A DNA stretch of 41,649 nt, taken from the IMG/VR virus record IMGVR_UViG_3300028763_000015, positions 1 to 41,649 of that record; one strand, written 5' to 3'. Every line of letters starts with the position of its first letter. The stretch's first letter is position 1. Of this stretch, positions 1 through 41,649 are shown one piece after another. The translations under genes were made by a program, and so were the position numbers. The notes beneath the pieces are model-generated. The model was not told the origin of the DNA and ran no database searches. It saw nothing but the letters and a program-made list of their open reading frames with translations. The DNA is from a virus.

Positions 1-485
1 TTTTTATTATATATTTTATATGTATGGTCATAATCATTCTTTTCGTCTTTTGATTTAAATTCTTCTGATACACAATACCATTTATCGTCAAGTTCTGGAA
101 AAGTTGTATCTCCATCTATAATAGTAAGAACTACAGTCAAATATACAGTATCTGAAATATCTAAAAATTGTTTGTATATACTACCACCTCCTGTTATAAA
201 AACTTCATCTCCATACATGTTAGCTGTTTCTAATGCATCTTCTATTGAATATACTGGAATAGTATCAGGTTCATTAAAACTCTTGTCTAATGTCAATACT
301 ATATTTGTTCTATTTGGTAATGCTCCTTTTGGTAAAGAATAAAATGTTTTATCACCCATGATAATAGGTTTATTAAGAGTCAATTCTTTGAATTTTTTAA
401 GATCACTGCTTAATCTCCACAATAATTTATTATCTTTTCCTATCACCAAATTTTCTGATACTGCTACAATTATATTTACTTTCAT
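1..485 (-). CDS. folA: Dihydrofolate reductase, 3' end cut by window edge
   Basis: Reduces dihydrofolate to tetrahydrofolate with NADPH, supporting thymidylate synthesis. Reading leftward from the ATG at 485, the protein starts MKVNIIVAVSENLVIG and shows the family landmarks: the NxVIG loop, an LLWRL segment where LPWHL is usual, the acidic active-site residue in SSDLKKF, KPIIMGDKTF, PNRTNIVLT, and the NADPH-binding FITGGGSIYKQFL. About 161 codons are present, which is nearly full family length; the reading frame is still open at base 1, so only a few C-terminal residues should be missing. The Pro-to-Leu change in the LPW motif is the one visible oddity. Large phages commonly carry DHFR for nucleotide metabolism. 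Identity is secure; role in this phage is inferred. Confidence 0.95.
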   Translation of the reverse strand, partial: MKVNIIVAVSENLVIGKDNKLLWRLSSDLKKFKELTLNKPIIMGDKTFYSLPKGALPNRTNIVLTLDKSFNEPDTIPVYSIEDALETANMYGDEVFITGGGSIYKQFLDISDTVYLTVVLTIIDGDTTFPELDDKWYCVSEEFKSKDEKNDYDHTYKIYNK

Positions 486-577
486 TCTTTATTGATTAAT
501 TTAAATTATTTATATTATTTTTCATGTAAAGTTTAATAAATAACTATTATCAAAAAAACAAAAATTCATTTTTTTTA

Positions 578-626
578 TTTAATATATATAATTGAATAAA
601 AATAGACATATGAATTTTAATATATA
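578..626 (+). promoter_or_regulatory. Two copies of an A/T-only promoter-like motif
   Basis: TTTAATATATA occurs at 578-588 and again at 616-626, 78 and 40 nt before the ATG at 667. The same 11-mer precedes the genes at 1967, 7421 and 9539. No TAnnTTTG box lies here. I infer a phage-specific (possibly late) promoter; in DNA this A/T-rich, chance matches are a concern. Confidence 0.4.
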
Positions 627-666
627 ATATACAAAATTAATATACAAAAAAAATAATATTGAAAAA

Positions 667-1179
667 ATGACAAAAAATATTTTAAGTTTAAATGATTTCA
701 AAGGTAAGAAATCTACTACACAAGAATCTTCAGTAAATGAAATGGTAGACGCAATTGACGATTTCTATCGTGTTAGTGTCGATGTAGATCTACCAAAATC
801 ATTAGTTGGTTCATTTATTAAGAAAGTTAAAGAAAGTTCAGGAAAAGATTTAAGAGCTGAAATGGGTGAAAAAATATTAGCTGAAAGATTAGTACAATGT
901 GCTAATGAAAACTATTTGAATATTGAAAATCTTCCAGTTGAAATAGTAACAGGATCTGATAAAGGACCAGTTCAAGCACAGCCACAAGCACAAGGTGCTC
1001 AAGATGAATTTGGAGATGAATCACAAGTTCAACCAGCACAAGGAGCACAAGCACAAGCTCAAGTTCAGCCCGGAACAGCACAAGCTCAACCTGCAGGTAG
1101 TACTCAAGCTCAAGTTCAAGCAACTATTCAACCAAGTGCTCAATCTGCTGCTGCACAAGTTCCAGCACAAGAAATTTAA
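667..1179 (+). CDS. Unknown protein with Gln/Ala-rich low-complexity tail
   Basis: 170 residues with two parts. The first ~98 look folded and helical, with mixed charge. The rest is a repetitive Gln/Ala/Pro/Val tail built from QAQ, QVQ and QPA units with almost no charge. No signal peptide or membrane segment. I do not recognise the family. Such a tail suggests a flexible linker or an interaction region, as seen in some virion proteins, but this is a guess. It is a single-gene unit: preceded by two A/T-only promoter-like motifs and followed directly by a strong bidirectional terminator. Confidence 0.85.
   Translation: MTKNILSLNDFKGKKSTTQESSVNEMVDAIDDFYRVSVDVDLPKSLVGSFIKKVKESSGKDLRAEMGEKILAERLVQCANENYLNIENLPVEIVTGSDKGPVQAQPQAQGAQDEFGDESQVQPAQGAQAQAQVQPGTAQAQPAGSTQAQVQATIQPSAQSAAAQVPAQEI
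967..1170 (+). repeat. Degenerate CAAGCACAAG-type coding repeat
   Basis: The tail of the 667-1179 gene is built from degenerate repeats of CAAGCACAAG and CAAGTTCAA units encoding Gln-Ala and Gln-Val. Repeat-number change by slippage would mostly keep the frame when in multiples of three. Confidence 0.6.
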
Positions 1180-1191
1180 TTAGAATTTAAC

Positions 1192-1233
1192 AAAAAAAAA
1201 GATTATTACAATTAAGTAATAATCTTTTTTTTT
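1192..1233. terminator. Bidirectional intrinsic terminator
   Basis: A perfect 9-bp stem (1201-1209 with 1216-1224) and a 6-nt loop, flanked by an A-run on the left and a T-run on the right. It can therefore stop the plus gene ending at 1179 and the convergent minus gene ending at 1250. Confidence 0.85.
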
Positions 1234-1249
1234 ATGTAATTTTTTTTAT

Positions 1250-1558
1250 TTAATCTAAATAATCTGGAGTTTTCAAAATAAGTCTATCAAATATATTTAA
1301 AAGTCTTTCATCTGATAAAAAAGATTCAGCTAATTCATTTTTGTCATCATTATGACTCATATATTTATATCCATTATCAAGAATATAAATTATGATAGAT
1401 TCTTGTTCCTCATCTGTTAAACTAAGAATAAAAATCTTAACTTCATCTTTCTGTTCAGATGTCATTTTCATAATGTCAAAATTTTTGATTGAATCATAAA
1501 ATTTTGAATTTTTGATTACATCAAATTCCTCAATTTGTTTAAATTTAATTTCTTCCAT
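1250..1558 (-). CDS. Unknown small acidic protein
   Basis: 102 residues, rich in Glu, Asp, Lys and Ile, predicted mostly helical, with no signal peptide, membrane segment, Cys cluster or known motif. It lies 17 nt downstream of the 1576-1815 gene on the same strand, so the two probably share the promoter at 1835-1864. Function unknown. Confidence 0.75.
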   Translation of the reverse strand: MEEIKFKQIEEFDVIKNSKFYDSIKNFDIMKMTSEQKDEVKIFILSLTDEEQESIIIYILDNGYKYMSHNDDKNELAESFLSDERLLNIFDRLILKTPDYLD

Positions 1559-1575
1559 AATTTTTTTATATATTT

Positions 1576-1815
1576 TTAAATTTTAAATATTTTAAATGTA
1601 TAATCTCCATCATCTTGTACTGCAAACTCAGTTTCAACAGACCAATCATTAAATGGAAAATCAAATCCATCATCAAAATAAACATAATTATCATCAATAG
1701 TATGAACTTTGGTGTTTTCTTTAATACTACCATCTTCATAGTGCTTATATTCAACATAAACTTCATCTCCTACTTTAAGGAGTTTTAATTCTGATAATGT
1801 ATACAATTTTTTCAT
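1576..1815 (-). CDS. Small SH3-like barrel candidate, unknown function
   Basis: 79 residues. After a short helical N-terminus, the sequence LKVGDEVYVEY followed by alternating beta-type segments and acidic turns (VHTIDDNYVYFDD) resembles small SH3-like/KOW-type barrels, which recur among the small proteins of this window. Unlike those it lacks the RKLKL tail. A host-type promoter lies 20 nt upstream, making this the first gene of a two-gene unit with 1250-1558. Fold is inferred from pattern only. Confidence 0.75.
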   Translation of the reverse strand: MKKLYTLSELKLLKVGDEVYVEYKHYEDGSIKENTKVHTIDDNYVYFDDGFDFPFNDWSVETEFAVQDDGDYTFKIFKI

Positions 1816-1834
1816 ATTTCAATTATTTATAGTA

Positions 1835-1864
1835 CAAAGATACAACATTATTAGTAATATACAA
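1835..1864 (-). promoter_or_regulatory. Bacteroidota-type promoter
   Basis: On the minus strand: TTG (1862-1864), 19 nt, then TATCTTTG (1835-1842), an exact match to the Bacteroidota TTG/TAnnTTTG consensus and correctly placed for the gene starting at 1815. Confidence 0.75.
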
Positions 1865-1936
1865 TACAATATAGACAAATAATATTCATTTAATTATAAT
1901 TAACAATATTAGTTAAAAATTAAATGATATTTAAAA

Positions 1937-1947
1937 TTTAATATATA
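1937..1947 (+). promoter_or_regulatory. A/T-only promoter-like motif
   Basis: TTTAATATATA, 19 nt before the ATG at 1967; identical to the copies upstream of 667, 7421 and 9539. Confidence 0.4.
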
Positions 1948-1966
1948 ATAAAAATTAATAAAAAAT

Positions 1967-2452
1967 ATGTCAATAAAACGCTATAGTGATTTTGATACAT
2001 CAAATGTACAAAATATTCCTACTGAATCTAAAATATCAATAGATAATTATTCTAAAGATGAAACTATTAAAGAAGAAGTGTTATTAACGCCTAAAGATAG
2101 CTCTGATTTGACAATTGAAATATTAGAAGAAAAAATAATTAAATTTAATAGCGGGCATATAACTGATATTCTTGAAACAATAAAAAATAAGTATTCTGAT
2201 ACTGATTACTTCATTAGAAAAAAAGATAATCAATTGCATATTGTTAAGTATAATGAAACATTAAAAATGAATATTAATGAATTTGTTAATAGCTTATTGA
2301 AATTCTACTCCACAAAACCTGAATTGAAAAAAATAACAGAAGGAATAAAAGTAAAAGGAAATGATAAATTTTCAATTGTTGAAAATATGCATCCAAAATA
2401 TTCTGAAAAGTTTATCAATGATATAACATCTTTACTCTCAAAGAAAAATTAA
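1967..2452 (+). CDS. Unknown protein, possible packaged-protein N-terminus
   Basis: 161 residues, hydrophilic, no membrane segment or known motif. The N-terminus MSIKRYSDFD (basic/hydrophobic start, then aromatic, acidic, aromatic) loosely resembles the capsid-targeting-like starts seen at 4433, 5682, 7421 and 9539, but without the (L/I)xE site. It is preceded by the A/T-only motif found before those genes. Possibly a head-associated protein; weakly supported. Confidence 0.8.
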   Translation: MSIKRYSDFDTSNVQNIPTESKISIDNYSKDETIKEEVLLTPKDSSDLTIEILEEKIIKFNSGHITDILETIKNKYSDTDYFIRKKDNQLHIVKYNETLKMNINEFVNSLLKFYSTKPELKKITEGIKVKGNDKFSIVENMHPKYSEKFINDITSLLSKKN

Positions 2453-2464
2453 ACAGTTAAATAG

Positions 2465-2494
2465 TTGTATATTAGAAATATTTTTGTATCTTTG
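2465..2494 (+). promoter_or_regulatory. Bacteroidota-type promoter for the DHH gene
   Basis: TTG at 2465-2467, 19-nt spacer, TATCTTTG at 2487-2494; an exact consensus match ending 26 nt before the ATG at 2521. Confidence 0.8.
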
Positions 2495-2520
2495 TAATCT
2501 AATTATAAAGATATAAATTT

Positions 2521-4380
2521 ATGGCCGCACCAAAACTTCCAAAAGATATAAATTATTGGTTAAAAAAAGGCAAATCTGGAAAAGATGTATGCTTAATTAC
2601 ACACGATGACTTAGATGGAATAGTATCAGCAATTATAATGAAAAATTATTTAATTCATCAAGGTTTTACTATTAAAAAGTATGGTATTATAAATTATCAA
2701 GAAGGAGTTGATGCATTTAAACTTGATAATAGTTTAATTAATATCACATTAGACTTTGCTAATGATGATGAGACATTTGATTACTATGTTGATCATCATG
2801 GAATTTTTTCAGAGGAGGAAAAAATAAAAGCTCAAAAGAAAGGTAGTATAAAAACTAATACTGGCTCTGCTGCTGAAGGGTTAGCTATTCAATTAGGCAT
2901 ACCTTTTTCAAATGATACAAAAGATTGGATAGATATGATAGATTCAGCAAAGTATGATGAATATGATGTTGATATAAAAGGAATATTAGATTTTGACTTA
3001 AATAATATTATCAATAGTCCTAATGCAAAATTAAATTTTGCAGCATCTTTCAATCAAATGCTTAAACGTTCTGATCACAAAACATTTATTGAAGTTATAA
3101 ATGCTTCTAATGAGCCATCAATATATAATATATTCAGACTATTCAAAATATTCTATCCTAAAAATAATCCTAATTTCAAAAATGGTGATGAGCCTGAATT
3201 TGTATCTGATGCATATTCTAGATTATCTCAAATGAAAACAAAAACTAGGGGAATTGGAGATAAATCACAAGGCTTCACAGAAGATGGTAAAAAAATAATA
3301 TTTTCATCACAAGATGAATTTTGGAAAAAATTTGCGCAAAACATTCCATATATAAATTATGATGATGATGGTAATGCTATAAACTCAGATGAATTAAAAT
3401 GGCAAGTTAAACCTGTGGTGTATCAAATAATTGGAAATTTAATGTATGTACCATCAGGAACTTGGGCTAATGCATTAAGAGCGAAATCTATTTTTTCACA
3501 AGATGTTGAATCAGGAATAATAAAAAATAATCCTAAACTAAACTTCGTTTTACTACAATATGGAAACACTCTTCAAATTGCAAATTTGACTACTAAAATG
3601 TCAGATATGTCAGAAGAAGATTTACCAAAAGACAAAAATGGATTATCAATTGACAATTTAGGATCATATATGAATGGTTTGTTAAAAAATTTCAATCAAT
3701 ATATGGATTATAATGATGAAAGAACTGTTGCAGGAGGACATCCTGGTATCGGATCAATATCTAATATATTCAAAAGCTGCAAAAAAGATAATTATAAAAA
3801 TATAAAATTTTTAGATTTATTAAGAAATAAAATTATTAATGATATTTCAGGAGTTAAATGGGGTATTACAATGGCTTGGAATGAATCAGACGAAAAAGGA
3901 AAAGTATTTGCTCCTGATGAAGTTAATAAGAAACTAATTGACATTGAAAATATCAGTAGTGAAAATGATATTAAAACTGAGAATGATGAACTTGAAATAT
4001 TAAATTATATTGTTATTAACAATATTAAAGATAAAATATTATTTTTTAAAAATGAAACAATTAGAAAAATTTACGATATTTGGTTGAGTACAGATTTCTA
4101 TGAAGTTAAATCTAAAAAAGTAAAGCCAGATGATTTAGAAAAAATATACTTCAAAAAAAATAAAGAAATAGAAAATAGTATATTATTTAAAGAAATTTAC
4201 ACCAGATTTGAATTAAATGATATTTATAGTGATACTCTAATAGATGCAAGAAAGACACAAAGGAAAGAGCTTAAAAGGGTATTCAAATACATATTCAATA
4301 TAATGAATAGTTTTTATATTAAGAATGACATAAAGAAAAAATATGATAATATTATAAAAACAAAAAAGACACTTATTTAA
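2521..4380 (+). CDS. DHH/DHHA1-family phosphoesterase
   Basis: 619 residues. The N-terminal DHH domain shows motif I HDDLDG (28-33), a metal-binding Asp in LDFA (78), the signature DHH (91-93) and a further Asp in WIDMID (about 138-141). A DHHA1-like substrate-binding motif, AGGHPG, lies at about 404-409. The family (RecJ, NrnA-type nanoRNases, GdpP-type cyclic-dinucleotide phosphodiesterases) hydrolyses phosphodiester bonds with Mn2+. The ~300-residue spacing between the domains and the ~200-residue extension after the GGH motif fit none of the standard members. Substrate (short DNA/RNA or cyclic nucleotide) cannot be told from sequence. A host-type promoter just upstream suggests expression by host polymerase. 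A terminator overlaps the last codons. Confidence 0.85.
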   Translation: MAAPKLPKDINYWLKKGKSGKDVCLITHDDLDGIVSAIIMKNYLIHQGFTIKKYGIINYQEGVDAFKLDNSLINITLDFANDDETFDYYVDHHGIFSEEEKIKAQKKGSIKTNTGSAAEGLAIQLGIPFSNDTKDWIDMIDSAKYDEYDVDIKGILDFDLNNIINSPNAKLNFAASFNQMLKRSDHKTFIEVINASNEPSIYNIFRLFKIFYPKNNPNFKNGDEPEFVSDAYSRLSQMKTKTRGIGDKSQGFTEDGKKIIFSSQDEFWKKFAQNIPYINYDDDGNAINSDELKWQVKPVVYQIIGNLMYVPSGTWANALRAKSIFSQDVESGIIKNNPKLNFVLLQYGNTLQIANLTTKMSDMSEEDLPKDKNGLSIDNLGSYMNGLLKNFNQYMDYNDERTVAGGHPGIGSISNIFKSCKKDNYKNIKFLDLLRNKIINDISGVKWGITMAWNESDEKGKVFAPDEVNKKLIDIENISSENDIKTENDELEILNYIVINNIKDKILFFKNETIRKIYDIWLSTDFYEVKSKKVKPDDLEKIYFKKNKEIENSILFKEIYTRFELNDIYSDTLIDARKTQRKELKRVFKYIFNIMNSFYIKNDIKKKYDNIIKTKKTLI

Positions 4381-4392
4381 GTGTCTTTTTTT
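4362..4392 (+). terminator. Intrinsic terminator overlapping the end of the DHH gene
   Basis: 8-bp stem 4368-4375/4378-4385 (GACACTTA with its complement) with flanking A-run and T-run. The left arm encodes the last residues of the DHH protein, and the stop codon lies in the right arm. Confidence 0.8.
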
Positions 4393-4432
4393 ATTATTTT
4401 TTTTATATATAATAAAAAATAAAAATAATATA

Positions 4433-5014
4433 ATGAGATATATTAAAAATTATGAGGAAAAAATTAACGAAGAATTTAAAATACCTCAATTTATTAGAAA
4501 TTATAAAGAAACAGGAGATTTAATAAAAGATAAAGTATATGAAAATCTTCAAATCGCAAAAGATAAAATAAATGATCCCGAAAATATTCGTAAATTAAAT
4601 GATTTTTTAGATAATGTAGAAGAGACAACTACAAAAATTTCTAATACAATGAAAAATAATAGAAATCTAAAAATAATAGAAAATATGTTGACTGGTAGTA
4701 AATGGATTGCTATTGTAACATCAGTTTACCAATTAATATTTAATACTACAATATCACTCACTAGTTTTAGTTTAGGTGGAATAGGGGCAATTAAAATTGC
4801 ATTGTTTTTATACATATTAAAATTAATAGTTAATATATTTAGGAATTATAATAATTTTATATCCTTGACAAAAGCAGCTAAAGATTTTGTCATTAATATA
4901 ACCAAAATATTTAAGACTACTAATAATTCAAACAATCCTGTCATAAATAATAATTCGTCTGATAATATTAGTGAAAGTTATATTCTATATTTGACAGAAA
5001 AAGGAATTATATAA
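4433..5014 (+). CDS. Membrane protein with capsid-targeting-like N-terminus
   Basis: 193 residues. The start MRYIKNYEEKINE carries (L/I)xE (INE) at 11-13, resembling the T4 capsid-targeting sequence (MKTYQEFIxE) removed by the prohead protease. Residues ~20-85 are a charged amphipathic helical region; two hydrophobic segments follow at about 91-112 and 116-137, then an Asn-rich tail. A membrane-active protein packaged in the head or delivered with the DNA is one reading; a small host-membrane protein is the alternative. Preceded by a TTTATATATAATA stretch like the A/T-only promoter motif. First gene of a plus-strand run to 6734. Confidence 0.8.
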   Translation: MRYIKNYEEKINEEFKIPQFIRNYKETGDLIKDKVYENLQIAKDKINDPENIRKLNDFLDNVEETTTKISNTMKNNRNLKIIENMLTGSKWIAIVTSVYQLIFNTTISLTSFSLGGIGAIKIALFLYILKLIVNIFRNYNNFISLTKAAKDFVINITKIFKTTNNSNNPVINNNSSDNISESYILYLTEKGII

Positions 5015-5028
5015 AAAAAATTGTTTTA

Positions 5029-5337
5029 ATGAATCACGTAAAATTAATTACAGAGATGTATAATAAAAATCCAGAGTATGAAACAAACTCATTTGGATGG
5101 AAAATTCCAGTAAGAAATTATATTGATGATGTATTTGATCATATATCATACATATATTGTAATGATAAACATATAAGTGAAAAATCATTTAATCAATTAG
5201 ATGAAGCAGATTCTTATATAAAAAGTATTTTTGATAATAATTCAGAAATATTAGAAGAAATTAATAATCTTAAAGATAAAAGAATAGAGTATACAGCAGA
5301 GTTTATTTATGATAGATATTTTAAAAATGTAAATTGA
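5029..5337 (+). CDS. Unknown small protein
   Basis: 102 residues, acidic, mixed helix, with an aromatic-rich centre (HISYIYCNDKH). No motif recognised. It sits 14 nt after the membrane protein and 4 nt before the next gene, so it is probably co-transcribed and translationally coupled. Confidence 0.75.
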   Translation: MNHVKLITEMYNKNPEYETNSFGWKIPVRNYIDDVFDHISYIYCNDKHISEKSFNQLDEADSYIKSIFDNNSEILEEINNLKDKRIEYTAEFIYDRYFKNVN

Positions 5338-5341
5338 TAAT

Positions 5342-5680
5342 ATGAAAGTAAATAAATATAAAGAATATTTAAAATTTAAAGATAAGTATGAAATTATTAG
5401 ACAAGAAATTATGAATCTAATAGAAGAATATTATATTTTTAATGATAATTTCAGAATAGAACATCTTGGAGATACAAAGCATAGCTATATGTCAATTACT
5501 AATTTAAATAAATCTGATGAAAAAGATTATGAAACTGGAGAATATTGGTATTGGGTTGAATACCACTATCCGTATGCAGATAAAAATTTTGATAAAATAA
5601 GTCAAAGTGAATTTGATGATATTATGAAATTTATAGACAATCCTGAAGTATATAAAAAAGCAAAAAAATTTAACTTGTGA
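5342..5680 (+). CDS. Unknown protein tagged at both ends (MKVNKYKEY...KKFNL)
   Basis: 112 residues. N-terminus MKVNKYKEYLKF and C-terminus KKAKKFNL. The same pair of end signatures is found in the genes at 5682, 7421, 8385 and 30355, whose middles are unrelated. The centre is acidic and aromatic (EYWYWVEYHYPYAD). The gene is 2 nt from 5682-5966, which begins with the same six residues MKVNK(Y/F). Function unknown; the ends suggest a shared destination such as the prohead. Confidence 0.8.
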   Translation: MKVNKYKEYLKFKDKYEIIRQEIMNLIEEYYIFNDNFRIEHLGDTKHSYMSITNLNKSDEKDYETGEYWYWVEYHYPYADKNFDKISQSEFDDIMKFIDNPEVYKKAKKFNL

Positions 5681-5681
5681 T

Positions 5682-5966
5682 ATGAAAGTAAATAAATTTG
5701 AAGAAATAAACGAAAGTTCAAGAGTAAGAGGATATTATATTAATTCTGAAAATGGTGAATTAAGAACAGGATATACTCACAATTCTAATATTTTTTTAAC
5801 TGATGAAGAATATAAAAGAATAAAAGGATTAGCAGATAGTATTAAAGCATCTTGTGAAAATTATAATGATATGAAAGAAACTAAAATTTCAATGCTAAGA
5901 GCAGCAATACATAAAGTTAAAGATGATTCTGAATTTATGAAGACAACAAATAAATTTAATATTTAA
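5682..5966 (+). CDS. Unknown protein tagged at both ends (MKVNKFEEINE...NKFNI)
   Basis: 94 residues. MKVNKFEEINE has the (L/I)xE (INE) site at 9-11 expected of a T4-type capsid-targeting sequence; the protein ends TTNKFNI. The body is charged and helical, with a stretch resembling a small coiled coil. It directly follows 5342-5680, with which it shares both ends but not the middle. Function unknown. Confidence 0.8.
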   Translation: MKVNKFEEINESSRVRGYYINSENGELRTGYTHNSNIFLTDEEYKRIKGLADSIKASCENYNDMKETKISMLRAAIHKVKDDSEFMKTTNKFNI

Positions 5967-5972
5967 TTACAT

Positions 5973-6734
5973 ATGAAAAATGTAATATTATTATTAACTA
6001 AATCATCATCACAGGTTATTATTAATCAATACAACAAATTAAAAACAGAATTAAATCCCGAAAAATATGACATTTTTATTTTATATCATGATAAAATTAA
6101 TAATATTCCTAATATAATAAAAAATGAAAATTATTTTTCTTTTAATAACAACATTCTACAAGAATTAAATTTTAAACCGATTGGTAAATTTTTATTACCA
6201 GGTAGTAATCACTTTCCCCTTTTTAAATTTAAAAAAATTCATTCTGAATACAAATATTATTGGATAATTGAAGATGATGTTAGATTCAATGGTAATTGGA
6301 ATACATTTTTTGGTGAATTTGAAAATTTTAATTGTGATTTTTTATCATCTAATATGAGAAATTATATAGATGATTCATCATGGTGTTATTTTAATTCATT
6401 GTCTCACCCTATTATAAAAATAAAAGATGAAAATAAAATAGCATCATTCAACCCAATATACAGAATATCAAATAATTCAATTGATTATCTTAGTGATATG
6501 TTTTTAGATGGTTGGTCTGGACATCATGAAGTATCAATTTCAACTTTATTAAATTATGGAGGATTTCATATTGCAGATTTTGGAGGTAACGGAAAATACA
6601 CTCCAGATGAATTTAAAAATAAAAATTATAATATAAATGATAGTAAAACTCACATTTATAGACAGATTTTCACTGAAGTAGGAAATATTCCTGATGTAAT
6701 TTATCATCCAGTTAAAAATTTTAAAAATAATTAA
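5973..6734 (+). CDS. Putative glycosyltransferase (GT-A-like)
   Basis: 253 residues. An N-terminal beta-strand start (MKNVILLLTK), a central YYWIIEDDVRFNGNW segment with EDDV at 100-103 (a DxD-like metal and nucleotide-sugar site), then NPIYRIS and GWSGHHEVSIS (about 180-190), which suits the acceptor/catalytic part of GT-A enzymes acting on surface sugars. No membrane segment, so it would act in the cytoplasm on a nucleotide sugar and an unknown acceptor (DNA base, host glycan or phage protein). Closest known grouping that I can think of is the DUF3405-like set; unverified. It follows 5682-5966 by 6 nt. It lacks the end tags of its neighbours. Confidence 0.6.
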   Translation: MKNVILLLTKSSSQVIINQYNKLKTELNPEKYDIFILYHDKINNIPNIIKNENYFSFNNNILQELNFKPIGKFLLPGSNHFPLFKFKKIHSEYKYYWIIEDDVRFNGNWNTFFGEFENFNCDFLSSNMRNYIDDSSWCYFNSLSHPIIKIKDENKIASFNPIYRISNNSIDYLSDMFLDGWSGHHEVSISTLLNYGGFHIADFGGNGKYTPDEFKNKNYNINDSKTHIYRQIFTEVGNIPDVIYHPVKNFKNN

Positions 6735-6737
6735 TAA

Positions 6738-7364
6738 TTATTTTCTTTTAGATGCTAATATAATATCAATTGATTTGTTGATGTCTCTATCAGAAATTCT
6801 CATATCTTTATACTTATCATGTATTTCTACTTCAGTATCTCCTATATTAATTTCCTTCAATTCTTCTTTAAGATCTTTGAAAAACTCTTTCATACTTTTT
6901 TGTAATTTATATAGAGTCTCAATACAATCTTTCATTTCTCTTTGAAACATTGATACTGCTTGAAATAAATCTGCATCAGAACTACCATTATCTATTTGTT
7001 TCATTAGATTAATTAATCCTCTTTTAGAACAGGATATAGAGAATTTTAAATCAGAAATTGCAAGAGCATCATTTTTAATTATGTTATTTATATTTTTATT
7101 TAACATAATATCTTCTGATAAATATAAATTTGCTATACATTCTAATGTTTCTTTTGATTCCTCTCTGATTACTTCCAAATCTTTTTCATAATCATGCATT
7201 TCAATTTTAAAATTCAAGTCTATGTTATTATTAACTGGAAAAAACTCAGATGGATCAAAATCCAATTCTTCTTGAGCATCTTCTATTTCAGTTTTTAACT
7301 GTTCTATATTTGATTGAAATGATTCTCTGTAGTCTTGTGCGGTTGGTGTTTCACTTTTAGCCAT
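6738..7364 (-). CDS. Unknown helical/coiled-coil protein
   Basis: 208 residues, almost entirely charged helix, with heptad-like patterns at about 15-35 and 140-175 (ETLYKLQKSMKEFFKDLKEELKE). No membrane segment or Cys cluster. It is a single minus-strand gene between two plus-strand blocks, converging on the glycosyltransferase-like gene 3 nt away and diverging from the ankyrin gene. A structural or small-terminase-like role would fit the helical profile, but nothing proves it. Confidence 0.8.
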   Translation of the reverse strand: MAKSETPTAQDYRESFQSNIEQLKTEIEDAQEELDFDPSEFFPVNNNIDLNFKIEMHDYEKDLEVIREESKETLECIANLYLSEDIMLNKNINNIIKNDALAISDLKFSISCSKRGLINLMKQIDNGSSDADLFQAVSMFQREMKDCIETLYKLQKSMKEFFKDLKEELKEINIGDTEVEIHDKYKDMRISDRDINKSIDIILASKRK

Positions 7365-7381
7365 AAAAATAACTTTAATTT

Positions 7382-7392
7382 TTTAATATATA
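7382..7392 (+). promoter_or_regulatory. A/T-only promoter-like motif
   Basis: TTTAATATATA in the divergent gap between 7364 (minus) and 7421 (plus), 28 nt before the plus-strand ATG. Confidence 0.4.
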
Positions 7393-7420
7393 TAAATAAA
7401 TATAAGTTAGAATATATAAT

Positions 7421-8365
7421 ATGATAAAAAAATATAACATGTTTCTATTAAATGAAAATATATCTATGTCAAATGAAGATATAATTGAAATACTAAAATC
7501 ATTAGAGACAGAAGACAATAAAAACTCTATTTTAATTAAAAGATTAGTTAATTATACTGATAAAAGTGGTAAGAATGTACTAATGAGCGTAGTATCATCT
7601 AATAATATTGATTTAATAGATTATATTTTGAAATTTGATGTAAATTTAAACCAAGTAGTAACAAGTACTGGAGAAAACGTATTATTTTTTTGTAAAAACA
7701 TTAATGTATTTAAAAAATTATATGAATTAGGAGCCAATGCGAATCAAATTACTAAAATTGATCGTACAGTATTAAATTCACTATCAAGAAAGAAATTATT
7801 TAATGTTGAGTTATATCAAAAAATAATTACAGATGATGTTGATATAAATAAAATTGATATGAATAATGAATCTGTTCTTACTGGATCTATATTAAATAAA
7901 AAAATATTGGAATTATTATTAAATAACAATGTGAATTTGAATGGATTGGATCAATCAAATTTTTTATATAGGTTATCTTATGAACTAAATTATTATCCTA
8001 AAAAACAAAATATAATATTAGACATATTTAAAATCCTATTTAAAAATGGAATGATAATTCAAAACGAGACAAATTTTATAAATATATTAAGATTAGATTC
8101 AAATAATATAGATATTATATATGATTTCATTGTTCCACTAAATAAATATATAACTGATAATATGATAATATTAATTTATGATAAATTATGTCATGAATCT
8201 GGAATGGATAGAATAAAGATGGCTAATAAATTATTGAGATTAGGCTCATATCCTAAATTCTACAATAAGTTAAAAAATAGTTTTAGAGAACAATTCTATA
8301 TCGAATTCGCTGATTATATAAAGGAGAATCCATTTTATGAAGATGCCGAAAAATTTAACTTGTAA
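7421..8365 (+). CDS. Ankyrin-repeat protein tagged at both ends
   Basis: 314 residues. Residues ~45-180 show degenerate ankyrin repeats, for example SGKNVLMSVVSSNNIDLIDY, then STGENVLFFC...LYELGANANQ and DRTVLNSL. The rest is helical. The N-terminus MIKKYNMFLLNE contains (L/I)xE (LNE, residues 10-12) as in capsid-targeting peptides; the C-terminus is EDAEKFNL. Ankyrin repeats bind other proteins, so a packaged or injected protein that binds a host target is an attractive inference. Its upstream motif TTTAATATATA and long plus-strand operon (to 10722) fit the other tagged genes. Confidence 0.8.
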   Translation: MIKKYNMFLLNENISMSNEDIIEILKSLETEDNKNSILIKRLVNYTDKSGKNVLMSVVSSNNIDLIDYILKFDVNLNQVVTSTGENVLFFCKNINVFKKLYELGANANQITKIDRTVLNSLSRKKLFNVELYQKIITDDVDINKIDMNNESVLTGSILNKKILELLLNNNVNLNGLDQSNFLYRLSYELNYYPKKQNIILDIFKILFKNGMIIQNETNFINILRLDSNNIDIIYDFIVPLNKYITDNMIILIYDKLCHESGMDRIKMANKLLRLGSYPKFYNKLKNSFREQFYIEFADYIKENPFYEDAEKFNL

Positions 8366-8366
8366 T

Positions 8367-8377
8367 ATTAATATATA
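8367..8377 (+). promoter_or_regulatory. Variant A/T-only promoter-like motif
   Basis: ATTAATATATA followed by CAC, directly after the stop codon at 8365 and 7 nt before the ATG at 8385. It supports starting the next gene at 8385. Confidence 0.3.
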
Positions 8378-8384
8378 CACAAAT

Positions 8385-8747
8385 ATGAAACATTTAAAAA
8401 AATTTGAGACTAATTATAACTATAGTAGCACTGAGCCATATATTATAGAATTTGAAATAGTAAATAAAATAATTGAGTTTATTAAAACAAATAAGTTGAA
8501 ATATATTGACAATATTAAAATATATGATGGTGAATATTATATAACATTAGGAAAAATTGGAAATTATGACAATACTTTATTGAAATATAAATATCCAGGT
8601 GATGAGCCAATAGAAATTATGATAGGCATACCTAGAAATGAAGGAGTTGATATTAATAATAGTATATTAGAACAAATAAGAAAATTAACAGAAGAAGATA
8701 TTAACGTTCTACATACTAAACAAGCATCATCAAAATTTAACATATAA
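8385..8747 (+). CDS. Unknown protein tagged at both ends (MKHLKKFE...SKFNI)
   Basis: 120 residues. The frame is open from an ATG at 8337 that overlaps the previous gene, but I choose 8385: it gives the N-terminus MKHLKKFETNYN, like its tagged neighbours, and has an A-rich leader with the promoter-like motif. The C-terminus is QASSKFNI. The middle is mixed alpha/beta with no known motif. The (L/I)xE protease site is not evident here. Confidence 0.75.
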   Translation: MKHLKKFETNYNYSSTEPYIIEFEIVNKIIEFIKTNKLKYIDNIKIYDGEYYITLGKIGNYDNTLLKYKYPGDEPIEIMIGIPRNEGVDINNSILEQIRKLTEEDINVLHTKQASSKFNI

Positions 8748-8768
8748 CACAAAAATAACATAAAAATT

Positions 8769-9257
8769 ATGGAATATTACGATCAATCGTATTTAGACTT
8801 ATTCAAAAAAGTTAATACCCAAAAAATTGAAACATCAAATCAATCATATGAACAATTAAGAGGAAATGATAACTCATTTAATTCTCAAATGTTAAAAGAA
8901 ACTCCTGATTATACTAATTATAACAAAAATTATAGTAATTTTAATAATCAAAATTTAAATGAAGTAAGAAGACAAGAATACTCACAAGATTTCAATATTA
9001 ATGAATTTAATATTGAAACAAGAGTAAATGGTCAGATTATAAATGAAGTTAAACAAGAGGAAAAAGGAAATAAGTTAAATGAAGTTATGCAAAAACTTCG
9101 TGACGAAAGACTAAATGAAATTAAACAATCACAAGAACTTCAAAGTTTAAATGAAAATATTGATTTTTCAAATTCTGATTACATATCAGTAGAAATGTTT
9201 GAAAAAGCAAGATACAATTCAATGATGCAAGTCGCTAATAGAATTAATCCAAGATGA
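8769..9257 (+). CDS. Asn/Gln-rich protein with LNE(V/I) repeats
   Basis: 162 residues, rich in Asn, Gln, Glu and Tyr. A short motif recurs: LNEVRRQE, INEVKQEE, LNEVMQKL and LNEIKQSQ, between about residues 62 and 120, implying a helical repeat region. The N-terminal third is disordered-looking. No enzymatic motif. It could be a scaffold-like or virion protein, unproven. It lies in the 7421-10722 operon. Confidence 0.75.
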   Translation: MEYYDQSYLDLFKKVNTQKIETSNQSYEQLRGNDNSFNSQMLKETPDYTNYNKNYSNFNNQNLNEVRRQEYSQDFNINEFNIETRVNGQIINEVKQEEKGNKLNEVMQKLRDERLNEIKQSQELQSLNENIDFSNSDYISVEMFEKARYNSMMQVANRINPR

Positions 9258-9269
9258 AATATAATAAAA

Positions 9270-9491
9270 ATGAAATTGGAAATGTTTAAAGAATATTACA
9301 TAGGAAGAAAAGGTTTTTATCATAATAAAAATGTAATAATTATATCTAACAGATACGATGAAATCGAGTATCAAGATTTTGGTTTTATTTTTGACAATTT
9401 TGAGATTTCTATTTTTTTTGATGATGGTTCTAAAAAAATAGTTAAATTGAAAGGCAATTTAATAAAAAGACAAATTAAACTAAAATTTTAA
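9270..9491 (+). CDS. Unknown small basic protein
   Basis: 73 residues, beta-rich and aromatic (FGFIFDNFEISIFFDDG), ending LIKRQIKLKF, which faintly resembles the RKLKL tail of the small-protein family elsewhere. The gene starts 12 nt after the previous stop. Unknown function. Confidence 0.7.
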   Translation: MKLEMFKEYYIGRKGFYHNKNVIIISNRYDEIEYQDFGFIFDNFEISIFFDDGSKKIVKLKGNLIKRQIKLKF

Positions 9492-9506
9492 AAATGATTT
9501 TTATTA

Positions 9507-9517
9507 TTTAATATATA
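9507..9517 (+). promoter_or_regulatory. A/T-only promoter-like motif
   Basis: TTTAATATATA followed by CAA, 21 nt before the ATG at 9539. A related AATAATATATATACA stretch at 9801-9815 precedes the next gene at 9840. Confidence 0.4.
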
Positions 9518-9538
9518 CAAAAAAACAGAAACATACAC

Positions 9539-9805
9539 ATGAATAAGATCAAAGATTTTAAACAATATAATGAAAGTTTATCTTTAACTGAAAAATTGTC
9601 AGATTTACAAATAGAATACAGAGAATATTTCAAATTTATACTTGATTGTTATGATGTAAAATCACCAGCCAAATTATCAGATGAAAAGAAAAGTGAATTC
9701 TTTGATAACGTAAACAAGTATTGGACTAAAGGAAAAGGTGCAACTAAAGATTTAGATAAAATAAAAATAGATATCTGCGGTGAAGAAAAAGTAATTAAAA
9801 AATAA
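9539..9805 (+). CDS. Unknown small protein with capsid-targeting-like N-terminus
   Basis: 88 residues. MNKIKDFKQYNESL resembles capsid-targeting peptides (YNE at 10-12 instead of (L/I)xE). The centre, VKSPAKLSDEKKSEFFDNVNKYW, looks like a short conserved helical segment I associate with phage head or core proteins, from memory and unverified. The lysine-rich C-terminus lacks the KFN(L/I) tag. Its own promoter-like motif lies 21 nt upstream. Confidence 0.75.
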   Translation: MNKIKDFKQYNESLSLTEKLSDLQIEYREYFKFILDCYDVKSPAKLSDEKKSEFFDNVNKYWTKGKGATKDLDKIKIDICGEEKVIKK

Positions 9806-9839
9806 TATATATACAATATAAAAATAAAATAATAAACAC

Positions 9840-10367
9840 ATGAAAGATAGCAAATTAAATAATCTACTTAGCATTGATAATTTCTCTGAAAAAGAAGTTT
9901 TCAAAAACGCAAAAGCAACTAAAAGAACTGAAGTAGCAAAAGACATTTTAGAAAGAAAAGAAGAATCTGGTGAAAACGTATCAGAAAAATCAAAAACCAA
10001 AGAAGAACATTCATATGGTAAATTAAACAACCTTTGTGATCTTGAAAATTTTACTGAAAAAGATTTTTTCAAAAGTTATGGTCCAACTAAACGTACTGAT
10101 GTAGCAAAAGACATTCTTAAAGAATTCAAAAACATCAAAGCAGATGATGACGAAGATGATGATAAATATGAAAAGAAAGGTAAAGTCGTAAAAAAACTTA
10201 AAGATGACGATAAGAAAGATAAAGACGATAAGAAAAAACCAATGAGCAAATCTAAAAAAGAAGATGAAGATGAAGATGACAAAGATGGAAAAAAAGAATT
10301 GTCAGCAGCTCAAAAGAAATTACCTGAAAGTTTACAAAAGGTTATGCTAAAAAGAATGAACAAATAA
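9840..10367 (+). CDS. Internally duplicated protein with Asp/Lys-rich tail
   Basis: 175 residues. Two ~34-residue copies are visible: KLNNLLSIDNFSEKEVF...TKRTEVAKDILE (about 5-38) and KLNNLCDLENFTEKDFF...TKRTDVAKDILK (about 61-94). They are followed by a highly charged Asp/Glu/Lys region (about 100-150) and a conserved-looking end LPESLQKVMLKRMNK. No enzymatic motif. The repeat could be a binding element and the charged tail a DNA- or scaffold-interacting linker. It overlaps no neighbour and is 4 nt upstream of the holin-like gene. Confidence 0.8.
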   Translation: MKDSKLNNLLSIDNFSEKEVFKNAKATKRTEVAKDILERKEESGENVSEKSKTKEEHSYGKLNNLCDLENFTEKDFFKSYGPTKRTDVAKDILKEFKNIKADDDEDDDKYEKKGKVVKKLKDDDKKDKDDKKKPMSKSKKEDEDEDDKDGKKELSAAQKKLPESLQKVMLKRMNK

Positions 10368-10371
10368 AATT

Positions 10372-10722
10372 ATGAAAAAAACTTATTTTTTTGGATGGAC
10401 AAATATTAAAAAATTTATTACTGAAATAATAAAAATGTATTCGAATAAAGATTCTTATTTTTCTAAAAAGAGAGTAGAATCATCTATTGCATTTATAATT
10501 GGACAATGGGGTATGATTTATTTTTTACTTCAATCAATAAGCACATTATCAGCGGGAGATTTCGCAATCTGGGCTGGTGTAGAATTTGCAGTAGCTGGAT
10601 ATATTGTTCATTATATACAGCAAGAAAAAAAGGTTATAAATACTGTTGATACTACTAAAACTGATTCTAATGATAATACAACAGCAATCAATACAGTTAA
10701 AACTGACTCTACTGAAAAATAA
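10372..10722 (+). CDS. Small membrane protein, holin candidate
   Basis: 116 residues with two hydrophobic helices at about 38-58 and 64-82 separated by a short turn (TLSAGD), a basic N-terminal region before the first helix (SKKRVESS) and a hydrophilic Thr/Asp/Lys tail. Size and two-helix topology match class II-type holins, which permeabilise the inner membrane to release or activate endolysin. The glucosaminidase at 27799-28263 is far away, so this is not a classic lysis cassette. Last gene of the 7421-10722 operon, directly before a bidirectional terminator. An alternative is any small phage membrane protein. Confidence 0.55.
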   Translation: MKKTYFFGWTNIKKFITEIIKMYSNKDSYFSKKRVESSIAFIIGQWGMIYFLLQSISTLSAGDFAIWAGVEFAVAGYIVHYIQQEKKVINTVDTTKTDSNDNTTAINTVKTDSTEK

Positions 10723-10740
10723 TTCACAAAATTAAAACAA

Positions 10741-10771
10741 AAAAAAGCTTCATTTTTTATGAAGCTTTTTT
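10741..10771. terminator. Bidirectional intrinsic terminator
   Basis: An 8-bp core stem AGCTTCAT (10746-10753) with its complement (10759-10766), a T5 loop, A-run and T-run flanks. It serves the convergent genes ending at 10722 (plus) and 10772 (minus). Confidence 0.85.
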
Positions 10772-11524
10772 TTATTTTGACATTTTTAATTCTTCATCTT
10801 TAATTCTATTCTTTGAAACATTAAAATATTTTATATCTAATTCAATTCCTATGAAATTTCTATCATATCTTAAACATGCAATTCCAGTTGTTCCACTACC
10901 CATGCAATTATCTAATACAGTATCACCTTTTTCAGTGTATGTCTTTATTAACTCACTCAGTAAATCTATGGATTTTTCTGTTGGATGCTTTACTATACTT
11001 GGATGAGGTTTAGGAAATTTCCAAATTGATTTAGGGTATTTTAAAGTTGTTCCTGCTCTTGAATCATCAGTACTTTTAAATTTACCATAATTTTGATTCT
11101 TAGGAATTTTATTCATATATGTTTTACCTTTAGAATGTAAAGGAACTCCAGTGTCTATCATTTGAGGAAAATACTTAGGTAATTTCTTATAAAATACTGC
11201 AATCTGCTCATGTGATCTAAGTGGCATACGTTTAGAATTTAAAAATCCTGTTGTCAATTCTTTGTCCCAAATAATATCATATCTAAACATCTTTCTATTG
11301 CTATTAACCAAGTCCACATAGAACAATCCTTGAGCAAACAATACAATTGCACCATTAGACTTTATTATTCTCTTATACTGCTCCCATAAAGGTTCAAATG
11401 GTATTTTCAAATCTTTTTTATTTTGGGTAACTCCAAAAGGCAAATCGCACAAAATCAAATCAACAGATTTATCTGGAATATCTATCATCATCTCTAAGCA
11501 ATCACCATTTTTTAAATCATACAT
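10772..11524 (-). CDS. Site-specific DNA methyltransferase (beta class, N6-A or N4-C)
   Basis: 250 residues. Catalytic motif IV is DLPFG (27-31), near the N-terminus, and the AdoMet-binding motif I DNCMGSGTTG (205-214) is near the C-terminus. This order defines beta-class amino-methyltransferases. DLPF in place of DPPY is a known variant. Between them, LRSHEQIAVFYKK and KPHPSIVKHPTEKS(I) match conserved segments of the family. No restriction enzyme is visible nearby, so it is a solitary enzyme, plausibly protecting phage DNA from host restriction or marking it. It is the last gene of the ten-gene minus-strand run. Target sequence cannot be read from the protein. Confidence 0.92.
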   Translation of the reverse strand: MYDLKNGDCLEMMIDIPDKSVDLILCDLPFGVTQNKKDLKIPFEPLWEQYKRIIKSNGAIVLFAQGLFYVDLVNSNRKMFRYDIIWDKELTTGFLNSKRMPLRSHEQIAVFYKKLPKYFPQMIDTGVPLHSKGKTYMNKIPKNQNYGKFKSTDDSRAGTTLKYPKSIWKFPKPHPSIVKHPTEKSIDLLSELIKTYTEKGDTVLDNCMGSGTTGIACLRYDRNFIGIELDIKYFNVSKNRIKDEELKMSK

Positions 11525-11573
11525 ATTATTTTGTTATTTTATATTATTTTATTTTATATTATTTTATATGTTA

Positions 11574-11891
11574 TTATTGGTAAAAAGATTTAATTTTTTT
11601 GCAATATCCTTTATATTTTGTTGGAATATCACTATCAAAATCACAAATATTCCATTCCTGTTGATTAATCATTGAAGATAATGTTCTTTGGGAATTTTCT
11701 CCAAACATTATCTTATGAGAAGGATGAGAATCTACCCAAGCTCCATGTAGCATACTCCAATAAACTAATGATTCCCATTTAGTTGAAATTTCCATTGGAC
11801 AAAATAATTCTACAGTATCACCAGCATATATATTTTTACCAAAATCATCTTTGTATATTAAATATTTCTTCTTATAATTTTGTATTGTCAT
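11574..11891 (-). CDS. Unknown small protein, probably conserved in phages
   Basis: 105 residues. IYKDDFGKNIYAGDTVEL is the 'DxxGxxIxxGDxV' pattern found at the start of small SH3-like phage and plasmid proteins; WVDSHPSHKIM and the basic end follow. No catalytic motif. It overlaps the upstream gene (11872-12090) by 20 nt, implying translational coupling. Function unknown. Confidence 0.75.
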   Translation of the reverse strand: MTIQNYKKKYLIYKDDFGKNIYAGDTVELFCPMEISTKWESLVYWSMLHGAWVDSHPSHKIMFGENSQRTLSSMINQQEWNICDFDSDIPTKYKGYCKKIKSFYQ

Positions 11892-12090
11892 TTGATTTAG
11901 AAATTATTTCATTTAATTTATCAAGTCTTATTTTTATTTTTTCTTTTCTTATTTGTTCAATCTTATATTGTTGACTTAATATAGTCCACTCCTTTAACAT
12001 GCTAGTAACTGAATTTGTCTTTATTTGATCAGGTAATTCATCTCGACTGAATTTAACATCAAATTTTGTTTCGTCTATTGTTATTTTCAT
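11872..12090 (-). CDS. Unknown small protein with coiled-coil C-terminus
   Basis: 72 residues; a short beta N-terminus (MKITIDETKFDVKFSR) and a charged helix (about 38-65) likely to form a coiled coil. The ATGA at 12087-12090 overlaps its start with the stop of the 12087-12671 gene, so it is translationally coupled. Function unknown. Confidence 0.75.
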   Translation of the reverse strand: MKITIDETKFDVKFSRDELPDQIKTNSVTSMLKEWTILSQQYKIEQIRKEKIKIRLDKLNEIISKSNDNTKL

Positions 12091-12110
12091 TTTAATTTTT
12101 TTAATTTTTT
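12087..12110 (-). repeat. A-rich gene-junction repeat, copy 1
   Basis: A 24-nt sequence identical to 12978-13001. On the minus strand it ends in ...AAATTAAAATGA, so it encodes the KKLKKLK tail of one gene and contains the overlapping start of the next. Confidence 0.6.
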
Positions 12111-12671
12111 ATATCTAATATATGATTTTGTTTCTTGATGTTCATAATAACTCCAAATTTCTTTCAATTGAGATTCATCTTTAATACGACTTTCATCATC
12201 AATCTCTATAACATTAACATAAAATGTTTTTGGTGTGAAAGGAATTTTTATTGTTTGTTTGCTTGTAATACTTTCATTCTTATTATTAAGTGCTCCGCCA
12301 GTATATGATGAATTATTTTCATCAACAAAAACAATTGCATCCAAATAATATGGACTACCATCAGTTGATACTTTAAAAACAGCACTACAACGATTATTCT
12401 GAAATAACATTTCACTATCATCCATAGTCACATCAATCCATTCATCATCAGTACACATGATAGGTGCAATTGGCTTAAAATTAGCTAATTTTGTAAAATA
12501 ACTAATAGCATATGACGCTGAAAACCCAGAATGTCCTTGTTTAGAAAAAACTTCTAGTAACTCTAACACATTTTCTTGTACCCATTTATCTGGATCATTT
12601 TCACATTCTTCAACAGGTTTATAACCTATTTTTAGAAATTCTCTTTTAGCGTGTTCTATTAAATTACTCAT
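12087..12671 (-). CDS. Conserved phage protein of unknown function
   Basis: 194 residues. The segment ENVLELLEVFSKQGHSGFSA (33-52) followed by YFTKLANFKPIAPI, DDEWIDV and FQNNRCSAVFK is a pattern I recall from a widely distributed conserved hypothetical phage protein; this is memory, not a search. A central beta region (YLDAIVFVDE, IPFTPKTFYVNVI) follows. The protein ends RYKKLKKLK, the tail shared with 12978-13241. It overlaps the downstream gene by ATGA. No function is known to me. Confidence 0.8.
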   Translation of the reverse strand: MSNLIEHAKREFLKIGYKPVEECENDPDKWVQENVLELLEVFSKQGHSGFSASYAISYFTKLANFKPIAPIMCTDDEWIDVTMDDSEMLFQNNRCSAVFKVSTDGSPYYLDAIVFVDENNSSYTGGALNNKNESITSKQTIKIPFTPKTFYVNVIEIDDESRIKDESQLKEIWSYYEHQETKSYIRYKKLKKLK

Positions 12672-12981
12672 TTTTATTATCTACTATTTTTCCAAGTTTA
12701 TTTCTTCTTAATATATTATTAAATACTTTGTATAATTCTGTATCAGATTCTAATTTATTTATGATTTGATTTGCTTCTAATATCAACAATTTTTCATGCT
12801 CATTTTTTTTTTCATCTTCAGTCATATTCAGAAGTCTATCAATTTCACATCTATAAACATCTAATTGATTTTTTTTTAATTCTTTAAATAATTTATTGAT
12901 TTGTTCGAACTGTTTATTACTTTCATAAAATGGATTAATTGAATTGATTATAGTTTTTATTATATCTTTAAAAAGTTTCAT
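12664..12981 (-). CDS. Unknown helical protein
   Basis: 105 residues from the ATG at 12981, MKLFKDIIKTIINSINPFYE. The frame is open further upstream (to 13044), but the 12981 start makes an ATGA overlap with the stop of 12978-13241 and avoids reading the previous gene's lysine-rich tail in another frame. Entirely helical and charged, with a coiled-coil-like stretch around 20-50. Function unknown. Confidence 0.75.
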   Translation of the reverse strand: MKLFKDIIKTIINSINPFYESNKQFEQINKLFKELKKNQLDVYRCEIDRLLNMTEDEKKNEHEKLLILEANQIINKLESDTELYKVFNNILRRNKLGKIVDNKNE

Positions 12982-13001
12982 TTTAATTTTTTTAATTTTT
13001 T
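12978..13001 (-). repeat. A-rich gene-junction repeat, copy 2
   Basis: Identical over 24 nt to 12087-12110 and in the same position: end of one gene, ATGA start of the next. Confidence 0.6.
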
Positions 13002-13241
13002 TAATTTTTCTTTTCTTGAATTGTAATTTATATATCTGTGACATCTATTACAAGCCCAACTATCTGGCTCATATTGTTTATCTGGTTGATATGGTTTGTG
13101 ACCATTTATTTTACAAATCAATGGCATAAATGTATCATCAAAAGTAATTCTATCAAAATTTTTAATTAATTTCCAAGTTTTATTCCAATTCTTATATTTA
13201 ATATAATGAAATAAATTTTGTGTTTCTCTACCACATCCCAT
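12978..13241 (-). CDS. Small zinc-ribbon-like protein
   Basis: 87 residues. Cys43, His48, Cys64 and Cys67 (LICKINGHKP... and WACNRCHRY) form a likely zinc site, similar to the DUF1660-type pattern CxxxGH...CxRC in prophage proteins. The tail is KEKLKKLKKLK. It probably binds protein or nucleic acid; no enzyme motif. It is in the minus-strand run, overlapping 13228-13482 by 14 nt and the next gene by 4 nt. Confidence 0.75.
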   Translation of the reverse strand: MGCGRETQNLFHYIKYKNWNKTWKLIKNFDRITFDDTFMPLICKINGHKPYQPDKQYEPDSWACNRCHRYINYNSRKEKLKKLKKLK

Positions 13242-13482
13242 AACTATTCAACATTTTTATTTTTAATTTTCTATATTCTTTTATTGACATAAAATCACAT
13301 TCAAGATACCAACTTTGAATAGTGGTTCCAAATTTTACAGAATATAAAATATCAGATAAATTATCTGAATATCGATATGAATATCCATATATTTTATATG
13401 TTTTATACTCCTTGAGATTCCATCCATAAATATTTTTAGAATTATTTATGAATATAACGTTATCACCAACATGAAACTTCAT
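13228..13482 (-). CDS. Small SH3-like protein with RKLK tail
   Basis: 84 residues. MKFHVGDNVIFINNSKN, then KEYKTYKIYGYSY, then FMSIKEYRKLKIKML. This order (GDxV strand, KxYxI strand, F...KEYRKLKxxxL tail) is shared with the plus-strand genes at 16926, 17183, 17505, 19879, 22106 and 22338. I infer a small barrel with a C-terminal basic helix. Function unknown. The tail coding region overlaps the start of the next gene. Confidence 0.75.
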   Translation of the reverse strand: MKFHVGDNVIFINNSKNIYGWNLKEYKTYKIYGYSYRYSDNLSDILYSVKFGTTIQSWYLECDFMSIKEYRKLKIKMLNSYGMW

Positions 13483-13492
13483 ATTTTAGATA

Positions 13493-13681
13493 TTAAAAAT
13501 TAAATGATTTGTTTTGTGTTTTTGGTTTTTCTGATGTGAATAATGCATCGAATTGTCTCTTGTTAAATTCTGTGTCTCCATATTGTCCATCAACATGATA
13601 TTTATTGTCTTTGGTGTGTGAATAATTGTAGGTTTTGTTATTTTCAAACTGCCCGTAATCTAGCTTACATATAGCTCTCAT
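13493..13681 (-). CDS. Small protein, SH3-like candidate
   Basis: 62 residues, MRAICKLDYGQFENNKTYNY then FNKRQFDALF. The ICKxDYxxFxxxKTYxY pattern resembles the first half of the small SH3-like family, but the RKLKL tail is missing. Function unknown. Confidence 0.65.
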   Translation of the reverse strand: MRAICKLDYGQFENNKTYNYSHTKDNKYHVDGQYGDTEFNKRQFDALFTSEKPKTQNKSFNF

Positions 13682-13698
13682 TATTATTTATTTATTTT

Positions 13699-13989
13699 TT
13701 ATAATATATTTATTACTTTACCATATACATTTTTGGTCCAGCCATTTATGTGTCCTTTATTGTTACCGATAAGAACTCCTTGTTCTAAGTTTTTTGATTT
13801 TACTAAGTGAGTATATAATTTTCCGTGATATTTACAATAAACAATATCTCCTACATTTACTGATTCCCAAGTAGCTGGTTCTAATGTTACAGGTTGTTTT
13901 GATTTTATTAATGGAAGCATTGAGTTTCCTGGCTCTTTACTAATAATTGTTTCTCCAGCTAAAAGTCTTTCAACTTTATTATTTGTCAT
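13699..13989 (-). CDS. S24/S26-type peptidase-fold protein
   Basis: 96 residues. GNSMLPLI (21-28) matches the nucleophile box of LexA/signal-peptidase-fold proteins (Ser23), VNVGDIVYCKYHG (45-56) matches their conserved strand, YTHLVKSK (59-66) supplies His61, and IGNNKGHINGW with VYGKVINIL closes the fold. A His rather than Lys in the third box recalls archaeal/eukaryotic-type (S26B) signal peptidases. There is no DNA-binding domain and no membrane anchor, so it is neither a repressor nor a standard signal peptidase. Similar stand-alone domains occur in phages, as I recall; their role is not known to me. Confidence 0.7.
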   Translation of the reverse strand: MTNNKVERLLAGETIISKEPGNSMLPLIKSKQPVTLEPATWESVNVGDIVYCKYHGKLYTHLVKSKNLEQGVLIGNNKGHINGWTKNVYGKVINIL

Positions 13990-13997
13990 ATGATTTT

Positions 13998-14285
13998 TTA
14001 TTTATAATTATAATTATGATGAACTGATGCAAAAACTCTTCCACTAACTTCTATATTACTATAAATTCCTTCTGGCGTGTCACATTTTATATCATAATTT
14101 ACTGTGTAACCATCATTACTCCATTCTGCAGTTATAATTGATCCACAATTATATACTCTATTCCAATCATTAAATCCTTTACCTCCGTGATCACAAGAAG
14201 AACCACAATATGGACATGTTTTATATTCTTTATTGTGATTCCAATCAAAATCACCTTTTTGTCCGTTTAAAATGTATTTTGTCAT
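13998..14285 (-). CDS. Small Cys-rich, probably zinc-binding protein
   Basis: 95 residues. CPYCGSSC (Cys24, 27, 31) and YNCGS (Cys47) suggest a metal site; FNDWNRVYNC and TAEWSNDGYTVNYDIKCD look like conserved beta strands. First gene of the ten-gene minus-strand run ending with the methyltransferase. No clear minus-strand TAnnTTTG promoter is visible before it. Function unknown. Confidence 0.75.
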   Translation of the reverse strand: MTKYILNGQKGDFDWNHNKEYKTCPYCGSSCDHGGKGFNDWNRVYNCGSIITAEWSNDGYTVNYDIKCDTPEGIYSNIEVSGRVFASVHHNYNYK

Positions 14286-14292
14286 AAAAAGT

Positions 14293-14322
14293 TTGTGTTA
14301 TTAAATAATTTTGTTATCTTTG
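14293..14322 (+). promoter_or_regulatory. Bacteroidota-type promoter with long leader
   Basis: TTG (14293-14295), 19 nt, TATCTTTG (14315-14322). Transcription would start near 14330 and leave a ~180-nt leader before the ATG at 14510, containing the mini-ORF and hairpin described separately. Confidence 0.75.
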
Positions 14323-14456
14323 CAAAATCTAGTTGAGTCTAGTTCGGTTTAAAATTATATCACTTATATCACATAAATAAAAAAAGTTTTATATTTTTTA
14401 AAAACATTCAATTCAAAAAAGTATATATAAAAATTAAAGATAAAATAATACATAAA

Positions 14457-14483
14457 ATGAAGAAAAAATTAGATAAATATTAG
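14457..14483 (+). CDS. Possible 8-residue leader peptide
   Basis: ATG at 14457, reading MKKKLDKY then TAG, in the leader of the 14510 gene. The stop codon is in the first arm of the hairpin at 14481-14502. It could be chance; no codon bias typical of attenuation is obvious other than lysine. Confidence 0.25.
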   Translation: MKKKLDKY

Positions 14484-14502
14484 ATTATTAAAAAATAATC
14501 TA
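14481..14502 (+). promoter_or_regulatory. Hairpin just before the start of 14510
   Basis: A perfect 9-bp stem TAGATTATT/AATAATCTA with an AAAA loop, ending 7 nt before the ATG. No T-run follows, so it is unlikely to be a terminator; it may limit ribosome access. Confidence 0.4.
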
Positions 14503-14509
14503 ATAAAAA

Positions 14510-14734
14510 ATGAAAAGAATCAAATGTAAAAAATCAGATGTAGTAACTGACAACAGAACCTACAACATTCTAAATAATGATAATACAGATCCTTATTGGG
14601 ACGAAGGATTACACTTTTATCCAGAACAATCAAGAATAACAAGAAAGTTTAAAAAGAAACAATTGCTAATGTATCAAATAAGAATGTATAAAACTTGGAA
14701 GCACAATAGAAGTAATCAATATAAAGTAAAATAA
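14510..14734 (+). CDS. Unknown small basic protein
   Basis: 74 residues, with an aromatic, acidic core (YWDEGLHFYPEQSRITRKF) and a strongly basic, aromatic C-terminal half (LLMYQIRMYKTWKHNRSNQY). This charge distribution suggests RNA or DNA binding, unproven. Its start is set by the A-rich leader and hairpin. It is 2 nt upstream of the next gene. Confidence 0.75.
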   Translation: MKRIKCKKSDVVTDNRTYNILNNDNTDPYWDEGLHFYPEQSRITRKFKKKQLLMYQIRMYKTWKHNRSNQYKVK

Positions 14735-14736
14735 TT

Positions 14737-15390
14737 ATGTTTTTTTTTAAAAGTAAAATAAATGAATTGACATATTTACGTCAATATACACATCATAGTG
14801 ATTATGATTCATCAGAAAAAATGAAATATGAATCAATTGATAGTATTATGAAATACTTCAGAAAAATGATTGATATTGATGAAAAATGTGGATTATCAAT
14901 AGAATCAAAATTTAAAGATGTTATTTATCCTGTTTTTGATTTAGATTGTAAATCTAAATATGAATTATTTAAAACTTTACATGAAGATACTCCATATGTA
15001 ATATTCATAAGTAGTTGTAACGATGACGATGATGATGAAAAAAAATATCACTATTGGGGAATTATTGGAAATTCTAACAAAAAATTCAAAGAATTAATAT
15101 CAAATCAAAATTGGAAAATCTGCAATGATAATAATTATGTAAAATTTTCAACAGAAATAAGTAAAATTCTAATTAGAGGAATATTTGAAAATAAAAATAG
15201 AAAGCCAAAATTATTTGAAAAAAATGGTATTCTATCTGAAGATTTTGAAATGTTCATATCTAAATTAGAAAGTCATTATAATACTAATGGCTTTGAATTG
15301 TCAGTATTAAGATATAAGAATACTGAACTATTGATACAATTCAATAGAAAATTAAAATTGAAAAAGATAAATTATAGTGAAAAAGAATAA
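14737..15390 (+). CDS. Unknown protein with FDLD motif
   Basis: 217 residues. VIYPVFDLDCKSKYELF (FDLD at 67-70), then TPYVIFISSC, HYWGIIGNSNKKFKEL and STEISKILIRGIF. A strand carrying DxD followed by these beta elements is reminiscent of archaeo-eukaryotic primase-like folds, but the remaining catalytic signatures cannot be confirmed, so I do not claim primase. The protein ends with NRKLKLKKIN, akin to the RKLKL tail family. The 56-residue polymerase-motif gene starts inside its last codons. Confidence 0.7.
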   Translation: MFFFKSKINELTYLRQYTHHSDYDSSEKMKYESIDSIMKYFRKMIDIDEKCGLSIESKFKDVIYPVFDLDCKSKYELFKTLHEDTPYVIFISSCNDDDDDEKKYHYWGIIGNSNKKFKELISNQNWKICNDNNYVKFSTEISKILIRGIFENKNRKPKLFEKNGILSEDFEMFISKLESHYNTNGFELSVLRYKNTELLIQFNRKLKLKKINYSEKE

Positions 15391-15547
15391 AAAAAATGAA
15401 AATATTTTTAATGTAGTTAACTTAGATTTTGCAAGCTTATATCCATCCTCATTTAAAATTGATGAACGATTGATTGCTGAGCTAAATAGAAAAAAAACAA
15501 ATGAAAAAAGACGGCAAAAGCTTGAAAAAATAAATAACTTAAAATGA
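15377..15547 (+). CDS. 56-residue protein with family-B DNA polymerase motif A
   Basis: GTG start at 15377, overlapping the previous gene by 14 nt, and an ATGA overlap with the next gene at 15544-15547. This tight coupling argues for a real gene. Residues 14-25 read VNLDFASLYPSS. DFxSLYPS is motif A of family-B DNA polymerases (the metal-binding Asp and the steric-gate Tyr region). The rest is basic and ends KRRQKLEKINNLK, like the local tail family. It is far too short to be a polymerase. It may be a domain relic, a mimic, or chance; no other polymerase segments lie nearby in any frame that I can see. Confidence 0.6.
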   Translation: MKKNKKNENIFNVVNLDFASLYPSSFKIDERLIAELNRKKTNEKRRQKLEKINNLK

Positions 15548-16053
15548 AAAAAATAGTAAATGGATGTTTAAATTGTCCTTTTTGTCATACTGAGTATGAT
15601 TATGATACAATAGGAAAACCAGACACTGATGTATGTGTATTGTCAAATTATTTAAAATTAAATAATCCTTATATTGATTTGAATGAAAATGAATATAAAC
15701 CAAAATGGTGTCCTCTTATAAATGATGATTATACTTTTAAATTTAAAGAATTTTCTGATAAAACAAAAAATGAGATACTAACTTTAAATAAAAAAATATC
15801 TGAAAATGAATACCAATATGGACAAGATTATGAAAATGATGAATTTGATTATATTGCGAATAACATAGAAAACAAAGAATTATATAAAAAATTAGATGAA
15901 TTGATGAATAATGATGAATTATCTGATTACAATGAAGACATCAAAGAAGAATTTAATAATAGTATAGATCAAGTTAAAAATCAATTGAAAAATTTAGAAG
16001 CACTTGGTACAAAATTAAACGATGAATTGAACAATTTAGGTAATATACATTAA
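15544..16053 (+). CDS. Protein with N-terminal Cys cluster and helical C-terminus
   Basis: 169 residues. Cys8, 11, 14, 31 and 56 (GCLNCPFCH..., DVCVLSN, PKWCPL) form a likely zinc or iron-sulphur site; the PxWCPL ending is a pattern that I recall from other phage hypotheticals. Residues 75-165 are acidic helix and coiled coil. Function unknown. It is translationally coupled to the upstream mini-protein by ATGA. Confidence 0.75.
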   Translation: MKKIVNGCLNCPFCHTEYDYDTIGKPDTDVCVLSNYLKLNNPYIDLNENEYKPKWCPLINDDYTFKFKEFSDKTKNEILTLNKKISENEYQYGQDYENDEFDYIANNIENKELYKKLDELMNNDELSDYNEDIKEEFNNSIDQVKNQLKNLEALGTKLNDELNNLGNIH

Positions 16054-16063
16054 TCTAAATATT

Positions 16064-16399
16064 ATGAAAATAATACCTATAAAATCAAAAAAACAAGATA
16101 ATGGTTTGTGGGGTATGCCTAAAAATTGTTATTATATCGAACACTATTTTCAATTAGAAGAAAGAAATGAATTTATTTTATCTGCATTAATAAATTGTTT
16201 GAATACTAAATTTAATGAGAGATTTGAAATGTCTCTTTTGAGTGAAAAAAAGATTTATTTTAAATTTGAAAAACATGGAACTGTGATTCTTTCATTTAAT
16301 GATTATGAAGTATTTAATGATAAGTTGTATGAATTTGATAATGTTAATGAACATAATATTTTTATGAGAAAACAGAAATTAATAGAAATTAATGTATAA
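16064..16399 (+). CDS. Unknown small protein
   Basis: 111 residues, with a helix-then-strands pattern (FILSALINCLNTKFNERFEMSLLSEKKIYFKFE) that resembles the layout of the next two genes, and an end FMRKQKLIEINV akin to their tails. It is possibly a diverged member of that local family. It overlaps the next gene by 8 nt. Confidence 0.7.
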   Translation: MKIIPIKSKKQDNGLWGMPKNCYYIEHYFQLEERNEFILSALINCLNTKFNERFEMSLLSEKKIYFKFEKHGTVILSFNDYEVFNDKLYEFDNVNEHNIFMRKQKLIEINV

Positions 16400-16682
16400 A
16401 TACAACAGCAATTCACCAGAATATCAAAAATTACTTGAAGAATTAAAATTATATTATATAAATATACTTAAAGAATCAGAGTTCGGATATAATGTATATA
16501 GTGTATTAAGATTTATGAAAAGTGATAATAACAATTATGATTATATTGTTTCTGTTAAATTAGAAAAAAAATATAAATTAACAGGATATCATTATGTTAT
16601 AGAACATCATTATTTATCTGAACTTCAATTAAATAATATAAGCAGAATAAATAAACTGAATAAATTATGTCAGACAACATAG
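16392..16682 (+). CDS. Tandem paralogue 1, KLNKL-tailed
   Basis: 96 residues. YQKLLEELKLYY..., a central strand pair, then LSELQLNNISRINKLNKL. The next gene has the same order: a (L)LRELKKYY helix, strands, LTELQVISILRISKLNKI. They are therefore tandem duplicates that have diverged. No known motif. It overlaps both neighbours. Confidence 0.75.
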   Translation: MYKYNSNSPEYQKLLEELKLYYINILKESEFGYNVYSVLRFMKSDNNNYDYIVSVKLEKKYKLTGYHYVIEHHYLSELQLNNISRINKLNKLCQTT

Positions 16683-16948
16683 TATCTAATTTAGATACTA
16701 AATCATATCTACTGTTATTAAGAGAATTGAAAAAATATTATAACAAAAAATTCAATAATAAATATGATTTTAGTATTCGTGAAATAGTTAAAGAATTCAA
16801 TTCATCACTTTATACTGTAGTTATTATATTTCATTATAATAGTAAACATGATAGTTATGAAATTAAAATTTTAACTGAACTTCAAGTGATTTCAATATTG
16901 AGAATATCTAAACTAAATAAAATAAATGAAAGACACAGAATTAACTAA
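16667..16948 (+). CDS. Tandem paralogue 2, KLNKI-tailed
   Basis: 93 residues, paralogous to 16392-16682: helix YLLLLRELKKYY, strands LYTVVIIFHYN and SYEIKILTELQ, tail ILRISKLNKI. Start overlaps the previous gene by 16 nt, and the end overlaps the next by 23 nt. Unknown function. Confidence 0.75.
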   Translation: MSDNIVSNLDTKSYLLLLRELKKYYNKKFNNKYDFSIREIVKEFNSSLYTVVIIFHYNSKHDSYEIKILTELQVISILRISKLNKINERHRIN

Positions 16949-17195
16949 CGATGATTTTAAAGTAGGACAAATTGTCACTTGTGTAACATTTGATGATAAT
17001 GATTACTGGGATCAACATTTGACAGTAGGGAAAAAATATAAAATTGAGGATATTGATTGGCATTTTGAAAATAAAATTGTGGTAAGAAGTGATAACAAAA
17101 AATTGAGTCAATTTGTACCAATACGATTTTTTTCTGATAAAAAAATAATTAGAAAAATGAAATTAGAAAAACTGAATAAAATATGTACAAAGTAG
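16926..17195 (+). CDS. Small SH3-like protein with RKMKLEKLNK tail
   Basis: 89 residues: FKVGQIVTCVTFDD (strand 1), LTVGKKYKIEDI (strand 2), NKIVVRSDN, FVPIRFFSDK, then IIRKMKLEKLNKI. It is a core example of the small-barrel-plus-basic-tail family found at least seven times in the window. Overlaps 16667-16948 by 23 nt and 17183-17515 by 13 nt. Confidence 0.8.
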   Translation: MKDTELTNDDFKVGQIVTCVTFDDNDYWDQHLTVGKKYKIEDIDWHFENKIVVRSDNKKLSQFVPIRFFSDKKIIRKMKLEKLNKICTK

Positions 17196-17515
17196 GAGAT
17201 ATTATGGTTTGTATTGATAATACGCCTAAATCTGATAACATTTTTTATGATTTCATTTCATATTGTTTAAAATACAAAAAATCAAATCCTTTAGAAATAA
17301 ATAAAACATATACCATTAAAAAAATTCAATCATATTGGGATGATGATGGAAATTGCTATGAATTACTTGATGATACTAGCAGTAGATATCAAAATACTTC
17401 ATATATGTTAGAAGAAGTTGAGGAAATATATGGATATACAGTTTTTGATATAAATAGATTTATTGGGTTAAAAGAATATAGAACATCAAAACTAAAAAAA
17501 TTAAATGAAATATGA
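17183..17515 (+). CDS. Small SH3-like protein with KLKKLNEI tail
   Basis: 110 residues: MYKVGDIMVCIDNTP, LEINKTYTIKKI, CYELLDDTSSRYQN, then INRFIGLKEYRTSKLKKLNEI. Same family order as 16926, with a longer loop. Overlaps both neighbours (13 and 11 nt). Function unknown. Confidence 0.8.
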   Translation: MYKVGDIMVCIDNTPKSDNIFYDFISYCLKYKKSNPLEINKTYTIKKIQSYWDDDGNCYELLDDTSSRYQNTSYMLEEVEEIYGYTVFDINRFIGLKEYRTSKLKKLNEI

Positions 17516-17756
17516 CAAAATTATAGTTGGAGATTTTTTAATTTGCATTAAAAATGATTATACAAATGATAACCTCATAACAGTAAATAAAGAATATAAA
17601 GTATTAGAAATAGGTAGAAATTATAGTACAATAACAATAATGACAGATGTTGGTATCATATGCGATATAATATTTTATTCATTTTTCATTAGTAAAAGAA
17701 TTTTAAGAAAAAATAAATTGAATAAATTGAATAAAATATTTTGTGAATTGGATTAA
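17505..17756 (+). CDS. Small SH3-like protein with KLNKLNKI tail
   Basis: 83 residues: KIIVGDFLICIKND, ITVNKEYKVLEIGR, TIMTDVG, then FFISKRILRKNKLNKLNKI. Same family as 17183. Last gene of the overlapping chain; the -33 box of the rtcB promoter lies within its final codons. Function unknown. Confidence 0.8.
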   Translation: MKYDKIIVGDFLICIKNDYTNDNLITVNKEYKVLEIGRNYSTITIMTDVGIICDIIFYSFFISKRILRKNKLNKLNKIFCELD

Positions 17757-17770
17757 TTGTTGTACATTTG
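17741..17770 (+). promoter_or_regulatory. Bacteroidota-type promoter for rtcB
   Basis: TTG at 17741-17743, 19 nt, TACATTTG at 17763-17770. It fits TTG/TAnnTTTG and lies 52 nt before the rtcB ATG. Confidence 0.75.
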
Positions 17771-17822
17771 CAAAAAATATTAAAAAATAGAATTAAATTA
17801 ATTAAAAAAAGTAGGTAAAATT

Positions 17823-19217
17823 ATGATTGAGTTAAAAGGTAAATATACAGACGCTAAAATATTTATAGATGAAGTTGAAGAAGGAGTCTATACACAAATA
17901 TACAATGTCATTAACTCAGAAACATCTAATGGGTTGAAAGTCAGACTAATGCCAGACGTGCATGTTGGCTCAGATATTTGTATTGGGTTTTCCATGGAAT
18001 TGGGTAAGTATCTCAAACCAAGCACTATAGGTGTGGATATCGGCTGCGGGATGCTAAGTGCTAGATTTTCAGGTAGAACCACATTAGATTTAGAAAAAAT
18101 TGATAATCTGATACGTGAAAATGTTCCTATGGGATTTGGTATGCACGAAGATATCAAATTTAAAAATATCCCTTTTGGTGATGTTCAAGTAATTGCAGAT
18201 AACTTCATTGTAAAATTTAACGAAAAATTTGGGACATCTTATGATTCTCCATCATACAATGATAAATGGCTAACATCTAAATTGAAAGATATTGGAATTG
18301 ATGAAGGTAAATTTTACAAATCTATTGGTACATTAGGAGGTGGTAACCACTTTATTGAACTTGGTAAGTCAGATAAGACTAATGATTATTGGGTAACAGT
18401 CCACTCTGGGTCAAGAAACTTTGGACTTAAAATTGCGGAATACTGGACTAAAGTTGCAAGAGGTAAAGTATTCGTTGCAACCAAAGAATATAACATGGAA
18501 TTGGATGACATTACAATGAATACTTATCCTAAATCTGATATTGATAAAAAAATAAAAGAATTAAGGACAAGATACAGTCTTAATATTGACAAAGAATATT
18601 TAGATGGTGAGTATCTTATTGGATATCTATTTGATATGATTTTTGCTCAACAATATGCTCTATGGAGTAGAAAAACAATGTTATCATTGATAAAAAAAGC
18701 ATTGAATATCAAAAAGTTTGATGAAGAAATTCATTCAATACATAACTATGTTGATTTCAAAGATTTTATCATAAGAAAAGGTGCAATCTCATCTTATGTT
18801 GGTGAAAAAATGATTATACCATTCAATATGAGAGATGGAATACTTATATGCGAAGGTAAATCAAATGAAGATTGGAACAACTCAGCACCACATGGGTCTG
18901 GTCGTTTGATGTCAAGATCAAAAGCAAAAGAGTCAATTGATTTAAAAGATTTTCAGAAAGTAATGAAAGGTATATATTCAACATCTGTATGTAAAAGTAC
19001 AATTGATGAATCACCATTTGCTTACAAAAACTCTGATATGATTGAAAAAGCTATCGAGCCTACTGCATTAATTCTTGATAAAATAAAACCAATCTTAAAC
19101 ATAAAAGATAAATCTGAAGGTACATCTTGGAAAGATAAGAAAGAGCAAAAAAAGAAAGATAAGCAACGTAACAACGAAAGAAATGAAGTTTCTTATCAAA
19201 AGATGAAAAAATTCTAA
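17823..19217 (+). CDS. rtcB: RNA-splicing ligase RtcB
   Basis: 464 residues, full length. RtcB joins RNA 2',3'-cyclic-phosphate (or 3'-phosphate) ends to 5'-OH ends with GTP and Mn2+, as produced by anticodon nucleases. Visible motifs: PDVHVG (44-49), GVDIGCGM (70-77; Asp and Cys metal ligands), GTLGGGNHFIE (about 170-180), VHSGSRNFG (about 198-206) and APHGSGR (about 355-361), where the His is the guanylylated residue. The C-terminal KSTIDESPFAYKNSDMIE box is also present, followed by a lysine-rich tail. No archease, PNK or RtcA is seen nearby. Own host-type promoter and own terminator make it monocistronic. Probable role: repair of tRNAs cut by host defence nucleases (inference). Confidence 0.96.
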   Translation: MIELKGKYTDAKIFIDEVEEGVYTQIYNVINSETSNGLKVRLMPDVHVGSDICIGFSMELGKYLKPSTIGVDIGCGMLSARFSGRTTLDLEKIDNLIRENVPMGFGMHEDIKFKNIPFGDVQVIADNFIVKFNEKFGTSYDSPSYNDKWLTSKLKDIGIDEGKFYKSIGTLGGGNHFIELGKSDKTNDYWVTVHSGSRNFGLKIAEYWTKVARGKVFVATKEYNMELDDITMNTYPKSDIDKKIKELRTRYSLNIDKEYLDGEYLIGYLFDMIFAQQYALWSRKTMLSLIKKALNIKKFDEEIHSIHNYVDFKDFIIRKGAISSYVGEKMIIPFNMRDGILICEGKSNEDWNNSAPHGSGRLMSRSKAKESIDLKDFQKVMKGIYSTSVCKSTIDESPFAYKNSDMIEKAIEPTALILDKIKPILNIKDKSEGTSWKDKKEQKKKDKQRNNERNEVSYQKMKKF

Positions 19218-19219
19218 AT

Positions 19220-19257
19220 AAAAAAGGATGAAAAAATTATTTTCATCCTTTTTTTTT
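19220..19257 (+). terminator. Intrinsic terminator after rtcB
   Basis: Stem GGATGAAAA (19226-19234) with TTTTCATCC (19240-19248), a 5-nt loop, extended by A-run and T-run. Confidence 0.85.
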
Positions 19258-19265
19258 GCGAAAAT

Positions 19266-19296
19266 TTGTAAGATACAAATAATTTTATTATCTTTG
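19266..19296 (+). promoter_or_regulatory. Bacteroidota-type promoter
   Basis: TTG at 19266-19268, 20 nt, TATCTTTG at 19289-19296; 14 nt before the ATG at 19311. Confidence 0.65.
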
Positions 19297-19310
19297 CACA
19301 AAATATAAAA

Positions 19311-19493
19311 ATGACAGAAGAAGATAGAAAAAAATATGAAGTAACTCTTAGAGAAAATCTATTAAAGCATATTGATGATTTAAGAGAAAAAATTTCAAGT
19401 AATGAGATTTTTCCACATGGAAGTCAAGATTTAGAATCATTAGTTGAAATTGATGATAATATTGAAGCTTGTTTAAATTGTTGGTATTATTAA
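19311..19493 (+). CDS. Unknown small acidic protein
   Basis: 60 residues, a charged helix (EVTLRENLLKHIDDLREKIS) followed by an acidic end with IEACLNCWYY (two Cys). No motif recognised. First gene after its own promoter, 10 nt before the next gene. Confidence 0.7.
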   Translation: MTEEDRKKYEVTLRENLLKHIDDLREKISSNEIFPHGSQDLESLVEIDDNIEACLNCWYY

Positions 19494-19503
19494 TCTTAAA
19501 AAT

Positions 19504-19782
19504 ATGAAACAAGTATTAGATGAAACTAAACAGATTCATTATGTAGATGAATGTGAGATTATAGAATTTATAACAATAAATTCTAACATGGAATGGAACG
19601 ACTGTTGCGATTATATAAGAGAGCATAATATATCATCAGTAGAAGGTATATCTCATTGGATAAAATCTGAATTAATTGAAGAAAATAGAGATGATTATGA
19701 CACAGAAGCATATTATTGGGTATTAGCTTTTTTTGAAGCACATCCTTGGATAAATAAAATGATGATTGTTTTTGACAGTTAA
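19504..19782 (+). CDS. Unknown acidic protein
   Basis: 92 residues, acidic, Trp/Tyr-rich (YDTEAYYWVLAFFEAHPWI). No Cys-ligand pattern beyond a CC pair, no membrane segment. Function unknown. Probably co-transcribed with 19311-19493. Confidence 0.7.
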   Translation: MKQVLDETKQIHYVDECEIIEFITINSNMEWNDCCDYIREHNISSVEGISHWIKSELIEENRDDYDTEAYYWVLAFFEAHPWINKMMIVFDS

Positions 19783-19803
19783 AAAAATATATAATGTCAA
19801 TTT

Positions 19804-19836
19804 GTCATATACTATGACTCATTGTCATTATATTTG
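19804..19836 (+). promoter_or_regulatory. Promoter with inverted-repeat operator, upstream of 19879-dnaK
   Basis: GTCATA (19804-19809), 3 nt, TATGAC (19813-19818) is a perfect 6-3-6 inverted repeat, with a further GTCA copy at 19824-19827. TATATTTG (19829-19836) matches the TAnnTTTG box. A TTG lies at 19802-19804, with a 24-nt spacer that is longer than usual. The repeat sits between the two boxes, where a repressor would block polymerase. Confidence 0.5.
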
Positions 19837-19878
19837 TTTTGGCATAAGATTTGAATAATAAGAAGTAATTAAATAATA

Positions 19879-20112
19879 ATGTTTAAATTAGGAGAAATTG
19901 TAGTTTGTATTGATGATAGTGATGATACTACTACATATGAACCATATAAAAATTTAAAAAAATACTCAACATATGAGGTAAAGAATGACGGATATTATTT
20001 TAATACTATTAGTGTTTCATTAACTGATATAAAAGGAAGATTCAGAGTAACAAGATTCATGTCTGTTAAAGAATATAGAAAATTAAAATTAGAAAAATTA
20101 AATAAAAAATAA
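19879..20112 (+). CDS. Small SH3-like protein with RKLKLEKLNK tail
   Basis: 77 residues: FKLGEIVVCIDDSDD, LKKYSTYEVKND, FNTISVSLTD, then TRFMSVKEYRKLKLEKLNKK. It is the clearest member of the family. Only 11 nt separate its stop from the dnaK ATG, so it is co-transcribed with dnaK. Function unknown. Confidence 0.8.
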   Translation: MFKLGEIVVCIDDSDDTTTYEPYKNLKKYSTYEVKNDGYYFNTISVSLTDIKGRFRVTRFMSVKEYRKLKLEKLNKK

Positions 20113-20123
20113 AAAAGTAAATT

Positions 20124-22010
20124 ATGGGAAAAATTATTGGAATTGACTTGGGTTCATATAACTCAGCAGTATCTATTGTAGAAGGTGGACAAACAATTGT
20201 CATACCTAATTCAGAAGGATCAGTATCAACACCATCTGTTGTTGCATTTGATGTGAAAACAGGAGAAATTAAAGTTGGTGATGCAGCTAAAAGGCAAGCA
20301 GCATTAAATCCAAAAAACACAATTTTTAATATCAAAAGACTTATTGGTAGAACTTATGACGAAGTTAAACATCTAAAACGTCCTTATGACATTGTAGATA
20401 ATAATGGTAAAGCTGCTGTAAAAATTGGAGATAGAATATATTCACCAGAAGAAATATCTGCAATCATTCTTCAAAAAATGAAAAAAACAGCAGAGGATTA
20501 TCTTGGAGCAAATGTAGAAAGTGCTGTAATAACAGTACCAGCGTATTTTAATTCAGATGAAAGAAGTAGCACAAAAGTAGCAGGAGAAATTGCTGGATTA
20601 AAAGTAGAAAGAATTATATCAGAACCAACTGCTGCTTCATTAAACATAAAAAATGAAACTGATAAATTATATTTTATAATAGATAGTGGTGGTTGTACAT
20701 CAGATTTTAGTTCAATTTCAATTGAAGATGGCTTATTTGAAGTAATAGCAACAGATGGTAGTTTAGATCTTGGAGGTAATTTAATTGATGATGCACTTGT
20801 TAATTACATTTCTGATGATTTTTTAAAAGAATCAGGAGTAGATATAAGAAAAGATCCTATGGCTCTTCAACGTGTCACAGAAGCAGCAGAAAAAGCAAAA
20901 ATTGAGTTATCTAATGTTACACAAACAGAAATCAATTTACCTTATATTACTGCAGTTGACGGAACGCCAAAACATTTAGTTAAAACTATAACTCGTGCCA
21001 AATTTGAACAATTAATTCAATTTTATGTTGACGAAACAATGAAATTAATTAAATCATCAATTAAAAAAAGCAATAAGAATATAAGTGATATTGATGAAAT
21101 TGTTCTTGTAGGAGGTAGCACAAGAATACCATATTTAGTAGATAACATTGAAAAATATTTTGGTAAGAAATCTAACAAGTCTCTTAACGCTGATACTGCC
21201 ATAGCATCAGGGGCTGCTATACAAGGATCCGTTCTTGCTGGAGATACAACTGACATATTATTACTTGATGTTACAGCGTTGAGCTTCTGTATTGAAACCA
21301 TGGGTGGTGTATCAACTAAAATGATAGAAGCAAATACTACAATACCGACAAGTAAGTCACAGGTATTCAGTACGGCTTCGGATAACCAACCAAGTGTCCA
21401 GGTTAATGTTTGTACAGGAGAAAGACCTATGTATGTAAACAACAAACACTTAGGTACATTTTCACTTGATGTTCCACCTGCTCGTAGAGGTACACCACAA
21501 GTAGAAATCACATTCAGCATTGATAGCAATTCTATTCTAACAGTCAAAGCTGTTGATAAAGCAACTGGAAAATCCAATGATATTAGAATTGAAGGTAAAT
21601 CATCGTTAACAAAAGAAGAGATTGAAAGAATGAAGAATGAAGCTGAACAAAATGCTGATTCAGATAAAAAAGAAAAAGAGAAAGTTGATAAACTTAATCA
21701 AGCAGATTCTATGATTTTTCAAACAGAAAAACAAATTGAAGATTTTTCTGATAAGTTAACTGAAGAAAACAAAACTGAATTGAATTCTAAGCTTGGTAAT
21801 CTTAAAGAAGCTCACAAAACTCAAAATGTTGATACTATTGATAACTGCATTAAAGAATTGAATGATTCTTGGCAAAATATTAGTTCTAAGCTTTATGAAA
21901 AATCTCAAAATGAGTCAACAAATGATTCTAATCCAACAAATGAAACTCAATCACCTAATAAAGATGATTCTGAAAATGTGACAGACGTAGATTTTGAGGA
22001 AGTAAAATAA
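20124..22010 (+). CDS. dnaK: DnaK-type Hsp70 chaperone with altered nucleotide-binding loops
   Basis: 628 residues, full length and collinear with bacterial DnaK: ATPase domain (1-~380), linker LLLDVTALSF, substrate-binding domain, helical lid and the terminal DVDFEEVK. Kept: the Lys of NIKRLIGR, VITVPAYFN, EPTAA, VGGSTRIP. Changed: phosphate loop 1 reads DLGSYNS (8-14) instead of DLGTTNS, and phosphate loop 2 reads DSGGCTSD (187-194) instead of DLGGGTFD, retaining the Asp, Thr and final Asp. The linker has Ala where VTPLSL has Pro. ATP turnover or allostery may therefore differ from host DnaK. No DnaJ or GrpE gene is visible; it may use the host's. Folding of phage proteins is the likely role. 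Confidence 0.95.
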   Translation: MGKIIGIDLGSYNSAVSIVEGGQTIVIPNSEGSVSTPSVVAFDVKTGEIKVGDAAKRQAALNPKNTIFNIKRLIGRTYDEVKHLKRPYDIVDNNGKAAVKIGDRIYSPEEISAIILQKMKKTAEDYLGANVESAVITVPAYFNSDERSSTKVAGEIAGLKVERIISEPTAASLNIKNETDKLYFIIDSGGCTSDFSSISIEDGLFEVIATDGSLDLGGNLIDDALVNYISDDFLKESGVDIRKDPMALQRVTEAAEKAKIELSNVTQTEINLPYITAVDGTPKHLVKTITRAKFEQLIQFYVDETMKLIKSSIKKSNKNISDIDEIVLVGGSTRIPYLVDNIEKYFGKKSNKSLNADTAIASGAAIQGSVLAGDTTDILLLDVTALSFCIETMGGVSTKMIEANTTIPTSKSQVFSTASDNQPSVQVNVCTGERPMYVNNKHLGTFSLDVPPARRGTPQVEITFSIDSNSILTVKAVDKATGKSNDIRIEGKSSLTKEEIERMKNEAEQNADSDKKEKEKVDKLNQADSMIFQTEKQIEDFSDKLTEENKTELNSKLGNLKEAHKTQNVDTIDNCIKELNDSWQNISSKLYEKSQNESTNDSNPTNETQSPNKDDSENVTDVDFEEVK

Positions 22011-22039
22011 TTTTTTTAAAATAATTTAAAATAAAAAAT

Positions 22040-22066
22040 AAAGTCAGATTAGTTCTGGCTTTTTTT
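22040..22066 (+). terminator. Intrinsic terminator after dnaK
   Basis: Stem AAAGTCAG (22040-22047) with CTGGCTTT (22055-22062), one G-U pair, a 7-nt loop, and a T-run to 22066. Confidence 0.7.
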
Positions 22067-22069
22067 ATA

Positions 22070-22077
22070 TATCTTTG
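22070..22077 (+). promoter_or_regulatory. -7 box of a Bacteroidota-type promoter
   Basis: TATCTTTG immediately after the dnaK terminator and 28 nt before the ATG at 22106. No good TTG is found at the -33 position. Confidence 0.5.
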
Positions 22078-22105
22078 TATCACGAATATTAAAAAATTAT
22101 AAAAC

Positions 22106-22348
22106 ATGTTCAATATAAATAGGAAACATCTTTGTAAGAAAAACTCAAAGTATTGTATTAAAGGTAATATTTATGATATTCATATGATATCTTTTAATTG
22201 TATTTCAATATATTTGGATAATTATCCTATTTATGAAAATTTTATATTTGAGGAAGGTTATTATACATATTTAAATTTTTATGATTATTTTTATACTGAG
22301 AAGGAAGAAAGGAAATTAAAATTAGAAAATATTAAAAATGTCAGATAA
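22106..22348 (+). CDS. Small protein with EERKLKLENI tail
   Basis: 80 residues: RKHLCKKNSKYCIKGNIYDI, FNCISIYLDN, then YDYFYTEKEERKLKLENIKN. Same plan as the SH3-like RKLKL family, and especially close to the next gene (CKxxxxxxxKxYxI...F(F)Y(T/S)EKEERK(L/V)KL). Overlaps it by 11 nt. Confidence 0.75.
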   Translation: MFNINRKHLCKKNSKYCIKGNIYDIHMISFNCISIYLDNYPIYENFIFEEGYYTYLNFYDYFYTEKEERKLKLENIKNVR

Positions 22349-22637
22349 TAAAAAAATAAATAAAGAAAGGAAATATCGTTGCAAAGAATCAATATATGGT
22401 TTTATAATAAATAAATATTATGAAATTAATGAGATATACACATATATGATTGAGATGCGTATTATTGTTAATTATCAATATAATTATTATTGTTTCTCAT
22501 TAGAAGATGATTATGATTCACTTCCTAATTTTAATAGATTTTTTTATTCTGAGAAAGAAGAAAGGAAAGTAAAATTAAAACAAATAGAAGAATCACAAAA
22601 AATCACAAAAAATAATAATATTTTACTTGAAGCATAA
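22338..22637 (+). CDS. Small protein with EERKVKLKQI tail
   Basis: 99 residues, a tandem paralogue of 22106-22348: KYRCKESIYGFIINKYYEINEI, YYCFSLEDD, RFFYSEKEERKVKLKQIEE, plus an extra ~18 residues after the tail. Function unknown. Confidence 0.75.
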   Translation: MSDNKKINKERKYRCKESIYGFIINKYYEINEIYTYMIEMRIIVNYQYNYYCFSLEDDYDSLPNFNRFFYSEKEERKVKLKQIEESQKITKNNNILLEA

Positions 22638-22655
22638 AAAATAGTTGTATCTTTG
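22627..22655 (+). promoter_or_regulatory. Bacteroidota-type promoter
   Basis: TTG at 22627-22629, 18 nt, TATCTTTG at 22648-22655. The frame of the next gene is open through this promoter with a TTG codon, which is why the start is placed downstream at 22681. Confidence 0.6.
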
Positions 22656-22680
22656 TATCATAATTATAAAACTAAATCAA

Positions 22681-22860
22681 ATGGAAAATCCTTATTATCA
22701 AATGATGATTAAAAATGCAAGAGCATTTGTTCGATCAAGCAAAAATCAAGAAGATGTAGAAAATAGAATTTCTATTTTTGAAATTAGTGAGGTTCTTGCT
22801 ATTTGCACTGGTAAATTAAAAGAAGATATCGTTATTGAACTCGCTGGATTTGATAAATAA
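22681..22860 (+). CDS. Unknown 59-residue protein
   Basis: Starts MENPYYQMMIKNARAFV at the ATG 25 nt after the -7 box. Helical, mixed charge, with IFEISEVLAICTGKLKEDIVIEL. No motif recognised. The in-frame TTG at 22645 falls in the promoter and is rejected as a start. Confidence 0.7.
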   Translation: MENPYYQMMIKNARAFVRSSKNQEDVENRISIFEISEVLAICTGKLKEDIVIELAGFDK

Positions 22861-22875
22861 TCTAAATATATTTAT

Positions 22876-23103
22876 ATGACGAAAGATGAAATTTTACAGC
22901 AAATTAAAAATGAAGCATTAAATAATATTGCTAAAATTTATAATCCAAAATATAAGTTTGATTATTATGAATGTGATAATATAGGAGAGTATGGAGGTGA
23001 AGATGTAAGTTGTTCTGAACAAAGAGAGAACAAAATCAGTTCTATTATTGAAAAAATGAATAAAGACATTGAAGAAACTAAGAAAAAATATAAATTTAAA
23101 TAA
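22876..23103 (+). CDS. Unknown small protein
   Basis: 75 residues; an N-terminal helix (MTKDEILQQIKNEALNNIAK), a Tyr/Cys-containing centre (YYECDNIGEYGGEDVSC), and a basic helix at the end (EETKKKYKFK). No clear motif; two Cys are too few for a zinc claim. Confidence 0.7.
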   Translation: MTKDEILQQIKNEALNNIAKIYNPKYKFDYYECDNIGEYGGEDVSCSEQRENKISSIIEKMNKDIEETKKKYKFK

Positions 23104-23106
23104 TTT

Positions 23107-23613
23107 ATGAATATATTAGAAAATTGCAAGAAAAAAATAGAAGAATGTTTTGGTATTATTGATTGGGAGTTTGTTGTAGTTCAGCCTGACAATGATGTCG
23201 TTACACACTATAGATTCAAAAACAAAGATGGTTATAAAGCCTTTGTGACAGTAATTAATGGAACTGAAATATGGAGTCCTTTAGTCACTGATGCGAATGA
23301 TGATGAAGTATTATCAATAAAAGACAATAGGATTGAAGAAAAGTATAAGGGTAGGGACAGAAGTGAAATAAATACTGATGAAGCTATATTTTTATGTTAT
23401 GTTGAAGATGATGTCATTTGTTGTGTTATTGATTATAAAGCAGAAGATGAATCATACGATGATATTGAATGTGTTAATCATCCAGATTTTAATGAATATT
23501 GGGATTGTGTTCAAGAGAATATTTTTGAAACTGATCATTTTACTACTATTGAATCTGCTAATGATTGGTTAATATCAATTGGTATGGAATATGATTCAAA
23601 ACTAAATCATTAA
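23107..23613 (+). CDS. Unknown acidic protein
   Basis: 168 residues, strongly acidic, alternating strands (WEFVVVQPDND, KAFVTVINGTEIW, AIFLCYVEDDVICCVIDY) and a final helical stretch. No catalytic motif or signal. Such an acidic alpha/beta profile is compatible with an inhibitor or DNA mimic, but nothing specific supports this. Confidence 0.75.
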   Translation: MNILENCKKKIEECFGIIDWEFVVVQPDNDVVTHYRFKNKDGYKAFVTVINGTEIWSPLVTDANDDEVLSIKDNRIEEKYKGRDRSEINTDEAIFLCYVEDDVICCVIDYKAEDESYDDIECVNHPDFNEYWDCVQENIFETDHFTTIESANDWLISIGMEYDSKLNH

Positions 23614-23624
23614 ATACTTCAGAA

Positions 23625-23930
23625 GTGAAAAATATCATATTTATTCTATTTTTATTTATGAGTAGTTATGTTTCATCTCAGAATAGAGTGACTACATCGG
23701 TAGGAGTTACACTTATATCTATTAAAGATACAACTATTAATACAGCCATGATGCTTGAAACCAACAAGACATATACATTATCAAAAGGAATGTCCATTCA
23801 ATACATGAACAGAACATATGAAAGACCTTTAAATATTGTTAAAATGTCAAATGGTAAAGAAAAATGGACATATGATAAAACTGTGGTGTATATGAAAGAT
23901 GGAAAGATAGATATCATCAGGAATTTATAA
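23625..23930 (+). CDS. Small exported protein (signal peptide)
   Basis: 101 residues from a GTG at 23625. The GTG is chosen because it gives a complete signal peptide, MKNIIFILFLFMSSYVSSQ, with likely cleavage near Ser-Gln; the first ATG lies inside that peptide. The mature part is beta-rich (VTTSVGVTLISIKDTT, SMQYMN-like strands, WTYDKTVVYMKDGKIDII). A periplasmic or surface protein of unknown function, possibly acting on the host envelope. Confidence 0.7.
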   Translation: MKNIIFILFLFMSSYVSSQNRVTTSVGVTLISIKDTTINTAMMLETNKTYTLSKGMSIQYMNRTYERPLNIVKMSNGKEKWTYDKTVVYMKDGKIDIIRNL

Positions 23931-23946
23931 TAAAAATTAAATAATC

Positions 23947-24321
23947 ATGAAAATAGAAGATATTAAACCACTTGGAAATTTCAAAGAAGTTTTAGAGAAA
24001 TTTAGAGAAAAAGCTGACTCTATAATAACAAGATGTCACAAAGAAAAAGTTTATAACTCTGCACTTGCAATATTAATAAAGTCAATTTGTGGAGAGTTTT
24101 GTGTTATTGATGTATTATCAGATGGAATTAGAAATAATAAAGGGTGGAACATAGAAGAAATGAAAATTGACTTGTTATATACACACTTGATTATAATGGA
24201 TTTAAATGATGTCGCTCAACTTTATTTAAATGGATTTAAAATGGACTCAAGAGAAAAACAACTACAAGAAATGGTAGATATGGATAATGATATTTTTGGT
24301 GAGTTAAAAATAGAACAATGA
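23947..24321 (+). CDS. Unknown helical protein
   Basis: 124 residues, helical throughout (FKEVLEKFREKADSIITRCHKEK; SALAILIKSICGEFCVIDVL). No motif. Coupled to the next gene by ATGA at 24318-24321. Confidence 0.75.
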   Translation: MKIEDIKPLGNFKEVLEKFREKADSIITRCHKEKVYNSALAILIKSICGEFCVIDVLSDGIRNNKGWNIEEMKIDLLYTHLIIMDLNDVAQLYLNGFKMDSREKQLQEMVDMDNDIFGELKIEQ

Positions 24322-24632
24322 TAAAATCAAGATGCAAAAAATTCATACTGAGAAACTTTGATAAGTTTGAATATGATAGTAAGAATGAACATTTTTTTCT
24401 TCATAAGAAAAATGGTTATTATACAGATATAACTATTAATCTATCGACTTGTGGTGATGATGATAGGTTTTACACAGTTTGTTATTGGGGTAATAGAGAT
24501 TCATGGTTATGGATTTTTAGAGAAGATTTTATATTCACAGAAAACATCATCAGAAAAAGTAAGCACACAGAAATAGACACTCAGATAATAAATATTCTTA
24601 AAGCAAAAAAATATTATTATGAAAACATTTGA
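24318..24632 (+). CDS. Unknown protein, paralogue of next gene
   Basis: 104 residues. The core HFFLHKKNGYYTDITINLS...YTVCYWGNRDSWLWIFREDFIFT matches the next gene's core (VFQMYFKDSYYTDMTIKLK...YVVIFWGNRKSIMWDIRKDYYFT). It has no membrane segment. Both are likely products of a local duplication. Function unknown. Confidence 0.75.
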   Translation: MIKSRCKKFILRNFDKFEYDSKNEHFFLHKKNGYYTDITINLSTCGDDDRFYTVCYWGNRDSWLWIFREDFIFTENIIRKSKHTEIDTQIINILKAKKYYYENI

Positions 24633-25044
24633 AAACATTTTATTTATAATTTGGTTCACATTATTATTTACTGTAATTTCAGGATTAATATATTCTTATT
24701 CTGTTAAATTATCAGAAAAATCAGATTTTATCAATTCTAAATATAAAGATTGTATTATTGAAAATGGAGAACACTTAAAATCAGGTGAATATAATAACTT
24801 AAAAAACAAAGTATTTCAAATGTATTTCAAAGATAGTTATTATACTGATATGACAATTAAACTTAAATCAGATAGCTCATATGTTGTGATATTTTGGGGT
24901 AATAGAAAATCAATAATGTGGGATATTAGGAAAGATTACTATTTCACAGTTGAGATACCATATAATAGAAGCATAGGTAAAGATGTATCAAAAGACATAA
25001 CAATACTTGAAATTTGCAAATTAACTCAATTATATGATAATTAA
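24619..25044 (+). CDS. Membrane-anchored paralogue of 24318-24632
   Basis: 141 residues. An N-terminal hydrophobic helix (about 8-27, ILFIIWFTLLFTVISGLIYS) precedes the YYTD...WGNR...(I/F)RKDYYFT core shared with the previous gene. It overlaps that gene by 14 nt. The pair suggests a soluble and an anchored version of the same small domain. Confidence 0.75.
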   Translation: MKTFENILFIIWFTLLFTVISGLIYSYSVKLSEKSDFINSKYKDCIIENGEHLKSGEYNNLKNKVFQMYFKDSYYTDMTIKLKSDSSYVVIFWGNRKSIMWDIRKDYYFTVEIPYNRSIGKDVSKDITILEICKLTQLYDN

Positions 25045-25047
25045 TAT

Positions 25048-25563
25048 ATGAAATCAATTGTAAATAAAGATAATGATTTAATTTCAAGATATTTGAAAAT
25101 TAGGCAAGAACTTATTGAAGAATACAAAAAAACAACGTGTGAAGATGAAGAATTCAGAAAATATTTTTTATCTAAATTTGTTGAAAAAGACGGTAGTGTT
25201 GATTCATTGTTATTTGAATATGATAGAAGTATAATTAAATCTAAATTGACGGAGAAATCATACAATCTAATTGATGAGAATTATTTAGAATTAGTTGATA
25301 ATGACTTCATTGCATATGAACACAGATATGGTCACGTATCTTTTAAAACAAAAGAAGAAAGAACTGAATGGTTAATAAAAAAATCAGATGATGATTATGA
25401 TGCTTTTAAATTTTTTGATTGTATTGAATTGAAAGAAATAAAAGGCACAATTGAAAATAATTATAATGATTTTATAAATAAAATTGAAAATGGATATGTG
25501 ATTTTCATAAAGTCAGATAGTTTATTTAGTGATAATTTAATATGCAATTTCATTGAAGAATAA
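25048..25563 (+). CDS. Unknown acidic protein
   Basis: 171 residues, helical N-terminal half (ISRYLKIRQELIEEYKKT) and mixed C-terminal half. No membrane segment or motif. 3 nt after the previous gene, so co-translated or coupled. Confidence 0.75.
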   Translation: MKSIVNKDNDLISRYLKIRQELIEEYKKTTCEDEEFRKYFLSKFVEKDGSVDSLLFEYDRSIIKSKLTEKSYNLIDENYLELVDNDFIAYEHRYGHVSFKTKEERTEWLIKKSDDDYDAFKFFDCIELKEIKGTIENNYNDFINKIENGYVIFIKSDSLFSDNLICNFIEE

Positions 25564-25578
25564 TAACACAATATATTT

Positions 25579-25914
25579 ATGAAGCAATTAAGATTTACGA
25601 CAACAAATCCACATGGTATGTTCTCTTCAAGTGACAGAGAATTATTAATATCTACTGATGATATTAATTTAGGAGTTCTAAGTAATTACTCAGCAAAAGG
25701 AAAAGGTGCATACATACATGGTGATGCTGAAGAATTAGCAGAATTTGATATTCCTGTTTTCTTAGATGGTGATTATGAACAACTTGATTTACCTATTGAA
25801 GAACAAGACATATTGATGATGTTACCTTCTGGTAATTATCAATGTACTTCTGATTTATCATACAAATCAATGATAATTGAAGATGAGTATTATCTAATTA
25901 CTCTTAAAAAATAA
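25579..25914 (+). CDS. Unknown acidic protein
   Basis: 111 residues, beta-rich, N-terminal MKQLRFTTTNPHGMFSSSDR, acidic centre (GDAEELAEFDIPVFLDGDYEQ). No motif. 3 nt from the next gene. Confidence 0.75.
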   Translation: MKQLRFTTTNPHGMFSSSDRELLISTDDINLGVLSNYSAKGKGAYIHGDAEELAEFDIPVFLDGDYEQLDLPIEEQDILMMLPSGNYQCTSDLSYKSMIIEDEYYLITLKK

Positions 25915-25917
25915 ATA

Positions 25918-26430
25918 ATGAACAAAAAAGTATATTATAAAACAGATTGTAAAAAATTGATACAGTATAATGAAAATACTGATACTTTTTCTATAAGAAA
26001 TGAAACAAAAAAAGTAGACAAAAGAATATCAATTAATGAATTTCGTCTTCTTAACACTACTATCATAAAATCTCAAGAGTTCTGTAGATTAATGAATATT
26101 CATTTCAATAGTATTAAAGATTCTTGGATGTTTGATGGTACAGAATATCAAAGTTTAGATAACTTTGAATATAAGGATTATAATTTATCAGATAATTATA
26201 ATCTTGGCAAAGAAGTACCATTTCATGAAATTCCAAGTAGGTATAATCCTGATCACAAAAGAAATATGATTCTTGTGTATCATTGGGGTAAAGTTTACTA
26301 TCATGACATTTCATATAATGGAGAGAAAACAGGTAGTTTGTATGACACAAAAACATTAAATTCTGTTCAATGGTGTAAATTAAAAAATTGTGCACCAATA
26401 TTCAATAAAACATCTAAAAAAATAATGTAA
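25918..26430 (+). CDS. Unknown protein
   Basis: 170 residues, mixed alpha/beta, rich in Asn, Tyr, Asp and Lys. The YHWGKVYYHDISYNGEK stretch and several His residues are noticeable, but no metal-binding spacing that I recognise. Adjacent to 26432-26764 (1 nt gap). Confidence 0.75.
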   Translation: MNKKVYYKTDCKKLIQYNENTDTFSIRNETKKVDKRISINEFRLLNTTIIKSQEFCRLMNIHFNSIKDSWMFDGTEYQSLDNFEYKDYNLSDNYNLGKEVPFHEIPSRYNPDHKRNMILVYHWGKVYYHDISYNGEKTGSLYDTKTLNSVQWCKLKNCAPIFNKTSKKIM

Positions 26431-26431
26431 C

Positions 26432-26764
26432 ATGAAAGTAAAATTAGAAAAATTCTACAATGAAATGAAAAATTTTGTGAATAGTGATGATAATGAAGGA
26501 TATTCAGTGTTTGACTATTTATCAGAAGTAGGCGATATGATGAATAAATACGATTTAACTACTGATGATTTAAAAGAAATTGTTAATTTATATCCTAATG
26601 ATTCAGATGTCATAAGATTTGTGAAAGGTCAATTAGAATTTGAAATTGAAGAAAAAAAGGAAATAGATAATATTAATATTTTACTAAAAAATAGTGGAGT
26701 TTTAGATATTGACAATTTTCATAAAGGTTTAAAAAAATTAGGATATAAAATAAGTTTAATCTAA
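26432..26764 (+). CDS. Unknown helical acidic protein
   Basis: 110 residues, helical, acidic (DEVGDMMNKYDLTTDDLKEIV-like segments), no motif. In the 22681-27266 run. Confidence 0.7.
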   Translation: MKVKLEKFYNEMKNFVNSDDNEGYSVFDYLSEVGDMMNKYDLTTDDLKEIVNLYPNDSDVIRFVKGQLEFEIEEKKEIDNINILLKNSGVLDIDNFHKGLKKLGYKISLI

Positions 26765-26772
26765 ATAATTAA

Positions 26773-27066
26773 ATGAAGGAATTAATTGAACAATTAAAAA
26801 AAAGTTGTGATGACTTAGAATTAATTTCTGAACTTACTTTAAAATATAAGGATATTAAAGTAGTCGGAGAAATGCTTTTCTACAAAAAATTGGAGGAAGG
26901 TATTCTTAATAAATTGATGAATGCTAACGTGCATCAATTGGAAATTATGAAGAATTCATATAAATTCAGATATTATAAAGATGAATACACTGATAAACTC
27001 ATTGACATTGCAATAATAAATGTAACAAGAAAGAATAAATTAAATAAATTAAATTTAATAAATTAA
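26773..27066 (+). CDS. Unknown helical protein with KLNKLN tail
   Basis: 97 residues; helices MKELIEQLKKSCDDLELISE and VGEMLFYKKLEEGILNKLMN, ending INVTRKNKLNKLNLIN. The tail matches the small-protein family although the body is helical, not barrel-like; so the tail is carried by at least two different folds. Confidence 0.75.
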   Translation: MKELIEQLKKSCDDLELISELTLKYKDIKVVGEMLFYKKLEEGILNKLMNANVHQLEIMKNSYKFRYYKDEYTDKLIDIAIINVTRKNKLNKLNLIN

Positions 27067-27068
27067 TC

Positions 27069-27266
27069 ATGGAAAAACTAAATGTTCTACTTTTTTTAGA
27101 AATTATATCACTTATGATATGCATTATATGTCATTTATCATCATTTATTACTAAAATAAAATTTCATTGGAAATTATATCCAACAACAGCAATTATTATA
27201 TTAATGATTTTTCTATTTTCTATGTATATTGTTCAGCCACTCGCTCAATGGTTGAATGTTGGATAA
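27069..27266 (+). CDS. Small two-helix membrane protein
   Basis: 65 residues with hydrophobic helices at about 5-27 and 38-58 and a short basic loop (TKIKFHWK). It could be a second holin or antiholin, or another inner-membrane protein. The gene is 2 nt after 26773-27066 and before a strong terminator. Confidence 0.65.
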   Translation: MEKLNVLLFLEIISLMICIICHLSSFITKIKFHWKLYPTTAIIILMIFLFSMYIVQPLAQWLNVG

Positions 27267-27282
27267 AAATAAAAAAGTCATT

Positions 27283-27314
27283 AAAAAAGTCAGAATATTT
27301 ATTCTGACTTTTTT
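27283..27314 (+). terminator. Intrinsic terminator
   Basis: A perfect 14-bp stem (27283-27296 with 27301-27314), core GTCAGAAT, 4-nt loop, A-run and T-run. It closes the long plus-strand unit from 22106. Confidence 0.85.
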
Positions 27315-27349
27315 ATTAAACTATTTCATCTTATATATATACAAATATT

Positions 27350-27661
27350 ATGTCAAATTGGAATTATAGAATATTAGCAAGAAGAATAGCATCAGATTCA
27401 TACTCAGATGTACATTTTGGTGTTTATGAGGTGTATTATAATGATGAAACTAATATACCTGAAGCTTGTACAGAAAATCCAATAACAATATTATCATATG
27501 AAGGTGAATGTGAAGATCCAATTGAATCAATACAATGGCAATTAGATGTCATAAAAGAAGCAACTAAAAAACCAGTATTAGATTATGATAACTTTCCAAA
27601 TGAGTATGTTAAGCATCTAAGAAAAAAAAAATTGAAACAAATTGGAAGTAAACTTACGTAA
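27350..27661 (+). CDS. Conserved hypothetical phage protein (WNYR start)
   Basis: 103 residues. MSNWNYRILAR, then FGVYEVYYNDETNIP and a helical end with KKPVLDYDNFP. I recall the WNYR...EVYYDE...KPVL order from a widespread small hypothetical protein in phages and plasmids; unverified. It ends HLRKKKLKQIGSKLT, a relative of the local tail. A TTATATATATACAAA stretch upstream (27331-27345) is like the A/T-only promoter motif. Confidence 0.8.
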   Translation: MSNWNYRILARRIASDSYSDVHFGVYEVYYNDETNIPEACTENPITILSYEGECEDPIESIQWQLDVIKEATKKPVLDYDNFPNEYVKHLRKKKLKQIGSKLT

Positions 27662-27797
27662 ACTTTTCACTTATGATATAGTAGCAAATCCAGCATTTTA
27701 TAACTGTACATTTAAAATAATATATGATAGAGAAGCTGAAATAAAAAAACTTAAAAATGATAGAATAGAAAAAATAAATAGATTAAATAATCTATAA
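27642..27797 (+). CDS. Possible 51-residue gene with TTG start
   Basis: An open frame from TTG at 27642, overlapping the previous gene by 20 nt. The C-terminus reads DRIEKINRLNNL, similar to the KLxKLN tail. An upstream TGA in the same frame rules out simple frameshift extension of 27350-27661. No ATG. It may be a small family member or a decayed gene. Confidence 0.35.
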   Translation: MEVNLRKLFTYDIVANPAFYNCTFKIIYDREAEIKKLKNDRIEKINRLNNL

Positions 27798-27798
27798 A

Positions 27799-28263
27799 TT
27801 ATTTTTCAGTATTTTCATCAAACTTATTCAAATTGTACATTTTGATCATATAAATTATATGTTTGTCCCATGTTCTGGTTTCTGAATATCCTCCTCTTTT
27901 AATATTATGTACCCATATATTATAATCAGTAACATTATTTGTAATTAAAGTATTATAATACTTTCTTTTTGAAATAAATTCACAAAAATGTCTAAATGAT
28001 GTTGAATCATTTTCATAACGTTTATAATGATTTCCTTGTTTTACTCCAAAGTAATTATGCTTAGTTTTACTTAATTTACTTGTTCCAGATCCACTTTCCC
28101 ATAGAGAAATTGAAAGAATTACACTAACTGGAATTTTAAACTCATTGCTTAGTGACATAGATAATTTATCGAATTTATCTATAAATTTTGTTTGGACTGT
28201 TTGTGAATTAGTATACATACTAAAAGCCAATAGCATTATTATGCCTATTAAAATTTTTCTCAT
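27799..28263 (-). CDS. Exported glucosaminidase (endolysin candidate)
   Basis: 154 residues from the ATG at 28263, chosen because it gives a signal peptide (MRKILIGIIMLLAFSMYTNS, cleaved near Ser-Gln); the frame is open further upstream. The mature part matches FlgJ/LytF-type N-acetylglucosaminidases: FKIPVSVILSISLWESGSG with the catalytic Glu at ~56, then KLSKTKHNYFGVK (70-75 NYFGVK), FRHFCEFISKRKYY and a WDKHIIYMIK end. It cleaves glycan strands of peptidoglycan. Export by the Sec pathway would put it in the periplasm without a holin. Single gene on the minus strand. Confidence 0.85.
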   Translation of the reverse strand: MRKILIGIIMLLAFSMYTNSQTVQTKFIDKFDKLSMSLSNEFKIPVSVILSISLWESGSGTSKLSKTKHNYFGVKQGNHYKRYENDSTSFRHFCEFISKRKYYNTLITNNVTDYNIWVHNIKRGGYSETRTWDKHIIYMIKMYNLNKFDENTEK

Positions 28264-28336
28264 GTCTTTAATTTGTTTTTGATTGATGATTTCAAAAAAT
28301 AGGATGTTGTATAAATCCAAAGTAATAAAATAGTTA

Positions 28337-28381
28337 AATCTGCCTATAAGATATGATTCGCAGTAAGGAAATCAGCAGATT
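28337..28381. other. Possible structured RNA: two stacked stems
   Basis: AATCTGC (28337-28343) pairs with GCAGATT (28375-28381). Inside, TGATT (28354-28358) pairs with AATCA (28370-28374), leaving a 10-nt bulge and an 11-nt loop. No T-run. Strand cannot be decided; on the minus strand it would sit in the leader of the glucosaminidase gene. Confidence 0.3.
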
Positions 28382-28626
28382 AAAAATCATCAATTAATTA
28401 TAAAATTAGGTGATTCTAATTTGATTTATAATTATTGTATATGTTATTATATAGTAATAAATAGTTACCATAAATTAACTCAGTATGTTATTGTATAGGT
28501 ACAAATAAATAAATAGTTTATCTTTATTTGTAATTAACTAATAATCAGAATTTTAATATCATAGTTAAAAATCATTAAACAATCACAATAGTCATTTATA
28601 TAATGAATATAATGAATATAAAGAAG

Positions 28627-28634
28627 TATCTTTG
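28627..28634 (+). promoter_or_regulatory. -7 box of a Bacteroidota-type promoter
   Basis: TATCTTTG, 29 nt before the ATG at 28664; no clear TTG at -33. The direct repeat TAATGAATA precedes it and might bind a regulator. Confidence 0.5.
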
Positions 28635-28663
28635 CATTCATAATCATTATAAATGTAAACACA

Positions 28664-28861
28664 ATGAAATTTAAAGAATTAGACGAAATTTTACAATTAA
28701 GACTTAAAAAATCTTGTAGATTAAATGAATCTTTGAATGGCTGGCTACCTTCAAGTGAAGATTATGTTTATATGAAAGATGATGAGGTTGTAGAAATATT
28801 CTCAAATAATTTAGAAATAGAATTTAAAGATAATAATATCACATCTGTGAATAAGTATTAA
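28664..28861 (+). CDS. Unknown small acidic protein
   Basis: 65 residues, MKFKELDEILQLRLKKSC then acidic beta-like end. Contains SCRLNESLNGW. Convergent and overlapping by 23 nt with the ADP-ribosyltransferase-like gene. It has its own promoter. Function unknown. Confidence 0.65.
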   Translation: MKFKELDEILQLRLKKSCRLNESLNGWLPSSEDYVYMKDDEVVEIFSNNLEIEFKDNNITSVNKY

Positions 28862-29462
28862 TCTTATTTTTTCTATATTTGACTTTGGATAAATATTTAT
28901 CGTCGTTTGATATTATTTCATAAGGAATATTATTTTTTTTTAGTAATTCAATTTCATTTGATCTATCTCTATTACTATAAATAATATATACTTTTTTTAT
29001 ATATTTTATTGAAACTTCATTTGATACTATAATTTCTTCTGATATATTAAAATCATATGCATCTTTATTTGTTTTAATATCCCAATATTCTTTTCCAAAT
29101 TCTTTTAATCTAAGTTCTTGTGCAATTGATAATCCTTTAGTTTTATTTTTTGGTAATTTTAGGTAATAATCCAAATTTTCAACAATAGGAATAATCTTAT
29201 ATTTATCACTTAGTTTCTGAGTATCAAATTCAATAACGCAATTACCATAACCTACTGCAGTTGAAAAATTTCTAGTCACTGATATTCCAATTCCATCTTT
29301 TATTCCTAAATTTCTTCTCATATCAGAACTCCATTGGTTACCCCATTCGCTTTTTAGTAATTTTATTTTGCCGTCAAGTAAAATATTTTTTAATTCATTA
29401 ACTCCCTTATAAAGATTATAATTTTTTGACTCTAATATAAATTCTTCAAATAATATTTTCAT
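28839..29462 (-). CDS. Putative ADP-ribosyltransferase-fold protein with capsid-targeting-like N-terminus
   Basis: 207 residues. MKILFEEFILES is close to the T4 capsid-targeting sequence MKTYQEFIxE, with the cleavage-type triplet ILE at 9-11. NLYKG (16-20) sits where ADP-ribosyltransferases have LYRG or LYHG; GISVTRNFSTAVGYG (58-73) resembles the second conserved strand, and SEEIIV (141-146) the catalytic-Glu region. The Lys in LYKG is unusual and may affect NAD binding. T4 Alt is a packaged, injected ADP-ribosyltransferase that modifies host RNA polymerase; this gene has the same combination. Fold assignment is from motif recall and needs structural confirmation. Confidence 0.6.
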   Translation of the reverse strand: MKILFEEFILESKNYNLYKGVNELKNILLDGKIKLLKSEWGNQWSSDMRRNLGIKDGIGISVTRNFSTAVGYGNCVIEFDTQKLSDKYKIIPIVENLDYYLKLPKNKTKGLSIAQELRLKEFGKEYWDIKTNKDAYDFNISEEIIVSNEVSIKYIKKVYIIYSNRDRSNEIELLKKNNIPYEIISNDDKYLSKVKYRKNKINTYSQM

Positions 29463-29500
29463 AAAGTTATATATTATTTTTTTATATCAAATTTAATTAG

Positions 29501-29508
29501 TATCTTTG
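29501..29508 (+). promoter_or_regulatory. -7 box of a Bacteroidota-type promoter
   Basis: TATCTTTG in the divergent gap, 24 nt before the ATG at 29533. The TTG in this box is in frame with the next gene but cannot be its start. Confidence 0.55.
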
Positions 29509-29532
29509 TACATAATTAAAAACATAAACAAA

Positions 29533-30324
29533 ATGCTAAAAGAAATTTTTAAGTTCAGTGAAGACAGTTTTAAAAATGACATAGTTTATGAAAATAAACT
29601 TATTAAGAAGTTAAAATATAGTTTTGATTATTTACTAAAGTATTTACCTATCAACACTGTTGATGATAAATTCTCTTTTGATGATATAAAAATTAGGGAG
29701 GGTAAAAATTATGATTGGTTTTTCTTAGTTAAAGATGATATTCAATTATTGGTAAGACAATATGGTGGTCATTTCACATTTATTTGTATTAATAAAGATA
29801 AAGAGATTTCATATCATAGTAGAATGTCTGTTTTTACAATCAATGATGATCGTAAAAAAATGGATGACAAAACAAGTGACGAGCATTGTGATAATAATTA
29901 TTTAACAATGGAGGAAATTTTTCCTTCACTATTAGAAATAATTAAAAAAGATAACGTACATACAATTTGGAATCCTCTTTCATTGGTTAGACCTGAATAT
30001 ACAGAAGTTAAAATAGCTCAAATAGGAGAAAATACTCACAGCTTAGATTTATTACTTTTTGCATGTGATGAAGTCTTTCGTATGAATTGCGAATTATTTT
30101 CTGAAAACGAAATGGCTAATAAAATAGCTGAATTTAATGTTGGTGATATGTTAGGTGATGCATATAAGATAACAGAAGTAAAAAAAGATATTGATGAAGA
30201 GTATTTTTATAGTACTGGCTTATCATTCATTAATACAAATTTTCCTGGTAGTAAGGCAGAATGGTCTGATATCTATTCATTGACAAGATATTATTTGGAG
30301 TATATTTTTCCTGAAAATAAATAA
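29533..30324 (+). CDS. Unknown protein
   Basis: 263 residues from the ATG at 29533 (MLKEIFKFSEDSFKNDI). The frame is open to a TTG at 29506, but that lies inside the promoter. Mixed alpha/beta; the N-terminal half is Lys/Phe-rich and the C-terminal half acidic. No motif recognised; no membrane segment. Confidence 0.75.
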   Translation: MLKEIFKFSEDSFKNDIVYENKLIKKLKYSFDYLLKYLPINTVDDKFSFDDIKIREGKNYDWFFLVKDDIQLLVRQYGGHFTFICINKDKEISYHSRMSVFTINDDRKKMDDKTSDEHCDNNYLTMEEIFPSLLEIIKKDNVHTIWNPLSLVRPEYTEVKIAQIGENTHSLDLLLFACDEVFRMNCELFSENEMANKIAEFNVGDMLGDAYKITEVKKDIDEEYFYSTGLSFINTNFPGSKAEWSDIYSLTRYYLEYIFPENK

Positions 30325-30354
30325 ATTTAAAATATATAGAAATAAAATTATTAT

Positions 30355-31140
30355 ATGAAAAAAATAAAAACATTTGACGAACATAATTCTACAGTTCAAT
30401 CAAAAGTACCTTTTACTAAGCAAACAATGAAATTAGACATTGATTGGAGAGCAGCAAAGGATTTTGATTTACACTACTATTATAAATGGGTGTGTGATCA
30501 TCGTATTAAAAATGATGAAAATGGCTGTAATTTACCAAATGGCGCTGATTCTTGGGTAGCTGACACATCTAAATTGGACTATATGAGTAAACAGAAAAAA
30601 GATTGGTTGTATGAGTATGCATTATCAAAAGGTGGTAGCCCAAAACCAGCATTTACTATTAAAAAAGACACAAAAATTAAAGTTGTCGATGAAAAATACA
30701 ATTTGATAATTGAAATTTTAGATGGTCCATATGCTGGTGAAAAATTTGAAGCAAAGTTATCTGATTTTAGAACTTGCTTGGTTGGTGAAGCTAAAGATGA
30801 AAATTTAGTTGTTTCTAAGTATAAGATATTCTTAAACGGAGAACCATTGAAATCAAAATATTATACTAACATGGGAAGAATCAAGCTTGCTTTACTAAAT
30901 GCATTTGGGTTTCAAAATAGTAATGATAATGATAATGATAATGAAGATGGTGTGCCATATTACATTTCGGATTCTAGTTCAACAACATTAAGTAAAAATG
31001 ATTGTAAAAATGTTAAAATCATTAGATATGACAATAATTCAAAAGTTGGAATTCCTGTTGATTTTAATGTTCTGGAATTTTATGTTGAATATTTGGAAAA
31101 AAAAGAGTTAAAAAAAGACTCAAAAAAATATAATTTATAA
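30355..31140 (+). CDS. Unknown protein tagged at both ends (MKKIKTFDE...KKYNL)
   Basis: 261 residues. N-terminus MKKIKTFDEHN and C-terminus DSKKYNL, the same bipartite end signature as four genes 22-25 kb away. The centre is mixed alpha/beta with an Asn-Asp repeat at about 189-196 (from a hexanucleotide repeat) and a Trp-rich N-terminal domain (DIDWRAAKDFD, YKWVCDH). TTTAAAATATATA at 30326-30338 resembles the A/T-only promoter motif. Function unknown. Confidence 0.75.
   Translation: MKKIKTFDEHNSTVQSKVPFTKQTMKLDIDWRAAKDFDLHYYYKWVCDHRIKNDENGCNLPNGADSWVADTSKLDYMSKQKKDWLYEYALSKGGSPKPAFTIKKDTKIKVVDEKYNLIIEILDGPYAGEKFEAKLSDFRTCLVGEAKDENLVVSKYKIFLNGEPLKSKYYTNMGRIKLALLNAFGFQNSNDNDNDNEDGVPYYISDSSSTTLSKNDCKNVKIIRYDNNSKVGIPVDFNVLEFYVEYLEKKELKKDSKKYNL
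30921..30944 (+). repeat. Hexanucleotide microsatellite (TAATGA)x4
   Basis: Four perfect TAATGA units inside 30355-31140, encoding alternating Asn and Asp. Gain or loss of a unit preserves frame. Confidence 0.8.
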
Positions 31141-31142
31141 AA

Positions 31143-31724
31143 ATGAAAGTAACCACAGAAGATTGTATTAACTCAATAGTTAAATATCTAATTGAGAAAG
31201 AAAATAATTTCACAAATTCAAAAGATTGGAAAAGAATTTCAAAATCAGGAAAAGATGATAATATCATACGCAAATTTCAAAACAAAGTTTCAAATAGAGA
31301 AATATATGTAAGATCTAGTGACTCTGAAATTTTTGAAGTTAGTGATAAAGATTTTAGTATGATTACAAATTTTAAAAATTTCACAGGTGGAAATAGTGGT
31401 AAAATTAAAACAATTGATAAAATTAAAAGTCAAAAAGAATTTTCTGAATATCTATTAGATGAATATCAATCAGGTAAATGGATAACCACCAAAGTAGACA
31501 AAGAAGATAGTGATGCATATGCTAATTTGATTTATCAGGGTGTTGATGAATTTAGGTCTGATTTGGAATCTTGGGGTGGCTGGATGTGTGATGATATTGA
31601 AAAATATTTAGACGAACCAAATTTGAAGATTGAAAATCATTATCTAAAAGACTCTGATATTGTAGAAATTGATTCAATATCTTTTGGAGATAAACTTCTG
31701 TTGTGGAGTCTACACGAAGATTAA
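31143..31724 (+). CDS. Unknown protein
   Basis: 193 residues. N-terminal helix, then charged strands, a Gly/Asn/Lys loop (FTGGNSGKIKTIDKI) and a Trp-rich acidic end (LESWGGWMCDDIEKYL; LLLWSLHED). No known motif. 2 nt after the tagged gene at 30355 and followed by a terminator. Confidence 0.75.
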   Translation: MKVTTEDCINSIVKYLIEKENNFTNSKDWKRISKSGKDDNIIRKFQNKVSNREIYVRSSDSEIFEVSDKDFSMITNFKNFTGGNSGKIKTIDKIKSQKEFSEYLLDEYQSGKWITTKVDKEDSDAYANLIYQGVDEFRSDLESWGGWMCDDIEKYLDEPNLKIENHYLKDSDIVEIDSISFGDKLLLWSLHED

Positions 31725-31735
31725 TTCTGATAATT

Positions 31736-31765
31736 AAAAAATCATAAATTTATTTATGATTTTTT
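31736..31765 (+). terminator. Intrinsic terminator
   Basis: A 13-bp stem (31736-31748 with 31753-31765), core TCATAAA, TTTA loop, A-run and T-run. Confidence 0.85.
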
Positions 31766-31793
31766 GTTTATATAATTATTATTAGTATCTTTG
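31764..31793 (+). promoter_or_regulatory. Bacteroidota-type promoter
   Basis: TTG at 31764-31766, 19 nt, TATCTTTG at 31786-31793, 23 nt before the ATG at 31817. Its -33 box is the end of the preceding terminator. Confidence 0.75.
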
Positions 31794-31816
31794 TATTCAA
31801 TTAAAACATAAACAAT

Positions 31817-32131
31817 ATGAAACAGTTAAAAGACACAAAAAAAATTACGCTTGCAACATTAAAAGGATTTGCAAAAAGAAATAGTGAAAATCTATTCGTA
31901 AAAAATATTAGTTCATTTGATGGAATGACAGATTGTGTTGAAAGTTGTAATGATAATAGTTGGAAAGAAACTTCTATTATTGACAAAACTAATTATTACA
32001 AAACTGGTATCAACGGAGTTTATACAGTAGGTAGTAGTCGTGATTATTTCACGTTACATGAAGATTCAATTTATGTTGGTATTGAAGTATATAACTCTTG
32101 TGGTAATGCTATTTTAGCTGTAAAAAAATAA
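31817..32131 (+). CDS. Conserved hypothetical protein
   Basis: 104 residues: KITLATLKGFAKRN, SFDGMTDCVES, INGVYTVGSSRDYFTLHE, VGIEVYNSCGNAILAVKK. I recall this order from a small hypothetical protein in diverse phages and plasmids; no function known. It is the first gene after a host-type promoter, so likely expressed early. Confidence 0.75.
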   Translation: MKQLKDTKKITLATLKGFAKRNSENLFVKNISSFDGMTDCVESCNDNSWKETSIIDKTNYYKTGINGVYTVGSSRDYFTLHEDSIYVGIEVYNSCGNAILAVKK

Positions 32132-32136
32132 ATAGT

Positions 32137-32361
32137 ATGATAATACCTGCAAATGAATTAAAGGCTGGAGACTTAGTAAGACCTTTTATAAGTGAAAGAA
32201 CAATGAAAAGAACAAAAAAAACTATTCTTATTGTTGATGGTCCATTTGAATGTAATGGAGCATTTAAAGATTATTACATCACTTTTAAAACAGATGATCC
32301 TGATAATGATAATGAACTTTTCATTCATTCAGATGAAACAGTTGAAGTTATTGAGAAATAA
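32137..32361 (+). CDS. Small SH3-like protein
   Basis: 74 residues. LKAGDLVRPFISE, TILIVDGPFE, FKDYYITFKTDD and ETVEVIEK are beta strands typical of a small barrel. No RKLKL tail. Function unknown. Confidence 0.7.
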   Translation: MIIPANELKAGDLVRPFISERTMKRTKKTILIVDGPFECNGAFKDYYITFKTDDPDNDNELFIHSDETVEVIEK

Positions 32362-32423
32362 AGAAAAAATAAACTAATGATTATTTTTAAATCAATAATT
32401 ATAGAAATAAAATATTAAAATAT

Positions 32424-32792
32424 ATGAACATATATAAAATAACAAAGTTTAGAGATTTAGAAACAAAATTAGAAACATTATCGACTGAATTTATTTGTTC
32501 TAATCTAAACGAAGATGAATTATTAAATATGATTCACGAAAAAACAAAGGATGGCTTATTATTAAAATATTCTAAAGATATGGAATGTTATCTTGATAAA
32601 AATGTAGAATGGTATCCTTGTATATCGGACAATAAAAAATTTATGAAACAATATGGAGATAAACAAATCATATTTAATCATGAAAAAAAATATGGCTCAC
32701 ATATTATAATTTCTGAATGTTTAATTAAAAGTAATGTAACCACATTTGATTATACAGATTTAATTAAATATGGAGTTTTGAAAGAGATTTGA
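32424..32792 (+). CDS. Unknown protein
   Basis: 122 residues, mixed, with a helix at ~25-45 (NLNEDELLNMIHEKTKDG) and three Cys spread over the chain. No motif. A 62-nt gap upstream contains no clear promoter. Confidence 0.7.
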   Translation: MNIYKITKFRDLETKLETLSTEFICSNLNEDELLNMIHEKTKDGLLLKYSKDMECYLDKNVEWYPCISDNKKFMKQYGDKQIIFNHEKKYGSHIIISECLIKSNVTTFDYTDLIKYGVLKEI

Positions 32793-32817
32793 CAATAAAA
32801 ATTAAATACTATAAATT

Positions 32818-33081
32818 ATGGAAAGTAAAATTTTAAAATTAGTTGATGAATATGAAGTTGAAATTGAACTCAAATATAAAAAAAAATCAATAGTAGCAAT
32901 CATTGATAACGGAGATGAAATAAAAGTTATCAAGTTAGGATTTATCAATAATATAATTGAAGAAATTGATAAAGTCTGTAAAGTTATGCTAAAAAATAAA
33001 ATAAAAAAGGATAAAGAGTTAACTGAAAGACTCAATAAAATAGATAAGACTATATTTCCAGATAATTTATTCGAAAAATAA
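32818..33081 (+). CDS. Unknown small basic protein
   Basis: 87 residues, a beta N-terminal half (EYEVEIELKYKKKSIVAIIDNGDEI-type strands) and a basic helix (VCKVMLKNKIKKDKELTERL). No motif. Confidence 0.7.
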   Translation: MESKILKLVDEYEVEIELKYKKKSIVAIIDNGDEIKVIKLGFINNIIEEIDKVCKVMLKNKIKKDKELTERLNKIDKTIFPDNLFEK

Positions 33082-33085
33082 AAAT

Positions 33086-33403
33086 ATGAAAACTAAAAAT
33101 GCAATTTTATTCTCAAATGTAGACAGAGAAGATTACTGGGTATCTAATGGGCTTGTTTTTAAAGTTGAAAACACAGATACATATATTAATGCTTATAATG
33201 AAATAAAAGATAAATTAGAGTCTAAAGAAGTTATTGATTATATAATAGAAGAAGCTTGTTTATTGGATGATTTATTTGAAGGTGATGAAACTTATAAATT
33301 TTTGAAGACTGAATATATTCATAGTTTATATTTCACTTTTCAAAATAGTATTGGAGAACAAGTTGAGCATAAAATGTCAGCGGATTTTGTATTTTCACTT
33401 TAA
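33086..33403 (+). CDS. Unknown acidic protein
   Basis: 105 residues. NAILFSNVDREDYWVSNGLVF, then an acidic helix and an aromatic end (YIHSLYFTFQNSIGE). No motif. Confidence 0.7.
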   Translation: MKTKNAILFSNVDREDYWVSNGLVFKVENTDTYINAYNEIKDKLESKEVIDYIIEEACLLDDLFEGDETYKFLKTEYIHSLYFTFQNSIGEQVEHKMSADFVFSL

Positions 33404-33414
33404 AAAATAAAATT

Positions 33415-33555
33415 ATGTCATCAGAAAACAAAAAAAGGAAATTGAAAAATTCTTATTGTGTTAAAAGTTGGTTAAAAAACAAAACAATAAAAATTAAAAG
33501 ATTAGGATTCTATAATGCATCAAAAAGAAAAGTTGATAAAAGAATAGAAGAATAA
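33415..33555 (+). CDS. Very small basic protein
   Basis: 46 residues from ATG at 33415: MSSENKKRKLKNSYCVKSW, then a K/R-rich second half with KIKRLGFYNASKRK. Strongly basic, so possibly nucleic-acid binding. It fills the 172-nt gap between 33086-33403 and 33576, has an A-rich leader, and keeps the local gene spacing. Confidence 0.55.
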   Translation: MSSENKKRKLKNSYCVKSWLKNKTIKIKRLGFYNASKRKVDKRIEE

Positions 33556-33575
33556 AATAATTAAAAATTGAAAAT

Positions 33576-33830
33576 ATGAATAGATTTTTTGGTATGATGC
33601 CTTCAAGTGAGGTAAAAAAAAGTAAAAGTTTTAAAGTTGGAGCTGGTCAATTAACAGTAACAATTGATGCAGGAGAAAATGGCTGGACAATTTTATTTGC
33701 TGATAGCTCATCAGAATATAAAGATGTCGTAGATACCACTGAAAACAATTTCAATTCAGCATTAGATGTTTTGAAAACTCATTTTTGTGATATAAATGAA
33801 ATAAATGAAATTGAAAAATTTGAATGCTAA
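33576..33830 (+). CDS. Conserved hypothetical phage protein (RFFGMMPSSEV)
   Basis: 84 residues. MNRFFGMMPSSEVKKSKSF, LTVTIDAGENGWTILFADSS and SEYKDVVDTTENNF. I recall this order from small phage proteins; unverified. A compact beta domain with a helix. Function unknown. Confidence 0.75.
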   Translation: MNRFFGMMPSSEVKKSKSFKVGAGQLTVTIDAGENGWTILFADSSSEYKDVVDTTENNFNSALDVLKTHFCDINEINEIEKFEC

Positions 33831-33846
33831 ATAATTAGTATAAAAA

Positions 33847-34113
33847 ATGATAACAAATTTGAATATTGGAGATAAAATTATTCTAAAAAAACCTTCAAAT
33901 ATATTTGAGGAATTTGGAATACCATCAGATTTGAGTGTTGATGAAACTTATACTATATCTGAGATACATAAAGGATTAATTGATAATGTCATTATACGTG
34001 TTGGAATAAAAGAAAAACCATATTCATTATATTATATTGGATTATTTGAAACATCATTGAAATTTGAAAGAAGACAAAAATTAAACAACTTGAAAAAATA
34101 TGAAAAAAACTAA
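33847..34113 (+). CDS. Small SH3-like protein with RRQKLNNLKK tail
   Basis: 88 residues: LNIGDKIILKKPSN, LSVDETYTISEI, NVIIRVGIKEKPYSLYYI, then LKFERRQKLNNLKKYEKN. Same plan as the 16926 family with a degenerate tail. Overlaps the radical SAM gene by 14 nt. Confidence 0.7.
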   Translation: MITNLNIGDKIILKKPSNIFEEFGIPSDLSVDETYTISEIHKGLIDNVIIRVGIKEKPYSLYYIGLFETSLKFERRQKLNNLKKYEKN

Positions 34114-35176
34114 TTTAAAACTGGCAAACGGAGAAAAAGCACTAATTGTTGATAACAATGAAGTGAAAATTTTAAAATCAGAAAACTACAATTTTCTATT
34201 TAATAAAAAAACAGGATTCTTTGCCAGATGGGGTAAAACAGAAGAAGATGATGGAGATTTAAATCTTGGATTACCTGAAATTGCAGATATCGAAATTGCT
34301 GAAATTTGTGAAGGTGTTCCTGGAATAGGGCCATGTAAATTCTGCTATAAGAGTAATGGTAATCATGGACATAATATGTCATTAGAAACATTCAAAAAAG
34401 TTTTCGATAAATTACCATCAAGTATTGGACAAATCGCATTTGGTTGTGGTACATTGAGAAGACATCCTGAAATGTGGGAAATTTTCAAATATGCGAAAGA
34501 TAATGGTGTCACACCAAATTTGACAATAAATGGTGACGTTGATGATGATGAATTTGATAAAATTTCTGAGATGTGCGGAGCATGTGCAGTTTCTATTTAT
34601 GATAAAAATCTATCATATGACGCTATTAAAAAACTTACTGATCGTGGAATGAAACAAGTGAATATTCACTATATGATTAGTCAAGAAACATATGAAAAGG
34701 CATTTGAAATAATGGATGATATAAAAACTGATCCAAGACTTGAAAAATTAGGAGCATTAGTATTTTTGAGTTTAAAAACAAAAGGTAGAAGCAAAGGCAA
34801 ATTTCATCAATTGACTCAAGAACAATTTTCTAATCTTACTAATTATGCTCTTACTAATTCTGTTCCTATGGGATTTGATTCTTGCTCAGCACAAAAATTC
34901 ATGAAAGCAATTAAAGGACATGTAAATGAAGAAAAAATGATTCAATGTGCAGAACCTTGTGAAAGCACACTATATAGCTTATATGTTGATGTCAATGGCA
35001 ATTTCTTTCCATGTTCATTTTCACCTGATACAGAAGGTTGGGAAAAAGGATTATCTGTAATTGATTGTAATGATTTCATTGAAGATATTTGGCAAAATGA
35101 AAAAACAAAAAAATTCCGTGATGGTGTCATAAAATGTAGGAACTGTGCTAAAAGTTGTTCAATTTATGAAATTTAA
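34100..35176 (+). CDS. Radical SAM/SPASM-like enzyme with CX8CX2C cluster motif
   Basis: 358 residues. Cys70, 79 and 82 (EICEGVPGIGPCKFCYKSN) probably bind the SAM [4Fe-4S] cluster but with eight residues between the first two Cys instead of three. Downstream, GQIAFGCGTLRRHPE, NLTINGD and KQVNIHYMISQET fit the TIM-barrel strands of the family. The C-terminal third (CAEPCESTLYSLYVDVNGNFFPCSF ... CRNCAKSC) looks like a SPASM-type domain for extra clusters, as in peptide- and protein-modifying enzymes. I recall close relatives in other large phages, unverified. Substrate unknown; no obvious precursor peptide adjoins it. Overlaps the preceding gene and is followed by a terminator. Confidence 0.85.
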   Translation: MKKTNLKLANGEKALIVDNNEVKILKSENYNFLFNKKTGFFARWGKTEEDDGDLNLGLPEIADIEIAEICEGVPGIGPCKFCYKSNGNHGHNMSLETFKKVFDKLPSSIGQIAFGCGTLRRHPEMWEIFKYAKDNGVTPNLTINGDVDDDEFDKISEMCGACAVSIYDKNLSYDAIKKLTDRGMKQVNIHYMISQETYEKAFEIMDDIKTDPRLEKLGALVFLSLKTKGRSKGKFHQLTQEQFSNLTNYALTNSVPMGFDSCSAQKFMKAIKGHVNEEKMIQCAEPCESTLYSLYVDVNGNFFPCSFSPDTEGWEKGLSVIDCNDFIEDIWQNEKTKKFRDGVIKCRNCAKSCSIYEI

Positions 35177-35185
35177 TTTATATAA

Positions 35186-35225
35186 TTTTTTATTAATATT
35201 CTAAATTTAGAATATTAATAAAAAA
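35186..35225. terminator. Bidirectional terminator, perfect 40-nt palindrome
   Basis: A perfect inverted repeat of 20 nt per arm (T6, ATTAATATTCTAAA and its complement, A6). It serves the radical SAM gene (plus) and the convergent membrane-protein gene (minus), whose last codons lie in the right arm. Confidence 0.8.
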
Positions 35226-35689
35226 TATGATATTGAAACAGTTAAAAATGTAAATATTTCTATCCACCAAACTATATTTGGCTTCATTTTTGGTATTAAA
35301 TATGTTATAGCAGTCAATAACAATAAGCCTGCAGTTAAATACCATTGATTCATAATGAATGTAATAAATATTTGGGAGAAAAATATACCAACTATAGCTC
35401 CAATTGAGTGAACTGTATTTTCCATTTTTAAATCTTTAAAAGCAGGAGCAGCACCAACAAAGCATATACCTGATCCAGCTAAAAACATCAATCCAGATAA
35501 CGGAACTCCAATCATAATAGCAGGAATTGCATATCCCCACATCGCAATAGTAAAAAGAAATTGTAAATTTCTTGGAAGTTTATAATAACTCAATGAAACT
35601 GATGACAATACTCCATATGTTAAAAACATTGATAATACATATGAAATGAAAAAAGTATTCATAATTAAATATAAAATTAAATTATTCAT
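35207..35689 (-). CDS. Polytopic membrane protein, unknown
   Basis: 160 residues, with about five hydrophobic helices (roughly 3-30, 44-66, 68-83, 94-117, 118-137, 139-159) and few charges between. A second ATG 9 codons in (35662) could be the start. No transporter signature recognised. It is an isolated minus-strand gene; a role in the host inner membrane (for example, superinfection exclusion) is speculation. Confidence 0.75.
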   Translation of the reverse strand: MNNLILYLIMNTFFISYVLSMFLTYGVLSSVSLSYYKLPRNLQFLFTIAMWGYAIPAIMIGVPLSGLMFLAGSGICFVGAAPAFKDLKMENTVHSIGAIVGIFFSQIFITFIMNQWYLTAGLLLLTAITYLIPKMKPNIVWWIEIFTFLTVSISYFLLIF

Positions 35690-35738
35690 AGTTTATTTTT
35701 ATTGTATATATTTATTATCAAATTTAATTTTTTAAAAA

Positions 35739-35948
35739 ATGAAAATAAAAATAGAAGATTTATCTTTTAAAGAAGAATTGGAATTAATTGATTCTGCACT
35801 TTATAATGCTATTTATATTATGAGATGGACAGAAAACAAAGAAGGATTATATGCAGTACTTCAAGTAGAAGAAGCTGAGAAGATGGTGGAAGATATAGTA
35901 AGTGAATTGAATAAAATAGGGTACGAAATAAAAAAAATTGAAAAATAA
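35739..35948 (+). CDS. Unknown small helical protein
   Basis: 69 residues, helical and acidic (DLSFKEELELIDSALYNAIYI; VEEAEKMVEDIVSELNKIGYE). No motif. Confidence 0.7.
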   Translation: MKIKIEDLSFKEELELIDSALYNAIYIMRWTENKEGLYAVLQVEEAEKMVEDIVSELNKIGYEIKKIEK

Positions 35949-35949
35949 T

Positions 35950-35980
35950 TTGGTAATTACAAAAATAGTTTGTATCTTTA
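35950..35980 (+). promoter_or_regulatory. Bacteroidota-type promoter (weak -7)
   Basis: TTG at 35950-35952, 20 nt, TATCTTTA at 35973-35980 (last G replaced by A), 12 nt before the ATG at 35993. Confidence 0.45.
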
Positions 35981-35992
35981 ATAATATTATAA

Positions 35993-36247
35993 ATGACAAT
36001 ATTTACACTAAGTCTTAATAATTTCTTTTTCGATATTGAAGATAATATTTTTTATCATAGATATAATAGTTTTAGAGTAAAGTTTGTGGAATTTCAGACA
36101 CATAACGAATTTCATTTATATTACGGAGGTTACGATAATTATCTAGGAAGCTTTACTGATGAAGAAATATTTATTAAAAAAATGAAAGATTATAATATTA
36201 AGATATTGAGATATAAAAAATTAAAAGAATTAGAACTCACAAAATAA
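35993..36247 (+). CDS. Small protein with RYKKLKEL tail
   Basis: 84 residues, aromatic beta-rich body (NNFFFDIEDNIFYHRYNSF; FHLYYGGYDNYLG) and tail YNIKILRYKKLKELELTK. A distant member of the tailed small-protein family. First gene of the run leading to the HisRS-like gene. Confidence 0.7.
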   Translation: MTIFTLSLNNFFFDIEDNIFYHRYNSFRVKFVEFQTHNEFHLYYGGYDNYLGSFTDEEIFIKKMKDYNIKILRYKKLKELELTK

Positions 36248-36254
36248 TAATCAT

Positions 36255-36557
36255 ATGCAAAAAAATATTTTAAATTTAGTAAATAGTTTTTGGAAATTTG
36301 ATTCTGAACAACAACCATCATCAAGCTGGAATGATAAACAAGACTTATTAAAAGAGATTGAAAAAATTCAATTTGAAGAACTTGCGTCTGTTCGAAATAA
36401 ATTAAGTCCTATATATAATTTATTAACAATGTTAGAAAGTTCATCTGACGGAGAAAAAATAGTTATCAAAGATTCATTATATTTATTGGTAATATCTGAG
36501 ATTAAAAAATCAAAAGAAGTTGTTGAATATATCGCTAAAAAAGATTTAGAAAAATGA
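36255..36557 (+). CDS. Unknown helical protein
   Basis: 100 residues, four likely helices. LASVRNKLSPIYNLLTML has the spacing of a histidine-kinase dimerisation helix but lacks the His, so no kinase claim is made. ATGA overlap with the next gene. Confidence 0.75.
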   Translation: MQKNILNLVNSFWKFDSEQQPSSSWNDKQDLLKEIEKIQFEELASVRNKLSPIYNLLTMLESSSDGEKIVIKDSLYLLVISEIKKSKEVVEYIAKKDLEK

Positions 36558-37006
36558 TTGATGAAAATGTTTTATTTTTAACTTTCGATGCATCAGGATT
36601 TAATGGTCCTCGTCTTAAATATTATAAAGGAGAAATTTATAAGTTTGTAAAAATAGAATATCCTGGTCTGAAATTTAATAGCACATTTACCTGTGTTGTA
36701 AATTATAGTATTGATATTAAATTGATACGTAAATTGAAATTGATGAGTGTAGCAAATCAAATAAAACATAATAGCAAAGAAGATTTAATATTAAGTTTTA
36801 TTGAAAAATCAAAGACTCTTAATGATAAAAAAGAATTTCATTATCCTAATCCTAATTATTGGTATAACTCAGATGTTGGAAATGATATACTATTTGAAGA
36901 AAGAGAAATGTTAAGAGTTGAAAAATTAGAAAGCAACAAAAACAAATCAAAAATGTATAGTCAAAAAATAAAACAATACAACAATAACAGAAACTATCGT
37001 AGATAA
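36554..37006 (+). CDS. Protein with internal RKLKL module and basic end
   Basis: 150 residues. The first ~65 resemble the small-barrel family (FLTFDASGFNG, YKGEIYKFVKI, FTCVVNYSIDIKLIRKLKLMSV). The module is followed by HNSKEDLILSFIEKS, comparable to the sequence after RKLKL in 37292-38179, and then a Lys/Asn/Tyr-rich tail. So the family module here is internal. Function unknown. Confidence 0.75.
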   Translation: MIDENVLFLTFDASGFNGPRLKYYKGEIYKFVKIEYPGLKFNSTFTCVVNYSIDIKLIRKLKLMSVANQIKHNSKEDLILSFIEKSKTLNDKKEFHYPNPNYWYNSDVGNDILFEEREMLRVEKLESNKNKSKMYSQKIKQYNNNRNYRR

Positions 37007-37009
37007 TTT

Positions 37010-37291
37010 ATGAAAGAAGATACATGGAAAGATATTTTTATTAGACAAATTGGTTCTGGTAGATTTTGGAAAAATTTACTAAATAATGATTTTGATAATA
37101 GAAAATTTTTAGATAGAAGTGATGCAGTTTATATCTGCAAAAAAGCTCAATCTGACGCTTATGATAATTTAATTATAATCCTAAATAAAGATTATGATAT
37201 TGATAAAGAGATTATAATTAATATTAAAAAAATACAATTTGAATTGTGGAATACTGATGATTCAGGATTAGGATTAATAAAATTAAAATAG
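37010..37291 (+). CDS. Unknown protein
   Basis: 93 residues, basic and helical N-terminal half (TWKDIFIRQIGSGRFWKNLL) and an acidic end. The stop at 37291 directly adjoins the ATG at 37292. No motif. Confidence 0.7.
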   Translation: MKEDTWKDIFIRQIGSGRFWKNLLNNDFDNRKFLDRSDAVYICKKAQSDAYDNLIIILNKDYDIDKEIIINIKKIQFELWNTDDSGLGLIKLK

Positions 37292-38179
37292 ATGAATAAA
37301 TATTTCACATATACAATAAAAGACAAAAAAGATAAAAATTATCTTTTTATTAAATATCTTATTGTAACTAATATAAAATTTTCAAGTTATCATGAATGCG
37401 AATATGGTGAGTATATAACTTTCAGTGTTAATAATAACATTCCAAGAAAATTAAAATTAAAAGTTCTAAATAACATAAAAATTAGTTATGAAGAACAACA
37501 AATTTTAGAAATTATTAGTCAGTCTACACCAGGTGTGAGAATGGATGTTATGTGTGGTTCTGATTTTAATCACACTTCTGAAACAGCAAAAAATTTCTCA
37601 AATACAAACAACGTAATTTGCAGTTTCAATTTTAATGGTATAATTTGTTTAATTGACAAAAGTACAAATCTCAATAATTTATATAAGTATTATAATGATG
37701 CTCATTTGATGGAATGGGCTAAAATTGGTCCTATATGTGATGATGAATATGATGATAAAACTAAAATTGAGTATGAAAAAAAATTAAAAATATCTGAGGA
37801 AAAATCTATAAAAAGAAGAATTGAAGAACACAAAAAAGATATTGAAGTTAAAAGAAAGTATAAAGAAAAAATAAAAGGAATTGATATTGAACTATTAAAT
37901 CAAAAAGATTGGGATGATTGGAAGTTAAAAAATAAAGATTCATACGGAAATTGTGTATTTGAATATGCTGAAGGATGGGCTAAATTAATGCAATCAGAAG
38001 CAAAATCAAAAAGTAAAGAAATTGATATTGAATTACTAAAAGAAATTGCAAGTAAAACATCATTTGAAATGGATTTTTTAGGAATATCAGGATCAATGTT
38101 TTATGCAGCTCAATCAATTCTTGTACAATGTTGGAAATATGGTAGTTTACTTAAAGAATGGAGTGAAATCAATAAATGA
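37292..38179 (+). CDS. Two-part protein with conserved phage C-terminal domain
   Basis: 295 residues. N-terminal part (about 1-80): beta strands, then IPRKLKLKVLNNIKISYEEQQILEIISQS, comparable to 36554-37006. A middle charged helix (about 150-200) with two copies of (G/E)IDIELL. C-terminal ~90 residues (YGNCVFEYAEGWAKLMQSEA, IASKTSFEMDFLGISGSMF, WKYGSLLKEW) form a pattern that I recall as a common small phage domain; unverified. ATGA overlap with the HisRS-like gene suggests coupling. Function unknown. Confidence 0.7.
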   Translation: MNKYFTYTIKDKKDKNYLFIKYLIVTNIKFSSYHECEYGEYITFSVNNNIPRKLKLKVLNNIKISYEEQQILEIISQSTPGVRMDVMCGSDFNHTSETAKNFSNTNNVICSFNFNGIICLIDKSTNLNNLYKYYNDAHLMEWAKIGPICDDEYDDKTKIEYEKKLKISEEKSIKRRIEEHKKDIEVKRKYKEKIKGIDIELLNQKDWDDWKLKNKDSYGNCVFEYAEGWAKLMQSEAKSKSKEIDIELLKEIASKTSFEMDFLGISGSMFYAAQSILVQCWKYGSLLKEWSEINK

Positions 38180-38814
38180 AAATAATAAAAGAAACTTGTT
38201 ATAAAGGAACTAGAATTTTAGTCGGAGGAGAAAAAAGAGAATTAATAAATTCAATGATTAAAATATTAATTGATGAATATCATTTTCAGGAAATTCAAAT
38301 ACCAATCATTCAATTTCAAGAATTGTTTCAAAATAAGGTAGGAGAAGAAAATAACAATATGATGTACAATTTTAAAGATAGAGGAGATAGAGATTTATGC
38401 TTAGCTCCTGAATATACTGCAGTTGTTCAAAAACTATCTAAAACAACATACAAAAATGAAAAAGATGTATTATTATTCTATGTTTGTGAATGCTTTCGTG
38501 GAGAAAAACCACAGCATGGAAGATTTCGTCAATTCACTCAATTTGGAGTTGAAATATTAAATCCTACTCATGATTATCTATCAGAAGGAGCAAACTTACA
38601 ACATTTAGCAATGAAATTATTAACAAAAAATTTCACTGATAATATTGATGATTATGTTATTAACAATGATGTAAAAAGAGGACTTGATTATTACAAAAAT
38701 GGTAAGGGATTTGAAATAACTTGCGAAAAATTAGGATCATCAAAACAGATTTGTGGAGGAGGAGAATATGATGGAGGAGTTGGATTTGCAATAGGAATTG
38801 ACAGATTAATATAA
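38176..38814 (+). CDS. Histidyl-tRNA-synthetase-like catalytic core (no anticodon-binding domain)
   Basis: 212 residues, against ~420 for HisRS. Class II motifs present: motif 2 FRGEKPQHGRFRQFTQFG (107-124); the histidine-binding VKRGLDYYKNGKGFE (about 166-180); GGGEYDGG (about 194-201) in place of GGRYDGL; and motif 3 GFAIGIDRLI (203-212), at which the protein stops. The insertion between motif 2 and the histidine-binding loop is shortened and the anticodon-binding domain is missing. Either a minimal HisRS or a HisZ-like/regulatory paralogue acting on histidine or tRNA-His. No frameshift is seen after the stop. Coupled by ATGA to 37292-38179. Confidence 0.85.
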   Translation: MKIIKETCYKGTRILVGGEKRELINSMIKILIDEYHFQEIQIPIIQFQELFQNKVGEENNNMMYNFKDRGDRDLCLAPEYTAVVQKLSKTTYKNEKDVLLFYVCECFRGEKPQHGRFRQFTQFGVEILNPTHDYLSEGANLQHLAMKLLTKNFTDNIDDYVINNDVKRGLDYYKNGKGFEITCEKLGSSKQICGGGEYDGGVGFAIGIDRLI

Positions 38815-38859
38815 ACTATAAATAAAATATTGAATATAAATAATTAAATTAAAAATAAT

Positions 38860-39213
38860 ATGAAAATAAGAAGTGGATTTGTGAGTAACTCAAGTAGCTC
38901 ATCTTTTGTAATTTTATTACCTGAGAATTTTCTTGAAATTGTTGATTATGATAAAATTACTGATGGTGATGAAGATTTTCCATTAGACACGTTTAAAGAA
39001 TTATTGAAAAAACTTATTGATGAAAATGGATTATATAATTATGATATTTATGAGTATATAATATCTAATGACGTGGAAGATTATGATTTACCTGATAGTT
39101 TAAATGATGTTATTCGTCCATACATAATTGCAGAGGTTGAAGGTGGTCCAGATGAAGGACAAATTATTATTGCTGATACTAAAAAAATCAATGAAATTTT
39201 AAAAAAGAAATAA
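38860..39213 (+). CDS. GFVSNSSSSSF-family protein 1
   Basis: 117 residues. N-terminus MKIRSGFVSNSSSSSFVILL, then an acidic alpha/beta body (YDKITDGDEDFPLDTF; IIAEVEGGPDEGQIIIAD). Only the first ~18 residues match the genes at 39218, 39676 and 41620. The identical starts with unrelated bodies suggest that the N-terminus is a signal. It is not a typical export signal: after Arg4 there is only a short Gly-Phe-Val and then Ser-rich sequence. I believe that proteins with this start occur in many phages and bacteria, from memory. Function unknown. Confidence 0.85.
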   Translation: MKIRSGFVSNSSSSSFVILLPENFLEIVDYDKITDGDEDFPLDTFKELLKKLIDENGLYNYDIYEYIISNDVEDYDLPDSLNDVIRPYIIAEVEGGPDEGQIIIADTKKINEILKKK

Positions 39214-39217
39214 AATT

Positions 39218-39658
39218 ATGAAAGTAAGAAATGGATTTGTAAGTAATAGTAGCAGTAGTTCTTTTATTGTTACTATTAAAAATGGAGAAAAAATATCAAA
39301 AAATATTCTTATGAAGTTATTTGATTTAGACGAAAATTCTATATTATTCAACTTTGCAAATGGATTATCGGATTGGATGATTAACAATCTTAAAGAAATG
39401 AGCATTAAAGATATATTTGAAAATTATTGTGATTCAGGTAAGAATTTATCAGATGAAGAAATGATAGATGAAATAATTGAACAAGGATATCCTAATATAT
39501 CTAGAGAAGATTTGTTAAGAATATTAAGAAAAGAATATCGTTATTATGAAGGTTCAGCATCTGATGATTCTGGAGATGGATTAGAAACTTATTTATGTGA
39601 AACAGGAATAAATGTCAACAATGATTTAATTCACATTCAAAGTGGAGGAGATTATTAA
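39218..39658 (+). CDS. GFVSNSSSSSF-family protein 2
   Basis: 146 residues. MKVRNGFVSNSSSSSFIVTI, then a Ser-poor, acidic helical body (ILMKLFDLDENSILFNFANG; LKEMSIKDIFENYCDSGKN). Ser codons in the tag are AGT AGC AGT AGT TCT, unlike those of protein 1. 4 nt after protein 1. Body unrelated to the other members. Confidence 0.85.
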   Translation: MKVRNGFVSNSSSSSFIVTIKNGEKISKNILMKLFDLDENSILFNFANGLSDWMINNLKEMSIKDIFENYCDSGKNLSDEEMIDEIIEQGYPNISREDLLRILRKEYRYYEGSASDDSGDGLETYLCETGINVNNDLIHIQSGGDY

Positions 39659-39675
39659 AAAAATAAATTAAAAAT

Positions 39676-40068
39676 ATGAAAATAAGAAATGGATTTGTAA
39701 GTAATTCAAGTAGTTCATCATTTGTAGTAAGAGGAATTAAACTTACAATATATGATTTAGCAAAATGCTTGAATATAAAAAATGAAGAATTTGAAGAAAT
39801 TGAAGATGATTATGATAAATTTGAATTTTTTTCAAATAAACTTGATGATGAATTTAGAATTGAAGCAGATGGTAATTATTTTGGAGAAAAAGATTACAAT
39901 ACTCTTATTGTAGGTGATTCACTAGGTGGATTAGAAGATGGAGAAGTAACAGAATTTAAAGATCGTACAACAGAAGAAGATGATGCATTACGTCAAAAAT
40001 TTGAAAAATATGGAATTACAGGAGTAATTAACACATATATTCAAATGGTGAGTAACGACAATTATTAA
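39676..40068 (+). CDS. GFVSNSSSSSF-family protein 3
   Basis: 130 residues. MKIRNGFVSNSSSSSFVVRG, then acidic alpha/beta body (IEDDYDKFEFFSNKLDDEFRI; LIVGDSLGGLEDGEV). Ser codons of the tag TCA AGT AGT TCA TCA. 17 nt after protein 2. Confidence 0.85.
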   Translation: MKIRNGFVSNSSSSSFVVRGIKLTIYDLAKCLNIKNEEFEEIEDDYDKFEFFSNKLDDEFRIEADGNYFGEKDYNTLIVGDSLGGLEDGEVTEFKDRTTEEDDALRQKFEKYGITGVINTYIQMVSNDNY

Positions 40069-40096
40069 ACCAGTTTAAAATAGAATTAATAATATT

Positions 40097-40543
40097 ATGA
40101 CAAATAATCAAACTCATAACATATTTTACTTTCTTGGAATTATGATAAATGATAATAAAATTATAAATACATCACCTGATTATTTAATAGAAAAAGCTAA
40201 TGCATTTTTTAGTAAATTAGGAAAAGATGAATTTATATCTAATATTAAAAATATATATCGTTCTCAAAAACTAGATTACACTACTGAATTTTGGTTATCA
40301 TATTGTCAAATATGGCATATTGATAAAAACAATTTTGAATTGTTAAATATTATTAATTTTATATTAAATTCAAATATTACTGATACTAAAAATGTGATTC
40401 AAAACTTTAAAAAATATATTGGAGATATTAATATCATTCCTGATTTAGATTTGAGTTTTAAATTGCATCCAACATTATTAATACATATAAATAAAAGTAT
40501 TGATTTTGATAGTAGATATTTAAAGTTATTATCACTAAAATAA
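40097..40543 (+). CDS. Unknown protein
   Basis: 148 residues, Asn/Ile-rich, helical, without the SNSSSSSF tag although it lies between tagged genes. No motif recognised. Confidence 0.75.
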   Translation: MTNNQTHNIFYFLGIMINDNKIINTSPDYLIEKANAFFSKLGKDEFISNIKNIYRSQKLDYTTEFWLSYCQIWHIDKNNFELLNIINFILNSNITDTKNVIQNFKKYIGDINIIPDLDLSFKLHPTLLIHINKSIDFDSRYLKLLSLK

Positions 40544-40563
40544 AAACAAAAGAAAATAAAAGA

Positions 40564-41601
40564 ATGACAAATAATATAGCGTTAACGTATGATGATATTC
40601 AACTTATACCATTTTATAGTGAAGTAGAACATAGAAATAAAATTTCATTAACAACAAAACTATCTACAAATTATGAGTTGATGATACCATTGGTAGCATC
40701 ACCTATGGATACCGTTTGTGAGCATGAAATGGCGTTTAAAATGTTTCAATTAGGAGGAGTAGGATGTATTCATAGATTCATGACTATTGAAGAACAAGTT
40801 GATGAAATCAAAAAATTAAAAAAATTAATTGATTATAGTTTATATAATCCTTTTATTAATGTACAGAATATTCCAATAATGGCATCAGTAGGCTCAAATG
40901 GAGATTTTTTAGAAAGGTCTAAATCATTAATAGAATCTGGAGTAAATGTAATTCTTATTGATGTTGCTCATGGACATCACATAAATGTCAAAAAAGCGAT
41001 TAAAGAAATAAAAGGATTGAATTTAGGAGTGGATATAATTGCAGGTAATATTGCAACTGCAGAAGCCGCAATTGATTTGCAAAATTGGGGAGCTGATGGA
41101 CTAAGATGTGGTATTGGTGGCGGAAGTCTTTGTACAACTAGAATCAAGACAGGATTTGGTGTTCCAAATGTTACAAGTTTAATAGAAATTTTAAATGTTG
41201 CAAAAGTACCAGTTATGGCTGATGGTGGAATTAGAACAAGTGGAGATATATCAAAGGCTCTTGCATTAGGTTCATCTACTATTATGTTAGGCTCACTATT
41301 AGCTGGAACAGAAGAATCACCAGGAAAGGTTATAGAGAGTCCTAATGGCTTATATAAACGATATAGAGGCTCTGCATCATTAGAAACAAAAACTGTTCAT
41401 GGTCAAGCGGAAAGAAATGTGGAAGGAGAGTCAACAACAATTCCATTTAAAGGAGGAGTCAAATTTGTAATTGAAGGATTAATAAACGGTGTTCGTTCTG
41501 CATTATCTTATGGAGGTGCAAAAAATTTATCTGAATATCACCCTAAATGGTATCAAGTAACAAATGCTGGAATTGCTGAAGCAAGACCACATTTATTATA
41601 A
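40564..41601 (+). CDS. IMP dehydrogenase/GMP reductase family enzyme, GMP-reductase-like
   Basis: 345 residues, all TIM-barrel landmarks present: LTYDDIQLIP, SPMDTV, GGVGCIHR, IDVAHGH, IIAGNIAT, CGIGGGSLCTTR with catalytic Cys190, PVMADGGIR, MLGSLLAGTEESPG, YRGSAS. There is no CBS-domain insertion, and the flap lacks the Arg-Tyr pair of IMP dehydrogenase, reading EGESTTIPFKGG, closer to GMP reductase (EGKTVEVPFKG), whose length (~347) it also matches. GMP reductase converts GMP to IMP with NADPH; IMPDH does the reverse-direction IMP to XMP step. The GGG in place of GPG before the Ser is unusual. It would reshape purine pools during infection. Single-gene spacing between tagged genes. Confidence 0.9.
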   Translation: MTNNIALTYDDIQLIPFYSEVEHRNKISLTTKLSTNYELMIPLVASPMDTVCEHEMAFKMFQLGGVGCIHRFMTIEEQVDEIKKLKKLIDYSLYNPFINVQNIPIMASVGSNGDFLERSKSLIESGVNVILIDVAHGHHINVKKAIKEIKGLNLGVDIIAGNIATAEAAIDLQNWGADGLRCGIGGGSLCTTRIKTGFGVPNVTSLIEILNVAKVPVMADGGIRTSGDISKALALGSSTIMLGSLLAGTEESPGKVIESPNGLYKRYRGSASLETKTVHGQAERNVEGESTTIPFKGGVKFVIEGLINGVRSALSYGGAKNLSEYHPKWYQVTNAGIAEARPHLL

Positions 41602-41619
41602 AAATAAAAACATGATAAC

Positions 41620-41649
41620 ATGAAAATAAGAAATGGATTTGTTAGTAAT
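41620..41649 (+). CDS. GFVSN-family protein 4, cut by window end
   Basis: Ten codons, MKIRNGFVSN, matching residues 1-10 of the genes at 39218 and 39676, 18 nt after the IMPDH/GMPR gene. A fourth member of the series continues beyond the window. Confidence 0.8.
   Translation, partial: MKIRNGFVSN

Follow-up and report, generated by a model that had tools for sequence, protein, structure and literature searches.

A short N-terminal tail was found on many unrelated small acidic proteins, and it is coupled both ways, in phages as well as in bacteria, to a radical SAM/SPASM enzyme. The consensus of the tail (first 16-18 residues) is MK-I/V-R-x-G-F-V-S/T-N-S-S-S-x-S-F. The tail is likely the recognition and modification site of one dedicated maturase which serves many proteins. 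The support for modification by the enzyme is genetic and structural, i.e., no modification, activity or substrate complex has been seen. The window, i.e., the whole stretch of 41,649 nucleotides analysed (positions 1 to 41,649 of virus record IMGVR_UViG_3300028763_000015), contains the following features.

34100..35176, + strand: radical SAM/SPASM enzyme, proposed tail maturase, 358 aa, phrog_7293 (function unknown)
38860..39213, + strand: tagged protein 1, 117 aa, body family FAM8; tail in codons 1-18 (38860-38913)
39218..39658, + strand: tagged protein 2, 146 aa, body family FAM0; tail 39218-39271
39676..40068, + strand: tagged protein 3, 130 aa, body family FAM10; tail 39676-39729
41620..41649, + strand: tagged protein 4, 5' part only (MKIRNGFVSN), truncated by the window end

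The products of 38860-39213, 39218-39658 and 39676-40068 begin with MKIRSGFVSNSSSSSFV, MKVRNGFVSNSSSSSFI and MKIRNGFVSNSSSSSFV, respectively, and the last residues encoded in the window (41620 to 41649) are ATGAAAATAAGAAATGGATTTGTTAGTAAT (MKIRNGFVSN). The start MK(I/V)R(N/S)GFVSN opens three complete genes and the cut one, and the complete ones continue with SSSSSF. This shared start had been claimed by the original prediction and held in the window ORFs. The core pattern with up to two mismatches was found three times in the window against 0.01 expected, and none of 100 shuffles reached three. One gene within the array (40097-40543) has no motif. A Tad4-domain gene adjoins in the phage array neighbourhood. 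By tblastn with protein 1, only a single match was obtained and was judged to be chance. In record G036, whose enzyme is 100% identical to that of the window, the product of the next motif gene has 153 aa and belongs to family FAM5, and in G073 the motif spacing matches the window's.

The tail is frequent in large phages, with up to nine genes per array, and is present in bacteria and archaea too. The same start in other phages and bacteria had been mentioned in the original prediction. The viral motif scan gave at least approximately 104 distinct contigs, and a reversed control pattern matched once in 51 virus records. Of 379 collected motif proteins, 333 were used for pair comparison. Over 358 pairs from 76 loci that each carry at least two motif genes, motif residues were 98.8% identical and nucleotides 73.6%, and the Ser codon class (TCN or AGY) differed in 606 of 1786 comparisons in the same loci. 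Because the amino acids are conserved while the codons drift, selection on the amino acids of the tail is indicated. The claim of mixed Ser codons, with the amino acids and not the DNA being kept, thus held in the window and across the 76 loci. The motif occupies residues 7-16 counted from the N-terminus. The proteins with standard spacing, i.e., 311 viral and 54 cellular of the 379, were tabulated, and N10-S11-S12 was invariant in the tail; S11 and S12 were Ser in 311/311 viral and 54/54 cellular sequences, although the pattern permitted Thr at Ser positions.

The bodies behind the tail differ. Between motif proteins of one locus, ungapped body identity was 8% (347 pairs). The median length of tagged proteins is 134 aa (n=355), and clustering of 349 of the 379 proteins (complete, body of at least 40 aa) gave 115 BLAST families. 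In profile comparison of the 18 larger families, only 3 of 153 pairs exceeded 16% probability; the pairs 3-13, 1-10 and 3-15 merged, and FAM8, FAM0 and FAM10 of the window proteins were not joined to one another. The prediction of unrelated bodies after the shared start held accordingly. No common residue pattern was seen in the body families. Many FAM0 members have an aromatic C-terminal end, i.e., -GGY or -GGW. FAM0, the only family modelled, was predicted to have disordered residues 1-11 (pLDDT <50) and a folded body, with strand 1 starting at residue 13, within the motif. The tail in this family is thus predicted to be flexible and to end in the first strand. Nothing convincing was found for the FAM0 model among PDB folds (best Z 4.5) or viral models (best E 0.075). 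Against PDB sequences, the matches of the tagged proteins were weak and partial throughout and were regarded as chance. The strongest of these matches (E 8e-5) was an entry named immunoglobulin G-binding protein A.

The shared N-terminus could instead be the first strand of one fold, with the bodies being diverged homologues. The start of strand 1 within the motif and the three merging family pairs agree with this explanation. However, 150 of 153 family pairs are without convincing similarity, residues 1-11 are predicted to be disordered, and a first strand does not explain the coupling to the enzyme. This explanation is all but excluded, although the conservation of residues 13-18 could possibly reflect strand 1 of the body in part. 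The two outcomes named in advance as refuting, i.e., bodies all of one family and an N-terminus that is merely a first strand, were not found, the former by profile comparison of the 18 larger families and the latter by the disordered FAM0 residues 1-11, yet the strand does begin at 13 in the motif.

A pattern search had been proposed in the original prediction to ask whether bodies differ and which gene is constantly nearby; the bodies differ, and a radical SAM/SPASM enzyme is usually nearby. Starting from the motif in viruses, the enzyme (phrog_7293) was found in 40 of 50 large motif-bearing records, which were the longest of the approximately 104 distinct contigs. In the other 10, neither phrog_7293 nor the broader A2 profile (E <= 1e-10) detected it. 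Some of these 10 records are possibly fragments. G014 and G016 (215-222 kb), near-copies by motif DNA, have one motif gene each and no enzyme, so some tails may function without the enzyme or borrow one. Other near-copies among the virus records are G002/G048 by motif DNA and G003/G049 by enzyme. Starting from the enzyme, 23 of 52 viral stretches lay in contigs known from the motif scan and were excluded as not independent. The motif was present in 27 of the 29 further records, and in each of the 29 the enzyme matches the profile with E <= 3e-36.

As background, 40 phage records of at least 68 kb selected by NrdA had no motif (0/40) and one weak partial enzyme match (1/40; E 3e-5, 20.6 bits). 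These controls are unmatched in lineage, and named T4-like isolates are a closer control. RB43 and Miro have both enzyme and motif, and neither was found in T4, RB49, KVP40, Aeh1, CC31, RaK2, JS98 and S-PM2. RB43 keeps both tagged genes, though the enzyme frame is interrupted in the record. Distances were taken only from 19 enzyme-bearing records, with one chance match in G004 dropped. The median from the enzyme to the nearest motif gene was 0.9 kb against 33 kb at random placement, the two genes were on the same strand in 19/19, and they lay within 2.5 kb in 14/19 against 1.6 expected. In the window, the enzyme lies 3.7 kb from the array and is not adjacent.

In cells, starting from the motif, the enzyme was found within the fetched sequence of up to 8 kb in 29 of 41 loci. 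The 12 loci without a neighbouring enzyme include five with none in the genome searched, two with partial matches and one with a marginal match. Starting from the enzyme (E <= 1e-60, 1189 genomes), an adjacent motif gene was found in 14 of 15 new matches. The pair is present in archaeal contigs too. The 149 enzyme matches were reduced to 111 rows, and the 10 cellular rows that fall within the viral clade could be viral contigs. The original proposal that several cargoes carry a targeting, processing or modification signal is supported, and the modification branch is favoured because the tail is coupled both ways to the enzyme.

In several bacteria, the enzyme-tail pair has an Avs-like STAND NTPase as its neighbour, which makes involvement in the phage-defence arms race plausible. 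The FAM0 body of the 39218 protein also occurs in a tagged protein of these bacterial operons. Of six large operon proteins scanned with PADLOC, five matched Avs2 models (E 7e-12 to 5e-29), and the Pfam NTPase cut-off was reached by two of seven scanned. One large protein showed NACHT and SMEK domains above cut-off, and one showed a sub-threshold trypsin-like domain. The operons differ from Avs in that their intact large proteins are shorter, i.e., 676-984 aa against 1375-1576 for the Avs2 profiles, and in that extra small proteins and the maturase are present; their anti-phage function is inferred. A neighbour of approximately 140 aa gave an hhalign probability of 35% against FAM0. It is possible, and merely hinted, that this neighbour is a tail-less paralogue of FAM0.

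These operons bear on a targeting or packaging signal, in which the tail would direct proteins to the capsid or a phage compartment and the enzyme would be just a frequent neighbour. T4 targets internal proteins to the capsid by an N-terminal signal, which the head protease cleaves. The sharing of one N-terminus by many cargoes resembles these T4 proteins, and the arrays are in large phages. However, the same tail and enzyme family occur in bacterial operons with an Avs-like NTPase, and T4, a capsid-targeting phage, lacks the motif. This explanation is considered very unlikely.

The window enzyme matched phrog_7293 (E 1e-95) and Pfam SPASM (28.0 bits against a cut-off of 21.5). Its AF2 model (pLDDT 91.5) has five strands at residues 1-45, and no Pfam match to the RRE (PqqD-like) domain was obtained. 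Fold neighbours of the predicted enzyme were SuiB (Z 24.2 over 301 residues), SkfB (22.2 over 279), anSME (Z 19) and viperin (Z 18.7 over 229 residues), as well as ChlB, on which no paper was found in the literature searched. The radical SAM triad C70, C79 and C82 is invariant in 25 viral and 30 mixed sequences, with a first gap of varying length. For the first part of SPASM (criterion CX9-15GX4C), CX12-13GX4C was found in 10/10 viral and 10/20 cellular sequences of A2, and the remaining 10 cellular sequences retain both cysteines. The second part, CX2CX5CX3C (second auxiliary cluster), was found in 0/10 viral and 12/20 cellular sequences, which makes the viral type a shortened (twitch-like) SPASM protein at most. 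None of the listed NCBIfam equivalogs reached cut-off in the window enzyme and eight cellular enzymes. In its predicted fold as well as in its cysteine signatures, the enzyme matches the peptide-modifying radical SAM/SPASM proteins.

The enzyme could also act on a small molecule, as viperin does, with the tail merely docking the tagged proteins on it. One bacterial relative matches prokaryotic viperin models (E 4.5e-14), and viperin is among the fold matches. Against this, the peptide maturases SuiB and SkfB give higher Z over more residues than viperin, and the SPASM signature CX12-13GX4C is in all 10 viral enzymes checked. A small-molecule role is thus very improbable.

In the proposed mechanism, the first 16-18 residues would be a transferable substrate tag read by the radical SAM/SPASM maturase that the phage itself encodes (window: 34100-35176). 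The enzyme would bind the tail and abstract a hydrogen atom from a tail residue, giving a change of -2 Da. The product may be a three-residue Phe7-x-Ser/Thr9 cyclophane, like those of known F-x-S maturases, another crosslink with N10-S11-S12 or F16, or formylglycine from Ser oxidation. The finished tail would act as a docking, assembly or stability element. Triceptide synthases (3-CyFEs) are a chemical precedent for F7-V8-S9, i.e., SPASM radical SAM enzymes acting on Phe-x-Ser, of which MscB links C4 of Phe with C-beta of Ser at i, i+2 (PMC11002830). In contrast to that system, other tail residues are conserved equally here, and the F7-V8-S9 chemistry is inferred.

Alternatively, the tail would be a leader only, i.e., the maturase would bind it and modify the variable body, as in RiPPs with conserved leader and variable core. 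One enzyme with many bodies agrees with this, and the aromatic -GGY/-GGW end of many FAM0 members could be the modified site. However, no residue pattern was seen to be common to the body families, with 3/153 profile pairs above 16%. The tail shows conservation at the level of single residues, N10-S11-S12 being invariant, and no leader-protease motif was noticed in the tagged proteins, by eye only. A leader-only role is unlikely, and modification of the tail itself remains preferred. As in RiPP biosynthesis, a precursor-like gene is coupled to a maturase. The proteins differ in having no short leader and core precursor, a median length of 134 aa and, in FAM0, a body predicted to be folded. Because there is no short precursor peptide, the system was not classed as a RiPP, though it would be RiPP-like in working. 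It shares with SuiB, SkfB and anSME the predicted fold, the radical SAM cysteines, the SPASM CX12-13GX4C and a substrate-like gene nearby. It differs from them in whole-protein substrates with an N-terminal conserved part, many bodies per enzyme, and viral enzymes without the second SPASM half in those checked.

A further close comparison is the FxSxx peptide and radical SAM/SPASM enzyme in VMAP ternary conflict systems (Kaur et al. 2020, PMC7159879), where such an enzyme is likewise predicted to modify a gene-encoded partner in an NTPase conflict operon; the tail here has F-V-S-N-S. The FxSxx motif sits C-terminally in those systems. Here, the tail is N-terminal, the partner is longer, the NTPase is NACHT/Avs-like, and phages carry the pair with arrays. 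No description of this protein-tagging system, and no relevant paper for the tail strings in full text, was found in the literature searched; one match to a tail string was, judging by title, a study of hemp-seed peptides. PMC10853773 concerns other proteins. The radical SAM protein of PMC3468402 is a QueE, and PMC5332604 describes numerous radical SAM genes in marine T4-like phages without naming the pair in its relevant sections. Radical-SAM peptide maturation is known. One maturase with one N-terminal tag on many unrelated proteins is likely new, the modification being inferred.

For the phage tagged proteins, host takeover or counter-defence is the favoured role, because of the small size, acidity and variability of the bodies, the adjoining Tad4-domain gene and the presence of one bacterial form in an Avs-like operon. 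This role falls a little short of being probable. A bolder joint reading, with a protein-tagging system unlike known ones, is possible. One radical SAM enzyme would furnish many unrelated proteins with an identical radical-made structure in their N-terminal tails, bacteria would thereby mature a sensor or adaptor that serves an Avs-like STAND NTPase, and the arrays of large phages would be matured decoys or inhibitors plugging into such defence machines. In the window, the 39218 protein is homologous to the bacterial tagged protein.

Phage proteins whose role is unknown (phrog_7397-like tails, phrog_7293) gain a partner enzyme and a directly testable function, and are linked to homologues in bacteria and archaea. 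The predicted modification could be missed or misread by ordinary proteomics. If both an immune NTPase and the phage proteins need tail maturation, the phage-bacteria arms race would gain a new layer, and enzymology a transferable tag.

The original prediction held that three complete genes and one cut gene in the window share a common N-terminus, and this was upheld by ORF reading. The window itself comes from IMG/VR, as a virus record of 41.6 kb. A radical SAM/SPASM enzyme, here proposed as the maturase of this N-terminal tail, was also encoded.

Enzyme and tagged genes (tail plus variable body) of the window
34100-35176, + strand: radical SAM/SPASM enzyme; SPASM domain above the Pfam cut-off, near full-length phrog_7293 match
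38860-39213, + strand: tagged ORF 1, complete, start MK(I/V)R(N/S)GFVSNSSSSSF(V/I)
39218-39658, + strand: tagged ORF 2, complete, same start
39676-40068, + strand: tagged ORF 3, complete, same start
from 41620, + strand: tagged ORF 4, start MKIRNGFVSN, truncated by the window end

The core motif was matched three times in the window, against 0.01 expected from shuffled sequence. The three complete proteins had no Pfam match above cut-offs, and their sole PHROGs match at E < 0.01 was phrog_7397 (function unknown), covering the first 22-29 residues. Upstream of the array, a protein with a C-terminal Tad4 domain (37292-38179, Pfam E 5.7e-20) was found; Tad4 is an inhibitor of type I Thoeris defence. 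A 212-aa protein resembling the histidyl-tRNA synthetase catalytic core, far below full length, directly precedes the array (38176-38814), and an IMP dehydrogenase/GMP reductase-like gene lies within it (40564-41601). The phage also encodes HSP70 (20124-22010, Pfam E 1.8e-197) and an RtcB-like RNA ligase (17823-19217).

In viral contigs, at least 119 stretches matched the degenerate DNA pattern of the motif. The largest tandem array held nine motif genes (locus L100). Scanning 162 viral and 41 cellular loci yielded 379 different tagged proteins, of which 322 were viral and 57 cellular. The tail was highly conserved to residue 16, except positions 3, 5, and 14; residue 9 was S/T in cellular sequences, residues 17-18 were hydrophobic, and conservation was lost at residue 19. 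K2 (98%) and R4 (99%) dominated viral tails, at positions left unconstrained, or constrained only in part, by the search pattern. S11 and S12 were Ser in all 365 tabulated sequences, which is informative because the pattern permitted Thr at Ser positions. Within loci, amino-acid identity over the motif was 98.8%, against a nucleotide identity of 73.6%, and Ser codons belonged to different classes in 606 of 1786 comparisons. Selection therefore acts on the peptide, and the claim that amino acids rather than DNA are preserved was confirmed.

The claim of unrelated bodies also held. The 349 bodies, with a median pI of 4.5, fell into 115 BLAST families, 83 of them singletons. Profile comparison among the 18 families of at least four members suggested kinship in 3/153 pairs, and the window's body families (FAM8, FAM0, and FAM10 for ORFs 1-3) were not joined to each other. 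A phage with an enzyme identical to the window's (G036) carried seven motif genes of seven families (8, 0, 10, 5, 14, 7, and 4). Many FAM0 proteins carry -GGY or -GGW at the C-terminus; this end may be functional as well. One rival explanation, raised already in the original prediction, is that the tail is a structural strand, the first of a shared fold. In the FAM0 model (pLDDT 85.6 overall), residues 1-11 scored below 50 and the first strand occupied residues 13-21. The tail of this family, the sole one modelled, is thus predicted to be flexible, as would suit a substrate.

The AF2 model of the enzyme was confident (pLDDT 91.5). Its closest solved fold among Foldseek candidates was SuiB (Z 24.2 over 301 residues), followed by SkfB (22.2), the sactipeptide thioether enzyme 5why (19.3), and anSME (19.1), all of which, by their structure titles or general background, modify peptides or proteins. 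Each of the 30 aligned enzymes retained GxDxC, CSF, and the radical SAM cysteines; CX2CX5CX3C was found in none of the ten viral enzymes aligned, and no listed NCBIfam equivalog reached its cut-off. Enzyme relatives occurred in 173 named phage records, most of them from phages of Klebsiella (110), Enterobacter, Cronobacter, Citrobacter, and Escherichia. RB43 and Miro, the two examined among these, belong to the T4-like Straboviridae. As deposited, RB43 (NC_007023) has its enzyme match at 92715-93864 split over two overlapping frames with stop codons, even though it carries both tagged genes.

As to which gene stays near the motif, the enzyme was found in 40/50 large motif-bearing virus records, every match at E < 1e-65. 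When 29 further records were chosen by enzyme, confirmed in all by profile search, the motif was present in 27; the other two were 38 kb and 25 kb. Among 40 background records of at least 68 kb selected by NrdA, the motif was absent and one weak partial enzyme match appeared. Ten of ten named isolates agreed with the pairing: both partners in RB43 and Miro, neither in T4, RB49, KVP40, Aeh1, CC31, RaK2, JS98, and S-PM2. In the 19 enzyme-bearing records with listed motif positions, the nearest motif gene lay on the same strand at a median of 0.9 kb (33 kb under random placement), and within 2.5 kb in 14 (1.6 expected). Against coupling, ten motif-bearing virus records lacked the enzyme even by a wider profile, and the window's enzyme-to-array gap is 3.7 kb.

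A collection of 84,980 species genomes of bacteria and archaea also yielded 41 stretches matching the motif pattern, among them some from Firmicutes, spirochaetes, Prevotella, Verrucomicrobia, Chloroflexota, and Asgard archaea. The enzyme lay in the same stretch (up to 8 kb examined) at 29 loci, one a contig-end fragment. For the other 12, a full-length homologue was found elsewhere in four genomes (one on a different contig of an already counted genome), a partial one in two, a marginal one in one, and none at E <= 1e-10 in five. An enzyme-first search of 1189 genomes, the phyla of three centre genomes, gave 18 matches at E <= 1e-60; three were the centre genomes themselves and 15 were new. 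A motif gene adjoined 14 of these 15, starting like MKI(R/K)x(G/D)(F/Y)(V/I)(S/T)NSS(S/T)x(S/N)(F/Y) with minor deviations at residues 1-3; the sole miss lacked the first third of the enzyme. A quick tree resolved two clades, each with SH-aLRT of 100%: one of 25 rows, all cellular, and one mostly viral (76 viral and 10 cellular rows). The pairing was therefore kept across a deep split.

The tail would dock into the enzyme, and the best reading, an inference, is that the tail itself is the modified site. MscB, which forms an F-x-S cyclophane (PMC11002830), is a precedent for such chemistry; anSME, which oxidises Ser, is a second. Either would give -2 Da, and the sites to inspect first would be N10-S11-S12 together with the aromatics at positions 7 and 16. 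Rivals to tail modification are that the maturase alters the variable body instead, that the tail serves docking only, or that it is a packaging signal. Tag and enzyme would operate much as in RiPP maturation, but the tagged proteins fail the short-precursor criterion, so the system was not classed as RiPP. The nearest published idea found was the FxSxx peptide with radical SAM/SPASM of VMAP conflict systems, from which motif position, partner, and NTPase all differ (PMC7159879). No naming of the tail or the pair was found in the literature searched, mostly without subscription papers.

In bacteria, the operon order was large protein, ~140-aa protein, tagged protein, and enzyme at 9 of 19 cellular loci compared (18 distinct places), often with a ~300-aa protein downstream of the enzyme. 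At two loci (L360 and L361), the stretch examined contained no more of the large gene than its end. PADLOC Avs2 models were matched by five of six large proteins scanned, and a different model, mad8, weakly by the sixth (E 3.6e-5). The Pfam NTPase cut-off was reached in 2/7, one also with a SMEK domain; another had a sub-threshold trypsin-like domain. The ~140-aa protein was seen directly upstream of the tagged gene at L155, L162, L167, L170, L177, L178, L190, L360, L361, L367, and L368. It had no Pfam family (two scanned), and it may be a paralogue of the tagged protein that lacks the tail (hhalign probability of 35%). At L369-L371, the enzyme and tagged gene stood, by eye, beside iron-transport ABC permease-like genes, with no NTPase in the stretch examined, and L372-L374 carried tagged proteins of 477-511 aa in another context. 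After the tails were taken off, the viral FAM0 profile matched the bacterial one (probability 98.6%, E 7e-16), and six other viral families reached at most 3.4% against the bacterial profile. By this comparison, the tagged protein of bacteria is a homologue of the window's 39218 protein, and the bacterial operon may have a role in defence, which is inferred rather than shown.
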